Shown here in pieces: positions 1 to 64,000 of a DNA stretch of 64,000 nt. The stretch covers positions 186,001 to 250,000 of the forward strand of contig NZ_FOFM01000004.1 in NCBI RefSeq assembly GCF_900110875.1. Reading direction: 5' to 3'. The notes under the pieces were generated by a model. The model ran no database searches and was not told where the DNA came from. It was given only the letters and a program-made list of their open reading frames with translations. The position numbers were made by a program, and so were the translations under genes. Every line of letters begins with the position of its first letter. Position 1 is the stretch's first letter. This DNA comes from Pseudovibrio axinellae (GTDB lineage Bacteria > Pseudomonadota > Alphaproteobacteria > Rhizobiales > Stappiaceae).

Positions 1-640
1 TTTCAGTGTTAAGTACCTTTTGCAGGTATTCAATTTGTCTTTGAAGTACGGGAATGTGATCTTCGTTCAACGCATCGGTTGGGTCGTCCTTGAAGAGGGT
101 CAGAGTTGTTGCATTGGTGGTTAAAACCTTTGCGGCCTTTCCCCATGTGAGGATCAGAGGGGGATCACTTTTCTCTGGCAGTGGGCTGCACGTCATGTCT
201 TGTTCGTTGCCAACAAGTTTGCCGCAGACTTTCATGTTTGAAATACCTCTCACACGAGGGATGTCGCTCCACTCTATCAGGCTCCACCAGCCCTGCGGGG
301 AATACAGGTTTTGTTGGTCTGCGATGGCACGAGGTGTTTGGCGGGTACTCTGGAATGTGACGGTCCATTGCAGTTTGCTGCAAGACATGGTTGTTCCATA
401 CGATCCAATTTGTGGTTGGATGCCATCACATTTGAGTTGCGGTAAGTCTGTGTGCGCATTCCTTTGGAAGCTGCGCGGCCTTTGTAATGTGATTTCTTGT
501 TTATGTGCAAAGTCTAGCGTTGCGGTTCCCTTCTCGGCGCGAGTGGGGGCCACCTCAATGATGATCTGGAGTGAGGAAGTATCAGCAAAGGCTGATGAGG
601 CGCATAGCGACAACATAACCGAGATGAAGCTTGAGCGCAT
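1..640 (-). CDS. secreted protein of unknown function, C-terminus cut by window edge
   Basis: An open frame starts at an ATG complementary to 638-640 and runs off the left edge with no stop, giving about 213 visible residues. The first 19 residues (MRSSFISVMLSLCASSAFA, then DTSS) form a convincing Sec signal peptide, so the product is probably periplasmic or exported. The mature part has at least four cysteines (in the CDGIQ, MSCSK, KVCGK and MTCSP stretches), which would suit disulfide bonds, and aromatic clusters such as QGWWSLIEW. The visible end is helical and Leu/Gln-rich. I do not recognise the family. The plus-strand frame over the same bases is a shadow, since it lacks a plausible protein character. 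Confidence 0.6.
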   Translation of the reverse strand, partial: MRSSFISVMLSLCASSAFADTSSLQIIIEVAPTRAEKGTATLDFAHKQEITLQRPRSFQRNAHTDLPQLKCDGIQPQIGSYGTTMSCSKLQWTVTFQSTRQTPRAIADQQNLYSPQGWWSLIEWSDIPRVRGISNMKVCGKLVGNEQDMTCSPLPEKSDPPLILTWGKAAKVLTTNATTLTLFKDDPTDALNEDHIPVLQRQIEYLQKVLNTE

Positions 641-893
641 GGGGGTGTCCTAATCGATTGGAGAAGGGGAGCTGGGCATCATAATTGATTCGAAGAAGGC
701 GACATATGGGAGACCTCATCCCGTGTTATCCAATGTATGAAACATGTGCCCTATAAAACAGCACTGCGCTAAAGTGCCTAAAACCACCAATTTATTGAAT
801 TCTTTGATTTAAATTTTCTGATATTTGAAATGTCAGTTGATCCAAAGAGGAAAATCCACTTAAAATTCAGGGATTAAAGCCAGAGGTCGTTTT

Positions 894-1415
894 TTGAGGG
901 ATGGGAGCCCTGGTAGGACGGCGGGTGTGGAGGGGCTTGTGTTTTATCGTGCGTTTTTCGGTTTCATTTTTGATTTTCTTTTGGTGCCATTTCGGTTTGC
1001 ATCGTTGCTAGCCACTCTTGGTTATGTGGCTATTCTTGCCTTAAACATTATTCTGATCTTGGCAGTTCCGGCCTTTTTTGACCTGTATGTTTCTAGTGAA
1101 CCTCGTGTTTTTGCAGAGTTTCGAGAGACTTTGTTTTATCAAGACACCGCTTTCATCGGGGACCCATTTGTCTTTACCAGCCTGGTTTTCTTTAATTTGT
1201 TGCTTGCCAACGCCACCCTTACGACCCGTTTGACCCGGAGCCGGTGGCGTTTCTTCTATCCAACCCATTATGCGCCGATTAATTTGCGCGAATACCGTGT
1301 GGCCTTTGCCGGTCTTGGTTATTACATTAGCTGTTACAGCGCTAACTGGGTCTTCTTTGAATTGCAGGTGGATGACCTTATTTTGACGGCGGCGCGTGCT
1401 GCCGGCGCGTCTTGA
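894..1415 (+). CDS. small integral membrane protein, unknown function
   Basis: The product has up to 173 residues with three hydrophobic stretches: an amphipathic/hydrophobic segment near residues 18-36, a strong helix near 42-62 (rich in Leu, Ile and Ala), and a third near 95-105. The longest start is a TTG at 894 with AGAGG seven bases upstream. An in-frame GTG at 939 with GGAGGGG just before it is a fair alternative and would drop an unconvincing Arg/Gly-rich leader. The gene ends about 230 bases before rplM and is separated from it by the rplM promoter, so it is not part of the ribosomal operon. No family recognised. Confidence 0.5.
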   Translation: MRDGSPGRTAGVEGLVFYRAFFGFIFDFLLVPFRFASLLATLGYVAILALNIILILAVPAFFDLYVSSEPRVFAEFRETLFYQDTAFIGDPFVFTSLVFFNLLLANATLTTRLTRSRWRFFYPTHYAPINLREYRVAFAGLGYYISCYSANWVFFELQVDDLILTAARAAGAS

Positions 1416-1522
1416 GCAATAAAACCAAAAGATTCATGCGGAAAAAGTGTGGTATTATAATACCTATTTTGTATCATATTGATTTTATTGAATCTTTTGC
1501 TTATGCGTGAATCTTTTTGCTC

Positions 1523-1551
1523 TTGACGTGGTGGCGAAGCTCGCGTATCTA
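1523..1551 (+). promoter_or_regulatory. sigma-70-type promoter for rplM-rpsI
   Basis: TTGACG (1523-1528) and TATCTA (1546-1551) are separated by exactly 17 bases and lie about 95 bases upstream of the rplM start. This is a near-consensus housekeeping promoter, as expected for a ribosomal protein operon. An inverted repeat GGTATTATAATACC (1451-1464) lies 59 bases further upstream; its role is unknown. Confidence 0.6.
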
Positions 1552-1645
1552 CCCGTTCCTAGACGGAGCTATTACGTTGTGCTGCTCATTCGGGCCCTAA
1601 CGAATTTCTCCCAAGAATTTTAACCGTCAAACTACGGTAGATCTT

Positions 1646-2110
1646 ATGAAGACTCATTCCACGAAGGTGGCTGAGGTCGAGAAAAAGTGGATCTTGATCG
1701 ACGCAGAAGGTGTTGTTGTTGGCCGATTGGCTGCATTCATCGCTAACCGTCTGCGCGGCAAGCACAAGCCGACCTACACCCCACACATTGATGATGGCGA
1801 CAACGTAATCATTATTAATGCAGACAAGGTTGTACTGACTGGTAAAAAATACCAGAGTAAAAAGTACTACTGGCACACTGGTTACCCTGGCGGTATCAAA
1901 GAGCGTACAGCTCGCCAGCTGATCGAAGGCCGTTTTCCAGAGCGTGTTCTGGAAAAAGCTGTTCAGCGCATGATGCCAGGTGGACCTCTTTCCCGTGCAC
2001 AGCTGCGCAACCTGCGTGTATACGCAAGTGCAGAGCATCCACATGATGGCCAGACTCCAGAAGTCGTGGACGTTAAAGGCATGAATGCTAAAAACGCGAG
2101 AAGGGGTTAA
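1646..2110 (+). CDS. rplM: 50S ribosomal protein L13
   Basis: L13 binds 23S rRNA early in large-subunit assembly. The 154-residue product shows the family core: [15 protein letters not shown] near the N-terminus, [17 protein letters not shown] near residue 36, then [12 protein letters not shown] and [10 protein letters not shown], with a basic tail. The ATG at 1646 has no strong Shine-Dalgarno sequence but matches the family start. It is followed after two bases by rpsI, the usual bacterial pairing, so the two are co-transcribed from the promoter at 1523-1551. Codon use is biased as in highly expressed genes. Confidence 0.98.
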
Positions 2111-2112
2111 TT

Positions 2113-2589
2113 ATGTCTGAGCTACAGTCCCTTGAGGAACTGGGCGGCGCAATCGCCCCTACTGAGAACGAAGCTCCTGTACATGTTCAGAAGCTCGATG
2201 CACAGGGCCGTGCATACGCAACCGGTAAGCGTAAAGACGCTATCGCACGTGTATGGATCAAGCCAGGCACCGGTAAAATCGTTGTAAACGGCAAAGAATA
2301 CTCTGAGTACTTTGCTCGTCCAGTACTTCAGCTGATCCTGCGTCAGCCAATCATGCTTACAGAGCGTGATGGTCAGTACGACATCAACGTTACTGTTGCT
2401 GGTGGTGGTCTTTCCGGCCAGGCTGGTGCTGTTCGTCACGGCATCTCCAAGGCTTTGACTTACTACGAGCCAGTGCTGCGCGGTCTTCTTAAGAAAGAAG
2501 GCTTCCTTACACGCGATAGCCGTGTTGTTGAACGTAAGAAATACGGTAAGCGTAAAGCTCGTCGTTCTTTCCAGTTCTCCAAGCGCTAA
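2113..2589 (+). CDS. rpsI: 30S ribosomal protein S9
   Basis: S9 is a small-subunit protein whose C-terminal tail reaches the P-site tRNA. The 158-residue product contains the family blocks [38 protein letters not shown] and the end [24 protein letters not shown], including the final basic Lys-Arg tail. It carries an acidic N-terminal extension of about 30 residues before the core; such extensions are common in alphaproteobacterial S9 and the frame is coupled directly to rplM, so I keep the ATG at 2113. A terminator follows 30 bases after the stop. Confidence 0.98.
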
Positions 2590-2619
2590 TACGCGATACT
2601 GGAAACAGTTTTACGAAAA

Positions 2620-2650
2620 AGGGCTGCCCGTTTGGGTGGCTCTTTTTTGT
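2620..2650 (+). terminator. rho-independent terminator after rpsI
   Basis: A ten-pair stem with some G-U pairs (AGGGCTGCCC / GGGTGGCTCT, loop GTTT) is followed by a run of T, 31 bases after the rpsI stop. It ends the rplM-rpsI transcript. Confidence 0.7.
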
Positions 2651-2917
2651 TTTGTGCGCTGGAGTGGGTTGCTGCTGTCGTTGTGCGGGGTGCGCATAAG
2701 GCGCAATGCGCGGGGCCTGTTTCTTGAAAGGCCGTCTTAACTCACTCATTTTTGATGAAATAGAAAGCTCTCGGCGAAGCTCCATAGCTACGAGATGAGG
2801 GGCTAAGAAGATTTGCCCGATCTTGCAAGTGCTGTTTGTCAGAAAGCTAGAGGCGCGGCTTGTATTCTCAATGATGAGCGCACATGAGTAAGGCTTCGCG
2901 GAGTTGGTGTGCGGTGC

Positions 2918-3523
2918 TTAGCCAGTTTTTACTTTTAGGTTGTTGTCGTTAACCGGAATATTGCGCCAGCTTTTGTAAAGTGGGTGCGCATTCTTCATGT
3001 GCTCAAAAATCTTAACCATCACAAATAGCGATGCAAATTTTGCGAGATAGGCAAGTAGGGCGCCGGTGAGCATTACGGGTAAGTTATTTGTGCTGGCCGC
3101 CCATATTGCAGCAGCGACGGCCAGAAGGCCGATGACGAGAAGTGCAAGGGCCTTTTGGTGATAGGGCGTTGGAATTGGAACAAATATCCGATTGAGCCAC
3201 ATTCGTTCGCCCAAAATTGCCTTTTGCAGCCAGGTTTGTGCGCCGGTGCTTTTTTTAGTGAAAGGCGGGATGAGCCAAACCCACGCCACGGCTGCAAGAG
3301 AAAGTGCAGCTGCCCAGAACCAGCCGAGCTGGGGCTGAAACCATAAGGGAGTGAGAAGGGCAGGCAATGCCAATGCCCTTACTATAAGGTTCTTGGGTTT
3401 GTTTAGGCGGGTTAATGCAGCGCTTTGCGTGTTCAGGTTTCGAACGTGCCGAGGATCCCAGCCGCCAATCTTTTGCGGCTGCATCTGTGAAAGCTTAGGA
3501 TCTCCTGCCAACTTGACCTCCAT
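2918..3523 (-). CDS. integral membrane protein of an uncharacterised family
   Basis: The 201-residue product has a soluble, polar N-terminus of about 45 residues, then hydrophobic segments near 46-60, 66-86, 127-142 and 150-172. It ends with a polar tail containing the stretch HPLYKSWRNIPVN. The pattern HPxYxSW and WLNR recalls small uncharacterised membrane proteins (DUF6653-like), but I cannot confirm that by search. It lies 49 bases downstream of phaC on the same strand and could be read from the phaC transcript. There is no direct evidence that it acts in polyester metabolism. Confidence 0.65.
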   Translation of the reverse strand: MEVKLAGDPKLSQMQPQKIGGWDPRHVRNLNTQSAALTRLNKPKNLIVRALALPALLTPLWFQPQLGWFWAAALSLAAVAWVWLIPPFTKKSTGAQTWLQKAILGERMWLNRIFVPIPTPYHQKALALLVIGLLAVAAAIWAASTNNLPVMLTGALLAYLAKFASLFVMVKIFEHMKNAHPLYKSWRNIPVNDNNLKVKTG

Positions 3524-3572
3524 TTACCCCGTGAGAACAGCAGGGCTTCAGGTGGACCGCTGCATATTCTCT

Positions 3573-5402
3573 TTATACGCGTACCTTAACATAACTGCCT
3601 GGTGCGTCTTCTATGATTTTTGTCCGGCGAGCGCCTGGTTTTCGTGCTTTTACCCGATTATCGTCCTGAGATGTAATCCACTTTTGCCAGTGTGGCCACC
3701 AGGAGCCGGGTGTTTCGGATGCGTCTTGCGTCCACTCTTCCAGTGAGCCCTCCGGCTTGCTCCCAGTCCAGTACTTGTATTTCTTGAGGTGAGGTGGGTT
3801 CACGACGCCTGCAATATGCCCTGATCCGCTCATAACGTATTCTACTGGTCCGCCAAAACAAGAGCACCCTTTGAAGACGGACTTTGCCGGTGCAATGTGG
3901 TCTTCTTTTGTCGCAAGGTTATAGATCGGGATTTCTACCTGATTGAGGTCAAGTTTTTCTCCGGCCAGTTCCATTTCCCCGCGTGCAAGCGTGTTATCCT
4001 GGTAGCAGTTGCGCAGGTAATAGGAATGGTTGGCTGCTGGCATCCGGGTGCTATCAGCGTTCCAGTAGAGCAGGTCAAAGGGGAAGGGCTCTTTTCCACG
4101 CAGGTAGTTATTGACGACATAGGGCCAGATGAGATCGTTAGAGCGCAGCATATTAAAGGCTGTCGCGATCTTTGATCCGTCTAGGTATCCCTTCTGTTCC
4201 ATGCGGTGTTCAAGCAGTTCAATCTGCTCTTCGTCAACGAAGACTTTTAAGTCTCCAGCATGAGTGAAGTCGACCTGAGTGGCGAGGAACGTTGCTGACG
4301 CAATGCGGTCTTGCTCGCCGATCTTTGCGAGGTAGGCGAGCGTGGTTGCAAGCAGTGTGCCGCCGACACAGTAACCAATTGCATTGACAGTGGTTTGTTG
4401 TGTTGTTTTGCGTATGCGGTCGAGCGAGTTGAGAATTCCCTCACGCATGTAGTGCTCAAAGCTTTTATCAGCTTGCTTTTCGTCTGGGTTAATCCAGGAG
4501 ATAACGAAGACCGTATGGCCTTGTTCTACAGCCCATTTGATGAAGGACTTTTCCTGGTTCAGGTCAAGAATGTAATACTTGTTAATCCAAGGCGGTACGA
4601 TGAGCAGTGGGCGTTTTAAAACATCTTCTGTTGTCGGGCTGTACTGGATCAGTTGGCAAACGTCGTTTTGTTCAACGATCTTGCCTGGTGTTACAGCAAC
4701 ATTGACGCCAACTTGGAATTTGTCCGGGTCGGTTTGGCGAATGCGTAAGTCTCCATGACCGGCTTTTATGTCCTCTGCCAGTAGCTTCATGCCCTTTGCA
4801 AGGTTGCTGCCATTGGAGGACATTGTTTCGCGCAGGAGTTCTGGATTGGTCAGGACGAAGTTGGAGGGAGCCATCGCGTTAGAGATTTGCTTGACGTAAA
4901 AGCCAGCCTTGTGCCGCGTATGGTCGTCCAGATCTTCCGCATCTTCAACCAAGTCTTCTGCCCAGGTGCTGGTTTGCAGGTACATCTGTTTAATGAAGTC
5001 GAAGAAGTTGTTCTCTTCCCACTGGCTATCTTTAAAGCGTTTGTCGGAGCTGGAGGGGGCGATGATCGGTTCGCTTTCCTCTCCAGCCATACGCTTTAGA
5101 GTGGAGCTCCAAATACCCATGTATCCAGACCAGAGTTTTGTCTGGGCTTCAATTGCGCGGGAGGGGTCTTTCATCCAGTAATTGCCTACCTCAGCAAGGG
5201 TCTTAACGACAGCGTTCATCTCTTCACTGCCAGCCATTGCGGCTTCGCCCTTTTCGCGGGGCTCTAGATAGGCAGCTAAGGCCTTGCCGCCGTTCTCGGC
5301 AATTTCAGAAAGGTTCTTGGCAAATTCCTCTGGGTTATTGAGGATGTACTGCAACATTGGATTGGTGTCTTCACCGGTCATTTGCCTGCTCAGTCCTCGC
5401 AT
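3573..5402 (-). CDS. phaC: class I poly(3-hydroxyalkanoate) synthase
   Basis: PhaC polymerises (R)-3-hydroxyacyl-CoA, mainly 3-hydroxybutyryl-CoA, into storage polyester on granule surfaces. The product is about 609 residues, typical for the stand-alone class I enzyme. The variable N-terminal domain is followed by the alpha/beta-hydrolase core with the lipase-like box GYCVGG (catalytic Cys about 345), the Asp in the KEDHIAP stretch (about 501) and the His in SGSGHIAGVVNPP (about 529), giving the complete Cys-Asp-His triad. I use the ATG at 5402; an internal ATG at 5381 (MTGEDTNP) has a better ribosome site (GCAGG) and may be the true start. No phaA, phaB or phaP lies beside it. Confidence 0.95.
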   Translation of the reverse strand: MRGLSRQMTGEDTNPMLQYILNNPEEFAKNLSEIAENGGKALAAYLEPREKGEAAMAGSEEMNAVVKTLAEVGNYWMKDPSRAIEAQTKLWSGYMGIWSSTLKRMAGEESEPIIAPSSSDKRFKDSQWEENNFFDFIKQMYLQTSTWAEDLVEDAEDLDDHTRHKAGFYVKQISNAMAPSNFVLTNPELLRETMSSNGSNLAKGMKLLAEDIKAGHGDLRIRQTDPDKFQVGVNVAVTPGKIVEQNDVCQLIQYSPTTEDVLKRPLLIVPPWINKYYILDLNQEKSFIKWAVEQGHTVFVISWINPDEKQADKSFEHYMREGILNSLDRIRKTTQQTTVNAIGYCVGGTLLATTLAYLAKIGEQDRIASATFLATQVDFTHAGDLKVFVDEEQIELLEHRMEQKGYLDGSKIATAFNMLRSNDLIWPYVVNNYLRGKEPFPFDLLYWNADSTRMPAANHSYYLRNCYQDNTLARGEMELAGEKLDLNQVEIPIYNLATKEDHIAPAKSVFKGCSCFGGPVEYVMSGSGHIAGVVNPPHLKKYKYWTGSKPEGSLEEWTQDASETPGSWWPHWQKWITSQDDNRVKARKPGARRTKIIEDAPGSYVKVRV

Positions 5403-5907
5403 CACATATCTGGTTGAGGCTTATTAGCGTCAACTACATTCAAGGTGCGCCGTCAGCGCTCTAAACCTAAGGGTAGGTGCTGTCGGTGTGTTGTAACCTA
5501 TAATAGGTGTGACAAGTATAGCCTAAGAAATTTGACAAGCACGTGAAAATTTACGTGCGTCGCCTTAGTCCTTAGGTGAATTCTTGATGGGTATTTAGCA
5601 ATTATAGTAATCGTGGGGAACCGTGAGAAATATTGGGTTGATTTTATGCTTAACAGATGTGATTAGTTTTTGGGCATAACTTGAAATACTCTGATATGTT
5701 GTAATTTTTATTATTGATAATTGTTTGTTATGATTTGTCTGTATCAGTTGGGCGTTTACTTATTTGTAAGTGACTTAGCGTAAAAAGCTAAGTGTTGTTA
5801 ATAGGGTAAAATATATGGACTACGGATCTCGCAACTGCTAAGTGCATTTTGAATAAAGTTATGTGCGCCGCTATTGTGTGGTCGACGGATCAAATACGAG
5901 GTATCAA
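5403..5907. other. AT-rich intergenic region between phaC and a lipoprotein gene
   Basis: About 500 bases with no convincing gene separate two divergent genes, so both promoters should lie here. Visible inverted repeats are ACCTAT-A-ATAGGT-like (around 5497-5509), GCACGT-8 bases-ACGTGC (5539-5558), and ACTTAGC-7 bases-GCTAAGT (5773-5793). None matches an operator that I can name. I see no clean -35/-10 pair. Confidence 0.4.
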
Positions 5908-6213
5908 ATGTTGCTCAAGTTTCAACGAGTTTGCAGCGCTGTTGTGCTGGCAGGTTTTGTTGGAGGATGTGCCTTTGGTGAATCTTTGACTGTCTATGAA
6001 GCAATTGAAAAGGGCAGTGGCACCAAGCAAACTGGTATTGCCGAGCTGCCTCCAGAGAGTCAGAGCTCTTTGCTGTCCCCTGAACAGCGTGCTGCAATTG
6101 AGGCTAATTTATTGGCAATTTCCTCTGAAAGTAAGCAGAGAGCAGGCATCGGTGCCAATTTTGAAAGCAGTGCTGATCAATTGAAGTCTATTGCTGGTGA
6201 GCAGACGCAATAA
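5908..6213 (+). CDS. small putative lipoprotein
   Basis: From the ATG at 5908 the product has 101 residues and begins MLLKFQRVCSAVVLAGFVGGCAFG, a typical lipoprotein signal with lipobox VGGC, so lipid attachment to Cys21 is likely. The mature part is Gln/Ser/Glu-rich with no second hydrophobic segment. A ribosome site ACGAGG lies about six bases before this ATG. The longer frame from 5863 would put 15 polar residues before the signal peptide and is unlikely. Family not recognised; neighbours give no functional clue. Confidence 0.6.
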   Translation: MLLKFQRVCSAVVLAGFVGGCAFGESLTVYEAIEKGSGTKQTGIAELPPESQSSLLSPEQRAAIEANLLAISSESKQRAGIGANFESSADQLKSIAGEQTQ

Positions 6214-6530
6214 TTTCTTTGAAAATAGATGATGCCAGTGAAAGCTGTTAGTTGTGTATTTCCTGCAAGATGCTGTCTAAATTCTCAAGTTCCAAAATGA
6301 TACTGAGCTATGAGCGGCAGAATGCTGCGCCTTTCGTGATGAAGCCGATGTTTCACGTCTCCTTTGAAAACTTTAAAAAAATCTCGGTTTTCCACCTGAT
6401 GAATGATGCGTAAAATGTTCGCACCTGCTAAAAGGCCGTGGAAACTTGGCTGCGTTGACTCGTGGCCGTGTTTGAACCCTAATCTATTTATAGCTTGAAA
6501 CGCTGAATTAAAGAAAGTGAGGCTCGCGTC
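6214..6530. other. intergenic region upstream of the aminotransferase gene
   Basis: About 317 bases. A minus-strand frame extends across it into the aminotransferase gene, but it is a shadow of that gene and continues into low-quality sequence. I see no RNA gene, repeat or clear terminator. Confidence 0.3.
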
Positions 6531-7742
6531 ATGGACGACTTTCACAAGACACGCCGGCTCCCGCCATATGTCTTTGAACAGGTCAATCGTCTGAAAGCCA
6601 AAGCGCGAGCGGCAGGCGCCGATATTATCGATATGGGTATGGGTAACCCTGATTTGCCTACTCCGCAGCATATCGTTGATAAACTGGTCGAGACTGTTCA
6701 GAACCCGCGCACGCACCGTTATTCCTCCTCAAAGGGGATTCCTGGACTGCGTAAGGCACAGGCTGGTTATTATGAGCGCCGCTTTGGTGTGAAGCTCAAC
6801 CCCGATACTCAGGTCGTCGCGACGCTGGGATCTAAAGAGGGGTTTGCCAATATGGCGCAGGCAATTACTGCGCCAGGTGATGTGGTTTTAGTACCAAACC
6901 CATCCTATCCAATTCATGCTTTTGGCTTCTTGATGGCAGGTGGTTCGTTGCGGTCCATTCCAGCAACTCCAGGCCCTGAATTGTTTGAGGCACTGGAGCG
7001 GGCGGTTGTTCACTCCATTCCCAAGCCGATTGCGATCATCTTGTGCTTCCCGGCGAATCCGACTGCCAGCGTTGCAGAGCTTGATTTTTATCGCGATGTG
7101 GTCGCTTTCGCGCGTAAGCATGAAATCTACGTGCTTTCAGACTTAGCGTACTCGGAAATCTACTTTGGTGACGTGCCTCCACCAAGCATCTTGCAGGTTA
7201 ACGGGGCGATGGATATTGCTGTTGAGTTTACTTCGCTTTCCAAAACCTTCTCCATGCCGGGGTGGCGTATGGGCTTTGCGGTTGGTAATGAGCGATTGAT
7301 CGCTGCTCTTGCACGCGTAAAGTCCTATCTGGATTATGGTGCGTTTACTCCTATACAGGTGGCAGCAGCTGCTGCGCTGAACGGACCAGACGACTGCATT
7401 CGCGGAACGCGTGAGATTTACAAGAAGCGCCGTGATGTGCTGATTGATTCCTTCGGTCGTGCCGGGTGGGATATTCCAGCACCGGAAGCCTCCATGTTTG
7501 CATGGGCTCCGATCCCGGATCAGTTTAAACACCTTGGGTCCTTGGAGTTCTCAAAGCTGCTGATCGAAAAAGCCGATGTTGCGGTAGCGCCTGGCATTGG
7601 CTTTGGTGAGCATGGCGAAGGCTTTGTGCGTATCGGCCTGGTAGAAAATGAACAGCGCATCCGACAAGCCGCACGTGGCATTCGTAAGTTTTTTGAAGAT
7701 ACGGACAGCAATTCTAAGGAATTGAGTAAAACGGGCGCTTAG
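6531..7742 (+). CDS. PLP-dependent class I/II aminotransferase (AlaC / LL-DAP aminotransferase-like)
   Basis: A fold-type I aminotransferase of 403 residues. It shows the N-terminal RLPPYVFEQV and MGMGNPDLPTP blocks, the FPANPTA stretch with the conserved Asn, the YSEIYF Tyr region, the Schiff-base lysine in SLSKTFSMPGWRMGF, and the C-terminal substrate arginine in FVRIGLVENEQRIRQA. Alphaproteobacterial relatives are variously named AlaC or LL-diaminopimelate aminotransferase; the sequence alone does not settle the substrate. It lies 30 bases upstream of homoserine dehydrogenase on the same strand, which favours a role in pyruvate/alanine or aspartate-family amino-acid metabolism, and probably a shared transcript. 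Confidence 0.9.
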   Translation: MDDFHKTRRLPPYVFEQVNRLKAKARAAGADIIDMGMGNPDLPTPQHIVDKLVETVQNPRTHRYSSSKGIPGLRKAQAGYYERRFGVKLNPDTQVVATLGSKEGFANMAQAITAPGDVVLVPNPSYPIHAFGFLMAGGSLRSIPATPGPELFEALERAVVHSIPKPIAIILCFPANPTASVAELDFYRDVVAFARKHEIYVLSDLAYSEIYFGDVPPPSILQVNGAMDIAVEFTSLSKTFSMPGWRMGFAVGNERLIAALARVKSYLDYGAFTPIQVAAAAALNGPDDCIRGTREIYKKRRDVLIDSFGRAGWDIPAPEASMFAWAPIPDQFKHLGSLEFSKLLIEKADVAVAPGIGFGEHGEGFVRIGLVENEQRIRQAARGIRKFFEDTDSNSKELSKTGA

Positions 7743-7772
7743 CGCCCGCTCTCCTGCAGATATTGGGTATTT

Positions 7773-9098
7773 ATGACTGATATTTTGAAAGTTGGTATTG
7801 CTGGTTTAGGAACCGTCGGTACTTCGTTGGTTCGTATCCTAGAGGCGAAGGCGAATGTTCTTTCCAATCGATGTGGCCGACCTATCAAAGTAGTGGCTGT
7901 GAGTGCTCGCAGCCGCTCTAAAGATCGTGGTGTTAATCTAGATGGATTGGCTTGGTTTGAAGATCCCGTTGAACTTGCAAAGTTTGACGGGATTGACGTA
8001 TTTGTAGAGCTGATTGGCGGCGAAAGCGGCCCTGCAGAAGCAAGCGTGCGGGCTGCGTTGAACTGCGGGAAACATGTTGTTACAGCCAACAAAGCACTCC
8101 TGGCCAAGCACGCGGTTGAACTCTCTCGTCTTGCAGATGAAAAAGGTGTGAGCCTCAACTATGAAGCTGCTGCTGCTGGCGGTATCCCGATCATCAAAAC
8201 AATGCGTGAAAGCCTTGCTGGCAATGATGTGTCGCGGGTTTACGGCATCATGAATGGCACCTGTAACTACATTCTCACACGCATGGAGCAGGAAGGCTTG
8301 TCCTTTGCTGAGTGTCTTGCTGATGCACAGCGCCTTGGCTATGCAGAGAGCGATCCAACCTTTGATATTGAAGGGTATGATACGGCGCACAAACTGGCGC
8401 TGCTCACCAGCTTGGCCTTTGGGTGTGAAGTGAATGCGGACGCGATTTACGTGGAAGGCATTACATCTATTACGATCGCTGATATTCGTGCTGCCGACGA
8501 GCTGGGTTATCGGATCAAGCTGTTGGGTGTTGCGGTGCGTACCGATACAGGTATTGAACAGCGCGTTCATCCGACGATGGTTCCAAAATCCTCTGCAATT
8601 GCGCGCATTGATGGCGTACTCAACGCTGTTGCTGTTGATGGTGATGCTGTTGGAGAGGTGGTTCTGGTTGGGCCAGGTGCAGGCGGTGATGCAACCGCAT
8701 CCTCTGTGATCTCCGATATCGTTGATATAGCCCGCGATGTGTCCATGCCAGTCTTCAGCCAAACAGCAGCTTCGCTGGAAAGTTATGTTCCAGCGCGCAT
8801 GCGTGCTCACGAAGGTGGCTACTACATCCGTCTGGCAGTTTTGGATGTTGCAGGAACATTTGCTACAATTGCGAGCTGTATGGCGGACAAAGACATCTCA
8901 CTTGAGTCTATTGTACAACGCGGACCGCGTTCCCGAAATGATAAGGATGGTGTAAGTGATCCTGCAGCACCACGAAGTGTCATCCTTATTACGCACGAGA
9001 CCACTGAGCTGGCAGTGCGCGAAGCTCTGGATGCAATCGCTGCAGAAAATGTAACCTCTGGGAAACCGCAGATGTTACGAATTGAAAACTTGAAATAA
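7773..9098 (+). CDS. hom: homoserine dehydrogenase
   Basis: It reduces aspartate semialdehyde to homoserine with NAD(P)H, the branch step to threonine and methionine. The product has 441 residues. The Rossmann motif GLGTVG is at about 11-16. The substrate domain contains TANKALLAKH, AAAAGGIPIIKTMRESLAGN and GTCNYILTRME, and the segment ESDPTFDIEGYDTAHKL carries the catalytic region. The C-terminal part from about 355 (the AGTFATIASCMADKDISLE stretch) is an ACT domain, which in this family mediates threonine feedback inhibition. It follows the aminotransferase gene by 30 bases and precedes glpX by 47 bases. Confidence 0.96.
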   Translation: MTDILKVGIAGLGTVGTSLVRILEAKANVLSNRCGRPIKVVAVSARSRSKDRGVNLDGLAWFEDPVELAKFDGIDVFVELIGGESGPAEASVRAALNCGKHVVTANKALLAKHAVELSRLADEKGVSLNYEAAAAGGIPIIKTMRESLAGNDVSRVYGIMNGTCNYILTRMEQEGLSFAECLADAQRLGYAESDPTFDIEGYDTAHKLALLTSLAFGCEVNADAIYVEGITSITIADIRAADELGYRIKLLGVAVRTDTGIEQRVHPTMVPKSSAIARIDGVLNAVAVDGDAVGEVVLVGPGAGGDATASSVISDIVDIARDVSMPVFSQTAASLESYVPARMRAHEGGYYIRLAVLDVAGTFATIASCMADKDISLESIVQRGPRSRNDKDGVSDPAAPRSVILITHETTELAVREALDAIAAENVTSGKPQMLRIENLK

Positions 9099-9145
9099 TA
9101 CTTCCTTACGTTTCGACGTGACAACTTGACACCCGAGAGGCTTAA

Positions 9146-10141
9146 ATGGCGGATAGTCATCAGGACGCAACTGACGTTCTTGACCGTATTCTGACACTGG
9201 AACTTGCACGTGTAACGGAACGTGCTGCTGTATCTGCAGCGCGTCTTCGCGGACGGGGTGATGAAAAGGCAGCTGACCAGGCTGCAGTGGACGCAATGCG
9301 CCGCGAGCTGAACCAACTCCCGATCGACGGTACAGTTGTGATCGGAGAAGGGGAACGTGACGAAGCGCCGATGCTTTACATTGGCGAAAAGGTCGGCACG
9401 AAAGACGGGCCAAAGGTTGATATCGCACTTGATCCGCTGGAAGGTACCACGATCTGCGCGAAGAACATGCCTAACTCCATTGCTGTTATTGCGTTGGCGC
9501 CGGAAGGTGGCCTGTTGAACGCACCAGACAGCTATATGGAGAAGATCGCGGTTGGCCCAGGCTACCCAGAAGGCACCATTGATCTGGATCGCCCAATTCA
9601 GGAAAATCTTGCAGCTGTTGCCGCGGCAAAGGGTTGTGAAGTTAAAGATGTGACAGTTTGTGTACTGGACCGTCCACGTCATGCTAAGCTGATCGACGAT
9701 ATCCGTAGCACTGGCGCCTCCATCTACCTCATTGGTGATGGTGATGTTGCTGGCATCATTTACACAACTGATCCTGATGAGACTGGCATCGACCTTTACG
9801 TTGGTATTGGTGGTGCGCCAGAAGGCGTGCTGGCTGCTGCTGCTCTGCGCTGTATTGGTGGCCAAATGCAGGGCCGTCTGGTTATCACTCGTGATGAGCA
9901 GGTGGAGCGTGCTGGCCGTATGGGTATTGACGACATTCACCGTAAATACACCATGGAAGAGATGGCAGGCGGAGACGTTTTGTTCGCTGCAACCGGCGTA
10001 ACAACCGGTAACTTCCTGAAGGGTGTAAAGTTTGGGCGCAACAACATCACCACCCACACGGTTGTGATGCGTTCTACAACAGGGACTGTGCGCTTTATTG
10101 AAGCCCAGCATAATCAGCTGGAAAAGTTCCACCTGGATTGA
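9146..10141 (+). CDS. glpX: class II fructose-1,6-bisphosphatase
   Basis: GlpX hydrolyses fructose 1,6-bisphosphate to fructose 6-phosphate in gluconeogenesis; some alphaproteobacterial members also act on sedoheptulose bisphosphate. The 331-residue product carries the metal and phosphate-binding motifs GEGERDEAPML and DPLEGTT, plus IGDGDVAG and GGAPEGVLAAAALRC, all characteristic of the class II family. The ATG at 9146 has GAGAGG about six bases upstream. It sits behind hom in the same direction and a strong terminator follows, so hom-glpX may form one transcript, an arrangement found in other alphaproteobacteria. Confidence 0.96.
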   Translation: MADSHQDATDVLDRILTLELARVTERAAVSAARLRGRGDEKAADQAAVDAMRRELNQLPIDGTVVIGEGERDEAPMLYIGEKVGTKDGPKVDIALDPLEGTTICAKNMPNSIAVIALAPEGGLLNAPDSYMEKIAVGPGYPEGTIDLDRPIQENLAAVAAAKGCEVKDVTVCVLDRPRHAKLIDDIRSTGASIYLIGDGDVAGIIYTTDPDETGIDLYVGIGGAPEGVLAAAALRCIGGQMQGRLVITRDEQVERAGRMGIDDIHRKYTMEEMAGGDVLFAATGVTTGNFLKGVKFGRNNITTHTVVMRSTTGTVRFIEAQHNQLEKFHLD

Positions 10142-10168
10142 TTTGCAGTGCTTTGCACGATAGATCTG

Positions 10169-10207
10169 AAATTGGGCGGATGTGAAAAACATCCGCCCAA
10201 TTTTGTA
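10169..10207 (+). terminator. strong rho-independent terminator after glpX
   Basis: A perfect 15-pair stem (left arm 10169-10183, right arm 10189-10203) with loop GAAAA. Because the arms begin with AAA and end with TTT, it could act in both directions. Confidence 0.85.
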
Positions 10208-10334
10208 TTTAAAGCACCTGCAGATCTTGATGCGAGATATGTGGCTTTAATTCTTGTTTTTTGCGCGTATTCTATCCTGAAAATTAGATCTCCTTTTTGG
10301 GAATACGCTTTATAAAGCTGGGCAGTTTCTTTCG

Positions 10335-12170
10335 ATGGTTATGAAAATGGATGCGAGCAACGGTGAACGACGGGTTGTACTGGGCGTTCAAAAATCTCTT
10401 AGTGCGCGCATTTGGCGCGAGAGGCTCGACGATCAGGGGCTTTCACAGGCGCTGGCCATTACTCAAAGAACAGAACTGCCTGAAGTTGTGGGGCGTGTGC
10501 TTGCCGGGCGCGACGTGCCGCTGGAAGAAGCCGCTGGTTTTCTTAATCCTTCCCTCAAAGACCTGATGCCGGATCCTTCCAAACTGGTGGATATGGACAA
10601 AGCGTGTATGCGCGTTGCTGACGCGTTGCAGGCAGGGGTGAAGATTGCAATCTTTGGAGATTATGATGTTGATGGGGCGACATCCTCGGCCCTGCTCAAA
10701 CGCTATTTGATGCAGCTTGGCGCTGTGCCAGACGTTTATATTCCAGACCGGATCATTGATGGCTACGGGCCAAACCCAACAGCAGTCAACCAATTGCATG
10801 CAGGTGGTGCGCGGTTGTTGATCACGGTGGATTGCGGTTCAACTTCGTTTGAGGCGTTTGAAGAGGCCAAGCGCATCGGGCTGGAAGTTGTTGTGCTGGA
10901 TCACCACCAGGTGGATGAAAAATTCCCTGAGGTGCATGCACTGGTAAATGCTAATCGGCAGGACGACTTGTCGGGGCAGGGTCATCTGGCCGCTGTTGGC
11001 GTCACCTTCCTGTTCCTTGTTGGCCTCAACCGGGAACTGCGCCGCCGCGGTGCCTTTGCGCAGCGTGCTGAGCCCCGGCTTATGGATCTTCTTGACCTTG
11101 TTGCGCTTGGTACTGTTTGTGATGTGGTGCCGCTTAAGGGGTTGAACCGAGCCTATGTTGTGCAGGGGCTTAAAGTCATGGCACGGCGCGAGAACACAGG
11201 GCTTTCATGCCTTGCCGATATTTCTCGGCTGAGTGGAAAGCCCACTCCCTATCATTTGGGGTACATGCTCGGACCACGCATCAATGCAGGAGGGCGGATT
11301 GGGGATTCTGCTCTTGGCATGAAGTTGCTCTCTTGTGATGAGCGCGAAGAGGGGGAGCGGATTGCTGCCACTTTGGAGCGCCTTAACCAAGAGCGTCAGG
11401 CTATGGAAGCTTTGATGCTGGAAGAAGGTGAAGGGCAGGCCTTCCAGAAAATGGAAGGAAACAGCGCCCCTCCAGCTGTGCTTTTGACTGGTGCTGATGG
11501 GTGGCACCCTGGCGTTGTTGGGTTGATTGCCTCAAGACTGAAGGAGCGCTACCGCCGCCCAACATTTGCTATGGCGTTTAATGAAGAGGGTATGGGCACT
11601 GGTTCGGGGCGATCTATCATTGGTGTTGATCTGGGCTCTGCTGTACGGGAAGCTGTTGATCTGGGCTTGCTTGTAAAAGGCGGTGGCCACGCTATGGCAG
11701 CTGGTCTGAGCGTTCGCAAAGAAAAGATTGCTGAGTTTGAAACGTTCCTCAATGAGCGACTGGGTGAGGATGTTGAGCGAGCATCAGCTGATCATGAACT
11801 GACTGTTGATGGGGTTTTGACGCCAGCTGGTGCCAATCTGAGCCTTCTGGATAAGTTGGAAAAAGCGGGCCCGTTTGGTGCTTCACATGCGGAGCCTGTG
11901 TTTGCACTGCCCTCAGTTCCGATCAAGTTTGCCAAGGTGGTCGGTAAAGGTCATGTGAGCGTGACGCTTGGCGGGAATGATGGCACGAACCTCAAGGCGA
12001 TTGCCTTTAAGGCAGAAGACCAGCCATTTGGGAAGGCCTTACTCAATGCGCGCGGAAAACCATTGCACATTGCTGGTAGTTTGAGTGTTGATACCTGGCA
12101 GGGCCAGGCAAAACCGTCTTTACGCATCATTGATGTGGCCGATCCGGCCAAGGGGCAGTTTGGCGCATAA
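10335..12170 (+). CDS. recJ: single-stranded-DNA-specific 5'-3' exonuclease RecJ
   Basis: RecJ degrades single-stranded DNA from the 5' end in recombination, base-excision and mismatch repair. The 611-residue product has the DHH-family motifs FGDYDVDGATSSALL (about 108-121), DCGST, and LDHHQVDEKFP with the DHH at 189-191, then the region around GLNRAYVVQGLKVM. The DHHA1 part has VKGGGHAMAAG with the conserved GGGH, and the C-terminal OB-like domain follows (SLSVDTWQGQAKPSLRI). Length is usual for the family. The gene is monocistronic, preceded by a terminator and followed by 327 bases without a gene. Confidence 0.96.
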   Translation: MVMKMDASNGERRVVLGVQKSLSARIWRERLDDQGLSQALAITQRTELPEVVGRVLAGRDVPLEEAAGFLNPSLKDLMPDPSKLVDMDKACMRVADALQAGVKIAIFGDYDVDGATSSALLKRYLMQLGAVPDVYIPDRIIDGYGPNPTAVNQLHAGGARLLITVDCGSTSFEAFEEAKRIGLEVVVLDHHQVDEKFPEVHALVNANRQDDLSGQGHLAAVGVTFLFLVGLNRELRRRGAFAQRAEPRLMDLLDLVALGTVCDVVPLKGLNRAYVVQGLKVMARRENTGLSCLADISRLSGKPTPYHLGYMLGPRINAGGRIGDSALGMKLLSCDEREEGERIAATLERLNQERQAMEALMLEEGEGQAFQKMEGNSAPPAVLLTGADGWHPGVVGLIASRLKERYRRPTFAMAFNEEGMGTGSGRSIIGVDLGSAVREAVDLGLLVKGGGHAMAAGLSVRKEKIAEFETFLNERLGEDVERASADHELTVDGVLTPAGANLSLLDKLEKAGPFGASHAEPVFALPSVPIKFAKVVGKGHVSVTLGGNDGTNLKAIAFKAEDQPFGKALLNARGKPLHIAGSLSVDTWQGQAKPSLRIIDVADPAKGQFGA

Positions 12171-12497
12171 GCCATAGTGCGCTGCTGTTTTACCCGAAGC
12201 ATTTGCGAAAAATATCGACACCGTTCACGTTGGCTTCAATGCAATCCCAACCCAGATGCCTTCAGCTGCTGGTTTGAGGAAATGAGGTACGTGCCTTAAA
12301 TCTGTAATGGTGAGGCTGTCTTGCATGATGGTTGATCCCCCCAGTGCTCTATCTAAAGTATTTGAGGGGAGGAGCGCCAATATAAAAAGGTATAGGTGCT
12401 ATAACCTTAAAAATCCTAGTGGCTTTCCTATATGGAGTTGCAGCGCACACCAGGTTCGCGCAGTATGTGTTTGGAATAAACGGAGAAGGAGCTGGCA
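12171..12497. other. intergenic region after recJ
   Basis: About 327 bases with a weak overlapping open frame that I regard as noise. A GC-rich patch near 12335-12375 could form local structure but lacks a T-run. No gene or RNA recognised; the promoter of the DUF423 gene is presumably here. Confidence 0.3.
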
Positions 12498-12917
12498 ATG
12501 CCGGACAATGCAGGTGATGTGGCACACTCTGACGTGGTGCGCTTCAAATTCGGTCAAGGATTGGGGCTTGGTTTGGCTCTTGGCGGAATTTGCGGTGTTG
12601 TTGCTATTTTGTCCTCTGCCGCTGCTTCGCATGCAATCGATAACCAATATCTCATGACGATCTCACAAATCACCATGATGCATGCGGCTGCGTTTGTTGG
12701 GCTTGGTGTTGCCCATGGCATTACATCATCGCGTGGCATCTCCTTTGCCATGCTGCTGCTGTTTGCCGGAGTTGGTTTGTTTTGTGGTGACTTGGCTCAG
12801 CGTCTGTTCGTTGGCGAAAAGCTGTTTGACTTTGCTGCGCCAACGGGAGGGATGCTGATGATCCTTGGTTGGCTTACAGTGTTTTTGTGCGGGCTGAGCC
12901 GAATGATGAGGGGCTAG
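12498..12917 (+). CDS. DUF423-family small membrane protein
   Basis: The 139-residue product has a polar N-terminus and four predicted transmembrane helices (about 24-42, 58-74, 81-100 and 115-134). Conserved marks of the DUF423 (YgdD-like) family are the MHAAAFVGLGVAHG helix, a Gly/Ser/Asp-containing third helix (LLLFAGVGLFCGDLA) and the final APTGGMLMILGWLTV block. Function of the family is unknown. The ATG at 12498 has AAGGAG eight bases upstream. It ends 73 bases before the M3 peptidase gene, which faces it; a terminator lies between. Confidence 0.85.
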   Translation: MPDNAGDVAHSDVVRFKFGQGLGLGLALGGICGVVAILSSAAASHAIDNQYLMTISQITMMHAAAFVGLGVAHGITSSRGISFAMLLLFAGVGLFCGDLAQRLFVGEKLFDFAAPTGGMLMILGWLTVFLCGLSRMMRG

Positions 12918-12941
12918 CCTTTCACGTTGCGGTTAAACCAC

Positions 12942-12973
12942 AAAGGGCGAACCTGCTGGTCCGCCCTTTTATT
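12942..12973. terminator. terminator between convergent DUF423 and M3 peptidase genes
   Basis: Inverted repeat AAAGGGCG ... CGCCCTTT with an inner ACC/GGT pairing, T-rich on the plus strand and A-rich before it. Located between two converging genes it probably serves both. Confidence 0.65.
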
Positions 12974-12990
12974 GTTTGTCTATCGCGTGT

Positions 12991-15039
12991 TTAGTTCACC
13001 AAGCCACGGCCTTTGAGCAATGGCTCAATGCTTGGCATTTTTCCACGAAAATCCATGTAAGCTTTTGCGGGGTCCTGGGATCCACCGGCTGAGTAGATGA
13101 ATTGCTCCAGTCGCCCAGCCGTTTTAGGGTCAAAGGCATCGCCAGTCTCTTCAAAGGCTTCAAACGCATCTGCATCCATCACTTCGGACCATAGATAGCT
13201 GTAGTAGCCAGCTGAATATCCGTCCCCTGCAAATGCATGAAGCAAATGTGGGGTGCGGTGGCGCATAATGATCTCTTTAGGCATGCCGATATCCCCAAGG
13301 ATTTTAGCTTCCACTTGTTCTGGATCGAGGTCACCCAGATCGCCTTGTTTGTGGATCGCCATATCAACGATTGCAGTGGCAAGATATTCTACCGTGGAGA
13401 ACCCCTGGTTGAAGTTTGCTGATGCCAGCAGGCGGCTGAGCAATGCTTCTGGGATGGCATGACCACTTTGATAATGGCGGGCGTATTTCTTCAAGATTTC
13501 CGGTTGTTCCAGCCAGTGTTCAAAGAGTTGGGATGGAAGCTCAACAAAATCTCGTGCCACGCTTGTCCCGGAGATCAATGGGTAAGTGACGTTGGACATG
13601 AGACCGTGAAGGCCGTGACCAAACTCATGGAACAGGGTACGGGCATCATCAAAGGTGAGAAGGGTTGGTTCGCCCTCAGGTGCCTTTGAAAAGTTCATGA
13701 CGTTGACGATGATTGGACGGATGTCACCTTTGAGTTTTTGTTGTGCGCGGAACGCACTCATCCAAGCACCAGAGCGTTTGGAGGCGCGTGCAAAATAATC
13801 GCCCAGGAAAAGACCAAGGTGATTGCCATTCCTATCAAGAACCTCAAAGACACGCACGTCTGGGTGATAGACATCATGACCTTGCAGCTCTTTGAATGTC
13901 AGGCCAAACAGCTTGGTGGCCGTGTAAAAAGCGGCCTCAATCATTTGATCTAGCTGGAAGTAAGGTTTGATCTCGGCTTCATCTAGATCATGCTTGGCAC
14001 TGCGAACTTTCTCAGAATAATAGCGCCAATCCCATGGAGCGATTTCAACGTTGTCGCCTTCTTCCTGCGCCATTGCTTTAAGATCTGCAGCTTCTTCCAG
14101 CGCACGCGTTTTTGCAGGTGTCCAAACGCTGTTGAGCAGGTCTTCCACGGCTTCTGTGTTCTTGGCCATTACATCGTCAAGTTTGAAGTCTGCAAAACTT
14201 TGGAACCCAAGTAAGGCAGCCTTTTCGCGGCGAAGCTGAACAGTTTCTTTGATGATAGCAGCGTTGTTTGTCTCGCCAGGGTTTTCGCCTCGCTTTGACC
14301 ATGCTGTGAATGCTTCTTCTCGCAGATCACGGCGCTTAGAGAACTGGAGGAACGGCTCGATTGAAGAGCGTGACAACGTGATGGCGTACTTGCCTTGTTC
14401 TCCGCGTTCTTCCGCTGCAGCGCTTGCTGCTTTAACGAGAAAGTCCGGTAGACCATCCAGATCGCGCTCGCTTTCCAAAACAAGGTTATAGGAGGCTTCG
14501 TCGGCTAATACGTTTTGCGCAAAACTGGTGCCCAGCGTTGCAAGGCGTTCATTGATTTCGGCGATGCGGGCTTTGCCGTCTTCACCAAGGCCTGCTCCTG
14601 CTCTTTGGAAGATGGTGTAATAGCGCTCAAGCAAACGGTTTTGTTCTGCCGTCAACCCAAGCTCGTCTTTCTTGGAGATCAAGGTTTCGAGGCGGGTAAA
14701 CAGATCCTGGTTGAGGAGTTTTGTGGTGTTATAAACCGCAAGCTTTGGCGAAACGTCGCGCTCGATTTTCTGTAGCGTATCATTGGTGTGGGCAAGCGAA
14801 AGGTTGAAGAAGACAGCACAAACTTGTTCAAGGGCTTCTTCTGCCAGCTCCAGCGCTGCAACTGTATTTTCAAAAGTTGGCTCTGTGGGTGCTTTGGCAA
14901 TGCGCTCAATGTTCTGTTCGCCTGCTTTGAAAGCGTCTTCAAAAGCAGCTTCGAAATCTTCTGGTTTGATCTGAGAAAAAGGTGGAAGACCAAACGGGGT
15001 TTGCCAGTCTTGCAGAAGGACCTTTTCAGTCTTGCTCAT
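12991..15039 (-). CDS. M3-family oligopeptidase (oligopeptidase A / dipeptidyl carboxypeptidase type)
   Basis: A zinc metallopeptidase that degrades short peptides in the cytoplasm. From the ATG at 15039 it has 682 residues, close to E. coli oligopeptidase A (about 680). The zinc motif HEFGH is at about 471-475 within LFHEFGHGLHGLM, and the third ligand glutamate lies in the ARDFVELPSQLFEHW segment. The C-terminal SAGYYSYLWSEVMDADAFEAF block is also characteristic. I chose the ATG at 15039, preceded by GGAGAG, over a longer frame starting at 15192, whose extra 51 residues are unlike the family. No signal peptide, so cytosolic. PrlC and Dcp subtypes cannot be told apart with certainty here. 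Confidence 0.93.
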   Translation of the reverse strand: MSKTEKVLLQDWQTPFGLPPFSQIKPEDFEAAFEDAFKAGEQNIERIAKAPTEPTFENTVAALELAEEALEQVCAVFFNLSLAHTNDTLQKIERDVSPKLAVYNTTKLLNQDLFTRLETLISKKDELGLTAEQNRLLERYYTIFQRAGAGLGEDGKARIAEINERLATLGTSFAQNVLADEASYNLVLESERDLDGLPDFLVKAASAAAEERGEQGKYAITLSRSSIEPFLQFSKRRDLREEAFTAWSKRGENPGETNNAAIIKETVQLRREKAALLGFQSFADFKLDDVMAKNTEAVEDLLNSVWTPAKTRALEEAADLKAMAQEEGDNVEIAPWDWRYYSEKVRSAKHDLDEAEIKPYFQLDQMIEAAFYTATKLFGLTFKELQGHDVYHPDVRVFEVLDRNGNHLGLFLGDYFARASKRSGAWMSAFRAQQKLKGDIRPIIVNVMNFSKAPEGEPTLLTFDDARTLFHEFGHGLHGLMSNVTYPLISGTSVARDFVELPSQLFEHWLEQPEILKKYARHYQSGHAIPEALLSRLLASANFNQGFSTVEYLATAIVDMAIHKQGDLGDLDPEQVEAKILGDIGMPKEIIMRHRTPHLLHAFAGDGYSAGYYSYLWSEVMDADAFEAFEETGDAFDPKTAGRLEQFIYSAGGSQDPAKAYMDFRGKMPSIEPLLKGRGLVN

Positions 15040-15247
15040 TTTAATTCTCTCCGATGAAACGTTCAAAGCAGGCTGACTAAACGTAGAGCTGACCCGCTTT
15101 AACCAAATGCTGTCATTTATTGTTTTTGCGATAAATATAGCGCCTGTTGCGGTGCCGTAATTTTGTAACTTGAATATGGGTGTTATTTGCAACTGGGTAA
15201 AGGAAGTGAGGGGGAAATACCCCCAGTCAATTCCGAAGTGGTGGCAG

Positions 15248-15823
15248 CTATTGGAGCGCTGGCATCATGGTTGTGGTTGAATAGTCCGCAGCAGCCCTAG
15301 CGTTTTGTGGGGCGGCGAGTGTCATGACCCAGAAATTACGATAGGTTCCATCGGCTCTGTTCGTGCGGGCTATGCCCATGTGGGTGACATTCTTATTAAG
15401 CAGGTTTTTGTTATGGTCTGCTGAGTTCTTCCAGCCTGTCATTGCAGCTGAGATGCTTGCGTAACCTGCACCCAGGTTCTCCGCTCCAGCATAAGACTTG
15501 TAACCGTTGGTTTGGGTTCTGCGGATCAAGCTTGCAGAGGAATGACGACTGGTCTTCAAAGAGTCGCGCCGTGCGATGTGATCCGCCATATCCTGAGACA
15601 CCTGATTGAGATGAGGGTCCAGCTTAATGGGGGGGAGAGAATGTTTCTTGCGCCAGTCATTGGTTTGGCGAAGCGCCTCTTGTTTGTTGATCGCAATTTG
15701 TGTCAGCTCACCCTCACCAGAGGGGCTTGTGCCCAAATTCACGCAGCCAACCAGGCTCACAGCCAGTAACAGGGGGGCTGTTCCCTTAAAATTCAGAGTC
15801 ACACGTTTATTCCCGAAATGCAC
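15248..15823 (-). CDS. CAP/SCP-domain lipoprotein
   Basis: The 191-residue product starts with a lipoprotein signal (FKGTAPLLLAVSLVGC, lipobox LVGC, Cys27). It is followed by a CAP (cysteine-rich secretory / antigen 5 / PR-1) domain: the start NDWRKKHSLPPIKLD, the QVSQDMADHIARRDSLKTSRHS stretch with a conserved His, the AGAENLGAGY motif, and the end TYRNFWVMTLAAP. Bacterial CAP proteins are secreted or envelope-anchored and mostly of unknown activity. It is a single gene with nothing in the neighbourhood to narrow its role. Start could also be at the KRVTLNFKG region, but no better codon is visible. Confidence 0.85.
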   Translation of the reverse strand: MHFGNKRVTLNFKGTAPLLLAVSLVGCVNLGTSPSGEGELTQIAINKQEALRQTNDWRKKHSLPPIKLDPHLNQVSQDMADHIARRDSLKTSRHSSASLIRRTQTNGYKSYAGAENLGAGYASISAAMTGWKNSADHNKNLLNKNVTHMGIARTNRADGTYRNFWVMTLAAPQNARAAADYSTTTMMPALQ

Positions 15824-16108
15824 ATTTAAGTCCTGTTAGTTTAGGTCGTGAATGGGGCCGAAGCTTTACGCTTCCAATTTAATCCCCGCAATTCCCAGAT
15901 CATCATAGGAGCCAGCGTGATTGACCTTTTGTGTCATGGATACTGAACAGCTCTGTTTAGCTTGTGCTCCAAACAATTAGGGATCCATGCATTTGAGTGG
16001 GGAGTTCTGGGGAATGTGTTCCTCATGGGGAGCTGCTTATTGTTTCGAGGTAACAATTGGCTCTCAGCTCTGGGTTCTCTTAGGAGCATGGAGGGCATCG
16101 GGGCGGTC

Positions 16109-17854
16109 ATGTCTGAGCAAATGAACACTGCTATGTCCCTTCGCGGGGAAGAGGGGGAGCCGCAAGAAGCGCCGGCTCTGTGGCTTCGCGTAGCTGGGCA
16201 TGACTGGTTGGCCCCTTTTGTTCTCCTCCTGGTGTGTTTGTGTCTTTACTTGCCGGGGTTAACCTCCGTTCCGCCCCTGGACCGTGATGAACCGAGGTTT
16301 GCGCAGGCCTCCAAGCAGATGATGGAAACGGACAACTACGTTTCTATCCACTTTCAGGATCTTGCACGCAATAAAAAGCCGATTGGCATATACTGGTTAC
16401 AGGTTGGGGCTGCCAAGCTTCTTGGTTATGACGGGGCGGCACCTATTTGGGTATATCGGTTGCCCTCTGTGATCGGTGCGATCGTAGCTGTGTTACTGAC
16501 ATACTGGACGGCGCGGGCTTTTTTACGGGAACAGGCTTCCTTTCTTGCAGCACTATTGGTTGCCTTTGCCCTTATCTTGAATGCTGAAGCGCATCTGGCA
16601 AAAACGGATGCGGTTTTACTGGCGTGTGTCATGCTTGCGCAAGGTGGGCTTGCACGGGTGTGGCTTGCACAGCAAAGGAGCGCTCTTTGGGCGCCTGCTT
16701 TGATCTTTTGGGTCGGTCTTGCGCTGGGCGTTCTGATCAAAGGGCCCATCATTTTATTGGTGTGTGGCCTTACGGTCTTGTCGCTCTCGTTGTGGGAGAA
16801 GCGTTTCGTCTGGCTTGGAGGGCTGGCCCCTGTTACCGGACTTGTGCTTTTTCTAGCGATAGTCTCCCCCTGGCTGGTTGCCATTTATATCGAGACCGAT
16901 GGCACGTTTTTTAAAGACGCACTTGGGGGGGATTTATGGGCCAAAGTTGGTTCCGGGCAAGAGTCCCATGGTGCGCCGCCACTCACTCACCTTCTGGTTA
17001 GTCTTGTTATATTTTGGCCAATTCCGTCGTTTTTTCTTTTAGGGTTTAAAGAGATTTGGCGTGCTGTGAACAGCACTTACTCTCGTTTCTTACTGTGCTG
17101 GTTGATCCCTTCCTGGCTGGTATTTGAGCTGGTTTCAACAAAGTTGCCTCACTACACCTTGCCAATGATGCCGGTACTGGCATTGCTCACGGCAGGCGTC
17201 ATGGTGAAACCTCTGGATGCGCGGGCAGGGGTATACTTGCGGTATTTTTCTGCCTTTTTGCTCTGGTTGGTGCCGCTGGGCATCTTTTTCGCTGTGCTGG
17301 CGGCCCCGTTGTGGCTTGAACTCTGGCCGTCGCCTCCCGCTGCGGTTTTGTGTGGTTTGTCGGTCATTGTTGCCGTTTCAGCAGGCAGGAAGCTGGTTGC
17401 TGGTGAATTCGTTTCGGTGGTGCCAGCAGCAGGACTTTCCGCGCTGTTGATGTTTGTCGGTTTTTGGGTGTTTGCCGCACCTGCCAAGAGCCCTATCTGG
17501 GTGTCTTCACGTTTGGTTGAAGCGGTTGATGGGGTGCCTGGTTGTGAGAGCAAAGAGGTTGCCGCTGCTGGCTTTCACGAGCCCAGCCTTGTGTTTTTGC
17601 AGGGCACGCAGCTCAAGCTTCTTGGCGCAGAAGAGGCTGCTCGTTTTCTGGCAGCAGACCAGCAGCAAGCCACGGCGGCCACTGGAGCGTGCAAAGTGGC
17701 GCTGGTGGAAGGGCGTCAGCTGCCTCGTTTCGATGCTGAGGCTCATCGTTTGGGGTTGGAGCCAGCGGTGCATCCTCGCGTGTCTGGCCTCAATATTAAC
17801 GGGGGCAAGAAGTTGCAGGTTCACGTCTTCTCAACGGGGGGCGCTGCGCAATGA
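16109..17854 (+). CDS. GT39/ArnT-like polyprenyl-phosphate sugar glycosyltransferase
   Basis: A multi-pass membrane transferase of about 581 residues that would move a sugar from a polyprenyl-phosphate donor to lipid A or another envelope acceptor on the periplasmic side. After a short cytoplasmic leader and the first helix it has the donor-site loop PLDRDEPRFAQASKQMMET with the key acidic residues, followed by DLARNKKPIGIYWLQ, a hallmark of ArnT-like enzymes. About eleven hydrophobic helices follow, then a soluble C-terminal domain from about residue 480. I choose the ATG at 16109; upstream ATG codons at 16088 and beyond are in frame. It overlaps the next gene by ATGA, showing a translationally coupled operon with PAP2, GT2 and LAB_N genes. 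Confidence 0.88.
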   Translation: MSEQMNTAMSLRGEEGEPQEAPALWLRVAGHDWLAPFVLLLVCLCLYLPGLTSVPPLDRDEPRFAQASKQMMETDNYVSIHFQDLARNKKPIGIYWLQVGAAKLLGYDGAAPIWVYRLPSVIGAIVAVLLTYWTARAFLREQASFLAALLVAFALILNAEAHLAKTDAVLLACVMLAQGGLARVWLAQQRSALWAPALIFWVGLALGVLIKGPIILLVCGLTVLSLSLWEKRFVWLGGLAPVTGLVLFLAIVSPWLVAIYIETDGTFFKDALGGDLWAKVGSGQESHGAPPLTHLLVSLVIFWPIPSFFLLGFKEIWRAVNSTYSRFLLCWLIPSWLVFELVSTKLPHYTLPMMPVLALLTAGVMVKPLDARAGVYLRYFSAFLLWLVPLGIFFAVLAAPLWLELWPSPPAAVLCGLSVIVAVSAGRKLVAGEFVSVVPAAGLSALLMFVGFWVFAAPAKSPIWVSSRLVEAVDGVPGCESKEVAAAGFHEPSLVFLQGTQLKLLGAEEAARFLAADQQQATAATGACKVALVEGRQLPRFDAEAHRLGLEPAVHPRVSGLNINGGKKLQVHVFSTGGAAQ

Positions 17855-18906
17855 ATGATGACGGCTACGCGGACACATTAGAGCGCCCGGTTCAAAAGCC
17901 TCACATAAGTGACGATGCGCCAGCTGTAGAGCTGGGCTTAGAGCAGGATAGGGGAAAAGACGCGCCAGCAGGCAACAGGACTGCGGACGATGATTTTCGT
18001 TTTTCTGATGATCAAGGCAGTGCTGCTTTTAAGAGGCTCAAAGCCGGTTTGCGAGCAGTACTTGATAATGCGCAGTTGCATTTTGTGAAGCTGCGGATCA
18101 TCTTGCGAAACCGCAGAGCACGCAGGCTTGTCGGGGTTCCGGCACTTCCTGCGGTGCTGAAGTTTCAAAATATTGCCGCACTCCTTCTTGCCTTGTGTGG
18201 AATCGCGATGGTTTTTTTAGACCACAGCAGTCCAATTTGGGCGCGCCAGCTTCCCGTTGCCTATCACAATATCTTTGAGGGGATCACTGATATTGGCAAA
18301 TCAGACTGGATCCTTTTTCCCACCGGCCTATGGATTTTAGCCATGACCTTTGGTGATTGGCAGCGCCTTCGGTTTCGTAGGAAAATGATATTGTCCTCAA
18401 TGACGCTTTACGGTGCGTTCTTGTTCTTTGTTGTCGCTGTGAGCGGCTTGCTCGCTATTTTGCTGAAGTGGAATATTGGCCGGGCTCGTCCAATCTTATT
18501 TGATGAGAAAGGGCCAATGGCATTTGACCTGTTTGCATGGCAGGCAAAGTTTTCCAGCTTGCCAAGCGGTCATTCAACAACCGCTGGCGCATTGATTGTT
18601 GCGCTGGCTCTGCTTGCTCCCAGGTACAGGTGGCTCTTTTTGGTTGCTGGGAGCTGGGTGGCTATGAGCCGGATAATTGTTGGCGCGCATTACCCCAGCG
18701 ATGTGATTGCAGGCCTCGTCGTGGGAGGTGCCTTTTCGTATTTGTGCGCCCGCTGGATGGCACGGCGACGGCTTGGGTTCAAATATGCGCGCGACGGCAA
18801 AATTGTGCCAACTGGGGCCATTAAGCTGACCCAAGGCTGGCGCGCCTTTGTCAACGCAGACAATGCCCGCACGAGGAATGTGTATGGACGCTCTCACAAG
18901 CCCTGA
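17851..18906 (+). CDS. PAP2-family membrane phosphatase with N-terminal extension
   Basis: A lipid phosphatase of 351 residues. The first 105 or so residues are polar and probably cytoplasmic, an unusual length for this family. The membrane part carries the three PAP2 motifs: KWNIGRARP (motif 1, K-x6-RP type), PSGHSTTAGA (motif 2, catalytic His) and SRIIVGAHYPSD (motif 3, with the nucleophile His and Asp). Such enzymes remove phosphate from lipid A (LpxE/LpxF type) or undecaprenyl pyrophosphate. Being coupled by an ATGA overlap to an ArnT-like transferase and followed by a GT2 and LAB_N gene, a role in lipid A or polyprenyl-linked sugar remodelling is likely but inferred. Confidence 0.88.
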   Translation: MNDDGYADTLERPVQKPHISDDAPAVELGLEQDRGKDAPAGNRTADDDFRFSDDQGSAAFKRLKAGLRAVLDNAQLHFVKLRIILRNRRARRLVGVPALPAVLKFQNIAALLLALCGIAMVFLDHSSPIWARQLPVAYHNIFEGITDIGKSDWILFPTGLWILAMTFGDWQRLRFRRKMILSSMTLYGAFLFFVVAVSGLLAILLKWNIGRARPILFDEKGPMAFDLFAWQAKFSSLPSGHSTTAGALIVALALLAPRYRWLFLVAGSWVAMSRIIVGAHYPSDVIAGLVVGGAFSYLCARWMARRRLGFKYARDGKIVPTGAIKLTQGWRAFVNADNARTRNVYGRSHKP

Positions 18907-18956
18907 ATTCCCAACGGACGTCTTTTAAGGGTTGAGACCAACGGGAAGATAATTAA

Positions 18957-19733
18957 ATGAACGCCGATCATGCTGTACAAGACATCGACATCAGTGTCGT
19001 TATTCCTGCCAAAAACGAAAGAGATAATCTTCCGGTCTTGCTGGACGAAATTGCTGAGGCGTTGAAGGAGTACAGGTTTGAAGCTGTGGTCGTTGACGAT
19101 GGGTCTAGCGATGATAGCCTTGAGGTGCTGGAGGCCTATGCCAAGCAAAACGGCTTTCTCAAAGTGGTTCATCATCAATGCTCGGCGGGGCAAAGTTGCT
19201 CTGTTCGCACTGGCTTATTGCATGCGCGTGGCACTTATATCGGCACTATTGATGGTGATGGTCAAAACAACCCCGCCTATTACCGGCAGATGATCGCAGC
19301 GGTGGAGGATGGCGGCGAGCGTGTGGGGCTTGCAGCAGGGCAGCGTTTGGGGCGCAAGGCCAGCGTGTTCAAGCGCTACGCATCTAAAGCTGCCAACAAA
19401 TTGCGTGGCGCGCTTTTAAAGGACAACACGCGCGACAGTGGGTGTGGTTTGAAGCTTTTGCGCCGCGATGTGTTTTTGAAGCTTCCCTATTTTGATAGCT
19501 GGCACCGGTTTTTGCCCGCGCTTGTTATCCGCGAAGGATATGAAGTCGTTCATGTGGATGTGATTGACCGTGAGCGGGAACATGGCGTGTCAAAATATGG
19601 CATCTTTGACAGAGCGCTTGTTGGTATCCTGGATCTGTTTGGGGTTTGGTGGCTGCGACGCCGCAGAAAAGTCATTCCTGAGGTGGTTGTATTGACGGAC
19701 TGTGACGTGAGTTCGTCCAAGGAGGATCACTGA
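18957..19733 (+). CDS. GT2 polyprenyl-phosphate glycosyltransferase (DPM1/ArnC/RgtE-like)
   Basis: A cytoplasmic family 2 glycosyltransferase of 258 residues that would attach a sugar from a nucleotide donor to polyprenyl phosphate, making the donor used by the ArnT-like enzyme upstream. It shows ISVVIPAKNERDNLP at the N-terminus, VVDDGSSDDS, the metal site GTIDGDGQNNP, and the SKYGIFDRALVGILDLFG stretch typical of DPM1-like enzymes. There are no clear transmembrane helices, unlike ArnC, and more like short DPM1-type enzymes. The TGA stop overlaps the ATG of the LAB_N gene by one base. Confidence 0.9.
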   Translation: MNADHAVQDIDISVVIPAKNERDNLPVLLDEIAEALKEYRFEAVVVDDGSSDDSLEVLEAYAKQNGFLKVVHHQCSAGQSCSVRTGLLHARGTYIGTIDGDGQNNPAYYRQMIAAVEDGGERVGLAAGQRLGRKASVFKRYASKAANKLRGALLKDNTRDSGCGLKLLRRDVFLKLPYFDSWHRFLPALVIREGYEVVHVDVIDREREHGVSKYGIFDRALVGILDLFGVWWLRRRRKVIPEVVVLTDCDVSSSKEDH

Positions 19734-20050
19734 TGTTTGTTGGCCTGTATGAATGGTTTTACGACGTGTTCGTCGCCCAATGGGATTTCTGGGTGCTTTG
19801 GGGGTTTGTGGCGCAGTTCATGTTTATGATGCGCTTTATGATTCAGTGGATCGCGTCTGAGCGGGTGGGGCGATCTATCGTGCCAGTGGCCTTCTGGTTC
19901 TTCTCAATTGGAGGAGGATCGCTCTTATTGACGTATGCAATTGTGAAGAAGGATCCCGTTTTTATTGCCGGGCAGGGGCTCGGACTGATCATTTATTTCA
20001 GAAATTTATGGCTTATCTACAAAGAAAATCGACAGGATCCGAATTTCTAG
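19733..20050 (+). CDS. LAB_N-domain small membrane protein (lipid A biosynthesis N-terminal domain)
   Basis: The 105-residue product has three transmembrane segments and matches the stand-alone LAB_N domain: WVLWGFVAQFMFMMRFMIQW, ASERVGRSIVPVAFWFFSI, and GLGLIIYFRNLWLIYKE. This domain is otherwise found fused to lipid A disaccharide synthase-type proteins and, as here, next to DPM1-like GT2 genes. The one-base overlap with the GT2 gene implies a tight functional pair; the small protein may anchor the GT2 at the membrane or present the polyprenyl lipid. It is the last gene of the operon. Confidence 0.88.
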   Translation: MFVGLYEWFYDVFVAQWDFWVLWGFVAQFMFMMRFMIQWIASERVGRSIVPVAFWFFSIGGGSLLLTYAIVKKDPVFIAGQGLGLIIYFRNLWLIYKENRQDPNF

Positions 20051-20627
20051 GAGATTTATCCGCAATAAATGCAAATTGCATGCTCTTTTTTCGCTGAACT
20101 CTATTTGGTCATTGCGGAAATAGAGTTCCACGTAGTTTTTTCGTAAAATTGCGTATATTTTGTGCAATTCGATTGTAAACGTTAGTGGGAAATACGTAAT
20201 TTTGAAGAAAATTGCTCTCAATTTGCACGCAGTTTACAAGATTAGTTTTTTCATTGCGCCCTTAATCCAAGTAATATTTAATCTCTGTATTAGTATTGTT
20301 TGGATTATTTTGTTTGCTTGCTTATAAGTCGAATATATTTATCATTTTATTTTATGGTTAAAACCTGTGCAACTCAGATATAATTTGCATAGAAACTTTG
20401 CATTCGATGGCAAATATGGCTTTGTAGACTAACTTATTAATAAAAACCTCTTGACGTTTTTAGAGAAATATCATCGAATGCTTGATGAGAAGTGGTTGAA
20501 GCCAATAGGGGGGCTTTAAGGGTATGCGCTGACATGCCTGTCCTGGCTGTTTTCCTAGGAGAAGGGGAATAGCCTGCTACTTCCGGTGATGAATTTAAAA
20601 ATTGGACAAAAAAGAGGCTCCAATTCT
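20051..20627. other. AT-rich intergenic region upstream of aapJ
   Basis: About 575 bases, clearly richer in A and T than the flanks, with no convincing gene. A TTGACG at 20452-20457 could be a -35 element for aapJ but lacks a good -10. The region probably holds nitrogen- or amino-acid-responsive control of the transporter, though I recognise no operator. Confidence 0.35.
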
Positions 20628-21650
20628 ATGAAAAAAATGATCCTTCCAGTTGCGCTTGGTGCAGCGTTCGCAGCGGCTTCCTTTTCAGTAGCTTCTGCTG
20701 GTACTCTTGAAGATGTGAAAGAGCGCGGCAAACTGCGTTGTGCTGTTTCTACCGGCCTTGCAGGTTTTTCCTACACTGACGAAAACGGCAAGTGGCAGGG
20801 CTTTGATGTTGACTATTGTCGCGCGGTAGCAGCAGCTGTTCTTGGTGATGCGGATGCCGTGGAGTTCTCTCCTGCAACCGGCAAGACCCGCTTTACAATG
20901 CTGGCTTCTGGTGAGGTAGACATCCTGTCGCGTAACACCACCTGGACCTTCTCGCGCGATGTTGACCTGAAGTTCACCTTCCTGGGTGTTAGCTACTACG
21001 ATGGTCAGGGCTTCATGGTGAAGAAATCCCTTGGCGTTAATTCAGCTAAGGAACTGGACGGCGCAACTGTATGTATCCAGACAGGTACCACCACAGAGCT
21101 GAACCTGTCTGACTACTTCACAGCAGAAGGCATGTCTTACGAGCCGCTGGCTATTGAGACAAACACTGAAGGTCGTCAGAACTACCTTGCAGATGCTTGT
21201 GACGTTTACACAACTGATGCGTCCGGGCTGGCAGCTTCGCGTGCGACTTTCGAAAACGCGGCTGATCACATTATTCTTCCTGAAATCATCTCTAAAGAGC
21301 CTCTTGGTCCGCTCGTACGCCACGGCGATGATCAGTGGGCAGACATTGGTCGCTGGGTTCTCAATGCGATGAAGATTTCTGAAGAAAAAGGCATCACGGC
21401 TGCGAATGTAGACGATATGGCTGCAAACTCTAAGGACCCGGAAGTGAAGCGCTTGCTCGGTGTTTCTGGTGAGATGGGTGCATCCATCGGCCTAGATAAT
21501 GACTTTGCACTTCAGGCGATTAAAGCGGTTGGTAACTACGGTGAAGTGTTTGAGCGTCACCTGGGTACAGAAACCAAAGTTAATCTTGCTCGCGGATTGA
21601 ATGCTTCGTGGACTGAAGGCGGTCTGCAATACGCTCCTCCATTCCGTTGA
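20628..21650 (+). CDS. aapJ: general L-amino acid ABC transporter, substrate-binding protein
   Basis: Periplasmic solute-binding protein of the broad-range L-amino acid importer. From the ATG at 20628 it has 340 residues with signal peptide MKKMILPVALGAAFAAASF...ASA and mature start GTLEDVKERGKLRC. The family blocks GFDVDYCRAVAAAVLGDA, MLASGEVDILSRNTTWTFSRD, VCIQTGTTTELNLSDYF and the C-terminal LARGLNASWTEGGLQYAPPFR are those of AapJ. The upstream in-frame ATG at 20586 would add 14 residues before the signal peptide and is less likely. It is the first gene of the aapJQMP operon, with a hairpin between it and aapQ. Confidence 0.96.
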   Translation: MKKMILPVALGAAFAAASFSVASAGTLEDVKERGKLRCAVSTGLAGFSYTDENGKWQGFDVDYCRAVAAAVLGDADAVEFSPATGKTRFTMLASGEVDILSRNTTWTFSRDVDLKFTFLGVSYYDGQGFMVKKSLGVNSAKELDGATVCIQTGTTTELNLSDYFTAEGMSYEPLAIETNTEGRQNYLADACDVYTTDASGLAASRATFENAADHIILPEIISKEPLGPLVRHGDDQWADIGRWVLNAMKISEEKGITAANVDDMAANSKDPEVKRLLGVSGEMGASIGLDNDFALQAIKAVGNYGEVFERHLGTETKVNLARGLNASWTEGGLQYAPPFR

Positions 21651-21670
21651 TCTGAACTGGATCTAACGAA

Positions 21671-21707
21671 AGGGGCGCTGTTGCAGGTAACAGCGCCCTT
21701 TTTTTGA
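21671..21707 (+). terminator. hairpin with T-run between aapJ and aapQ
   Basis: A perfect ten-pair stem GGGCGCTGTT / AACAGCGCCC (21673-21682 with 21689-21698, loop GCAGGT) is followed by a run of T. Placed inside the transporter operon, it likely acts as a partial terminator so that the binding protein is made in excess of the permeases. Confidence 0.75.
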
Positions 21708-21734
21708 AAGTATAATAAATAAGGCGGGCTACTT

Positions 21735-22937
21735 ATGAGCGCTTCAACCGTACCAGCCGATAATAGCTTCCAGTTTTCGCAATTGTGGCGAGACGCACGA
21801 TACAGATCCTACACGATCCAGATTATCGCGCTTGTCGTTGTTCTGTCAGTTGTGATGATGCTCATCAGCAATGCTGTAGAGAACCTCGAAGCACTTGGTA
21901 AAGATTTTAATTTCGGTTTCCTATCCGAACCAGCAGGTTATGACATTGGTCAGATGCTTGTTGAGTACTCTGCCGCCTCAGCGCATTGGAAAGCTGCTCT
22001 TGTTGGCTTGTTAAACACGCTGCTTGTTGCTTTGCTTGCATGTGTGTCGGCCACCGTTTTGGGTGTCTTTGCAGGGATCCTGCGCCTTTCCAACAACTGG
22101 GTCGTGTCCCGGTTGATGGCAGTATACATTGAAGGTGTTCGTAACGTACCTCTGTTGCTGCAGATCTTGGCTTGGTATGCTGTCTTCATTCACGTTTTGC
22201 CAACTCCTAAACAGGCTCTTAAAGCTCCTGTTATTGAGGGCGCAGTATACGCGACCAACCGTGGTTTTTATGTTCCAGGCCTGACTTTAAGCAATGGCTA
22301 CCTGTTTGTGGTGGGTGCTTTGCTTGCTTCAGTTGCTGGTATCTTTGTATTTCGCAAATGGGCGCGCAAAAGGCAGGAAGAAACTGGTCAGATCTTGCCA
22401 TTGGGCCTTATCAGTCTTGGTCTTTTGATCGTGCCTGCCGCGCTGGTTTATTTTGCAGTTGGTATGCCGATTGCGCTGGATTATCCGATTGCTGGTCGCT
22501 TTAACCTGCAGGGTGGTTTGAAAGTTGGTACGCCGTTGATCGCGCTGTGGTTTGCGCTCTCTATCTACTCGGGTGCCTTTATTGCTGAGATCGTTCGTGC
22601 GGGTATCATGGCTATTAGCAAGGGCCAGAGTGAAGCTGCGTCTGCTCTTGGGTTGCGTCCTAACCGGACGATGAGCCTTGTGGTGTTGCCGCAGGCGCTT
22701 CGGATTATCATTCCGCCAATGATCTCCAATTACCTGAATATTACCAAGAATTCCTCGTTGGCGATCGCTGTTGGCTACATGGATCTGACCGGCACGCTTG
22801 GTGGCATTACGCTGAACCAGACCGGCCGTGAGATGGAATGCATGTTGCTGTTGATGGCGACATACCTGGTGATTTCACTTTCGATCTCCGGTGTGATGAA
22901 TGCTTACAATGAATCCGTAAAGTTGAAGGGGCGTTAG
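21735..22937 (+). CDS. aapQ: general L-amino acid ABC transporter, permease AapQ
   Basis: One of two membrane subunits of the Aap importer. The 400-residue product starts with a cytoplasmic leader followed by helices, with the LLNTLLVALLACVSATVLGVFAGILRLS block, NVPLLLQILAWYA, and the ATPase-coupling (EAA) loop in ISKGQSEAASALGLRPNRTM...VVLPQALRII. The long insert between helices (about 160-260) is usual for AapQ. It is two bases from aapM, and 84 bases behind aapJ. Confidence 0.95.
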   Translation: MSASTVPADNSFQFSQLWRDARYRSYTIQIIALVVVLSVVMMLISNAVENLEALGKDFNFGFLSEPAGYDIGQMLVEYSAASAHWKAALVGLLNTLLVALLACVSATVLGVFAGILRLSNNWVVSRLMAVYIEGVRNVPLLLQILAWYAVFIHVLPTPKQALKAPVIEGAVYATNRGFYVPGLTLSNGYLFVVGALLASVAGIFVFRKWARKRQEETGQILPLGLISLGLLIVPAALVYFAVGMPIALDYPIAGRFNLQGGLKVGTPLIALWFALSIYSGAFIAEIVRAGIMAISKGQSEAASALGLRPNRTMSLVVLPQALRIIIPPMISNYLNITKNSSLAIAVGYMDLTGTLGGITLNQTGREMECMLLLMATYLVISLSISGVMNAYNESVKLKGR

Positions 22938-22938
22938 G

Positions 22939-24057
22939 ATGAGCGATAATTCTGTTGCATTTGTTGCGACCTCCGACAAACCGCAATTGCCAGCTCCGCA
23001 AGGAACAACTGGTGCTGTTGGCTGGGTTCGCCAGAACCTGTTTTCATCTTCCTTGAACACAGTTCTGACTCTGCTTTCTATCTTCGTCGTCTTTTCAGTT
23101 GTTCCTGGTATTGTGGATTGGGCATTTGTTAAATCTGTCTGGAATGCGAATTCGCTTGATGAATGCCGCCAGATAAGTGACGGAGCCTGCTGGGCGGTTG
23201 TTCGCGAGCGCTATAACCAGTTCCTGTTCGGGTTCTATCCGACTGAGTTGTACTGGCGTCCTATACTGGCTTTTGTGCTTTTGTTTGTGGCACTGGTGCC
23301 AGCGCTTTGGGATAATATGCCAGGGCGTGGTAAAGCGCTGATCTTTTCGATGGCTTATCCGTTTGTCGCCTTCTACCTTATCTGGGGTGGTTTTGGCGGA
23401 CTGGAGTATGTGTCATCAAGCCAGCTTGGTGGCCTGTTGCTCACCATGATTATTGGTGTAGCGGGCATTTCGTTCTCGCTTCCAATCGGCATCATTCTGG
23501 CGTTGTCTCGGAGCTCTAACCTACCAATCGTGAAATCGCTGGCGGTTATCTTTATCGAGTTCATTCGCGGCGTGCCGTTGATCACCTTGCTGTTTGTTGC
23601 GCACGTGTTGCTCAACTACTTCCTGCCTAAGGGTGTGAATTTTGATATTGTGCTGCGCGTGGTCATCATGGTGACGCTGTTTGCCAGTGCTTATATGGCA
23701 GAGGTTATTCGTGGTGGATTGGCAGCGCTGCCAAAGGGGCAATATGAAGCTGCGGATGCGCTGGGTCTTGGATACTGGCAGAGCATGCGTTTGATCATTC
23801 TGCCGCAAGCACTCAAGATTTCCATTCCAGGTATCGTGAACACGTTTATCGGCTTGTTTAAAGATACCACGCTGGTTTTGATTATTGGCCTTATGGATCC
23901 TCTCGGATTGGTTGCGCCAACACTTGGAGACCAACGCTGGAATGGTATTGTTGTTGAGCTTTATGCGTTTATCGCGTTCATGTTCTTTATCTTCTGCTTT
24001 GCAATGTCCCGATATTCGATGTATCTGGAACGCAAACTGCATACCGGCCATCGCTAG
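22939..24057 (+). CDS. aapM: general L-amino acid ABC transporter, permease AapM
   Basis: The second membrane subunit (372 residues). It begins with a soluble leader and the RQNLFSSSLNTVLTLLS helix, contains a periplasmic loop with the WNANSLDECRQISDGACWAVV block typical of AapM, and has the EAA loop LPKGQYEAADALGLGYWQSMRLIILPQALKI. The remaining helices match the HisM/GlnP-type permease fold. It starts immediately after the aapQ stop codon, so the two permeases should be made in equal amounts. Confidence 0.95.
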   Translation: MSDNSVAFVATSDKPQLPAPQGTTGAVGWVRQNLFSSSLNTVLTLLSIFVVFSVVPGIVDWAFVKSVWNANSLDECRQISDGACWAVVRERYNQFLFGFYPTELYWRPILAFVLLFVALVPALWDNMPGRGKALIFSMAYPFVAFYLIWGGFGGLEYVSSSQLGGLLLTMIIGVAGISFSLPIGIILALSRSSNLPIVKSLAVIFIEFIRGVPLITLLFVAHVLLNYFLPKGVNFDIVLRVVIMVTLFASAYMAEVIRGGLAALPKGQYEAADALGLGYWQSMRLIILPQALKISIPGIVNTFIGLFKDTTLVLIIGLMDPLGLVAPTLGDQRWNGIVVELYAFIAFMFFIFCFAMSRYSMYLERKLHTGHR

Positions 24058-24097
24058 TCGCCTGGCACAAGCCAAGAGAAACTCGGAGAAATAAAAA

Positions 24098-24895
24098 ATG
24101 AGTGACGCAAATCTCGCTGATGTTCAGGCAGACCGCTCAAAAATGCAGATTTCAGATACCGATGTGGCTATCGAAATCAGCGGCATGAATAAATGGTATG
24201 GTGACTTCCATGTGCTGCGCGATATTAACCTTAAGGTTATGCGCGGTGAGCGGATTGTTATCTGTGGGCCATCGGGCTCAGGTAAGTCCACCATGATCCG
24301 TTGTATCAACCGTCTTGAAGAGCACCAGAAGGGGCGTATCGTTGTTGACGGTATTGAGCTGACCTCCGACCTCAAGAAGATTGATGAAATCCGCCGTGAA
24401 GTTGGTATGTGCTTCCAGCACTTTAACCTGTTTCCGCATCTGACCATTTTGGAGAACTGTACACTTGCTCCAATCTGGGTTCGCAAGATGCCTAAGAAAC
24501 AAGCTGAAGAAATTGCGATGCACTACCTTGAGCGTGTGAAGATTCCTGAACAGGCCAACAAGTACCCAGGTCAGCTTTCTGGTGGTCAGCAGCAGCGTGT
24601 GGCGATTGCCCGTTCGCTGTGTATGAACCCGAAAGTGATGCTGTTTGATGAGCCGACATCTGCGCTTGATCCTGAGATGATCAAAGAGGTGCTCGATGTT
24701 ATGATCGGTCTTGCTGAAGAAGGTATGACCATGCTTTGCGTGACCCACGAAATGGGTTTTGCACGGAAAGTGGCAAACCGCGTGATCTTTATGGATCAGG
24801 GCCAGATTGTTGAACAAAATGAGCCTGAGCCGTTCTTCACTAACCCACAGCACGAGCGTACACAGCTGTTCCTCTCTCAGATCCTCAATCACTGA
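24098..24895 (+). CDS. aapP: general L-amino acid ABC transporter, ATP-binding protein AapP
   Basis: The ATPase that drives the Aap importer (265 residues). Walker A is GPSGSGKST (about 58-66), the Q-loop is in [12 protein letters not shown], the signature is [15 protein letters not shown], Walker B is [12 protein letters not shown], and the switch His is in [10 protein letters not shown] non-conserved leader of about 22 residues precedes the domain. It is the last gene of the aap operon, with a terminator about 20 bases after its stop. Confidence 0.96.
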
Positions 24896-24916
24896 TCTGA
24901 GCAGAGTTACCGATAT

Positions 24917-24947
24917 AAAGCCCCGCTGTTTTAGCGGGGCTTTTTTG
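24917..24947 (+). terminator. rho-independent terminator after aapP
   Basis: Stem AAAGCCCCGCT / AGCGGGGC plus TTT, loop GTTTT, followed by a run of T, ending the aapJQMP transcript. Confidence 0.9.
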
Positions 24948-24997
24948 TTTCTGTCCGTCGTCCCTGAGGTATGCTCTTTGACTCGGCGTTGTTGGGT

Positions 24998-26113
24998 TTA
25001 AACGGCGAGGGAGCTCCTGACTGCTGCACGTAGGCCTCTGGTGTGGGCGCCGGGTCTGGCCCAGAAGTTCAAAAGGTTATCCCTCGTTTCAGCGTGGCTG
25101 GGCTTCTCAAAATCTGCGGCCTCAAGTGCGCTTACAATTCGGGATGTGCGAATGCCTTCGTTGGCGGCGTACGCAATCAAATGCGGGGAGTGGCGGGCAA
25201 TTTCTTTTGTGATTGGGTTGCCGTGCTTGTCGAGTACTTCGCCTGCAGTGTTGGTCTTGGGTACGGCCATATGATGGACAGCCACCACTTCCCAGTGGTT
25301 GTTGAAGACCGGCGAGCCAGAGGCGCCTTTTTGAGTGTCCCCTGAATACCAGCAGAACATGTGTGCATCAGTCTCATTTTCGATGTGCAGGAGGTGACTG
25401 TTGTGAACAACAACAGCCTTGTTGCGGCCAAGCGGGTGCTGGATGATATTGACCGGATCTCCCTTCTTGATCATGCCTTGCTGGCGCGTAAGTACATGCC
25501 AGCCATAATGTTCAAGCGGAATGAAGCTGGGGTCTTCATCCACGACAGCAACGATCGCGACATCCAGCTCTTCGTTCGCCCAAAAGAACTTCTCAGGATG
25601 AATAGAACAGATTTTCGATGGCGTCTGGTTCCCGATCCGGTTGGCTTCTGCGCCAAGTTCGAAGAAGTGGGATCGTGCGTCCTGCGGGGTTTGCAGGACG
25701 TGATGGTTGGTCATCATCAGGCCTTGTCCAACCAGAAAACCAGTCCCGAACTTTAGTCCCTCACTATGCTCTAGTCTGCCAACGGAGCGGGCGGCGTATA
25801 GGCCGTACTCAAAGAACTCAATGGGCAGTAGGTCATTCTTAAGGCCGATGAGTGCTTCTTTGCCTATGGTTGCAAGGTCAGGGATTTCCTCTTCGAACAG
25901 GGCGGTTTGGGCCGCAATGGGCAGGCCTTGGGATAGCGCTAGCGATGCTTCTCGTTTTTCGTAGAGCGCTAGGCGCTCCTTGCTATCGGTTTCATTTTGT
26001 GTGCCCGCTAAAATTGCATTTTTAGTCTCTGTAATCTGCTTTCGTCTTTTGTGCAGTCTTTTGGCGGATTTTTGAAGTAGCACGCTGTTTAAATTGTCTA
26101 ATTTAAGGGTCAT
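24998..26113 (-). CDS. trypsin-like serine protease without signal peptide
   Basis: A chymotrypsin-fold serine protease of 371 residues. The catalytic triad is visible: His138 in MTNHHVL, Asp184 in EELDVAIV and Ser265 in KGASGSPVF. About 95 residues precede the protease domain; they are helical and charged (rich in Lys, Glu, Leu), and could form a separate docking domain. There is no signal peptide, so the enzyme probably acts in the cytoplasm, unlike DegP-type proteases, and no PDZ domain follows. The start at 26113 has AAGG about eight bases upstream; a longer frame from 26149 lacks one. It is divergent from the SGNH hydrolase gene with 95 bases between, so shared control is likely. Confidence 0.85.
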   Translation of the reverse strand: MTLKLDNLNSVLLQKSAKRLHKRRKQITETKNAILAGTQNETDSKERLALYEKREASLALSQGLPIAAQTALFEEEIPDLATIGKEALIGLKNDLLPIEFFEYGLYAARSVGRLEHSEGLKFGTGFLVGQGLMMTNHHVLQTPQDARSHFFELGAEANRIGNQTPSKICSIHPEKFFWANEELDVAIVAVVDEDPSFIPLEHYGWHVLTRQQGMIKKGDPVNIIQHPLGRNKAVVVHNSHLLHIENETDAHMFCWYSGDTQKGASGSPVFNNHWEVVAVHHMAVPKTNTAGEVLDKHGNPITKEIARHSPHLIAYAANEGIRTSRIVSALEAADFEKPSHAETRDNLLNFWARPGAHTRGLRAAVRSSLAV

Positions 26114-26208
26114 GCAGTGTACCTTTAAATTTATGCCAGGTTGTGGCAATCTTAATAGTAAAAGTTGGTGTTGTGTGAATTTTAATATTTGAAACTGGAG
26201 GGGCTTTT

Positions 26209-27237
26209 ATGAAAATTACGTATGATGAGTTTTTAAATATTGCTCGCGATCCAAATGTTTCCGAGCAGGAGCTGCTAAAATACTGCGATGTTGTTGAGCA
26301 TACAGGTGCGTTCGACATTCATTTTCGCGTTAAGCCAGATATGGTCGAGATGACAGGGGTCGATGAGGAGTTCGAGAGCGCTCTTCAAATTGGCAACTGG
26401 GCCTCTCGCATTCGGCGCTACTGGCGCTTTAAAGAGGCGCTCAAGGATCACCCTGATCGACCAATGTTGATCTCTGAAGGTGATAGCTGGTTCCAGTTCC
26501 CAATTCTCATTGATGATGTGGTCGATCATCTAAGTGCACACTACAACATATATTCGCTCGGAGCGGCGGGGGATACGGCGCAGAATATGGTCTTTGGTGC
26601 TAATCGTGCACGCCGACGTGAATACCTAAGTGGGCTGAAAAGCTACAAGGATCAGGTCTCGGGTTTTCTTTTCTCTGCTGCGGGTAATGACATTATCGGC
26701 GAGGACCCCGATACCGGTGTTGCTGCGCTCTATAGTATCCTGAAGGACTTTAATGGTGATATTCAAGATGTTGCAGGCCATATAGATCGTCCTGCTTTTG
26801 ATGAGAAGTTGCGGTTTTTGAAAGAAGCTTACGGACGCGTGCTCAGCGATATTCGCGGTATCGATGAGCTAAGGAACATGCCTGTGTTTGTCCATGGCTA
26901 CGATTATGTGTTTCCCTATAAATGGGAGGGCGATACGCGCAGTCCTCTCCACGCAGCAAAGGATGAATGGTTGGGCGAGCCGCTTTCTGAGCGCAATATT
27001 CCAAGTGTCTTGGGCCGGAAAATTATCAGCAAAATGCTCGATGAACTCTATGAAATGCTTCAGGGGCTGGCAGCTCGTGATGACAATGTGATTGTGGTTG
27101 ATTGCCGGGGGGCAATGGCTAACCTGTCAGATTGGATCGATGAGATTCATGGAACCTCAGCAGGGTTTGCCAAGGTTGCAGGCCGGTTCAAAACGGCGAT
27201 TGATAGAGCGCTGGTGGCTCAAGGTGCGCTGACTTAG
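26209..27237 (+). CDS. SGNH/GDSL-fold hydrolase, cytosolic
   Basis: A predicted esterase-type hydrolase of 342 residues. The four SGNH blocks can be placed: nucleophile Ser93 in ISEGDSWFQFP, the block II Gly in LGAAGDT (about 121), Asn160 in AAGND, and Asp311/His314 in DWIDEIHGTSAGF. The N-terminal 80 residues are polar and helical and do not belong to the core fold. No signal peptide or membrane segment is seen, so the substrate is probably intracellular. It diverges from the trypsin-like protease gene, with GGAGG about ten bases before the ATG. Substrate unknown; the pairing is the main clue. Confidence 0.82.
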   Translation: MKITYDEFLNIARDPNVSEQELLKYCDVVEHTGAFDIHFRVKPDMVEMTGVDEEFESALQIGNWASRIRRYWRFKEALKDHPDRPMLISEGDSWFQFPILIDDVVDHLSAHYNIYSLGAAGDTAQNMVFGANRARRREYLSGLKSYKDQVSGFLFSAAGNDIIGEDPDTGVAALYSILKDFNGDIQDVAGHIDRPAFDEKLRFLKEAYGRVLSDIRGIDELRNMPVFVHGYDYVFPYKWEGDTRSPLHAAKDEWLGEPLSERNIPSVLGRKIISKMLDELYEMLQGLAARDDNVIVVDCRGAMANLSDWIDEIHGTSAGFAKVAGRFKTAIDRALVAQGALT

Positions 27238-27460
27238 GTGCTCTGGTAGCACCCATATGTGCATCGGCTATGGTCGGTGCACAGCTGCTTTTGGTCGGTG
27301 ACTGAACTTGTAAGAGGTTTACTGTTTGATATTCGCCTTTGAAGGGGAATTCTTATATTTTTCAATGTGTTACGGGCCTGTCGTGAGAGGCTGATTCAAT
27401 GCGTGCTCAAGTTTAAGATCGAGTTACAGTTCTTTCACAGAGAAGAGTTCAAATGAGAAA

Positions 27461-27491
27461 AACCCCTGCATATCAATGTGTTGCAGGGGTT
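27461..27491 (-). terminator. terminator after sseA
   Basis: Perfect ten-pair stem AACCCCTGCA / TGCAGGGGTT with an 11-base loop. On the minus strand it is followed by a T-rich run and lies 27 bases past the sseA stop. It could also end the SGNH hydrolase transcript from the other side. Confidence 0.75.
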
Positions 27492-27517
27492 CTTTGTGAA
27501 TGTGATTCTGGTTTAAG

Positions 27518-28363
27518 CTAGGCTTCTTCGCTGATGACCTCAGTTTGTGGGCTGGCGCCCCATTCACTCCACGACCCATCATAAAGCGCGGTTTTGGTGT
27601 AGCCGACTTTTTCCAGTGCAAGGGAAATGACAGCTGCGGTCACGCCAGAGCCACAGGACGTGATGACGGGTGTATTGGCATCCACGCCTGTTTGGTGGAA
27701 GATGTCTTTCAGGTCTTCATTTGAGCGCAGCTTACCTTCTTCTAGGAGTAAGCCGAATGGAAGGTTGAGGGCACCCGGCATGTGACCTGCACGTACGCCT
27801 TCACGCGGTTCTGGTGCTTGTCCCATAAAGCGCTCTGGAGAGCGGGCATCGAGTACCAGTTGTTGGCTGGAGTTTAAAGCTTCTTGAACTTCGCTCAGAT
27901 TGCGCACCATGTCGTGGTTTAGTATCGCCGTAAAATGGCGTTCCATACGCGGTGGTTGATCGTCGGTGAGTGGGTACCCTTTGGCCTTCCATGCAGGCAA
28001 GCCGCCGTCCAGCACGAATACGCTTTTGACGCCAAAGGCACGGAACATCCACCACACGCGGGCGGCGGAGAAGATGCCCATTGCGTCATAAACAATGATG
28101 GTCTGCCCGTCGCCTATGCCCATCCTTCGCATTTTTGAGGAGAATATATGCGGCTCTGGCATCATGTGCGGGAGCGTGGAGTTTTGATCGCTGACTTCGT
28201 CGATGTCCATGAATAGTGCGCCTGGAATGTGCTCTTGTGCATATTCCTCTTTTCCATTGCGTTCCATGGCTGGCAGGTACCAGGAGGCGTCGATAATAAC
28301 TACATCGGGAGCATCAAGGTGTTCCTTGAGCCAGTCTACCGAAACAATAGGTTCCTGTACCAT
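27518..28363 (-). CDS. sseA: 3-mercaptopyruvate sulfurtransferase
   Basis: A two-domain rhodanese-fold enzyme (281 residues) that moves sulfur from 3-mercaptopyruvate to a thiol or cyanide. The catalytic loop CGSGVTA with Cys237 follows the mercaptopyruvate pattern (CGxGVTA) rather than thiosulfate sulfurtransferase (CRKGVT). Conserved blocks DASWYLP, HIPGALFMDIDEVSD, DGGLPAWKAKG, DARSPERF and HMPGALNLP are all present. It begins three bases after the AlaX stop, so the two are probably one transcript. A cysteine-related role fits with cysteine synthase further upstream on the same strand. Confidence 0.95.
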   Translation of the reverse strand: MVQEPIVSVDWLKEHLDAPDVVIIDASWYLPAMERNGKEEYAQEHIPGALFMDIDEVSDQNSTLPHMMPEPHIFSSKMRRMGIGDGQTIIVYDAMGIFSAARVWWMFRAFGVKSVFVLDGGLPAWKAKGYPLTDDQPPRMERHFTAILNHDMVRNLSEVQEALNSSQQLVLDARSPERFMGQAPEPREGVRAGHMPGALNLPFGLLLEEGKLRSNEDLKDIFHQTGVDANTPVITSCGSGVTAAVISLALEKVGYTKTALYDGSWSEWGASPQTEVISEEA

Positions 28364-28366
28364 GTC

Positions 28367-29095
28367 TTAGTCCTCCAACTGGATGCGAACACGCCTGTTC
28401 TGGCGGCCTTTGTTCTCAATCTTGGTGATTATAGCTTTGCCGATCTGCATGGTTTGAGATACATGCGTTCCCCCACAAGGCTGTAAGTCTATGTCTGGTC
28501 CAATTCTTACCAGCCTTATGCTGCCGGTGCCCATAGGTGGTTTTACGCTCATCGTTTTTACAAGACCTGGATTGGCTTCCAGCTCCGCATCTGTAATCCA
28601 CTCGTGTATGACGGGATCATCATTTGCAATGAGTTGGTGCAATCTGTCGGTCAGGTCCTGTTTGTCCAGCGTTGCTTCTGGAATGTTGAAGTCCAGACGG
28701 CCAGTGCCTTCGCTGATTTGCCCGCCGGTAACAGGAAAGGGCAGCACGACAGACAGGAGGTGAAGAGCGGTGTGCACGCGCATGCGTTTGTAGCGGGTCT
28801 CCCAGTCAATGTGAGCTGTTAATTTCGCTCCGGGGCTTAATCCATCTGGCAGCTGCGTGCCTTCTTTGGGCTGGTGTATAATCTGGCTGCGGTCTTTGGA
28901 GTACAGAGCTGTTTGGATGGGGAGGTGCGTGCCGTCCTCAAACTCAAGGACGCCGCTGTCGCCTGGCTGTCCGCCGCCATTGGGGTAAAAGCACGTACGG
29001 TCCAGTACGATGCAGCCTTGCGGTGTGATGTGGCTGAGCGTGGCCTCACAACTGCGCAGGTAAGCATCCTCTTGGTATAAATGTTCGGTCATCAA
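28367..29095 (-). CDS. alanyl-tRNA editing protein AlaX-like
   Basis: A free-standing relative of the editing domain of alanyl-tRNA synthetase (242 residues), which hydrolyses Ser- or Gly-tRNA(Ala). The start contains DRTCFYPNGGGQPGDSG, the zinc ligands His108 and His112 are in RVHTALHLLS, and Cys207/His211 are in CGGTH. It is longer than the shortest AlaX forms and has the N-terminal beta-barrel part, so it is the AlaX-M type. It lies three bases upstream of sseA. The second Met of MMTEHLYQE may be the true start. No catalytic synthetase domain is present. Confidence 0.92.
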   Translation of the reverse strand: MMTEHLYQEDAYLRSCEATLSHITPQGCIVLDRTCFYPNGGGQPGDSGVLEFEDGTHLPIQTALYSKDRSQIIHQPKEGTQLPDGLSPGAKLTAHIDWETRYKRMRVHTALHLLSVVLPFPVTGGQISEGTGRLDFNIPEATLDKQDLTDRLHQLIANDDPVIHEWITDAELEANPGLVKTMSVKPPMGTGSIRLVRIGPDIDLQPCGGTHVSQTMQIGKAIITKIENKGRQNRRVRIQLED

Positions 29096-29166
29096 ATAAT
29101 CTCGAATATAAGAAGGGAGACAGGCGCGTTGTTCTAAATGTGCGTTGCTCCGCTTTTTTATGTTGG

Positions 29167-29810
29167 TCAGGCGGTTGAGCGTGTGCTGAGGAGTTTAACA
29201 GCGAAGGCAGCCATAATGCTTGCGAACGAATAATCCAGCAGGCGCATGACGCGCGGAGAGCTGCGCAGGAAACGAGAAAAGGCCGATGCGCCAAGAACCA
29301 TCAGGACACAACTTGGGACGCTTAGTAAAATGAAGAAGAAGCCGAGAAAGAGGAGCTTGGCTGTCGCGCTGGGGTCTGTTGCGGATACGAACTGGGGGAG
29401 GAAGCCGACGAAAAACAGCACAATTTTCGGGTTGAGGAGGTTTATTGTTACTGCCTTAGCCCAGATAGAGTGAACAGGCTCCTTTGCAACCATGCCTTTT
29501 TCCAAGGTGAGGGCGGAGCCGTTGCGCAAAATTTGAACGGCAAGGTAGCCCAGATAAAGCGCCCCTGCTGTTTTGAGTATTTGAAATGCGAGCTCGGATG
29601 CAGCCAGCAGCGCGGAAATGCCAACTGCTGCGAAAACTGCGTGAACCATGATGCCGCTGGTTGCGCCGACATTGCTACCAGCCCGGCTTTGCGACCTTGA
29701 GTGAGCGTTTTGCTCATAAAGAAGGTCATGTCAGGGCCAGGTGTCAGGGACAAGATGAAGGAGGCGAGCGTGAAACCAGCCAGCACACTTAATTCAGGCA
29801 TGAAAAACAT
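29167..29810 (-). pseudogene. LysE/RhtB-family amino acid exporter broken by a frameshift
   Basis: Two overlapping frames together make one LysE-type exporter of about 214 residues. The first frame, from the ATG at 29810 (GGAGG eight bases upstream), reads MPELSVLAGFTLASFILSL and TPGPDMTFFMSKTLTQGRKAG, the family N-terminus. Near 29665-29680 the reading shifts to a second frame, which continues GATSGIMVHAVFAAVGISALL and LNPKIVLFFVGFLPQFV to the end at 29167. Adding one base in the stretch coding GLVA-NVGATSG joins them. The gene is therefore inactivated in this strain, or the base is missing by a sequencing error; all other family features are intact. Confidence 0.8.
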
Positions 29811-29899
29811 ACAGGAAGCCTCCAGTGTTATTCTTTTCAGTTCAGACCTAAACAATTTTGTTGGATTTTTGCAAGTCTACTGAAGTGGACTAGCCTGCG

Positions 29900-31360
29900 T
29901 TAAAGCACTGGGGAGAAAAGACGTGCTGCTTGTGCCAGAACACGGAAGGCATAGCGGCGGTTGTTGAGTTCTGCGCGATCTGTACGGCGGGCGCCTTCAA
30001 AATCACGCAGTAGCATTTTTTCGGTTTGTTGCACCATGTTTTTGCCTGTGAACCAGAGCGTGATCTCAAAGTTGATGTTGAAGGAGCGATTATCAAAGTT
30101 CACGGTGCCAACACCGGCCAGTGCGCTGTCGACGAGAATCACTTTCTCGTGCAAGAAACCTTCCAGATAGCGGTACACTTTGATGCCATGGCTGGCCAGA
30201 TTATCTGCATGTGCATAGCTTGCAAGCCACACCAGCCAGTGATCTGCTTTTTCGGGAAGCAGGATACGCACATCAACGCCGCGTAGTGCAGCTGCATATA
30301 ATGCGGTGAGCACCTCAATGCCGGGGACAAAGTAGGGGCTAACGATCCAAAGGCGCTCCTTGGCCCGGGAGATGCTTTCCACAAAGCTGATGGCGCAGTC
30401 CTCCTGAACGTCGGCAGGGCCTGTGGGCATGACCATCACGTTTTCGCCGCCCGCTTTAGGAAAGCTTGCGGGAAGCTCTAACTGCAATGTATTTCCGGTT
30501 GCAAACTGCCAGTCTTCGCTGAATGAAAGCGTGGCTGCCAAAGCTGCAGCACCGGAGACTTTCACATGAGTGTCGCGCCAATGGCCAAACTCTTTGGAGA
30601 GGCCAAGGTACTCTTCGCCAATGTTGTGTCCGCCAATCCAGCAATGCTTGCTGTCTGTTACGACCACTTTGCGATGATTGCGGTAGTTTAGGCGCATTGG
30701 CCCGAGTATGCGCATGAGGCGGTGGCGCTTATTGAAGCCACTAACGTTTACTCCTGCCTCTTCCAGGCGGCTTAGGTACTGGGTGGAGAGCGCGCGCGAG
30801 CCGATGTCATCGTAAAGAAGGCAAACGTGCAAGCCTGCCTTGGCGCGCTCGATTAGCACATCGGCAAGTTCCAGTCCTATGCTGTCTTCGCGGATAATGA
30901 AGAACTGCACCAGAATATGTTTTTCGGCAGTGCGAATGCCCTCAATGATCGAGGTAAACATGGCTGGCCCGTCGATGAGCAAGCGGCACTGGTTGTGTTG
31001 CAGGAAGGGAATGGAGGCAATGCGGGTGTGTACCGGCCACCTGCTGCTGGCAGTGCCATCTACATAGGGCGTATGAAGGTTTAAGACATCTGTTTCGATC
31101 TGTGAGATGTCATCACGCACCTCAATATAGTCATCAAGTCGCTTCCAGGCAAAAATGAAATAGAGGAAGACCGTTGGCATAGGCAGAAAAAACAGGGATA
31201 GCAGCCAGGCAATGCTGCCTTGCGAGGTGCGCGAGTACATGATCTCGCGAATGGCGCAAATTACAGCCAGTGCATAGAAAAAGATACTGGAAATGGCGAA
31301 TAAGTGGAGTAGGTTAATTGAAGATTCCAAGCGTTCCACTCCTGTGATGCGAGCGCTCAC
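29900..31360 (-). CDS. cls: cardiolipin synthase, phospholipase D family
   Basis: It condenses phosphatidylglycerol into cardiolipin at the inner membrane. The 486-residue product has two N-terminal transmembrane helices (about 18-38 and 50-72), then two HKD catalytic motifs, HRKVVVTD at 229-236 and HEKVILVD at 404-411, each followed by the GGHN/GTVNFDNRS-type Gly/Asn-rich segment. Length and layout match ClsA-type enzymes. The ATG at 31360 is the first in frame and gives the full N-terminal helix. It is 64 bases behind cysteine synthase on the same strand but not functionally related. Confidence 0.94.
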   Translation of the reverse strand: MSARITGVERLESSINLLHLFAISSIFFYALAVICAIREIMYSRTSQGSIAWLLSLFFLPMPTVFLYFIFAWKRLDDYIEVRDDISQIETDVLNLHTPYVDGTASSRWPVHTRIASIPFLQHNQCRLLIDGPAMFTSIIEGIRTAEKHILVQFFIIREDSIGLELADVLIERAKAGLHVCLLYDDIGSRALSTQYLSRLEEAGVNVSGFNKRHRLMRILGPMRLNYRNHRKVVVTDSKHCWIGGHNIGEEYLGLSKEFGHWRDTHVKVSGAAALAATLSFSEDWQFATGNTLQLELPASFPKAGGENVMVMPTGPADVQEDCAISFVESISRAKERLWIVSPYFVPGIEVLTALYAAALRGVDVRILLPEKADHWLVWLASYAHADNLASHGIKVYRYLEGFLHEKVILVDSALAGVGTVNFDNRSFNINFEITLWFTGKNMVQQTEKMLLRDFEGARRTDRAELNNRRYAFRVLAQAARLFSPVL

Positions 31361-31424
31361 TTATAACTGTCGTAAGAGCTTTGGTCAAAACCTCTTACGA
31401 CAGATTTTTGGGCCTTATGAATTA

Positions 31425-32474
31425 TCAGGCTGCTTCAAATGGAATGGAGATGTTGGACTTGCGTTCCATCCATTGCGGAACCGGCAGGCCTTTTTCTCTC
31501 AGGAAGTCAGGGTTGAACATTTTCGCTTGATAGCGTGTGCCGTAATCGCACAGTATGGTCACGATGGTGTGGCCGGGGCCAAGGTCCTTAGCAAGGCGCA
31601 TTGCACCTGCCACATTGATTCCTGATGATCCACCAAGGCAAAGGCCTTCATGTTCCAAAAGCTCAAAGTTGATCAGCAGGCCTTCCTCATCAGAAATGCG
31701 ATAGGGGAAGTCGATCGGGGCGTCTTCTAGATTCGCGGTGATGCGACCCTGACCGATGCCCTCAGTGATTGATGAGCCTTCTGATTTTAATTCGCCATTG
31801 GCATAGTAGTTGTAAAGCGCTGCTCCGTGTGGGTCAGCAAGACCGATTTTAATGTTCGGGTTCTTTTCTTTCAGCCCCATGCCTGTGCCTGCAAGGGTGC
31901 CGCCGGTGCCAACTGCACAGATGAAAGCATCAACTTTGCCATCAGTTTGCTGCCAGATTTCCTGTGCTGTGGTTTCTTGGTGGCCCCGACGGTTTGCAAC
32001 ATTATCAAACTGGTTGGCCCAGATTGCACCTTGCGGGTGCGAGGCGTTGAGTTCCTGCGCGATACGCTGGGAGACTTTGATGTAGTTGTTCGGGTTTTTG
32101 TAGGGTACTGCGGGAACTTCGACCAGCTCAGCGCCTGCAATACGCAACATGTCTTTCTTTTCCTGGGACTGGGTTTCAGGAATGACAATTACAGAGCGGT
32201 AGCCCAGAGCGTTGCCGACAAGTGCCAGCCCGATGCCGGTGTTGCCAGCGGTGCCCTCTACAATAATGCCGCCCGGTTTCAACGTGCCGCGTTTGACAGC
32301 ATCACGGATAATGAACAAAGCTGCGCGGTCTTTGACGGATTGACCAGGGTTCATGAACTCAGCTTTCCCGAGGATTTCACAGCCGGTTCTTTCTGAAGGG
32401 CCCTTCAGGCGGATAAGGGGGGTGTTGCCGATGGCTTCGATGGTAGAGGCGCACGTGTCCATAAGTTCTCTCAA
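31425..32474 (-). CDS. cysteine synthase A (O-acetylserine sulfhydrylase type)
   Basis: A fold-type II PLP enzyme of 349 residues making cysteine from O-acetylserine and sulfide. The PLP lysine is K48 in MNPGQSVKDRAA, followed by EGTAGNTGIGLALVG (substrate loop), CAVGTGGTLAGTG (phosphate-binding glycine loop) and GLCLGGSSGINVAGA. The C-terminus DYGTRYQAKMFNPDFLREKG places it in the longer CysK-like group common in alphaproteobacteria. Two start codons lie close together (MRELMDTC); the second Met may be used. With sseA nearby it suggests sulfur amino-acid metabolism in this stretch, but no cys regulatory gene is seen. Confidence 0.93.
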   Translation of the reverse strand: MRELMDTCASTIEAIGNTPLIRLKGPSERTGCEILGKAEFMNPGQSVKDRAALFIIRDAVKRGTLKPGGIIVEGTAGNTGIGLALVGNALGYRSVIVIPETQSQEKKDMLRIAGAELVEVPAVPYKNPNNYIKVSQRIAQELNASHPQGAIWANQFDNVANRRGHQETTAQEIWQQTDGKVDAFICAVGTGGTLAGTGMGLKEKNPNIKIGLADPHGAALYNYYANGELKSEGSSITEGIGQGRITANLEDAPIDFPYRISDEEGLLINFELLEHEGLCLGGSSGINVAGAMRLAKDLGPGHTIVTILCDYGTRYQAKMFNPDFLREKGLPVPQWMERKSNISIPFEAA

Positions 32475-32707
32475 ATAATTCGTGTGACCATGACTATTAA
32501 AATACGGGTGTGATCCCTTTTAGAACCACGCTACTGTGCCGGGTGGTTAAGAACAAGAAATGGCCTGCCAAAGGGTGCGTCAGACTAGGATATTGTTCCA
32601 AGCAGGATCGAAGATATGAACGAAATTGCTCAGCTGGTGCTCTGATGTCGAATGAGTGCGTTAAATGCGAAATGAGAGAGCATTGATTTGCGCGTGGCGC
32701 TCTGTGT

Positions 32708-33397
32708 TCAGGATTTGCTTTCCAGCCATGTGATGGCGTCTTTGGTCGCCTTCCACAGGATTTCGCCGTTGTCACCTGCGCGGAACATGAAGGAGTTATG
32801 GACTTCCTTTTGAACCGGCTGCACTTCGAGCAGTTTTACCTGTGTGTCCATGGATGCTGAGAAAGCTGTTTTTTGCGTTACCACAAAGCGCTCATCGGTT
32901 GGCACGCGGGCCTGATCTTTAGGAAGATCTGCCCTTTGCAAAGCTTCGCGATGAGATTCAGGCTGCATGAGCGTCACTGCGATCGCTCTGCCGTCTGGCA
33001 AAAGGTGGGTTTCGTTTGGTTGGACCTCGGAATTGTAAATGACCTCCCCATATGAATCGATCAGCTCGACCCAAAGGGTTTTGCGTCCCTGAATCTCTAC
33101 TTCACCAACCCAGATGGACAGGTCGCTCTTGAGCGGGTCGGCATAGGGGGTGTTTGAGGGAGGAACCAGCGTAACGGCCAGATAGTCCTCTGGCATGGCG
33201 TAGGTGCTGCCGCTGCTTGACTTATCTATCAACCGCGGCCCCGGAGTTTCGGGCGCGCTCGTTGCTGGCGGTGTTTCTGCAAGGGAGGGCGTTGCCATAG
33301 CGAGCGGCAGTACAGTCAAGGCGGCAAGTAACCCAAGCTTTGCAGGGGTAAGCTTGAAGGTCCCTAAAAGGTTATAGGGTGATAAATGAACACTCAT
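32708..33397 (-). CDS. secreted protein of unknown function
   Basis: From the ATG at 33397 (GGGAG about six bases upstream) the product has 229 residues. It begins with a polar stretch and a signal peptide ending LAMATPSLA, followed by a Pro/Thr-rich linker (ETPPATSAPETPGP). The mature part is beta-rich (DYLAVTLVPPSN, GRKTLWVELIDSYGEVIYNS, HLLPDGRAIAVTLMQP) and ends with a Trp-containing helix (ILWKATKDAITWLESKS). No cysteines are present in the mature part. I do not recognise the family. Gene density drops sharply upstream of it, where an AT-rich island follows. Confidence 0.7.
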   Translation of the reverse strand: MSVHLSPYNLLGTFKLTPAKLGLLAALTVLPLAMATPSLAETPPATSAPETPGPRLIDKSSSGSTYAMPEDYLAVTLVPPSNTPYADPLKSDLSIWVGEVEIQGRKTLWVELIDSYGEVIYNSEVQPNETHLLPDGRAIAVTLMQPESHREALQRADLPKDQARVPTDERFVVTQKTAFSASMDTQVKLLEVQPVQKEVHNSFMFRAGDNGEILWKATKDAITWLESKS

Positions 33398-34104
33398 AAA
33401 TGGCTCCCTGACTTTCACGCAGCAACTTTCCCAGAAGGGGCGCCTTATTGCGTGCAACTCCTTAGTCATCCTCTAGTAACGACTATGGTGATATGCACTA
33501 CATCTTTTATAGGTATATGTATTTACTCAGGGTATCTATGGCATAATAATTGTATATAAATTATGTTGCTCGTATTTATACTTTCATCCTATTTGGTTGT
33601 TATTATGTAAAATTTTCAATGTATTGATTTACTATATGTATTTCATGGAAATATGCCGCGTTATCTATTTTTTTAACTATCACAAAATTGCCGATTATTT
33701 CTGATGGAGATCTTAAGTTTTTGAGGTAATGGTGCTTTTTTGTCGAGAAGCTGAGGGTTTAGGAGTGGTAGGGGGCTTGTGTCGCAGCGAGCGACAGTCT
33801 CCACAATTCACCTGGGGTTGGGTGCCTACTAAAAATGAGGGGTGTTATCGTCAGACCATACTGAGAAGGAGGGTCAGTTTTGCCGCAAAGCGCAGCGCCT
33901 CGGTTTTTGTGCGAAAGAGGGTTCTGCCCAGATGAGCGCCCTTGCGACGGCCACCAGCGCTTGCAAGTGCTGCTTGTTCGCTTCGTGTAAACATGGTTTT
34001 CTACCCATTATTTTTTGTTATTTTATGGATAGACGCATACACGCACATATTGTGAAGCGTGTCGTTATATAAAGGGTTTTAAATTTGGGGAATTTAGAAA
34101 GAAG
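33398..34104. other. AT-rich island before the tRNA-Asn cluster
   Basis: About 700 bases without a convincing large gene. From 33500 to 33720 the sequence is very A+T-rich and carries no structure I can name. Around 33760-33990 it becomes GC-rich again and contains the short minus-strand frame listed separately. Plus-strand open frames here have no family character. Confidence 0.35.
33851..33994 (-). CDS. possible small basic protein (47 aa)
   Basis: A 47-residue minus-strand frame from the ATG at 33994 to a TGA at 33851-33853. It is Ala-, Arg-, Lys- and Leu-rich with a Gly-Arg-Arg-Lys-Gly basic patch near the middle. The frame covers exactly the GC-rich part of an otherwise AT-rich region, which hints at coding use or at a decayed gene fragment. 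The upstream sequence has only a weak ribosome site (GGGTAG, about seven bases off). It may be chance; no family is recognised. Confidence 0.25.
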   Translation of the reverse strand: MFTRSEQAALASAGGRRKGAHLGRTLFRTKTEALRFAAKLTLLLSMV

Positions 34105-34179
34105 TGGCTCCCCGGGCCGGATTCGAACCAGCGACCAAGCGGTTAACAGCCGCTTGCTCTACCACTGAGCTACCGGGGA
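34105..34179 (-). tRNA. tRNA-Asn (GTT), copy 1
   Basis: The minus strand folds as a standard cloverleaf: acceptor TCCCCGG / CCGGGGA, D-arm TAGCTCAGTGGTAGAGC, anticodon stem around CTGTTAA with anticodon GTT, and T-arm GGTTCGAATCC. The CCA end is encoded. 75 bases. Confidence 0.97.
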
Positions 34180-34214
34180 TCACGGTATTTTGCCATTGGC
34201 TGCAATCAAAGAAG

Positions 34215-34289
34215 TGGCTCCCCGGGCCGGATTCGAACCAGCGACCAAGCGGTTAACAGCCGCTTGCTCTACCACTGAGCTACCGGGGA
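34215..34289 (-). tRNA. tRNA-Asn (GTT), copy 2
   Basis: Identical over its 75 bases to the copy at 34105-34179. The spacers between the copies are also related in sequence, showing tandem duplication of a unit of about 110 bases. Confidence 0.97.
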
Positions 34290-34329
34290 TCACGATGATC
34301 TTGCCGTTATGGCTGCAAACGAAAAAGGA

Positions 34330-34404
34330 TGGCTCCCCGGGCCGGATTCGAACCAGCGACCAAGCGGTTAACAGCCGCTTGCTCTACCACTGAGCTACCG
34401 GGGA
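34330..34404 (-). tRNA. tRNA-Asn (GTT), copy 3
   Basis: Identical 75-base tRNA-Asn. It is the first to be transcribed of the three, if the array is one transcript on the minus strand. The opposite strand carries the cobalamin riboswitch about 280 bases away. Confidence 0.97.
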
Positions 34405-34685
34405 TCATAACACCCTTGCGAGTTTGCCTCGCCGTTTGCGTGAGGAGGCTTTTACAGAGGCATGGTGTGTTTGCCAAGTCGTTTTTTGCTAATTTTTCGA
34501 TTTGTGGACAGTTTCTCATTTCTTTTATTGAGATTTCCAAGGGGGTTAGCCAGAAATCTCGGAAAACCGGTGATTTTAAGGGTTGGAATGTCTGCTGGTG
34601 TTGGAATTCTAACAAATGCAATTGACAGGGGAGCGGATTGGGACCAACACTTAGCGCCAGAACTCCAGTATCTTTTCATCGTTTG

Positions 34686-34860
34686 CCTCGGCATCGCTGA
34701 AAGGATGAAACGGGAATGCGGTTCCGTATTATACGGAAATAAGCCGCAGCTGCCCCCGCAACTGTGTGTGGCGAGACTATAGCGATAATCCCACTGGCCT
34801 TTCCAGGCTGGGAAGGGGCTATAGTCGGTTGAGCTGCAAGCCAGGAGACCGGCTGGAGAT
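34686..34860 (+). ncRNA. cobalamin (AdoCbl) riboswitch
   Basis: The 5' leader of the cob operon shows the cobalamin riboswitch core: CGGGAATGCGGT near 34711, GCCGCAGCTGCCCCCGCAACTG near 34752, and the B12 box AGCCAGGAGACCGGCT at 34839-34854. In this class, coenzyme B12 binding represses the downstream genes. The expression platform lies between the B12 box and the ATG at 34907, where GAGAGG ribosome site at about 34896-34901 could be masked. No terminator T-run is seen, so translational control is more likely. Confidence 0.93.
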
Positions 34861-34906
34861 ATGATTTGACATAGAACGGCTGTCGGGTGGACGGCGAGAG
34901 GTGCTC

Positions 34907-35008
34907 ATGACACATATACCCCTGTCTCACGGTGAGACAGCGGATGTCCTTCGCTATAACCTTCCTGAAGTTTCGGCTTCTGCTTGCGTGCTGGTCAGCT
35001 CAAAATGA
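34907..35008 (+). CDS. 33-codon leader frame coupled to cobP
   Basis: An ATG at 34907 with GAGAGG five bases upstream opens a 33-codon frame that ends at TGA 35006-35008. That stop overlaps the likely cobP start (ATG 35005) as ATGA. The frame contains the palindrome CTGTCTCAC-G-GTGAGACAG (34921-34939). It begins MTHIPLSHGETADVL and has no family I recognise. The position directly after the B12 riboswitch and the overlap suggest that its translation sets translation of cobP. It could be a real small protein, a leader peptide, or the relic of a longer gene. Confidence 0.4.
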   Translation: MTHIPLSHGETADVLRYNLPEVSASACVLVSSK

Positions 35009-35564
35009 TGGCTGAACATTCCAAGGACCTATGCACACGCCATTGTCTTGTGACGGGCGGAGCGCGTTCCGGGAAAAGCGCATATGCGGAAAAGCTTGTC
35101 TTGCGTAGCGGACGACGTGCGACTTATATCGCCACTGGCCAGGCCTTTGATCTGGAGATGGAAGAGCGTATCACGCTTCACCAGACACAGCGTGGAAGCG
35201 ACTGGGATACAATCGAAGAGCCCTTGGAACTCGTCAGCGCGCTGGAGCGGTGCGCTGGTGCGGAGCGCGCCATCCTGGTCGATTGCCTGACGCTTTGGCT
35301 TTCAAACCTTATGCATGCAGAACGAGACTGGACGCGCGAGCTTGAGAAGCTTCAGCTGGTTCTGGCGCAGCTTCGGTGCCCCGTGGTGTTTGTTGGCAAT
35401 GAGGTGGGCATGGGCATTGTGCCTGATAATGCTATGGCCCGCGCCTTTAGAGATGAAGCTGGACGCCTTAATCAGCGCATTGGCGAGCTTTGTCATTTTG
35501 TTATGTTTGTAGCTGCTGGTCAGCCTTTGCAGCTGAAGCCTGCCGTTCATCCGGAGATTTATCT

Positions 35565-35568
<4 letters not shown>
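35005..35568 (+). CDS. cobP: bifunctional adenosylcobinamide kinase / adenosylcobinamide-phosphate guanylyltransferase
   Basis: It phosphorylates adenosylcobinamide and then transfers GMP from GTP, giving AdoCbi-GDP in the nucleotide-loop assembly. From ATG 35005 it has 187 residues; the P-loop GGARSGKS is at 18-25, and VDCLTLWLSNLM, VGNEVGMGIVP and FRDEAGRLNQRI are the CobU/CobP family blocks. A TTG at 34984 would extend it by seven residues but overlaps the leader frame heavily. The TGA stop overlaps the ATG of cobW. It is the first cobalamin enzyme gene behind the riboswitch. Confidence 0.95.
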
Positions 35569-36668
<1,100 letters not shown>

Positions 36669-36673
36669 ATTCC

Positions 36674-39600
36674 ATGCATTTACTTGTCGGACAATCGCGC
36701 CGATTGGATGAAGGGGAAGAGGCCGTCGATCTGGGCCAGACGCCTGCTGATGTGGTGTTTTTGAGCGCTGCTGACACAGAGTTGGCTGGGCTTGCTTCTG
36801 CCCATGCTCAACATGATGGCTATTCTCTTCGCCTTGCTAGTTTTCTTGCCTTATCGCATCCGTATTCGGTCGACCTTTATGCTGAGCAGACAATTCAAGC
36901 TTCGAAGCTGGTGGTTGTTCGGCTGCTGGGCGGCGTTGAATACTGGCGCTACGGGGTTGAAAGACTAGAGGCTATCGCTCGCGCTGATGGCGTTAAGCTG
37001 GTTTTGTTGCCCGGTGATGACAAGTGGGATGAGGAACTGGCTGCGCGTTCCACTGTGCCTTTGCCGGTTGCACACCTGTTATGGCGGTACCTGATTGAGG
37101 GCGGTGCTGAAAACCTGTCCAGCGCTTTGCTGTATGCTGCGCACATTACGGGCCTGCCGGTTGAAGCTCCTGCCGAGCCGACGCCATTGCCGCGGGCAGG
37201 GTTGGTTTTACAGGGGCATACGCTTCCGTCTCTTGATGATGTTCGTGCAAGCTGGAGTGATCCAAACCGACCGGTTGCCGCCATTGTTTTTTACCGCGCT
37301 TTGTACCAGAGCGGCGCGATTGAACCTGTTCAAGCATTATGCCATGAGCTTGAGGCGCAGGGGATAAATCCGCTTGTTATTTATGTTGCCAGCCTGAAAC
37401 AAGCAGAATGTGCAGCCGTAGTTTCCAACGTATTTGACCAATGCCCGCCCGACATTGTTTTGAATGCCACAGCGTTTGCCTTGTCCAATGCTGGCTCGGT
37501 CCATTCGGGAACGGTGCTTGATAAGAACGGTGCATGTGTTCTGCAGATTGTACTGTCCTCGTCCTCTGAAGAGGGCTGGAGCGATAGTGATCAGGGTTTG
37601 TCTCCCCGCGACCTTGCGATGCACGTGGTTCTTCCTGAAATTGACGGCCGGCTTTTGACGCGCGCGATCTCCTTTAAGGAAGAAGGCGGGCAGGACCCTA
37701 AAACACAATGTCCACTTGTTCGGTTTGTTCCAAAACCGGACCGGGTTCGGTTTGTTGCGGAGCTGGCGGCCAATTGGGCGCTGCTGAGACGAAAAAACGC
37801 AAACCAACGCAAAGTGGGCGTTATCCTCGCAAACTATCCCAACAAGGACGGGCGCATCGCAAACGGTGTGGGGCTGGACACGCCAGCCTCCTGTACTCTC
37901 TTACTTTCTGAAATGAAATCAGCAGGTTATGAGGTTGATGCCGGTGCACCGCAAAGTTCGCAAGCTCTCATAGATGACCTGCTTTCAGGCCCGACAAACG
38001 CGTTGGACGCCACAAAACCACGCAAAGGCGGCGAGGAACTACCTGTTAGCCGGTATAAGTATCTGTTTTCAAAGCTACCTTTAGCGGTTCAACAGGGTGT
38101 TATAGAGCGTTGGGGCGAGCCGGAGGCTGATCCACATATTGCTGACGGGTGCTTTCAGCTGGCTTTGAAGACCTATGGAAATGTGACTGTTGGTATTCAG
38201 CCTGCACGTGGCTACAACATTGATCCAAAAGAGACTTATCACGATCCTGCGCTTGTTCCTCCGCATCATTACCTGGCTTGGTATATGTGGCTGCGCGACA
38301 GCTATGATGCAGATGCACTTATTCACCTTGGCAAGCATGGAAACCTGGAATGGCTTCCTGGAAAAGCCCTAGCTTTGTCAGAGGCTTGTTACCCTGAGGC
38401 GGTGATTGGGCCACTGCCAAATATCTATCCTTTCATCGTTAATGACCCGGGCGAAGGCTCTCAAGCCAAACGACGGTTATCCTCGGTCATTATTGATCAT
38501 CTTACCCCTCCCTTAGCCCGGGCTGAAAGCCACGGTTCCGCTTTGGAGCTGGAAGCGTTGCTGGATGAGTATTACATCGCTGCCGGTGTGGACCATCGCC
38601 GACTGAAAGCGCTTGGAAAAGAGATACTTGGCGTTGCTGCGCGCGAAGGTATGGACAAGGATATCGGCCTGACTTCCGACATGGATGAGGATACCCGACT
38701 GGCGCGGCTGGATGCCTATTTATGTGATCTGAAAGAGCTTCAAATCCGCGATGGGTTGCACATTTTGGGGCTGTCGCCCACAGCGGGGCAGCGCAGTGAA
38801 CTTCTGGTGGCCTTGCTGCGTGTTCCACGCGGAGAAAAGCCTCATGAAATCAGCTTGTTACGAACGATTTCTGAGGATTTGAATTTGGTTGGTTTTGACC
38901 CGCTCGATTGTGCTTTTGAGCAACCTTGGACTGGTGAACGCTCTATGCTTTTGGATGGTCTGGTCCAAGCGCCCTGGCGTAGCTGTGGTGACACGGTGGA
39001 GCGTCTTGAAGCGCTGGCACTTGCCTTCGTTTCTGGTGAAATGCAAGTTCCTGCTGGATTTACAGCGACTTATGCAGTTTTGGAAGCGCTTGAGCAAGAC
39101 ATTGCACCTGCGGTTGATGCCTCTGGTACTGCTGAGGTTGAAGGGGTGTTATCCTCCCTTGCTGGACAGTTTGTGCCCCCCGGGCCATCTGGTGCACCGT
39201 CTCGCGGACGCCCGGATGTGTTGCCAACTGGTCGTAACTTCTACTCCATTGACGTTCGCGCCGTTCCAACCAAAGTGGCTTGGAAGTTGGGTGAAAAGAG
39301 CGCTAGTGCGCTGATTATGAGACATTTTCAGGATCATGGCGAGTGGCTGCAAAGCATCGCTATGAGTTGCTGGGGAACCGCAAATATGCGCACCGGCGGG
39401 GATGATATCGCCCAAGCGCTCGCCCTTATTGGCGCACGTCCTGTTTGGGAAGAGGCTTCTGGCCGTGTCACAGGTTTTAAAGTGGTCCCACTTGCAGAGC
39501 TCCAACGGCCTCGGGTTGATGTAACCTTAAGAATTTCCGGCTTTTTTCGCGATGCATTCCCACAGCTCATACATTTGTTCGACGCAGCAGTTGCAGCAAT

Positions 39601-40429
39601 TGCAGAGCTTGATGAGCCTGAAGACGCCAACCCGCTTGCAGCGCGGTTTAAAGCGGAGTTTGCAAGTCTGCTCGCCAAAGGTGTTGAAGAAGGTCAGGCG
39701 CACAAACGCGCCTCATCGCGAATTTTCGGAAGTAAGCCAGGTGCTTACGGGGCTGGCCTTCAGGCAATGATCGATGAGAAACTATGGGATAAGCGCTCTG
39801 ATTTTGCGGAGAGTTTTCTGGAGTGGGGTGGCTATGCTTACGGTCGATCTCAGGACGGAGATCTGGCCAAGGATGATTTGAAGACCCGTCTTCTTCATAC
39901 TGATGCTGTGGTTCATAATCAGGATAACAGGGAACATGATCTCCTTGATTCTGATGACTATTATCAGTTTGAAGGCGGTCTGGCTGCCACTGTTGAAACT
40001 TTAAAAGAGAGCGCTCCTCATATCTATCATAACGATCACTCGCGTCCTGAACGACCAGTGATCCGGATGCTTTCAGAGGAAATTGGCCGCGTTGTTAGAG
40101 GCCGGGCTGCGAACCCCAAATGGATTGCCGGTGTTATGCGGCACGGGTACAAAGGTGCCTTTGAAATGGCAGCAACGCTCGATTATTTGTTCGCATTTAG
40201 CGCAACGACCAATGCGGTATCGAACCATCATTTTGATCAGCTTTATGATGCATATCTTTATGATGATGAGGTGCGAGAGTTTATCGCGGACAAGAACTCC
40301 GCTGCGCTTTTGGAAATGACTGAACGGTTCTTAGAAGTAATTCAAAGAGATATGTGGGTACCACGGCGCAATAGTGCCTTTGATGATTTGTTAGAGCTGC
40401 GTCACGCGCTCATGGATGGAGGGGAATAA
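36674..40429 (+). CDS. cobN: cobaltochelatase subunit CobN
   Basis: The large subunit of the ATP-dependent cobaltochelatase that inserts cobalt into hydrogenobyrinic acid a,c-diamide in the aerobic pathway. The 1251-residue product matches the CobN/BchH/ChlH superfamily: GVILANYPNKDGRIANGVGLDTP, QPARGYNIDPKETYHDPALVPPH, LIHLGKHGNLEWLPGKALALSE (with conserved His), ISGFFRDAFPQLIHLFD and FEMAATLDYLFAFSATTN near the end. Length is normal. CobS and CobT, its AAA partners, are not in the window. It sits five bases after cobW and one base before cobO. Confidence 0.96.
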   Translation: MHLLVGQSRRLDEGEEAVDLGQTPADVVFLSAADTELAGLASAHAQHDGYSLRLASFLALSHPYSVDLYAEQTIQASKLVVVRLLGGVEYWRYGVERLEAIARADGVKLVLLPGDDKWDEELAARSTVPLPVAHLLWRYLIEGGAENLSSALLYAAHITGLPVEAPAEPTPLPRAGLVLQGHTLPSLDDVRASWSDPNRPVAAIVFYRALYQSGAIEPVQALCHELEAQGINPLVIYVASLKQAECAAVVSNVFDQCPPDIVLNATAFALSNAGSVHSGTVLDKNGACVLQIVLSSSSEEGWSDSDQGLSPRDLAMHVVLPEIDGRLLTRAISFKEEGGQDPKTQCPLVRFVPKPDRVRFVAELAANWALLRRKNANQRKVGVILANYPNKDGRIANGVGLDTPASCTLLLSEMKSAGYEVDAGAPQSSQALIDDLLSGPTNALDATKPRKGGEELPVSRYKYLFSKLPLAVQQGVIERWGEPEADPHIADGCFQLALKTYGNVTVGIQPARGYNIDPKETYHDPALVPPHHYLAWYMWLRDSYDADALIHLGKHGNLEWLPGKALALSEACYPEAVIGPLPNIYPFIVNDPGEGSQAKRRLSSVIIDHLTPPLARAESHGSALELEALLDEYYIAAGVDHRRLKALGKEILGVAAREGMDKDIGLTSDMDEDTRLARLDAYLCDLKELQIRDGLHILGLSPTAGQRSELLVALLRVPRGEKPHEISLLRTISEDLNLVGFDPLDCAFEQPWTGERSMLLDGLVQAPWRSCGDTVERLEALALAFVSGEMQVPAGFTATYAVLEALEQDIAPAVDASGTAEVEGVLSSLAGQFVPPGPSGAPSRGRPDVLPTGRNFYSIDVRAVPTKVAWKLGEKSASALIMRHFQDHGEWLQSIAMSCWGTANMRTGGDDIAQALALIGARPVWEEASGRVTGFKVVPLAELQRPRVDVTLRISGFFRDAFPQLIHLFDAAVAAIAELDEPEDANPLAARFKAEFASLLAKGVEEGQAHKRASSRIFGSKPGAYGAGLQAMIDEKLWDKRSDFAESFLEWGGYAYGRSQDGDLAKDDLKTRLLHTDAVVHNQDNREHDLLDSDDYYQFEGGLAATVETLKESAPHIYHNDHSRPERPVIRMLSEEIGRVVRGRAANPKWIAGVMRHGYKGAFEMAATLDYLFAFSATTNAVSNHHFDQLYDAYLYDDEVREFIADKNSAALLEMTERFLEVIQRDMWVPRRNSAFDDLLELRHALMDGGE

Positions 40430-40430
40430 T

Positions 40431-41060
40431 ATGGTAACCAAGAGTGAAATGAGCGACGCGGATCTTGATGCACGCCATGCCGAAAAGATGCGTAAGAAGA
40501 AAGCTGCGCGGGACAAGATCATGGCGACCAAAACGGTCGAAAAGGGCTTGCTCATCGTACACACCGGCAAAGGCAAGGGAAAATCTACAGCCGGATTTGG
40601 TATGATTTTCCGCAGTTTGGGTCATGGTCACAAGGTTGCTGTTGTTCAGTTTGTAAAAGGGCGACTGGAAACAGGAGAGCGCATGGCGCTTGACCGGTTC
40701 TCTGACCTTGTCACCGTTAAACGTATGGGCGAAGGCTTTACGTGGGAAACGCAGGATCGCCAGCGTGACATTGCTGCTGCGCGCGCTGCTTGGGATGCTG
40801 CTAAAGAGCTTATCAGTTCTCGTGATTATAAGATGGTTCTGCTTGATGAGCTGAACATTGTATTGCGCTATGATTACATCCCTCTCGATGAGGTAGTTGC
40901 ATACTTGCGAGATGAAAAACCTGATGATGTTCATGTGGTTATTACAGGTCGCAATGCAAAGGAAGAGCTGATTGAAATCGCTGATCTGGTGACCGAGATG
41001 GGGCAGATCAAGCACCCGTTCCGCTCAGGCGTTAAACCGCAAAAGGGCGTTGAGTTTTAA
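40431..41060 (+). CDS. cobO: cob(I)yrinic acid a,c-diamide adenosyltransferase
   Basis: CobO transfers the adenosyl group from ATP to the corrinoid cobalt. From ATG 40431 (GGAGGGG just upstream) it has 209 residues. The unusual P-loop GKGKGKST is at 46-53 within [18 protein letters not shown], followed by VVQFVKG, the [12 protein letters not shown] motif and VVITGRNA, all standard for the CobA/CobO family. An ATG at 40416 inside the cobN end would add five residues. It begins right after cobN and is followed two bases later by cobQ. Confidence 0.96.
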
Positions 41061-41062
41061 TT

Positions 41063-42544
41063 GTGACTGACCCTGCTTTGCAAAAACGCAGACCGGCGCT
41101 GATGATCCAGGGCACCGGTTCTAATGTTGGTAAGAGCGTACTTGTCGCCGGGCTTGCGCGCGCTTTTACACGCCAAGGGCTCTCAGTTCAGCCTTTTAAG
41201 CCGCAAAATATGTCCAACAACGCTGCGGTCACTGCTGATGGAGGGGAAATAGGCCGGGCACAGGCCTTGCAGGCCTGGGGCGCGAAAGTTCCGACAAGCG
41301 TGCATATGAACCCCGTTCTGCTGAAGCCGGAAAGCGACAGTGGTTCACAAATTATCGTGCAGGGTAAGCGATTTGGTAGCGTGCGCGGTGCTGAGTTTGG
41401 AAAGCAAAAGAGCAGGCTTCTTCAGTATGTTATGCAGAGCTTTTCTGAGGTCGAACGCAAAGCGGATCTGGTTCTGGTGGAAGGGGCTGGGTCTCCAGCT
41501 GAGATCAACTTACGTGCCGGTGATATCGCCAATATGGGGTTTGCCGAGGCGGCTGACATTCCTGTGGTGCTGTGCGGGGATATCGATCGCGGCGGTGTGA
41601 TCGCATCGCTGGTGGGCACCCATGCGGTCCTTGAAGCTGCAGAAGTTGCACGGATCAAGGCTTTTTTGATCAATAAATTCAGAGGAGACCCCTCACTCTT
41701 TGAATCCGGTGTTACAGCCATTGAAGAGAAAACCGGCTGGAATTGCAACGGCGTAGTCCCATGGTTTGCCCAAATTATGGACCTGCCAGCAGAAGACGCG
41801 CTGGATCTTTCTATGAACGCTGACCGCGGCAAGCTCAAGGTTGCTGTTCCAGTGATCAGCCGTATCGCAAACTTTGACGATTTGGATCCGCTTCGAATGG
41901 AGGAGGATGTCTCCTTGGAGTTCATTCTTCCAGGAGAAGTTTTACCAGCTGATGCGGATGTGGTTTTGCTGCCAGGCACCAAATCTACTGTTGGAGACCT
42001 TGCGTTTTTGCGGGCGCAGGGCTGGGATATTGATCTTTATGGACACGTGCGCCGCGGCGGGCAGGTTCTTGGAATCTGTGGTGGTTATCAAATGCTTGGC
42101 AAGACAATCTCTGACCCGGATGGGGTTGAGGGCGATGTTGCAACCGTGGAAGGTCTGGGCTTGCTGGATGTGCACACCATCCTGACAGCGCAAAAAGAAA
42201 CGACCCAAAAGAGCGGCGTTCATATCCCAAGCGGGCAGCGTGTTTCGGGCTATGAAATACATGTTGGACAGACAAGCGGCGCAGATTGTGCTCGGCCCTT
42301 TGTTGACTTGGGTGAGCATGTCGATGGCGCGATCTCACAAGACGGTTTGATTGCTGGTTGCTATCTGCACGGAATATTTGGTTCAGATACGTTCCGTACC
42401 GCTTTCTTGAATGGGTTTGGCGCAGCATCACAGTTGGGCTACGAGCATCGTGTGGAGCAGGCGTTGGATGCATTGGCAGAACACCTTGAAGACCACCTTA
42501 ACCTTGATGAGCTTCTGGATATTGCAAGATCAAGAGTTTTATAA
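41063..42544 (+). CDS. cobQ: cobyric acid synthase
   Basis: CobQ amidates adenosylcobyrinic a,c-diamide at four positions using glutamine and ATP. The 493-residue product has the N-terminal dethiobiotin-synthetase-like P-loop [39 protein letters not shown] and [14 protein letters not shown]. The C-terminal class I glutaminase domain contains [15 protein letters not shown] with the nucleophilic Cys, and the final HLHGIF-like [11 protein letters not shown]. The start is GTG 41063. It converges on cobD, and the TAA stops of both genes share the hexamer TTATAA at 42539-42544. Confidence 0.96.
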
Positions 42545-43507
42545 AAGCGCTGCTGCTGTGAGAAATACAGCCAATACCACGCATGAAATAGCCATCAATT
42601 TTAGTGCAGAATCAATATCATCTGCATTCGCGGTTTCGCGGCCCGTCGCGTTCATGAAGGGGTCTTCAACGCGATATCCATCATATTGACGCGGCCCGGC
42701 CAAAGCTATTCCCAATGCGCCTGCCATAGCAGCTTCTGGCCAGCCGGCGTTTGGGGATCGGTGGGTGTGGGCTTCTTTATGGATAGTGGCCAATGCAGCT
42801 TTGTAGGAGCAACGAGATATGTATGCAGCCAAGACAATAAGGAGGCCTGACAGACGGGAGGCAGGGAGGTTGATAAGGTCGTCAAACCGCGCTGAGGCCC
42901 AGCCAAAGTCTTCATAGGTTGCGTTTTTGTGCCCGATCATGCTGTCAGCTGTATTGACCGCTTTGTAAATAAACAAACCAGGTAGCCCAAGCGCAGCGAA
43001 CCAGAAGATTGGAGCAACAACACCGTCGGAGAAATTTTCGGAGCATGACTCTATAGCTGCGCGACTGACGCCTGCTTCATCCAAGTACTCAGGATTGCGT
43101 CCCACAATCATTGAAACCTGTCTGCGCGCTTCCTGTAGGCCTGAATTTTTAAGCGCATCCCTTACTCTAGCTACATGTTGGTAAAGGCTTTTTTGCGCAA
43201 TCAAAACCATGCCAATGAGAGCGATTAGGAGTTCTCCCAAAGGGACATATTCTAGCAATAACTGAAGTATGGCGCCTGAAAGTGCGGCTGTGCCTACTAA
43301 TAAAACAAGAGTGAGAACACCGTTAATTTTGCGCACTCTGCGTGAATAGGCTGCCTTGTTAAAGGCATTGTCCATACATGAGATCGCCTTTCCAATCAGC
43401 GTAACAGGATGTGGCAATTTCGACCAAAGCCAGTCAGGATCGCCAATTACGGCATCGAGTAGGACCGCGAGTACGACGATCCAAAGCGTATTTTCAAAGA
43501 CGAGCAT
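42539..43507 (-). CDS. cobD: cobalamin biosynthesis protein CobD (adenosylcobinamide-phosphate synthase, CbiB type)
   Basis: An inner-membrane enzyme that joins (R)-1-amino-2-propanol O-phosphate to adenosylcobyric acid. The 322-residue product has several membrane helices and the family blocks [78 protein letters not shown] and [18 protein letters not shown]. It overlaps the end of cobC by 14 bases, so these two form a divergent-facing pair opposite the cobP-cobQ operon. Start as annotated is the first in frame with the DAVIGDP leader. Confidence 0.95.
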
Positions 43508-44522
43508 GATTTTCGAGCATATTCAAAGAGGTTTTTAGTGCATTGGCAAATCTAAGGCGATTTTCTGCGCCCACGGGCAGCCCTAAACGCATCCAGTTTT
43601 TGTTATAATTAAATACACGGGTCCAGACCTGCTTTCGTGCAAGCGCTTCATGCAGTTGATGCGCTAAAGGGTACTCGATTAAGGTGTAAAGGTCGGTTTG
43701 CCCTACTATGGAGACTTGATGTTCGAAAAGCACTTGCCTGAAAAGATCTGTTTCGATTTTCAGGAGGGTACGCATCTCGGCTTGCCAAGTTATGTCAGAA
43801 AATGCGGCGTGGCCGACATCCAGAGCAGGACCAGAAATGGCCCAGCTGCCAAGTTGCTTCTGTAGTTTTTTGGTGATGCGTTGCGGCCCGACCAACGCAC
43901 CAAGACGCAGCCCCGCAAGACCAAAGAACTTGCCAAAACTGCGCAGAACTAAAATTGGGAGGCTACCGAGTTCAGGAATGATCGAAGCCTCGGGATACAG
44001 ATCCATGAAGGCCTCATCTACAATAAGAAAGCCGCCATTTTTCTGCTTTGATGCTGCAATCTCCAGCAATTCTTGTTTGGAAAATATGTGTCCGTCTGGA
44101 TTGTTTGGGTTCACCAGTAATAGGTGGTCTGTATCGGTGTGGTGAATATCTTCGCGCCCGATGAGCTGCGTCTTTGCACCTGCAGTCTTCCAGCTCTCTT
44201 CATGGGATGAGTACGTTGGACTAACGATGGCGATTGAGGAGTTTGGAGAAAGTATTTGTGGCAATGCGGTAATGATTGCCTGTGTGCCCGGTGCTGCTGC
44301 CAGGCCAGTCTCGATTGGGACACTGTAAGCGGCGCGCGCTGAAGCGATCAGAGCTGCTTCCGCTCTTGCGTTGGGCAAGTCTGCGAGGCCGCGTGATGTT
44401 ATGTGATTTAAAGCAGGGTAGGCGATAGGGTTGATACCAGTAGAAAGGTCCAACCAATCTTTTTCGGAACCGCCAAATTCGGCAGCTGCCTTTGAAAGAT
44501 CTCCACCATGTTGCATACGCAT
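43494..44522 (-). CDS. cobC: CobC, PLP-dependent threonine-phosphate decarboxylase
   Basis: It decarboxylates L-threonine O-3-phosphate to (R)-1-amino-2-propanol O-phosphate, the substrate of CobD. About 342 residues. It begins RMQHGGDLSKAAAEFGGSEKDWLDLSTGINP, the hallmark of this family, and shows APGTQAIITALPQIL, LVNPNNPDGHIF, VDEAFMDLYPE and the PLP lysine in LRSFGKFFGLAGLRLG. The reading frame opens at TTG 44534; ATG 44522 or 44516 are better starts, with GGGGTG just upstream. The 14-base overlap with cobD supports one transcript. Confidence 0.95.
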   Translation of the reverse strand: MRMQHGGDLSKAAAEFGGSEKDWLDLSTGINPIAYPALNHITSRGLADLPNARAEAALIASARAAYSVPIETGLAAAPGTQAIITALPQILSPNSSIAIVSPTYSSHEESWKTAGAKTQLIGREDIHHTDTDHLLLVNPNNPDGHIFSKQELLEIAASKQKNGGFLIVDEAFMDLYPEASIIPELGSLPILVLRSFGKFFGLAGLRLGALVGPQRITKKLQKQLGSWAISGPALDVGHAAFSDITWQAEMRTLLKIETDLFRQVLFEHQVSIVGQTDLYTLIEYPLAHQLHEALARKQVWTRVFNYNKNWMRLGLPVGAENRLRFANALKTSLNMLENHARL

Positions 44523-44634
44523 CACCCCGCTCAAAACAGTGGTTATGTTTTAGCGGGGTGGCATCGCGATTGCTATGTATTGTGCTGCCAATTAGTGGGT
44601 TTCAACAGATGTTGCAAACGGTTGAGTGAGCGAG

Positions 44635-45774
44635 CTAGCAAGACATCGAACCTCGATTGACCTTGTTGATGTCTCCTCCTGCCCATTCCATGACCTTTGG
44701 GTCCATCGTTTTGAACCAAAGAGATGGAATCGCGGCCAAAGCAAAACAGCCAGGATATCCGCTTGGAAGGCGAGGTAAGTCTGAGAAGTTTCTCAAGGTC
44801 TGATAGGGGCGCAACGGGTTGGCGTGATGATCGGAGTGGCGCTGCAAATGAAACGTACTCAGGTTTGAGAATATATGGTTGGTGTTCCAGGAATGGCGGG
44901 GCTGACAGCGTTCGTATTTACCATTCTCATTTTTTTGGCGCAAAAGACCGTAGTGTTCTACATAGTTTGCCTGTGTTAGGCCGTACCAGCCAACGACACT
45001 TTGTATGACTAGGAACAGAAGTACTTGCCACCCAAATATTGCTGTGCAGATGGAAAAGACGATAAGTGTGAGAGCATATCCTTGAAGGATGTCATTCTTC
45101 AGCGAGAAGGTGCTGAGCCCTTTTTTCTGCAAGCGCTGTTTTTCATTCTCCCACCCTCTTGCGAAGGCGCCAGGGATTTCTCGCAGGGCAAAGGCATAGA
45201 TGCTTTCTCCCATGCGAGAGCTTGCCGGATCTTCTGGTGTTGCCACATGAATGTGATGGCCGCGGTTGTGTTCAATGCAAAAGTGGCCATACCCAACCGT
45301 TGCAAGTGCCAGCTTGGCGAGCCACTGGTCTGTCTTATTGGTTTTATGACCAAGCTCATGAGCCATATTGATGGTGCCACCAGCGAATAATCCCTTTCCA
45401 AATGCGAACACGACGATCAGCCAAAGTGGAAGTTCATAAGTGCCGATGAGCCAGACAGAAGTGAATAATATGACCCACGCATAAGGGATAAGCCATCGCA
45501 CCAGGCGGCTGTAGTAAGGGTCCTCTGCCATTTGTACTAGGACGTCGTCTGGTGGGTTATAGGGGTCTTCACCTAGGAGTGCGTCAAGAGCAGGGATGAC
45601 GACAAAGAAGTAAATGATTGGAATGAACAGAACGGCATACGCCAAGGTGTATACATATAATGCTATCGAAACTAGGGTGATACTGCTACTGGCATATGCA
45701 ATGAGCCAGTAATAGCGTTTGGCATCTTGGTATACTTCTGACTTTCCCGTGTTGTCATGTGTTTTGAAAACCAT
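44635..45774 (-). CDS. alkB: alkane 1-monooxygenase AlkB
   Basis: A membrane non-haem di-iron hydroxylase that oxidises n-alkanes to primary alcohols with rubredoxin as electron donor. The 379-residue product has four to six transmembrane helices and the complete set of His boxes: HELGHKTNK (H1), EHNRGHHIHVATPEDPASSR (H2), LQRHSDHHANPLRPYQTLRN (H3), and the NYVEHYGL motif that marks AlkB. No rubredoxin gene or fused rubredoxin domain, and no alkane regulator, lies beside it. The gene stands alone between cobC and an unrelated nuclease-like gene, consistent with horizontal gain. Confidence 0.95.
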   Translation of the reverse strand: MVFKTHDNTGKSEVYQDAKRYYWLIAYASSSITLVSIALYVYTLAYAVLFIPIIYFFVVIPALDALLGEDPYNPPDDVLVQMAEDPYYSRLVRWLIPYAWVILFTSVWLIGTYELPLWLIVVFAFGKGLFAGGTINMAHELGHKTNKTDQWLAKLALATVGYGHFCIEHNRGHHIHVATPEDPASSRMGESIYAFALREIPGAFARGWENEKQRLQKKGLSTFSLKNDILQGYALTLIVFSICTAIFGWQVLLFLVIQSVVGWYGLTQANYVEHYGLLRQKNENGKYERCQPRHSWNTNHIFSNLSTFHLQRHSDHHANPLRPYQTLRNFSDLPRLPSGYPGCFALAAIPSLWFKTMDPKVMEWAGGDINKVNRGSMSC

Positions 45775-45911
45775 CGTCCCCTCCCAGATACAATGTTTAC
45801 GTTAAGGTAATGTAGCAGTTATTCTGGGCAATTAAAATGGTGTTATTTCGGAGAGGTTGCTGGCATTTATAGTGCATTGGAATATTGCTGTGATATGAAA
45901 GTCTCGTTGTT

Positions 45912-46745
45912 TTATGTTTTGGTGCCCTCAGCGTTGGTGTTCTCTTCCAGTGGAAGATGACGTGACCAGGCTTTATAGCGCTTTTCCAGCTCTTCGTAGT
46001 TTTCGACGCAGCCGTTGCGAAGATCCGGGAAGTTAGGGCCGCGTTCCCATTCTCCGCGCTTAGTGCAGCGCTGCATCCAGTTTTTGCCGGAAGAAAGAAA
46101 GAGAGTTGGGCTAAGGCCCAAGGCTTTGAAGAGCCTACGTGTGACTATGCCGTGCTTCTTTAGAAGTATGTCGAGCTTTATCGCTTTGATTTTCCATGGA
46201 GTGAGTTTTATTGGGGCTGGTTTACCTGCCTCTACGATTGGAATTATCTCAGGAAGCTCTAGTCGGGATACCGGGTAAAACTCTTTGAAATTACCGGCAG
46301 ATGAGGCTCGATTGGCGTTGGGTAATTTAGGGCGGTACCAGCTTGATGTTTTTTGACTTTTTGAGTCTGGGCTATCGACCTCGATAATTTGAAGCGAAAG
46401 AAGATTGCAGACAGGTTGAAAGTCTAAATTGGAGCCTTTAGGGATCAAGACAGCTCTACAATCCGGCCCTGGCTGATCAATTTGATATGCGTATTCCGCT
46501 GCTTGAGAGATAACTTTGGCGTTTAGGCGTAGCTTTGCTTCTATGCCGACCTGAAAACCATCTGTGCTCCTAACGAGCAGAATATCCCAGTTGGCCCACT
46601 CCGGGTATGCGATCCATTCCTCAGGAAGCTTACTGATAAAGTGCGTGCACATATCACTTTCTGATAGGAAGACAGCTTTGCTCCTTTTTTTCTTTCGGCG
46701 TGTTGGGGCTGAGCGTTTTTCTAGAGGCTCAATTGTATCGCTCAT
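45912..46745 (-). CDS. orphan PD-(D/E)xK-type protein of unknown function
   Basis: The 277-residue product begins with a strongly basic leader (RRKKKRSK). It then has the sequence NWDILLV (Asp54) and, about fifteen residues on, GFQVGIEAKL (Glu69, Lys71), followed by a helix with NAKVISQAAEYAY (Gln81). Asp-x(n)-Glu-x-Lys plus a following Gln-containing helix is the pattern of restriction-endonuclease-fold enzymes. The C-terminal half (KAIKLDILLKKHGIVTRRLFKALG) is helical, maybe DNA-binding. No methylase or helicase partner is next to it. Assignment is by motif only; a non-nuclease role is possible. Confidence 0.55.
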   Translation of the reverse strand: MSDTIEPLEKRSAPTRRKKKRSKAVFLSESDMCTHFISKLPEEWIAYPEWANWDILLVRSTDGFQVGIEAKLRLNAKVISQAAEYAYQIDQPGPDCRAVLIPKGSNLDFQPVCNLLSLQIIEVDSPDSKSQKTSSWYRPKLPNANRASSAGNFKEFYPVSRLELPEIIPIVEAGKPAPIKLTPWKIKAIKLDILLKKHGIVTRRLFKALGLSPTLFLSSGKNWMQRCTKRGEWERGPNFPDLRNGCVENYEELEKRYKAWSRHLPLEENTNAEGTKT

Positions 46746-46943
46746 TTAAACCTGCCTCTAGACTGTCCGCGGTGCTGTGGTGTTTTGCCAGCTGAGTGTA
46801 ATCATCAAAGCGTGCAGGAGCCATGTGGAAGCCATGTTACTGCACAGTTTCTCCTCGTTGTCCCTGAAAAGCCAAGTCTTATATGGTTGCATTGCCCAGC
46901 TGAAAGGTGCCGTTGATGGTGGCGGGGCCGCAAAGTCAAAAGA

Positions 46944-47684
46944 TTAGTGTTGTGTATACCGCACGACGAAATTGCGCAGCATGTGCGCTGGGGCCGTTAC
47001 ATCCTCCCGGCGTGCAGAGGCAAGGAGGTCTTTGATTTCGCTGGGTTTAAAGTAGCTGTGGTCTTTGTACACATTTAGGCGAACTTCCAGGCCTGCGCTA
47101 TCAAGCTCTGGATGGAACTGCGTTGCATAGACGTTTTTGCCATGACGGATGATCTGGAACGGGCATGCTGGGGAACTTGCCAGATGTATGCAATTAGGTG
47201 GTAAATCTTGTAGTGCTTCCTTATGGCAAACGTAGGTCTTAAAAGAGGTCGGCATGGTTGAGAGAAGGGGGTCGGAGCGCCCCTCCTGAGTGAGTGTGCA
47301 AGTCACAGCGGCGGGTTTTTCACCATACTTTGCTTTGCTGACCTCCCCGCCAAGAAAATGACCAAGAATGCCAATGCCGTAGCAACACCCAAGCAGAGGA
47401 AAATCGGTTCGGACTACGTCTGGCATCAGAGCTAGAGCAGCAGATTCGCAGCGCTGGTCGATTAGAGACTTCTTTTCATGAGGATCACTGACGCAACCTG
47501 GGCCTCCACCTAAAATTACACCTGAATATTGACCAAGGTCGATTTGGGGAGGTTTTTGAAGTTGATCCAGCCGCACGCGGTGAGTTTGGTGCGCTTTCAG
47601 CCCGGATTTGGCTAGAATAGCGAGGTATTCTCCATCAGAGGCATCGGTTTCAGGGCGCAGTTGCAATATCAGAAACGGCTTCAT
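46944..47684 (-). CDS. class I glutamine amidotransferase (GMP synthase-like)
   Basis: A stand-alone glutaminase-type domain of 246 residues, resembling the gamma-glutamyl hydrolase/GuaA-N group. The oxyanion and nucleophile region is GVILGGGPGCVSDP then LLGCCYGIGILGHFLGG with Cys101, and the catalytic His-Glu pair is in YATQFHPELD. There is no ATP-pyrophosphatase domain, so it is not GMP synthase itself. I choose ATG 47684, giving the start MKPFLILQLRPETDA typical of the family; the longer frame from 47726 adds unlikely residues. Substrate unknown; it stands alone next to tRNA-Cys. Confidence 0.85.
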   Translation of the reverse strand: MKPFLILQLRPETDASDGEYLAILAKSGLKAHQTHRVRLDQLQKPPQIDLGQYSGVILGGGPGCVSDPHEKKSLIDQRCESAALALMPDVVRTDFPLLGCCYGIGILGHFLGGEVSKAKYGEKPAAVTCTLTQEGRSDPLLSTMPTSFKTYVCHKEALQDLPPNCIHLASSPACPFQIIRHGKNVYATQFHPELDSAGLEVRLNVYKDHSYFKPSEIKDLLASARREDVTAPAHMLRNFVVRYTQH

Positions 47685-48017
47685 TTTATCGCGATCCCAA
47701 CAGATTTGCTGAGCGTAATGGACCACAGGATGCTTTTAGGTTCAAGGGCTATCAGGTTTGCTCATCGGAAGAGTCAATGAGAGAGCCATCTGGTCCCCTT
47801 TAGAGCGCGAGTTGTCGCCTGCTTTGTTAGCGCTTGGGGTGCAAAGGTTCTATGCTGTTAGTGGAAAGCGCGGTAATGCACAGTACGACCATGCAGGTGC
47901 AAGGCATGTTGACTAATCGCCTTAAGATTCAAGAAGGGGAAAAAGATTGTTCGGCTGTGCTGCGCTACTGACATGATGCCCGCGCGGCTGACGAAATATG
48001 AAACATTTTGGGAAAGT
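47685..48017. other. intergenic region between the amidotransferase gene and tRNA-Cys
   Basis: About 330 bases with no gene that I can support. This is the 3' side of tRNA-Cys, where integrative elements usually insert, but no repeat of the tRNA 3' end was found here or near the phage remnant on the other side. Confidence 0.3.
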
Positions 48018-48091
48018 TGGAGGCCTCTGCCGGAATCGAACCGGCGTACACGGATTTGCAATCCGCTGCGTCACCACTCCGCCAAGAGGCC
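48018..48091 (-). tRNA. tRNA-Cys (GCA)
   Basis: The minus strand folds as a cloverleaf: acceptor GGCCTCT / AGAGGCC, D-arm GGCGGAGTGGTGACGC, anticodon GCA in GATTGCAAATC, T-arm GGTTCGATTCC, CCA encoded. 74 bases. It borders the phage remnant on its 5' side. Confidence 0.97.
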
Positions 48092-48432
48092 AACAGTATG
48101 GTGTGGAACGGCTTTTCTGACATTTGAGCTTGATAGTCAAGCCGGTTATGCAACTTTCTCAGAAGTGTTTGGCAAAAGCTGTTTATAAACCGCTCTCTAG
48201 ATGTGGGTTCTCAAAGTATCAGGGGCGCAATTTGAGGAGGGTGAATATTTCGCAGTCCACTTATCCTCCACCCCTGCGATAAATGATAGTATTTCTATAG
48301 GCTGGGAAGTCGCGTAAGTGCCTCATGGAGAAGCGTCATAACGCGATGAACTTCAGGTGTCCAAATATCTGCAGCCTTTGGGCGGGGCGTTCCGGGGGTG
48401 TTCTCTTTTGACGACAACTAGAAAGCGGTAAT
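48092..48432. other. intergenic region before the DUF2793 gene
   Basis: About 340 bases. It contains the tRNA-Cys promoter region and a GC-rich stretch near 48385-48405 but no gene. A complementary pair GGAGGGTG (48236-48243) and CACCC-like (48270-48275) might pair, without a T-run. Confidence 0.3.
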
Positions 48433-49206
48433 ATGAGCAACACGGCACATTTAAACTTGCCGGTGATCGCGGCTGCGCAATCGCAAAAGCACGTCACACA
48501 CAACGAAGCCTTAGCGCTGATTGATTTACTGGTTCAACTCTCAGTGATTTCAAATAGTGTGGGTGAGCCGCCTGCAGATCCGGTTGAGGGCGCACGCTAT
48601 ATTGTACCAGCGGGCGCAACGGGCGCATTTGCTGGCTATGAAAACCAGATTGCCGCTTTTGATACAGGCGCATGGCGGTTTATTGCGCCGGGCACGGGCT
48701 GGTGTGCATGGGTTGAAAGCGCCGGGGGGATGCAGGTTCATTCTAATGGCGCATGGGGCCTCTTATCGGCTGTGGCCGGGCTTGGCATAGATCCGGGCAC
48801 GGGCGGGCTTGCCATTCAGCAAGAAAGAACCGTTTTAAGTGAAACGGATCACGGGGCACAAAGCCAGTTTGTCACCGTTGAAGAAGAGCTGAGCCTTGCA
48901 GGTAGCAGCGTTAACAGCACGGTTGTGATTCCTGATCGGGCATTTGTGTTTTGTGTCTCTTCGCGCACCGTGGAGGACGTCACCGGCGTGTGGCAATATC
49001 ATGTGGGCATTGCCGGGGAAGCTGAAAAATTCGGCGGGTATCTTGGGATTGCAGAAGGCTCCACCAATGCAGGCGTGATCGGGCCGCAAGCCTTTTATGC
49101 AGATACGCCGATTGTGATTTCAGCGCATGGCGACACTGGGGCGTTTGTAGGTGGCAAGGTTCGCATTGCCTTACATTATTTCTTGCCGGTGATTCCGCAG
49201 GAATAA
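48433..49206 (+). CDS. DUF2793-family phage-type protein
   Basis: A 257-residue protein whose N-terminal 100 residues match the DUF2793 pattern of alphaproteobacterial prophage tail regions: LNLPVIAAAQSQKHVTHNEAL, LVQLSVIS, PPADPVEGARYIVPAGATGAF and AFDTGAWRFIAPGTGWCAWV. The C-terminal half is beta-rich and Gly-rich (GIAGEAEKFGGYLGIAEGS), as in phage fibre or receptor-binding domains. The ATG at 48433 is a clear start. It is the left end of a phage-derived segment, but no portal, capsid or tail-tube gene remains in the window. Confidence 0.8.
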   Translation: MSNTAHLNLPVIAAAQSQKHVTHNEALALIDLLVQLSVISNSVGEPPADPVEGARYIVPAGATGAFAGYENQIAAFDTGAWRFIAPGTGWCAWVESAGGMQVHSNGAWGLLSAVAGLGIDPGTGGLAIQQERTVLSETDHGAQSQFVTVEEELSLAGSSVNSTVVIPDRAFVFCVSSRTVEDVTGVWQYHVGIAGEAEKFGGYLGIAEGSTNAGVIGPQAFYADTPIVISAHGDTGAFVGGKVRIALHYFLPVIPQE

Positions 49207-49312
49207 GTTGTATTTCTCGAAATATGACCGAGGCATACTAAAATATGTTGAACAGATGATGTACAGGCAGTTATCAATGGTATGTGATAGCTGGATAGCT
49301 TGGGAGGGAGAA

Positions 49313-49714
49313 TTGCTGCATCACGTTGAGATCTATGTTTCTGATATTGAACGTAGTCATGCGTTTTGGAAACCGCTGTTTTCCCTTGCTGGCTATAAGG
49401 AAAGTGGGCGGTGGGGTGATGGCTTTACTTTTGAGAGCAGTAAGGGGGCTTACCTCACATTTGTGCAGGTTGCAGAGAAGTACGCGATACATCCTTATCA
49501 CCGCTGTGGTGTTGGTTTGAATCACCTCGCATTTTCAGTGGTTGATCGAGCACGGGTAGATAGAATTCGGACTCATTGCTTGGAGTTGGATATCCCACTA
49601 CTTTATGAGGATCGCTACCCTTTTGCTAATGGCGGAACAGATTACTATGCTGTGTTTCTTGAAGATCCCGACCGGATCAAAATCGAATTTGTCGCAAGAT
49701 CAAGCGATAGATAA
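49313..49714 (+). CDS. VOC-family (glyoxalase/dioxygenase superfamily) protein
   Basis: A small beta-alpha-beta-beta-beta metalloenzyme-like protein. The domain runs from HHVEIYVSDIERSHAFWKPLF through VGLNHLAFSVVDRARVDRI to DYYAVFLEDPDRIKIEFVA, matching the VOC pattern with potential metal ligands His (HHVEI), His (NHLAF) and Glu (KIEFV). I favour TTG 49313 with GGGAGG five bases before; the frame itself opens at TTG 49208, with an unrelated leader. The substrate is unknown. It lies between two phage-type genes and may be a cargo (moron) gene or an insertion in the remnant. Confidence 0.8.
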   Translation: MLHHVEIYVSDIERSHAFWKPLFSLAGYKESGRWGDGFTFESSKGAYLTFVQVAEKYAIHPYHRCGVGLNHLAFSVVDRARVDRIRTHCLELDIPLLYEDRYPFANGGTDYYAVFLEDPDRIKIEFVARSSDR

Positions 49715-49748
49715 ACAAAGTTGATGGATTGACAACGATTCTCTGACT

Positions 49749-49770
49749 GGCCGCTTAGCGGCTTTTTTTG
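49749..49770 (+). terminator. terminator after the VOC gene
   Basis: GCCGC-TTA-GCGGC stem followed by seven T, 36 bases after the VOC stop. A second weak hairpin (CGGGGGC / GCTCCCG near 49778-49796) with T-run follows directly, just before the endolysin ribosome site. Confidence 0.65.
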
Positions 49771-49816
49771 TATCTACCGGGGGCCTTTGGCTCCCGTTTT
49801 TCGTTAGGGGGCAGGC

Positions 49817-50593
49817 ATGAAAGATACCTTTCAATTGATTGTCTTGGACTTGCTTGGAAGTGAGGGCGGGTTTGCAAACAGATCGCGCAAAGCAGATCCG
49901 GGCGGCCCAACCAATTTGGGCATTACGCAGGCGATTTTGGAGGCCTGGCGCGGTCGTCCTGTGAGTGTGGAGGAGGTCAAAAACTTAAGCCGTGAGGAGG
50001 CTTTGAAGATCTACCGCGCGCAATACTGGGATAGCGTGAAGGGCGATCAGTTGCCGCGTGGGCTCGATTATGCCGTGTTTGACTTTGCGGTGAATTCGGG
50101 GCCTGTACGGGCCGCAAAGACCTTGCAGAAAATCCTTAAGGTCAAGGTTGATGGGGTTATCGGCCTGAAAACATTGCGAGCTGTAAAGGCGCACACTGTT
50201 ACGTCTTTGATTAACCTGCTTTGCGCTGCGCGCCTCAAATTCATGAAACGGCTGAAGAACTGGCAGTTTAATAAAAATGGCTGGTCGCGGCGTGTGCGCC
50301 ATGTGCAGGAAAGATCTTTAGAGCTTGCCAGCAACGTAACTCTAAAACGTGCGCCAATGCCTGTTTTGGATGCGCAGGTAAACGAGCAGGGGGCCAAAGC
50401 GCTTGACGAAGAAACCAGCGCGTTTAGTGCATGGCTTAGCCCTGACGGGATCACTCGTGCAAGCATGGCAGCTTCTGGCTTGTCTGGCATTTTAGCTGGT
50501 TCCGGCCCTCTGCAATGGGCCTTTGCGCTTGCTCTGGTGGTAAGCGTTGGGGTTGCCGGTTATCTGCTGATTACCAAAGAGCGGGCGGCTTGA
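49817..50593 (+). CDS. GH108 endolysin (N-acetylmuramidase-like) with C-terminal membrane segment
   Basis: A phage-type muramidase of 258 residues. The N-terminal GH108 domain has the catalytic Glu16 in SEGGFANRSRKADPGGPTNLG and GITQAILEAWRG. Next come YWDSVKGDQLPRGLDYAVFDFAVNSG and a PG_binding_3-type stretch KVKVDGVIGLKTLRAV. The C-terminal 25 residues form a hydrophobic helix (FALALVVSVGVAGYLLI) that would anchor the enzyme in the membrane; such an arrangement is unusual for a soluble endolysin but known among SAR-like or anchored variants. GGGGG lies upstream of ATG 49817. Directly followed by the spanin-like gene, which marks a lysis cassette. Confidence 0.9.
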   Translation: MKDTFQLIVLDLLGSEGGFANRSRKADPGGPTNLGITQAILEAWRGRPVSVEEVKNLSREEALKIYRAQYWDSVKGDQLPRGLDYAVFDFAVNSGPVRAAKTLQKILKVKVDGVIGLKTLRAVKAHTVTSLINLLCAARLKFMKRLKNWQFNKNGWSRRVRHVQERSLELASNVTLKRAPMPVLDAQVNEQGAKALDEETSAFSAWLSPDGITRASMAASGLSGILAGSGPLQWAFALALVVSVGVAGYLLITKERAA

Positions 50594-50594
50594 T

Positions 50595-50885
50595 ATGGGA
50601 GCCGCTCTATCATTCTTGATTGGCACAAAAGCAGGGCGGGCGGTTGCGGCCGTTCTGCTTTTGTTGGTGCTTGCGGTCATTGCTTATCACCAGATCAAGC
50701 AAGGAGCGTTTATCGAGGCAGAGCATGAGGCTTTGCAAGGGACTGTGAACGCGGAACGGGAAAGGACGCAGGATGATGCCTATTTGCAGGGCCTTGAAGA
50801 TTACAATTTGTGTCTTGAGTACCTTCGCAATTCCGGGATGCAACACACTGAGTGCGAACAATTGCGCGGGGTTCACAAAGAATAA
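50595..50885 (+). CDS. inner-membrane spanin-like (Rz-type) small protein
   Basis: The 96-residue product begins one base after the endolysin stop. It has one N-terminal transmembrane helix (about 13-32, VAAVLLLLVLAVIAY) and then a charged, helix-forming periplasmic part rich in Glu and Gln, with cysteines near the end (CLEYL, TECEQL). That layout, a single membrane anchor followed by a coiled periplasmic stretch, is the layout of phage Rz (i-spanin). Assignment rests on position and topology; I have no sequence-family proof. A second copy in decay lies at 51438-51692. Confidence 0.6.
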   Translation: MGAALSFLIGTKAGRAVAAVLLLLVLAVIAYHQIKQGAFIEAEHEALQGTVNAERERTQDDAYLQGLEDYNLCLEYLRNSGMQHTECEQLRGVHKE

Positions 50886-50991
50886 CCTTAGCGCGGCCGG
50901 GTTTGTTGCTTTAGTGAAGGCTGACCGCGCTGGGGCTGAGCGGGTAAGTGCTAATGACCGAAACGGACAGAGGCAGGGCTGTTGGAAATGA
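50773..50991 (+). CDS. possible embedded Rz1-like lipoprotein frame overlapping the spanin gene
   Basis: A 72-codon frame in another register begins inside the 3' part of the spanin-like gene at ATG 50773 (preceded by AAGGACGCAGG) and continues past its stop. It starts MMPICRALKITICVLST and reaches FAIPGCNTL, a short lipoprotein-type signal with Cys23 at the cleavage position. In lambda-like phages the outer-membrane spanin Rz1 is coded this way inside Rz. The lipobox has Pro at -2, which is not ideal, and the mature part is not Pro-rich, so this is a suggestion, not a firm call. Confidence 0.35.
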   Translation: MMPICRALKITICVLSTFAIPGCNTLSANNCAGFTKNNLSAAGFVALVKADRAGAERVSANDRNGQRQGCWK

Positions 50992-51137
50992 CGGATTTTA
51001 TTTTAGAGATATTCCACCGCCTGCAACTTTGAAAAACGGCAATCATTTTTGTTTTTGCCTTGATTGGTGCGTTGCTTCAAGAGGCAGGTTTTTGGCAATG
51101 AGTGGTTGCAATATCATGGCGTTTACGCTGGTTTCTC

Positions 51138-51371
51138 CTAGGCATTATTTGCATAGGGGAACTCTGGTGGCCGGTATCCGTTTAGCATCCATTCGAGCAC
51201 ACGGCAGGCGATGGGATTAGGCGGTCGCTTGCCACTTGTGTCCTCCCATCTGCGAACAGTGTGTTGATCAGTGTTTAAGATGCGACCTAGATCGCGCTGA
51301 GATAATTCTAGCTTTAACCGCGTTGCCTTGAATTCTGCCGGAGACATTGATTTACTCGCCTGCTTTGCCAT
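51138..51371 (-). CDS. XRE-like helix-turn-helix protein
   Basis: A short DNA-binding protein of 77 residues from ATG 51371. The central stretch SPAEFKATRLKLELSQRDLG plus ILNTDQHTVRRWEDTSGKRPP forms a classic helix-turn-helix, with the recognition helix around DQHTVRRWE. A C-terminal part (ACRVLEWMLNGYRPPEFP) follows. The longer frame from 51422 includes cysteines and may be artefact. Lying on the opposite strand between the working and the decayed spanin copies, it may be a leftover phage regulator, or a fragment of a larger toxin-antitoxin regulator. Confidence 0.7.
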   Translation of the reverse strand: MAKQASKSMSPAEFKATRLKLELSQRDLGRILNTDQHTVRRWEDTSGKRPPNPIACRVLEWMLNGYRPPEFPYANNA

Positions 51372-51437
51372 TTGTCTCAGCATAGGGCGGCCGCAATGAG
51401 TGGTACAGCTATGAAAGTTCATGTTTAAGCCTTTTGC

Positions 51438-51692
51438 AGTTATCCGTTAAGTCGGGTGGTTGGGGGGCTTCTACTTCACACTTGGTGAGCGCAGGAGCAG
51501 AGCGCGCGCGGACCTTCTGCTTTTTTTGATCGTTATGGCTTACATCAAATCGGGTAGTCGGCGTTTGAAGATGTTGCGCAAGAAAACGTTACAGCGGAAG
51601 GCGAAAGGAAGAAGAACGACGCCTATTTGCAGGGCTTCAGGGGTTTCTGTGATGTTTTGGGGGCGATCGAATTTTACTCCGGGGAGCATTGA
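51438..51692 (+). pseudogene. decayed second copy of the endolysin tail and spanin-like gene
   Basis: Bases 51438-51692 align with the 3' end of the endolysin and the spanin-like gene at 50560-50850. At protein level one frame reads LHQIG-stop-SAFEDVAQENVTAEGER then KKNDAYLQGF, against YHQIKQGAF and TVNAERERTQDDAYLQGL in the intact gene. A TAG stop replaces a Lys/Gln codon and a frameshift separates this from the membrane-helix part, which reads LLLFLIVMAYIKSG in another frame. The embedded Rz1-like frame is also lost (PICRA is kept, the lipobox is not). It is a duplicated lysis segment in decay. Confidence 0.75.
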
Positions 51693-51914
51693 TGTATAGG
51701 GTTCTGAAAACTATCAGGAATAATTGAGAGCTTGGGTGCTTTATCGTGTCTCCTCTGTTCGCGACCGTTGAAAAAGATTGTATTTGTGCTCCAAAATTCA
51801 AAAATGGAAAAACAACAGAGGGTACTCTTTACTTTTAAGCATGTGGCAGCTTGTGTTTACGGCGGTTGAGCGATATTTCTCAGCCAAAGAATCTTGCGAG
51901 ACAGTGAGGACAGG

Positions 51915-52574
51915 ATGGTCAATTTCGCGGAACAAAGAACTCTGATGGTCGACAATCAGCTGCGGACCAATGATATTACGGATCTGCGCATTATTGGCGC
52001 CATGGGTAAGGTGCCTCGCGAAAAGTTCGTTCCTGAAAAGTTTCAGGAATTGGCCTATATCGACGAAGACGTTTGTGTTGATGACGGCGGTGAGCGAAAA
52101 ATGCTCAAGCCACACATTTTCGGTCGGCTTGTGCAGTTGGCTGAAATCTCAGACAAGGACGTTGTCCTGGTTGTGGGAGCTGCATCCGGTTACGGTGTTG
52201 CTGTTGTTTCTTATCTTGCTGAGTCTGTTGTTGGGTTAGAGGTTGACCTTGCTCTTTGCGAAGCGGCGTCTGCAAATCTTGAGCAGCTTGGTATCGAAAA
52301 TGCAGCTGTGATTGATGGTCAACTCAGTGATGGTTACGCAGCTGACGCGCCCTACGATGTTATCCTTGTGAATGGTTCAGTTGATGAGCTTCCAGAAGCC
52401 CTGACTTCCCAAATGAAAGAGGAGGGCCGCTTAGTTGTGGTTGAGGGTGAGGGGAACGCAGGCGTTGCTAAGCTCTATACCAAGTCTGGGGCCAATGTTA
52501 GTTCTCGATTTGCGTTTAACGCGCATGCAAGTGCGTTGCCGGGATTTGAAAAACCAGAAGTCTTTGAGTTTTAA
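51915..52574 (+). CDS. pcm: protein-L-isoaspartate O-methyltransferase family protein
   Basis: A SAM-dependent methyltransferase of 219 residues of the isoaspartate repair family. It has the family N-terminus RTLMVDNQLRTNDITD, the region VPREKFVPEKFQELAYIDED, and the Rossmann motif VVLVVGAASGYGVAVVSY (the usual GTGSGY is here GAASGY) followed by VGLEVD. ATG 51915 has GAGGACAGG upstream; the frame opens seven codons earlier. Located directly upstream of tolC, as in many alphaproteobacteria. The changed glycine motif means that catalysis is likely but not assured; alphaproteobacterial copies of this kind are often annotated only at family level. Confidence 0.85.
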   Translation: MVNFAEQRTLMVDNQLRTNDITDLRIIGAMGKVPREKFVPEKFQELAYIDEDVCVDDGGERKMLKPHIFGRLVQLAEISDKDVVLVVGAASGYGVAVVSYLAESVVGLEVDLALCEAASANLEQLGIENAAVIDGQLSDGYAADAPYDVILVNGSVDELPEALTSQMKEEGRLVVVEGEGNAGVAKLYTKSGANVSSRFAFNAHASALPGFEKPEVFEF

Positions 52575-52598
52575 AAGCGCCATAAATTCAGAGTGCTT

Positions 52599-52626
52599 AA
52601 GGCGGGAGGTGACTTTCGCCTTTTTT
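52599..52626 (+). terminator. terminator after pcm
   Basis: AAGGCG / CGCCTT stem with a 12-base loop followed by T6, about 25 bases past the stop. Suggests that tolC has its own promoter. Confidence 0.7.
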
Positions 52627-53033
52627 GCTTTAGAGAGAAGTTGTGTAAAACAGCTCTGTACCCTGAAAAGTGATACGGATTACATCTTTTTAAACCGACT
52701 CAGGTTAGTGAGTAAATCTTCCTTTCGACCATTATTAAGCTGGTGGTAGCTACGCATGTTCTGCGATGTTGTAGAGATATCCACGTCTCAATCTTTGGCT
52801 GAAAAAACAGTAGTAAAATCTTAATGGTTCAATTACTGTAGCTTTTGGGGATTAAAACTCTGCGATCTGATTAAGTGAATGTTCCAAGGGGATGTTGCTG
52901 GTTCGGCGCAGAGATTATTTTTTTGCGGAAACGGTTTAATCGCCGGTTTTCGTGGACGCCGAATAAGGTATGCTTTCGGCGAAGGTGTTGGGTTTGCGGT
53001 TTGTTAGTTTGACCCTTGTTTGAGGCATAAAAA
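52627..53033. other. intergenic region upstream of tolC
   Basis: About 400 bases with no gene. Presumed tolC promoter. Short repeats are not evident; no operator recognised. Confidence 0.35.
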
Positions 53034-54401
53034 GTGGTTTCTCGGAAAACTTTAGCGGGTACAGTTGCTGTAATCAGTTTGATTGTAAGCGCTCAGGGCG
53101 CAAACGCTCTTTCAATGAAAGAAGCGTTGGCAGCGACCTATCAGAATAACCCGACATTGAATGCGTCGCGTGCACAGCTGCGTGTGACAGATGAAGGTGT
53201 CCCTCAGGCTTTGGCCGGATGGCGACCATCAATCATCGGTAGTGGTGAATACGGTTACCAGTGGCAAGAAGCTAATGGTCAAAACCGAAATCGAAATGAA
53301 TACTCTCTATCAGTGCAGGCTACTCAGCCGTTGTTTCGTGGGTTTAGAACAGTAAACTCCACGCGGCAGGCGGAATCTATTGTTCGCTCACAGCGCGAGG
53401 AGTTGAGAACAGCAGAACAAACAGCTCTCTTCCAAGCTGCTACAGCATATATGGACGTGATCCGCGATACCGCGCTGGTCTCGCTTCGTCGAAGCGATTT
53501 GAAGTTCCAGGAAGAGCAAGTTCGCGCCTCGAAAGACCGCTTTAATGTGGGCGAAGGTACACGAACCGATGTTTCTCAAGCTGAATCGGGAAGGGCGCGT
53601 GCGCAATCAGCTTTGAATACTGCGCTTGCAAACCTGAACACAAGTCGTGCGGTCTTTCGTCAGGTCATCGGTATTGACCCGAAGAATCTGAGCGCACGGA
53701 CAAATATTTCCAGCATGTTGCCGAGGAATGTGTCTTCAGCCATCTCTATTGGGCAAGAGGAGCATCCATCTATTCAGGCTGCTCAATTTTTGGTTGATGC
53801 TGCGCAATTTGCTGTGAAAACGAGTGAAGGTGTTCTTCTGCCTTCGGCAGATTTGCAGGGCACTCTTTCGTACGGTGATAACACTCTTCCAGGTGTTTCT
53901 GGGAAGCCGACGAAAACGGCATCGATCTTTGGTCGCGTGACTATTCCTATTTACCAAAATGGTAGTGAGTATTCTGTGGTGCGCCAGGCTAAGGAAGATC
54001 TGGGGCGTACGGAAATTCTGGTTGATGTGTCGCGAGATGGAATTCGTGCGCAGGCTATCTCTTCATGGGGCAATTTGAATGCTGCGATCGCGTCCATTAC
54101 GGCAGCTGAAGCTCAGGTTGCTGCCGCGCGGCTCGCTCTTGAAGGTGTGATTGAAGAGCAGCGTGTTGGCCAGCGGACAACGCTTGATGTTCTTGATACA
54201 CAGAGCGACTTGGTTGATGCGCGCGTAACCTTGGTAACCGCTCAGCGTGATCGTGTTGTTGCCGCTTACGCAGTGCTGTCTTCAGTTGGGCGCCTTGATT
54301 ATGATAACCTTGCCCTCAGTGGTGCGCGTTATGATCCGACTGAACATTATCGCTTGGTTCGCGATAAATGGATTGGCTTGCGGACACCAGATGGTCGCTA
54401 G
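53034..54401 (+). CDS. tolC: TolC-family outer-membrane efflux/secretion channel
   Basis: The outer-membrane trimeric channel used by RND/ABC efflux pumps and type I secretion. The 455-residue product starts at GTG 53034 with a signal peptide ending near SAQGANA, then LSMKEALAATYQNNPTLNASRAQLR, the TolC repeat start. Both outer-membrane factor repeats are seen, with EQTALFQAATAYMDVIRD, VGEGTRTDVSQAESGRARAQ, then the second-half VGQRTTLDVLDTQSDLVDARVTLV and VAAYAVLSSVGRLDYDNLAL. Length is usual. It is followed by a terminator and then the popZ-like gene. Confidence 0.95.
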   Translation: MVSRKTLAGTVAVISLIVSAQGANALSMKEALAATYQNNPTLNASRAQLRVTDEGVPQALAGWRPSIIGSGEYGYQWQEANGQNRNRNEYSLSVQATQPLFRGFRTVNSTRQAESIVRSQREELRTAEQTALFQAATAYMDVIRDTALVSLRRSDLKFQEEQVRASKDRFNVGEGTRTDVSQAESGRARAQSALNTALANLNTSRAVFRQVIGIDPKNLSARTNISSMLPRNVSSAISIGQEEHPSIQAAQFLVDAAQFAVKTSEGVLLPSADLQGTLSYGDNTLPGVSGKPTKTASIFGRVTIPIYQNGSEYSVVRQAKEDLGRTEILVDVSRDGIRAQAISSWGNLNAAIASITAAEAQVAAARLALEGVIEEQRVGQRTTLDVLDTQSDLVDARVTLVTAQRDRVVAAYAVLSSVGRLDYDNLALSGARYDPTEHYRLVRDKWIGLRTPDGR

Positions 54402-54426
54402 TCTTCATTGAGCATTCGTTTTTAGG

Positions 54427-54453
54427 AAGGGGGCATTCACTGCCCCTTTTTTG
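54427..54453 (+). terminator. terminator after tolC
   Basis: AAGGGGGCA / TGCCCCTTT stem with loop TTCAC followed by a run of T, 26 bases past the tolC stop. Confidence 0.85.
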
Positions 54454-54619
54454 TTGACTGTATCCTGTTGAATGTTGGTTTTCCTTGTGGGAATTGGGTT
54501 TTTGCTTCGTTTGTACCTGTTAGGTGAGGAGGCTTTCCTCTTATATTCTGGTAAGTATTTCTTAATGAAGTGAGTCGGGAAACCGTCGGATTAAACGCTA
54601 CTAGAAGTGGAGTAAATAC

Positions 54620-55273
54620 ATGGGAGCTGTCTCACAGGGTAACGAGCCTTCCATGGAGGATATCCTAAGCTCGATCCGTAAAATTATTTCGGATGACGAA
54701 GCGAATGGCGCAGAGCAAATGAAAGATGCTGCATTGAGTGAAGCTGACGCAGGTCGCGAATTGTCCCAGGATGATCTAGATAAGCTCTTTGATGATGCAC
54801 CAGCGGAGATTGAGCCTAATCCTGCGCCTGAGTTGGAAGAGGGCGGAGCTAAAGAACCTGAAGTTCTCGAGCTTACGCAAGATGAGAAGATCGACGAGCT
54901 TTCCTCCACGTTGAAAATTGTCGAAGGCCTTTCTGATGAGGCTAAAGAAGGTGGTGGTGACATTAGCTTTCTTGAGGAGACAAACTCTGAGCCATTCGGG
55001 TTGAGCTCAGCAGAGCAGGACGATATTCTCGAGCCCGCTCAGGCCTCTTCTGATGACTTGACTGAAACGCTGATATCGAGTGCAACAGATCAGGTTGTTT
55101 CCAGTGCATTTAACGGCCTTGCAAACACCGTGCTGTCGAAAAATGCGAGAACCCTTGAAGATATGGTTGCCGAAATGTTGCGACCAATGCTGAAAGGTTG
55201 GTTGGACCAACATCTTCCGAGTGTGGTTGAGCGACTTGTGCGGCAGGAAATTGACCGGATTTCTGGCAAATAA
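54620..55273 (+). CDS. DUF2497 / PopZ-family polar organising protein
   Basis: A 217-residue acidic protein of the DUF2497 family, of which PopZ of Caulobacter is a member, assembling pole-localised scaffolds. The conserved N-terminal helix SMEDILSSIRKIISDDE and the C-terminal block LEDMVAEMLRPMLKGWLDQHLPSVV are present; between them is a long, disordered, Asp/Glu-rich and Pro-containing region (about 45-150), as in PopZ. It lies upstream of valS, an arrangement seen in other alphaproteobacteria. The gene has its own upstream region after a terminator. Gene symbol omitted because the role in this organism is inferred. Confidence 0.88.
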   Translation: MGAVSQGNEPSMEDILSSIRKIISDDEANGAEQMKDAALSEADAGRELSQDDLDKLFDDAPAEIEPNPAPELEEGGAKEPEVLELTQDEKIDELSSTLKIVEGLSDEAKEGGGDISFLEETNSEPFGLSSAEQDDILEPAQASSDDLTETLISSATDQVVSSAFNGLANTVLSKNARTLEDMVAEMLRPMLKGWLDQHLPSVVERLVRQEIDRISGK

Positions 55274-55478
55274 AATGGTATTTACGGCCATTGGGCCGTA
55301 ACTTGAACCCCTTATTTCGTAATATCAGTTTGTGTGAAACCTGAATGAAACCGTCAGGTGCTGTGAGCTATTGAGCGTTTGTGCGCTCAAATGTGTTCAA
55401 TGGTCGCTTCAAAGGTTGACTTAGGCGAGTGCATCCGATTTACACCAGACAAACTCCACAAGTGGAAGATCTTTAGGT

Positions 55479-58316
55479 ATGCTGGATAAAACATATGAGG
55501 CGGCCTCTGTTGAGCCGCGGATTTACGAGACCTGGGAACAGGCAGAAGCCTTTAAGGCAGGCGCAGGTGCAGAAGATGGTGCTGCGACCTATTCAATCGT
55601 GATTCCGCCGCCAAACGTGACAGGCTCGTTGCATATGGGGCACGCGCTGAATAACACGCTTCAAGATATCATGGTTCGTTATCAGCGTATGCGTGGTCGC
55701 GACGTTCTATGGCAGCCAGGTATGGACCATGCAGGCATCGCAACTCAGATGGTTGTTGAACGCCAGTTGGCGGCTGATGGCGGCAATATTTCTCGTCGTG
55801 ACATGGGCCGGGAAGCCTTTGTTGAACGCGTTTGGAAGTGGAAGGGTGAATCTGGCGGGATGATCTTTAACCAGCTCAAACGTCTTGGTGCGTCTTGTGA
55901 CTGGTCCCGTGAACGTTTCACCATGGACGAGGGCCTGTCCAAGGCAGTGCTGGAAGTCTTTGTTTCTCTTTATAAAGAGAACTTGATTTACAAGGACAAG
56001 CGCCTTGTGAACTGGGATCCCAAACTTCTGACTGCGATTTCCGATCTGGAAGTTGAGCAAACCGAAATGCAGGGTAACATGTGGCACTTCCGCTATCCGC
56101 TGGCGGATGGCGTGAGTTACCAGCACCCAATTGCGTTTGATGAAGACGGCAAGGCGACCGAGTTTGAGACCCGTGATTACATCGTGATCGCGACCACTCG
56201 CCCGGAAACCATGCTGGGTGATACAGCCGTAATTGTTCACCCTGATGATGAGCGCTTTAAAGAGCTGCAGGGCAAAGACATTATCCTTCCACTGGTTGGT
56301 CGCCGTATTCCGATCATTGCGGATGACTATGTGGATCTTGAAACCGGTACGGGCGCGATGAAAGTTACGCCTGCGCACGATTTCAATGACTTTGACATTG
56401 GCAAGCGCCATAATTTGCCTCAGATTTCCATCATGGATCGTGAAGCCAATATTGTTCTGCGTGAAGCAGAAGGCTTTATGGATGGTCTGGAGTTGACTGA
56501 CGAGCTCAACAAGACACTGGAAATACTTGAAGGTGTTGAGCGCTTCAAGGCACGTAAGCTGATTGTTTCCACGCTGGAAGAGCGCGGGCTGCTGGATGAG
56601 GTTGTTGATCACGTTAACATGATTCCACATGGTGACCGTGGCGGCGTTCCGATTGAGCCTATGCTGACAGATCAGTGGTATGTTGATGCAAAGACTATGG
56701 CAAAGCCTGCTATTGCGTCTGTTCGTGAAGGCCGTACCAAATTCGTTCCTGCCAACTGGGATAAGACCTACTACGAGTGGATGGACAACATTCAGCCGTG
56801 GTGTATTTCCCGTCAGCTGTGGTGGGGGCATCGTATCCCTGCGTGGTATGGTCCAGATGGTAAATTCTTCGTTGAGCAGAGTGAAGAAGAAGCACTAGCA
56901 GCGGCTACCGAGTTCTATGGTAAGCCAGTTAAGCTTATGGAGCAAAATGACGCTCTTGCAGCACATGATGCTGGTGAAGCTGATTTTGTTGCCTTGTACC
57001 GCGATGAAGACGTGCTTGATACATGGTTCTCGTCGGCTCTGTGGCCGTTCTCTACGCTCGGTTGGCCGGACAAAACACCTGAGCTTGCACGCTATTACCC
57101 AACATCGGTTCTCGTGACTGGTTTTGATATTATCTTCTTCTGGGTTGCCCGGATGATGATGATGGGAAACCATTACATGAAGACCGAGCCCTTCGACACG
57201 GTTTACATCCACGCCCTCGTTCGTGACGAGAAGGGCGCTAAGATGTCCAAGTCCAAGGGCAACGTGATTGATCCGCTGGCGCTGATTGAAGAATACAGTG
57301 CTGATGCACTACGCTTTACGCTTGCTGCTATGGCCGCGCAGGGCCGCGATATTAAGCTCTCAACATCTCGTGTTGCTGGTTACCGGAACTTCACGACCAA
57401 GCTCTGGAATGTTTGCCGTTTTGCTGAGATGAACGAGTGTCACGCGGTTGAAGGCTTCGACCCTGCGCTTGTTAAGCAGACAGTGAACCGCTGGATCGTG
57501 ACTGAAACAAGCCGCGCTATTCGCGAAGTCTCTGAGGCGATTGATACGTACCGCTTCAACGATGCAGCTGGTGGTGCATACCGCTTTGTGTGGAACACAT
57601 TCTGTGACTGGTACGTTGAGCTAACCAAGCCTATCTTCTACAGCGATGATGAAGCGGCTAAGGAAGAAGTTCGTGCCACAACAGCCTGGGCTCGTGATGA
57701 GATCCTGAAGCTTCTGCACCCATTCATGCCTTTCATTACGGAAGAGCTTTGGATGCGTACGGTTGAAGATGGCGAGAACAAGCGTGAGAAGCTTCTGGCG
57801 CTTTCTGCTTGGCCAACGTCAATTGGTGAAGATGGAGAGGCTGCTGCGGAGATCAACTGGCTGATCGATATGATCGTCCAGATCCGCTCTGTTCGTTCTG
57901 AAATGAACGTTCCGGCTGGGGCCAAGGTTCCTGTTGTTCTGTGTGGTGCTTCTGAGCAGACTAAGGCTCGTCTTGGCATCCACGAAGCAGCGATAATGAA
58001 GAATGCACGCGCTGAGACAGTGACAACTGCAGATGAGATTCCGCAGGGTTCTGCTCAGATCGTTGTTGGTGAAGCGACAGTTTGCCTCCCGCTTGCTGGT
58101 GTTATCGATCTTGATGCGGAAAAGGCACGTCTTAGCAAGTCCTTGGACAAGATCGTTGGTGAACTTACCAAGATCTCCAAGAAGCTAGAGAATGAGCGCT
58201 TCCTTGAAAAAGCTCCGGAAGACATTGTTGCCGCGGAAAAAGAAAAAGTGGCTGAACTTGCTGAGCGCAAGGAAAAGATTGAAGCTGCTCTGGAACGTTT
58301 GGCTGCACTTGGCTGA
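55479..58316 (+). CDS. valS: valyl-tRNA synthetase
   Basis: Class I synthetase that charges tRNA-Val and edits threonine. The 945-residue product shows the HIGH-type motif in PPPNVTGSLHMGHALNNT, the CP1 editing domain with TTRPETMLGDTAV, DYVDLETGTGAMKVTPAHD and the KMSKS loop in EKGAKMSKSKGNV. The ATP/anticodon domain follows, and a C-terminal coiled coil of about 60 residues (KSLDKIVGELTKISKK) completes the family layout. Length is normal. A strong terminator follows. Confidence 0.98.
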   Translation: MLDKTYEAASVEPRIYETWEQAEAFKAGAGAEDGAATYSIVIPPPNVTGSLHMGHALNNTLQDIMVRYQRMRGRDVLWQPGMDHAGIATQMVVERQLAADGGNISRRDMGREAFVERVWKWKGESGGMIFNQLKRLGASCDWSRERFTMDEGLSKAVLEVFVSLYKENLIYKDKRLVNWDPKLLTAISDLEVEQTEMQGNMWHFRYPLADGVSYQHPIAFDEDGKATEFETRDYIVIATTRPETMLGDTAVIVHPDDERFKELQGKDIILPLVGRRIPIIADDYVDLETGTGAMKVTPAHDFNDFDIGKRHNLPQISIMDREANIVLREAEGFMDGLELTDELNKTLEILEGVERFKARKLIVSTLEERGLLDEVVDHVNMIPHGDRGGVPIEPMLTDQWYVDAKTMAKPAIASVREGRTKFVPANWDKTYYEWMDNIQPWCISRQLWWGHRIPAWYGPDGKFFVEQSEEEALAAATEFYGKPVKLMEQNDALAAHDAGEADFVALYRDEDVLDTWFSSALWPFSTLGWPDKTPELARYYPTSVLVTGFDIIFFWVARMMMMGNHYMKTEPFDTVYIHALVRDEKGAKMSKSKGNVIDPLALIEEYSADALRFTLAAMAAQGRDIKLSTSRVAGYRNFTTKLWNVCRFAEMNECHAVEGFDPALVKQTVNRWIVTETSRAIREVSEAIDTYRFNDAAGGAYRFVWNTFCDWYVELTKPIFYSDDEAAKEEVRATTAWARDEILKLLHPFMPFITEELWMRTVEDGENKREKLLALSAWPTSIGEDGEAAAEINWLIDMIVQIRSVRSEMNVPAGAKVPVVLCGASEQTKARLGIHEAAIMKNARAETVTTADEIPQGSAQIVVGEATVCLPLAGVIDLDAEKARLSKSLDKIVGELTKISKKLENERFLEKAPEDIVAAEKEKVAELAERKEKIEAALERLAALG

Positions 58317-58340
58317 TGTCTTTTAGTGAGTGATGATTTT

Positions 58341-58371
58341 AAAACGCGGTTCTTCGGGGCCGCGTTTTTTT
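58341..58371 (+). terminator. rho-independent terminator after valS
   Basis: Stem AAAACGCGG / CCGCGTTTT with loop TTCTTCGGGG, followed by T-run, 24 bases past the valS stop. Confidence 0.88.
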
Positions 58372-58602
58372 GTTGTGTTGGGTCTTGTCCTGCATCTGCA
58401 TTGGCTTTGGGCTTGGAGGGCACGTATAAAGCGTGGGAAGCTCGGGTTTTACAACCGTGACTTATGGGCAACGCTTGTGGGTTAGCTGAGTTTCATCAAC
58501 AATTGCCGCCTGTTTGCCACGTTACGGCCTTTTCCCCGCGCCATTCCAATGCTAAGCCCTGTACAAGTTGGGCGTTTGAATCAATAGCTGCTGGAAAGTT
58601 TA

Positions 58603-59148
58603 ATGGATTTTACGATGCGTAGATATCTTGGGCGTGCTGCATTTTGTGCATTTGCGGCGTTCATTGGCGGGGCTGCATTTTCGCTACCTCTACAAGCTCA
58701 GACTCCGATCAAAAATCCTGTTGCTGTGTTTAAGGGGCTGGATAAAATTACCGGCCGTATCACAACTTTTGATGTCTATATTGATGAGACCGTGCAGTTT
58801 GGTGCGCTTCAAGTCACGCCGCGTGTTTGCAATTCCCGTCCACGGACAGAAGCGTCGCAAACCACAGCGTTTATTGAGGTCGATGAACTCACGCTTGATA
58901 GTAAAGTTCGCCGCATTTTCAGTGGTTGGATGTTTGCAAGTAATCCAGGCGTTCATGCGGTGGAGCACAGCGTCTACGATATCTGGCTGATTAACTGCAA
59001 GACAAAGACATCTGTGCCGCCACCAGAGGGTTACTCTGGCCCTGCGGTTGATCTTGTAGCGGAAGCTGACCCACTCGCTGGTGAGGACTTTGTCTCTTCG
59101 GGTGAGATTCCGGTCCCAAGACCAAAGCGACTGGCAATACTTCAATAA
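58603..59148 (+). CDS. DUF2155-family secreted protein
   Basis: A 181-residue exported protein with signal peptide ending LPLQAQA. The conserved blocks are FKGLDKITGRITTFDVYIDETVQFG, LQVTPRVCNSRP, TAFIEVDE, RIFSGWMFASNPGVHAVEHSVYDIWLINC, typical of alphaproteobacterial DUF2155 proteins; the two conserved cysteines are at the VCNSR and INCKT positions. The family is conserved in alphaproteobacteria and lies next to aat, as here, but its role is unknown; placement beside cell-envelope or N-end-rule genes is consistent across genomes. The start at 58603 fits the signal peptide; ATG 58615 is an alternative. Confidence 0.92.
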   Translation: MDFTMRRYLGRAAFCAFAAFIGGAAFSLPLQAQTPIKNPVAVFKGLDKITGRITTFDVYIDETVQFGALQVTPRVCNSRPRTEASQTTAFIEVDELTLDSKVRRIFSGWMFASNPGVHAVEHSVYDIWLINCKTKTSVPPPEGYSGPAVDLVAEADPLAGEDFVSSGEIPVPRPKRLAILQ

Positions 59149-59151
59149 AGA

Positions 59152-59179
59152 TACGGCCTCTTAGTTGGGGCCGTTTTTA
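59152..59179. terminator. terminator shared by DUF2155 and aat genes
   Basis: ACGGCC / GGCCGT stem with an 11-base loop and T-run, sitting between two convergent genes and covering the aat stop codon. Confidence 0.75.
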
Positions 59180-59850
59180 TTTTCGCGATGGGCAGGGCGT
59201 AATTCTTCAATGATCTGAAGCAGGCGTTTACCCGAGGTGCCTTGGGGGAGTGTGTTAAAATCGCCGTGAACAGTGAGTGCGTTGTCGAGCAGCTTTGCAT
59301 AGTGGTCTTTTTGGACCTCTATCGCACCGAACTGTTTCAGGTGCGTTGTCACAAACTGTGCGTCGAGTAACCTGTACTTTCCATAGAGAAGTCGGCCATA
59401 AAGGTGCACAAGGGCGACTTTGGATGCATCACGCTCTAATGAGAACATGCTTTCACCAAAGAAGGCGCCACCCAGCGATACGCCATACAGCCCTCCGACA
59501 AGCTTATCAGTGGCGTTGTAGACCTCTATTGTTTGGCAGTATCCCATTTCAAACAGATCAGTATAGAGCTGTCGGATCTCGGTGTTGATCCAGGTCTCTC
59601 TGCGTGTTGATGTCGTTGATGCGCAAGCGGAAATCACAGCTTTGAAGTTTTTGGAGGTGCGAACAGTGAATTTGTCAGCGGATACGGTTCGTGCGAGACG
59701 TTTGGGGATATGAAATGAGTCGAGCGGCAAGATACCTCGCCGCTCGGGGTCAATCCAGAAAAGATCAGGAGAGTTAGCAGTCTCAGCCATTGGAAAGACG
59801 CCACAAGCATATGCTTTAAGCAAAATTTGCGGTGTAATCTGTAGTTCCAT
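59161..59850 (-). CDS. aat: leucyl/phenylalanyl-tRNA-protein transferase
   Basis: It adds Leu or Phe from aminoacyl-tRNA to the N-terminus of proteins beginning with Arg or Lys, marking them for ClpS-ClpAP. The 229-residue product has the family start LLKAYACGVFPMAE, DLFWIDPERRGILPLDSFHIPKRL, CAS...TWINTEIRQLYTDLFEMGYCQTIEVY, VGGLYGVSLGGAFFGESMFSLERDASKVAL and LLDAQFVTTHLKQFGA. It lies 30 bases downstream of accC and thus probably in the accB-accC operon. Confidence 0.96.
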   Translation of the reverse strand: MELQITPQILLKAYACGVFPMAETANSPDLFWIDPERRGILPLDSFHIPKRLARTVSADKFTVRTSKNFKAVISACASTTSTRRETWINTEIRQLYTDLFEMGYCQTIEVYNATDKLVGGLYGVSLGGAFFGESMFSLERDASKVALVHLYGRLLYGKYRLLDAQFVTTHLKQFGAIEVQKDHYAKLLDNALTVHGDFNTLPQGTSGKRLLQIIEELRPAHRENKNGPN

Positions 59851-59880
59851 GCAAGACTGCTTAGACCTCTCTCGATCTCC

Positions 59881-61248
59881 TCAGTTTTCTTCTGAGTTCT
59901 GAGCTGCGATGTGTGCTTCCAAAAACTTCTCAAGCCAGTGGATATCATAGGCGCCGTTGGCGATATCCTGATTGTCGAGAAGCTCGGTAAACAGCGGCAC
60001 AGTTGTATTGATGCCATCTACTACAAATTCGCTAAGTGCACGGCGTAGTCGCATCATGCATTCCACGCGCGAACGTCCATGAACGATCAGCTTACCGATC
60101 AGGCTGTCATAGTGCGGCGGAACTTTGTAGCCCTGATAAACACCAGAATCTACACGAACACCTAAGCCACCTGGTGGGTGGTAGTAGGTGATCGTTCCAG
60201 GAGAAGGGGCAAATGTCAGTGGGTGTTCGGCATTGATACGACACTCAATTGCATGGCCTGTGAAGCGCACATCTTCCTGATTGATTGAAAGGTTTGCGCC
60301 AGCAGCAATACGGATCTGTTCGATCACGAGATCTATGCCGGTTACCATTTCAGTTACAGGGTGCTCCACCTGCAAGCGGGTGTTCATTTCAATGAAGTAG
60401 AACTCGCCATTCTCGTAGAGGAACTCGATGGTACCAGCGCCGCGATATTTGAGCTTGCGCATTGCTACAGCACAAATTTCGCCTATGTTCTGGCGCTGCT
60501 CTTCATTCAGCGCAGGAGATGGACACTCCTCAAAAACCTTCTGGTGTCTACGCTGCAAGGAGCAGTCGCGTTCGCCAAGGTGGATTGCATTGCCCTGACC
60601 ATCGCCAAGTACCTGAACCTCAATATGGCGAGGTTTGCCAAGGTACTTCTCCATGTACAGTGCATCATCACCAAAGGCTGCTTTGGATTCTGAGCGCGCT
60701 GTAGAGATTGCAAGATCTAGGTCTTCAGCGGTTGGTGCTACCTTCATGCCGCGACCACCGCCGCCAGCAGCTGCTTTCACGAGAACCGGATATCCGATTT
60801 CCGCAGCAATTGCATGAACGTCATCTTCTGGTGTAATGCCACCATCAGATCCCGGTACGACCGGAATGCCCAATTCAATCGCTGTGGTCTTAGCCTGGAT
60901 CTTATCGCCCATCACACGGATGTGCTCTGAGGTTGGGCCGATGAAGGTAATGCCGTGTGCCTCAAGAATCTCGGCAAAGCGGGCATTCTCAGAAAGGAAC
61001 CCGTAGCCTGGATGTACAGCATCGGCGCCAGTGATTTCACAGGCAGCCAGGATCTGTGGAATGTTGAGGTAACTGTCGCGCGCCACAGGCGGGCCAATAC
61101 AAACACTTTCGTCAGCAAGGCGCACGTGCATTGCATCTTCGTCGGCTGTGGAGTGGACCGCAACGGTGCGAATTCCAAGCTCTTTACATGCCCGAAGAAT
61201 ACGGAGTGCGATCTCGCCGCGGTTTGCGATCAGGATCTTGGAGAACAT
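59881..61248 (-). CDS. accC: acetyl-CoA carboxylase, biotin carboxylase subunit
   Basis: Carboxylates the biotin on AccB with ATP and bicarbonate, first step of fatty-acid synthesis. The 455-residue product shows [20 protein letters not shown], the ATP-grasp loop [55 protein letters not shown] and [22 protein letters not shown]. Length is standard. It is 14 bases behind accB and 30 bases ahead of aat, all on the minus strand. Confidence 0.98.
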
Positions 61249-61262
61249 TGAGACTTCGCCTG

Positions 61263-61733
61263 TTATTCGATGATGATAAGTGGTTCGCCGAATTCTACCG
61301 GCTGACCATCTTCAACCAGGATTGCAGTTACCGTACCCGACTTTGATGAAGGGATTTGGTTCATGGTCTTCATGGCTTCGACAATAAGAATTGTATCGCC
61401 TTTTTTCACCGCTTGACCAACTTCAACGAACTGCGCTGCGCCCGGCTCTGCTGCCAGATACGCTGTACCAACCATTGGTGAGGTTACGGCGCCAGGGTGG
61501 CTTGCAGGGTCTGCAGATACTGCGATCTCTACAGGAGCTGGTGCTACTGTGGCCGCTGCTACTGGTGCTGCCACCGGAGCTGCTGCAGCGTTAATTGTCA
61601 GCTGACGAGCGACCCGAACGCGGAGATCTTTATGTTCCACCTCGATTTCGGTCAGGTTGGTGTCGTCCAGCAAATTTGCGAGCTGGCGGATCAAGTCCTG
61701 ATCAAATTTAGTTTCTTTCGTCATCTTTTTCAT
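61263..61733 (-). CDS. accB: acetyl-CoA carboxylase, biotin carboxyl carrier protein
   Basis: The biotin carrier of acetyl-CoA carboxylase. From ATG 61733 it has 156 residues; a start three codons later is possible. The N-terminus ([20 protein letters not shown]) is followed by an Ala/Pro/Val-rich hinge (about 48-70), and the biotinyl domain ends with [12 protein letters not shown], where Lys122 is biotinylated. The frame itself runs 28 residues further upstream, but that part has no similarity to AccB. The accB-accC pair is standard. Confidence 0.95.
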
Positions 61734-62259
61734 CGTCCAGTTCGAAATGCCCTGATATGTGAAAACAGGAGCCTTCGGTTTGGCCCTCAAAAAGCTATTT
61801 GCAGCAGGGACGGCCATTAAAAATCATTGAAAATCCGTCTGCATAGAGCAAATCTGGATTCTCTTGCTGAATGAACTACACACGCAGCCGGTTATTAACT
61901 GCGTAGATAGCCATAAACTCTTTAGTTGCAAGATGCTGTCATAAAAGAGCACGCATCTGGTCTGCCTAGGCTGCGCATAAGGCAATTTCATGTTGTTAAG
62001 CGCAGAAAGGCATCTGTCTCTCTGATTTACTCGAAAGTAAACCAAGGTAATCGCGCAAGCACGAGTGTTGTGTTCTCAAAAACTCTGTGTAACGAGTTAA
62101 GTTTAATTGACGTAATGGTAAAGTGTAGCCAGACAAATAAACATAACTGGCTTTCTTATATGATCAGAGCGAACCAAGGGGAAGACCTTTGTCCGCTCTG
62201 AGGTGAGTTCTTAAGAATAAAGCTTCGAAAATGGGTTAATAATCGCGCGGATGACCGGT
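61734..62259. other. intergenic region between accB and dsbA-like gene
   Basis: About 520 bases with no gene. It holds the accB promoter on the minus strand and is AT-rich from 61830 to 62160. The few short frames here have no family character. No known regulatory RNA recognised. Confidence 0.35.
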
Positions 62260-63003
62260 CTACTCGCGTTCGGCAGCGATCTTTTCCTTCAACGCATCGT
62301 AGCCAACGGCTCCTACAATCACATCATCGCCCAGGATGTAAGAGGGGGTGCCTGTAATGCCGAGCTGCTCCGCAATTGTGAAAACCTCTTGAAAGGTTTC
62401 AGCTGCCTGGTTGGACTTCATGGACTTTTCAAGGCTGGCCCGTGAAATACCCAGATCCTCTGCGACCTTCAGGCTGCTTGCCATATTTGCGCGACCTGGT
62501 TGTCCCAAAAGCGCAAGATGGAAGTCCTCGTATTTGTCTGGAGCAACGTCAGAAACTGCGATCGCCACACGTGCTGCTTCCTGCGAAGGCTTGCCGAGAA
62601 CTGGGAATTCCTTCAGGACAACGCGTAGATTCTTATCTTCATCAACCAAACGAACAAGATCAGACAAGGCGCGTTTGCAGTAACCGCAATTATAGTCGAA
62701 CAGTTCAACGAGCGTTACGTCGCCGTCAGGGTTCCCGAGCACGACCTGGTAGTCGCTGTTGTATATCTCGTCGGAAAGGTTTGAAATTGAGGCTTTCCGT
62801 GCGCTTTCTTCTTCTGCAGCGCGCCGTTTATCAAGCTCTTGCAACGCGTCCAAAACGACTTCAGGATTTGCAACAAGGTATTCTTTAATAATTGATTCCA
62901 CTTCAACGCGGTTTAGCGGCTCTGCTTGCGCAGAAAGGGTCGCTGGCAGCAGTGTTAGCGTTGCTGCGCATGTGATCGCTGCGCGGCGCATAAGTTTCTT
63001 CAT
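62260..63003 (-). CDS. DsbA-family thiol-disulfide oxidoreductase
   Basis: A periplasmic thioredoxin-fold protein of 247 residues. The signal peptide ends near ATLSAQA. A helical N-terminal part (about 30-75) precedes the thioredoxin domain with active site CGYC (Cys106, Cys109) in LFDYNCGYCKRALSDL, and the cis-proline in GTPSYIL. The layout, a helical leader followed by a DsbA domain, is that of the Com1/ScsC-like group in alphaproteobacteria rather than classical E. coli DsbA. It follows the M48 protease gene by 51 bases on the same strand. Confidence 0.93.
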   Translation of the reverse strand: MKKLMRRAAITCAATLTLLPATLSAQAEPLNRVEVESIIKEYLVANPEVVLDALQELDKRRAAEEESARKASISNLSDEIYNSDYQVVLGNPDGDVTLVELFDYNCGYCKRALSDLVRLVDEDKNLRVVLKEFPVLGKPSQEAARVAIAVSDVAPDKYEDFHLALLGQPGRANMASSLKVAEDLGISRASLEKSMKSNQAAETFQEVFTIAEQLGITGTPSYILGDDVIVGAVGYDALKEKIAAERE

Positions 63004-63054
63004 GACGTCTCCTGTGCCCGTGTTCGGGTATTTGATTACTTATTTGTATGTCGG

Positions 63055-64000
63055 TTAACGGCGTCTTGCTTGAGGCATCTTTATTGACAGAATATCGTCG
63101 GCTTGCTGCCAGGCTGGCGTTCCAACCTTCAGCGCTTGTTGGGCGCGCTTAGCATAGCGTTGAGCGCTGCGGGTATCCCCGCGCGCCATGTGACTTTGTG
63201 CTGTTGCCAAATCGGCTCCTGCTTTGTCGCCAAGGCGGGCATTTGCAATTGCAAGCTGGGCATAACCAGTCATTGAGTATCTGTCTTTGCGCAGGGCTCT
63301 GGTCAGCAACCCTTTCGCTTCTTTGAGATAGCTCTTGTCGTTTGATGCGACCATCGCGAAGCCCAGCCAGATCTCGAAGTGCGGATTACCTGGGTAAAGC
63401 GCAAGTGCTTTGCGGAAGGGTGTAATCGCTGCTTTTGGCTTGCCACCTTCAAGAAGTGCCTGACCTTTAATCTCATAGAAATACGGATATTGGGGCCCTT
63501 TTGCGATCAAGGCATCAATTTTTTTGACGGCTCTGGATAGTTTGTCAGCTCTCATGCTGGCAATTGCGCGTGCATATTGCGCCGGCAGGCTTTTATCTTT
63601 TTCCGGGTAGGCCCGATAAACTGAGTTTTTATGGCTGGTGAAGGCCAGAAGTTTGGCCTTCACCATATCATGCTTAAGCTGAAGGCGCTGTGGATCCTTC
63701 TTATTAAAGTACTTACCTTTTTTCGCCCTGTTTTGTAGGGCGTTAAAGCGCTCGCGCGGCATAGGGTGGCTGAGAGCATATGGGTCTACATACTGCGCCG
63801 AGAATAGGGCCTGATCAGCCATCCGCTCAAATGTATTGAGCATTCCCTGGGCTGATACACCAACAATGTTGAGATAGCGAAGCGCGGCCTGATCAGCCGA
63901 TGATTCTTCTGAGCGTCGGTACGACAAGAAATTGCGCTGCGCGAGTGACGACCCGCCAGTGATCGCTGCTGCACCGCCACGTGCGATGGAGCTGTTGCCT
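63055..64000 (-). CDS. M48-family metalloprotease with TPR repeats (BepA-like), N-terminus cut by window edge
   Basis: An envelope quality-control metalloprotease, of which about 315 C-terminal residues are visible. The region ARGGAAAITGG and LSYRRSEESSADQAALRYL contains the third zinc ligand Glu of M48 peptidases (E-x-x-A-D pattern); the HExxH motif lies beyond the right edge. The stretch SHPMPRERFNALQNRAKKG is the usual block after the catalytic domain. The C-terminal third consists of TPR-like helices (YFYEIKGQALLEGGKPKAAI, then GNPHFEIWLGFAMVA), as in BepA/YfgC. It is followed by the DsbA-family gene, which suits a link to outer-membrane protein folding. Confidence 0.9.
   Translation of the reverse strand, partial: GNSSIARGGAAAITGGSSLAQRNFLSYRRSEESSADQAALRYLNIVGVSAQGMLNTFERMADQALFSAQYVDPYALSHPMPRERFNALQNRAKKGKYFNKKDPQRLQLKHDMVKAKLLAFTSHKNSVYRAYPEKDKSLPAQYARAIASMRADKLSRAVKKIDALIAKGPQYPYFYEIKGQALLEGGKPKAAITPFRKALALYPGNPHFEIWLGFAMVASNDKSYLKEAKGLLTRALRKDRYSMTGYAQLAIANARLGDKAGADLATAQSHMARGDTRSAQRYAKRAQQALKVGTPAWQQADDILSIKMPQARRR

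Follow-up and report, generated by a model that had tools for sequence, protein, structure and literature searches.

The window, by which we mean the whole 64 kb stretch of Pseudovibrio axinellae DNA analysed here, carries an insert of phage-related genes beside a tRNA-Cys gene (Table 1). Within it a GH108 endolysin gene is followed by two small genes that overlap in different registers, which we read as a candidate pair of inner-membrane (i-spanin) and outer-membrane (o-spanin) lysis proteins, then by a broken holin-like gene, an HTH regulator gene and a decayed piece of DNA related to the first of the two small genes.

Table 1. Features of the insert, in window coordinates
Feature	Positions	Strand	Evidence and remarks
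Insert, right end of siphophage prophage (remnant)	48196-51769	.	Missing from the empty site of the genus; left edge 48145-48196
Tail-tip gene scrap	48255-48306	+	85% match to L095/L103 2937-2988, 3' side of GTA_TIM-type tail-tip gene region
DUF2793 tail-fibre-like gene	48433-49206	+	PF10983 6.5e-31; adjoins endolysin in related prophages
GH108 endolysin	49817-50593	+	PF05838 E 9.5e-26; phrog_315 endolysin 5e-46; C-terminal transmembrane segment ~232-255
Putative i-spanin (Rz-like)	50595-50885	+	phrog_12535 8.7e-15; single membrane helix near the N-terminus; Leu-Cys (C73) conserved in the periplasmic part
Putative o-spanin (Rz1-like lipoprotein)	50773-50991	+	+1 frame; lipobox AIPGC; conserved mature part ending GCW
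Holin-like two-helix gene, broken 5' part	50988-51110	+	In-frame stop at codon 15, second stop, then truncation
HTH regulator	51138-51422	-	phrog_14076 2.7e-9; 71% identical protein in L027
Decayed fragment of related i-spanin gene	51470-51635	+	Lacks a start codon and is interrupted by stops and indels; neither the o-spanin start nor the lipobox Cys survives

Lysis genes and their prophage setting

That a GH108 endolysin heads the cassette, as the first-pass annotation of this DNA had stated, is confirmed by the Pfam and PHROG matches, the Glyco_hydro_108 domain scoring 90.6 bits against a curated cut-off of 21.2. The protein also contains a peptidoglycan-binding PG_binding_3 domain, and its gene has a dN/dS of 0.10 relative to the C52 copy. 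Its C-terminal segment resembles NCBIfam model NF058676 (BaGTA endolysin BgtA) at 1.9e-6, below the cut-off. Endolysins with a C-terminal transmembrane domain have been described for Enc34 (PMC8943055) and for BSPM4 (M4Lys, PMC7143992), and the window endolysin is built in the same order, with the catalytic domain first and a single membrane segment at the C-terminus. It differs from both in its GH108 and PG_binding_3 domains and in the separate holin-like gene that stands alongside in intact prophages. This holin-like gene, which the first-pass annotation had missed, starts within the last codons of the o-spanin frame and is intact in four other prophages (L021, L023, L026 and L027). We name it for its position and its two hydrophobic stretches; family searches returned no named family for it. 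Between the tail-fibre and endolysin genes lies a glyoxalase-fold gene (49208-49714) in a moron-like position, where other prophages of the family have different small genes or none.

The limits of the insert are given by an empty site in the genus. Alignments of relatives cover 48012-48145 and resume at 51769/51770, ~100 nt separating the two blocks, and the left edge reaches 48196 in comparison with one genome. The distance from tRNA-Cys to the PCMT gene is ~280 nt in the relatives, and the window has ~3.6 kb more. A near-complete prophage in a sister genome (G009) supplies the context that the remnant has lost, with portal, capsid, tape measure, tail, DUF2793, endolysin, spanin, holin-like and HTH genes. 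The HTH gene, placed correctly in the first-pass annotation between the cassette and the decayed piece, closes the run of phage genes at that prophage's right end, and host genes follow it. Since this related full element carries head, tail and lysis genes in one run, we assign the insert to a prophage, in agreement with the phage remnant first proposed, and reject the view of it as a side locus of a gene transfer agent (GTA). On the other side of the tRNA-Cys gene, a stretch holding a glutamine amidotransferase gene and its flanks (46746-48017) is not matched at DNA level by the syntenic region in relatives, and a second insertion may have taken place at this site. Elsewhere in the window, three tRNA-Asn(gtt) genes stand in tandem (34105-34404).

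The overlapping frame and its relatives

The first of the two small genes encodes 96 residues and starts one base past the endolysin stop, and the single helix ascribed to it is recovered as one hydropathy peak (KD maximum 2.41 at residues 16-34) with no other in the protein. The second, in the +1 frame, encodes a lipoprotein-like product of 72 residues that begins MMPICRALKITICVLST and has Cys23 in an IPGC motif, just as first described. By sequence rule it has a lipoprotein signal, with a basic N-terminus, a hydrophobic stretch and the IPGC at Cys23. When this simple rule was applied to all ATG-started open reading frames of 50-130 aa on both strands of the window, two qualified, the 50773 frame and one at 5908. 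The residue at lipobox position -2 is a proline, which is unusual. In close copies an AAAGGA stretch resembling a ribosome-binding site lies upstream of the ATG.

The layout was at first taken for the nested, lambda-type Rz/Rz1 arrangement, and in this respect the first-pass annotation was wrong. Lambda Rz1 lies wholly inside Rz (embedded), whereas the window frames share 113 nt and the o-spanin frame runs 106 nt beyond the i-spanin stop, ending at 50991 against 50885, which rules out the embedded class. The +1 register is common to both systems, and a two-component spanin function would be expected of the window pair as it is of lambda Rz/Rz1. Its sequence features are those of a two-component spanin of the overlapped class, as defined by Kongari et al. 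(2018, PMC6139136), of which P2 LysB/LysC and the pair of Dinoroseobacter phage DFL12phi1, with 116 bp shared, are examples. As in these systems (DFL12phi1 being likened by its description only), the predicted i-spanin has an N-terminal helix, the o-spanin lipoprotein is read in the +1 frame from a start in the 3' part of the i-spanin gene to an end past that gene, the genes lie near an endolysin gene, and both proteins contain cysteines. The window o-spanin is unlike the examples in its mature part, which is short, not proline-rich and closed by a conserved ...NDRNG.R.GCW end. Intermolecular disulfides have been described for spanins (PMC6139136), and the conserved cysteines predicted to be capable of forming them, Cys31 and Cys70 in the o-spanin and Cys73 in the i-spanin, fit such links.

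A stop-free +1 frame inside the i-spanin gene is not in itself significant (p 0.06-0.30 when synonymous codons were drawn at random, 0.10-0.84 when codons were permuted). We therefore did not use these tests as evidence, and the status of the frame as a gene was decided by its conservation. The P. axinellae genome has four such cassettes, that of the window included. Both frames are open in nine loci besides the window, three in the same genome and six in relatives within the genus, with one further locus read later, and the 50773 frame is uninterrupted in every genus-level homologue of the i-spanin gene that was read; stops in that frame would, by the first-pass annotation's own criterion, have told against the pair. 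More widely, 18 of 19 genome loci keep the overlapping arrangement, the exception (L134, P. hongkongensis) having a decayed appearance; relatives occur in Pseudovibrio, Roseibium, Stappia, Mesorhizobium, Shinella, Phyllobacterium, Brucella and others. A record labelled Bacillus subtilis strain SK6B4 (L141) also has a spanin pair, closely similar to the Pseudochrobactrum one, and this contig is probably contamination. In IMG/VR we found 21 relatives, and in each of these contigs the o-spanin frame overlaps an i-spanin-like one by 71-137 nt, with the register unchanged.

The proteins themselves are under constraint. Across eight close copies the part of the o-spanin gene outside the overlap has a dN/dS of 0.12, and the corresponding i-spanin-only part 0.43. 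The o-spanin alignment shows no variation at Cys23, Cys31 or the terminal Cys-Trp, the lipobox cysteine being present in all 14 aligned members, and the i-spanin alignment none at Leu-Cys73. In other families of the order the mature o-spanin sequence is still conserved, at identities as low as 30-40%, and its gene invariably follows an i-spanin-like gene in the same register. A chance open frame in and after a small membrane-protein gene would account for the openness of the overlap, which the codon tests leave within expectation, and for the failure of any curated family to name the 50773 product, but the low dN/dS outside the overlap and the persistence of the mature sequence across families argue strongly against this reading, which we consider extremely improbable. 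By these lines of sequence evidence the 50773 frame is a real gene, the predicted spanin partner of the gene that it overlaps, and the pair is genuine.

Searches of spanin families gave a divided answer: named PHROG spanins are matched by relatives in the alignments but not by the window's own two proteins. Two members of the o-spanin alignment match phrog_1275 (3.3e-5) and two of the i-spanin alignment phrog_1026 (1.4e-6), both called "Rz-like spanin". The window proteins match phrog_12535 and, weakly, phrog_26636, which are listed with unknown function; all 12 i-spanin members match phrog_12535. Neither protein matched a curated spanin model in Pfam or NCBIfam. Among phage records the i-spanin had no match and the o-spanin had four, the fourth (E 5) at chance level. 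The other three are Rhizobium phages RHph_N65, RHph_N3_2 and RHph_X2_24, in which a lysozyme or endolysin gene is followed by an i-spanin gene and an overlapping o-spanin gene in the order and register of the window. Their o-spanins are 55%, 40% and 35% identical to that of the window over the aligned part, whereas their i-spanins have diverged to 19-33% identity. All three records leave the o-spanin unannotated. The locus offers one more example of o-spanins missed by gene callers. The system is of a known kind and leaves the picture of how spanins work unchanged; what it contributes is a proposed function for an unannotated overlapping frame and for PHROG family 12535 in phages of Pseudovibrio, Roseibium, Stappia and rhizobia.

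The decayed piece downstream

The first-pass annotation described 51438-51692 as a broken repeat of the endolysin tail and the spanin gene. The spanin part stands: aligned at nucleotide level, 51470-51635 scores 75 against the local i-spanin gene, far above 100 dinucleotide shuffles (21.8 +/- 2.6, maximum 31.5), and the piece contains the noted NDAYLQGF with frame breaks and stops around it. The supposed endolysin tail (51430-51470) does not, being no better than shuffles when compared with six cassettes (p 0.19-0.64).

The repeat had been explained as a duplication of which one copy was kept, so that the piece would be a decayed second copy, in tandem, of the local cassette. A genuine match 843 nt downstream of the local copy is what such an event would leave, and the trees are compatible with it: the best tree groups the piece with the window copy and L021 (66/82, not starred), and a clade of piece and local copy is not rejected (AU p 0.40); the placement tests as a whole (AU p 0.24-0.41) favour no one position. 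Against this, the piece is equidistant to three cassettes of its own genome (159, 159 and 161 of 268 columns). At the 18 columns where the local and C52 copies differ it sides with the local copy at nine, with C52 at eight and with neither at one. Six columns (158, 172, 176, 179, 224 and 241; few columns, sorted after being seen) carry a private or nearly private state in the local copy; the piece has the alternative state at all of them, and the states that it does share with the local copy are mostly the common ones. This lack of local private states makes it unlikely that the piece was copied from the local cassette after the split from the C52 lineage. The repeat also has no endolysin part, the other loci of the same genome have no second copy of this kind, and the piece lies beyond the HTH gene with which the related intact prophage ends. 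We therefore regard the claim of a tandem duplication as unlikely to be right.

The piece is probably a scrap, left either by an older copy or by another related prophage that had inserted at this site, and its position beyond the HTH gene favours another phage over an older duplication. Spanin architectures have been suggested to change by duplication followed by deletion (Kongari et al. 2018, PMC6139136), and it is quite improbable that the piece is a true relic of a spanin-locus duplication, caught as an intermediate on that route. The pairing of a scrap with an intact cassette is seen a second time, at another locus (L022 2026-2067; G000 C76, ~90.0 kb), 14 residues from the start of the same endolysin being found 2.7 kb upstream of the cassette there.

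Fate of the remnant cassette

Taken together, the genes seen at the locus, their overlap, order, breakage, conservation and selection make it highly likely that we are looking at the degraded right end of a temperate siphophage beside tRNA-Cys, which has kept its endolysin and an overlapped spanin pair, with a downstream scrap that is most likely not a recent duplicate. A siphophage whose tail module included a GTA_TIM-type tail-tip protein would have inserted beside the tRNA-Cys gene. In the intact phage, by analogy with homologues and with published spanins, peptidoglycan would be cut by the GH108 endolysin from its membrane tether, and the soluble parts of the inner-membrane i-spanin and of the outer-membrane o-spanin, the latter anchored by its predicted lipid, would together bridge the periplasm and bring about membrane fusion, the conserved cysteines presumably stabilising the complex through disulfides.

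With a broken holin-like gene and no structural genes left, the remnant cassette probably no longer works as a unit. The constraint on the window endolysin and spanins is like that on the copies in other prophages, which suggests, without proof, that the rest of the prophage was lost recently. The same persistence of intact, constrained endolysin and spanin genes after the loss of the holin-like and structural genes might be read as retention of the endolysin-spanin pair for use by the host, for example in the release of gene transfer agents or of vesicles, and the GTA_TIM genes in the same genome and the likeness of the endolysin C-terminus to a Bartonella GTA endolysin are compatible with such a role. 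However, the constraint was measured against copies in other prophages and so cannot be dated to the time after the loss, and a GTA role would be better suited to a spanin-less endolysin that relatives have behind DUF2793 at a conserved place; we hold host use to be very unlikely. Loci that combine DUF2793 and an endolysin without the spanin pair (L028, L029, L031, L032, L035, L036 and L038) lie ~75 kb from PCMT in several genomes, and they are perhaps a fixed or GTA-related lysis locus.
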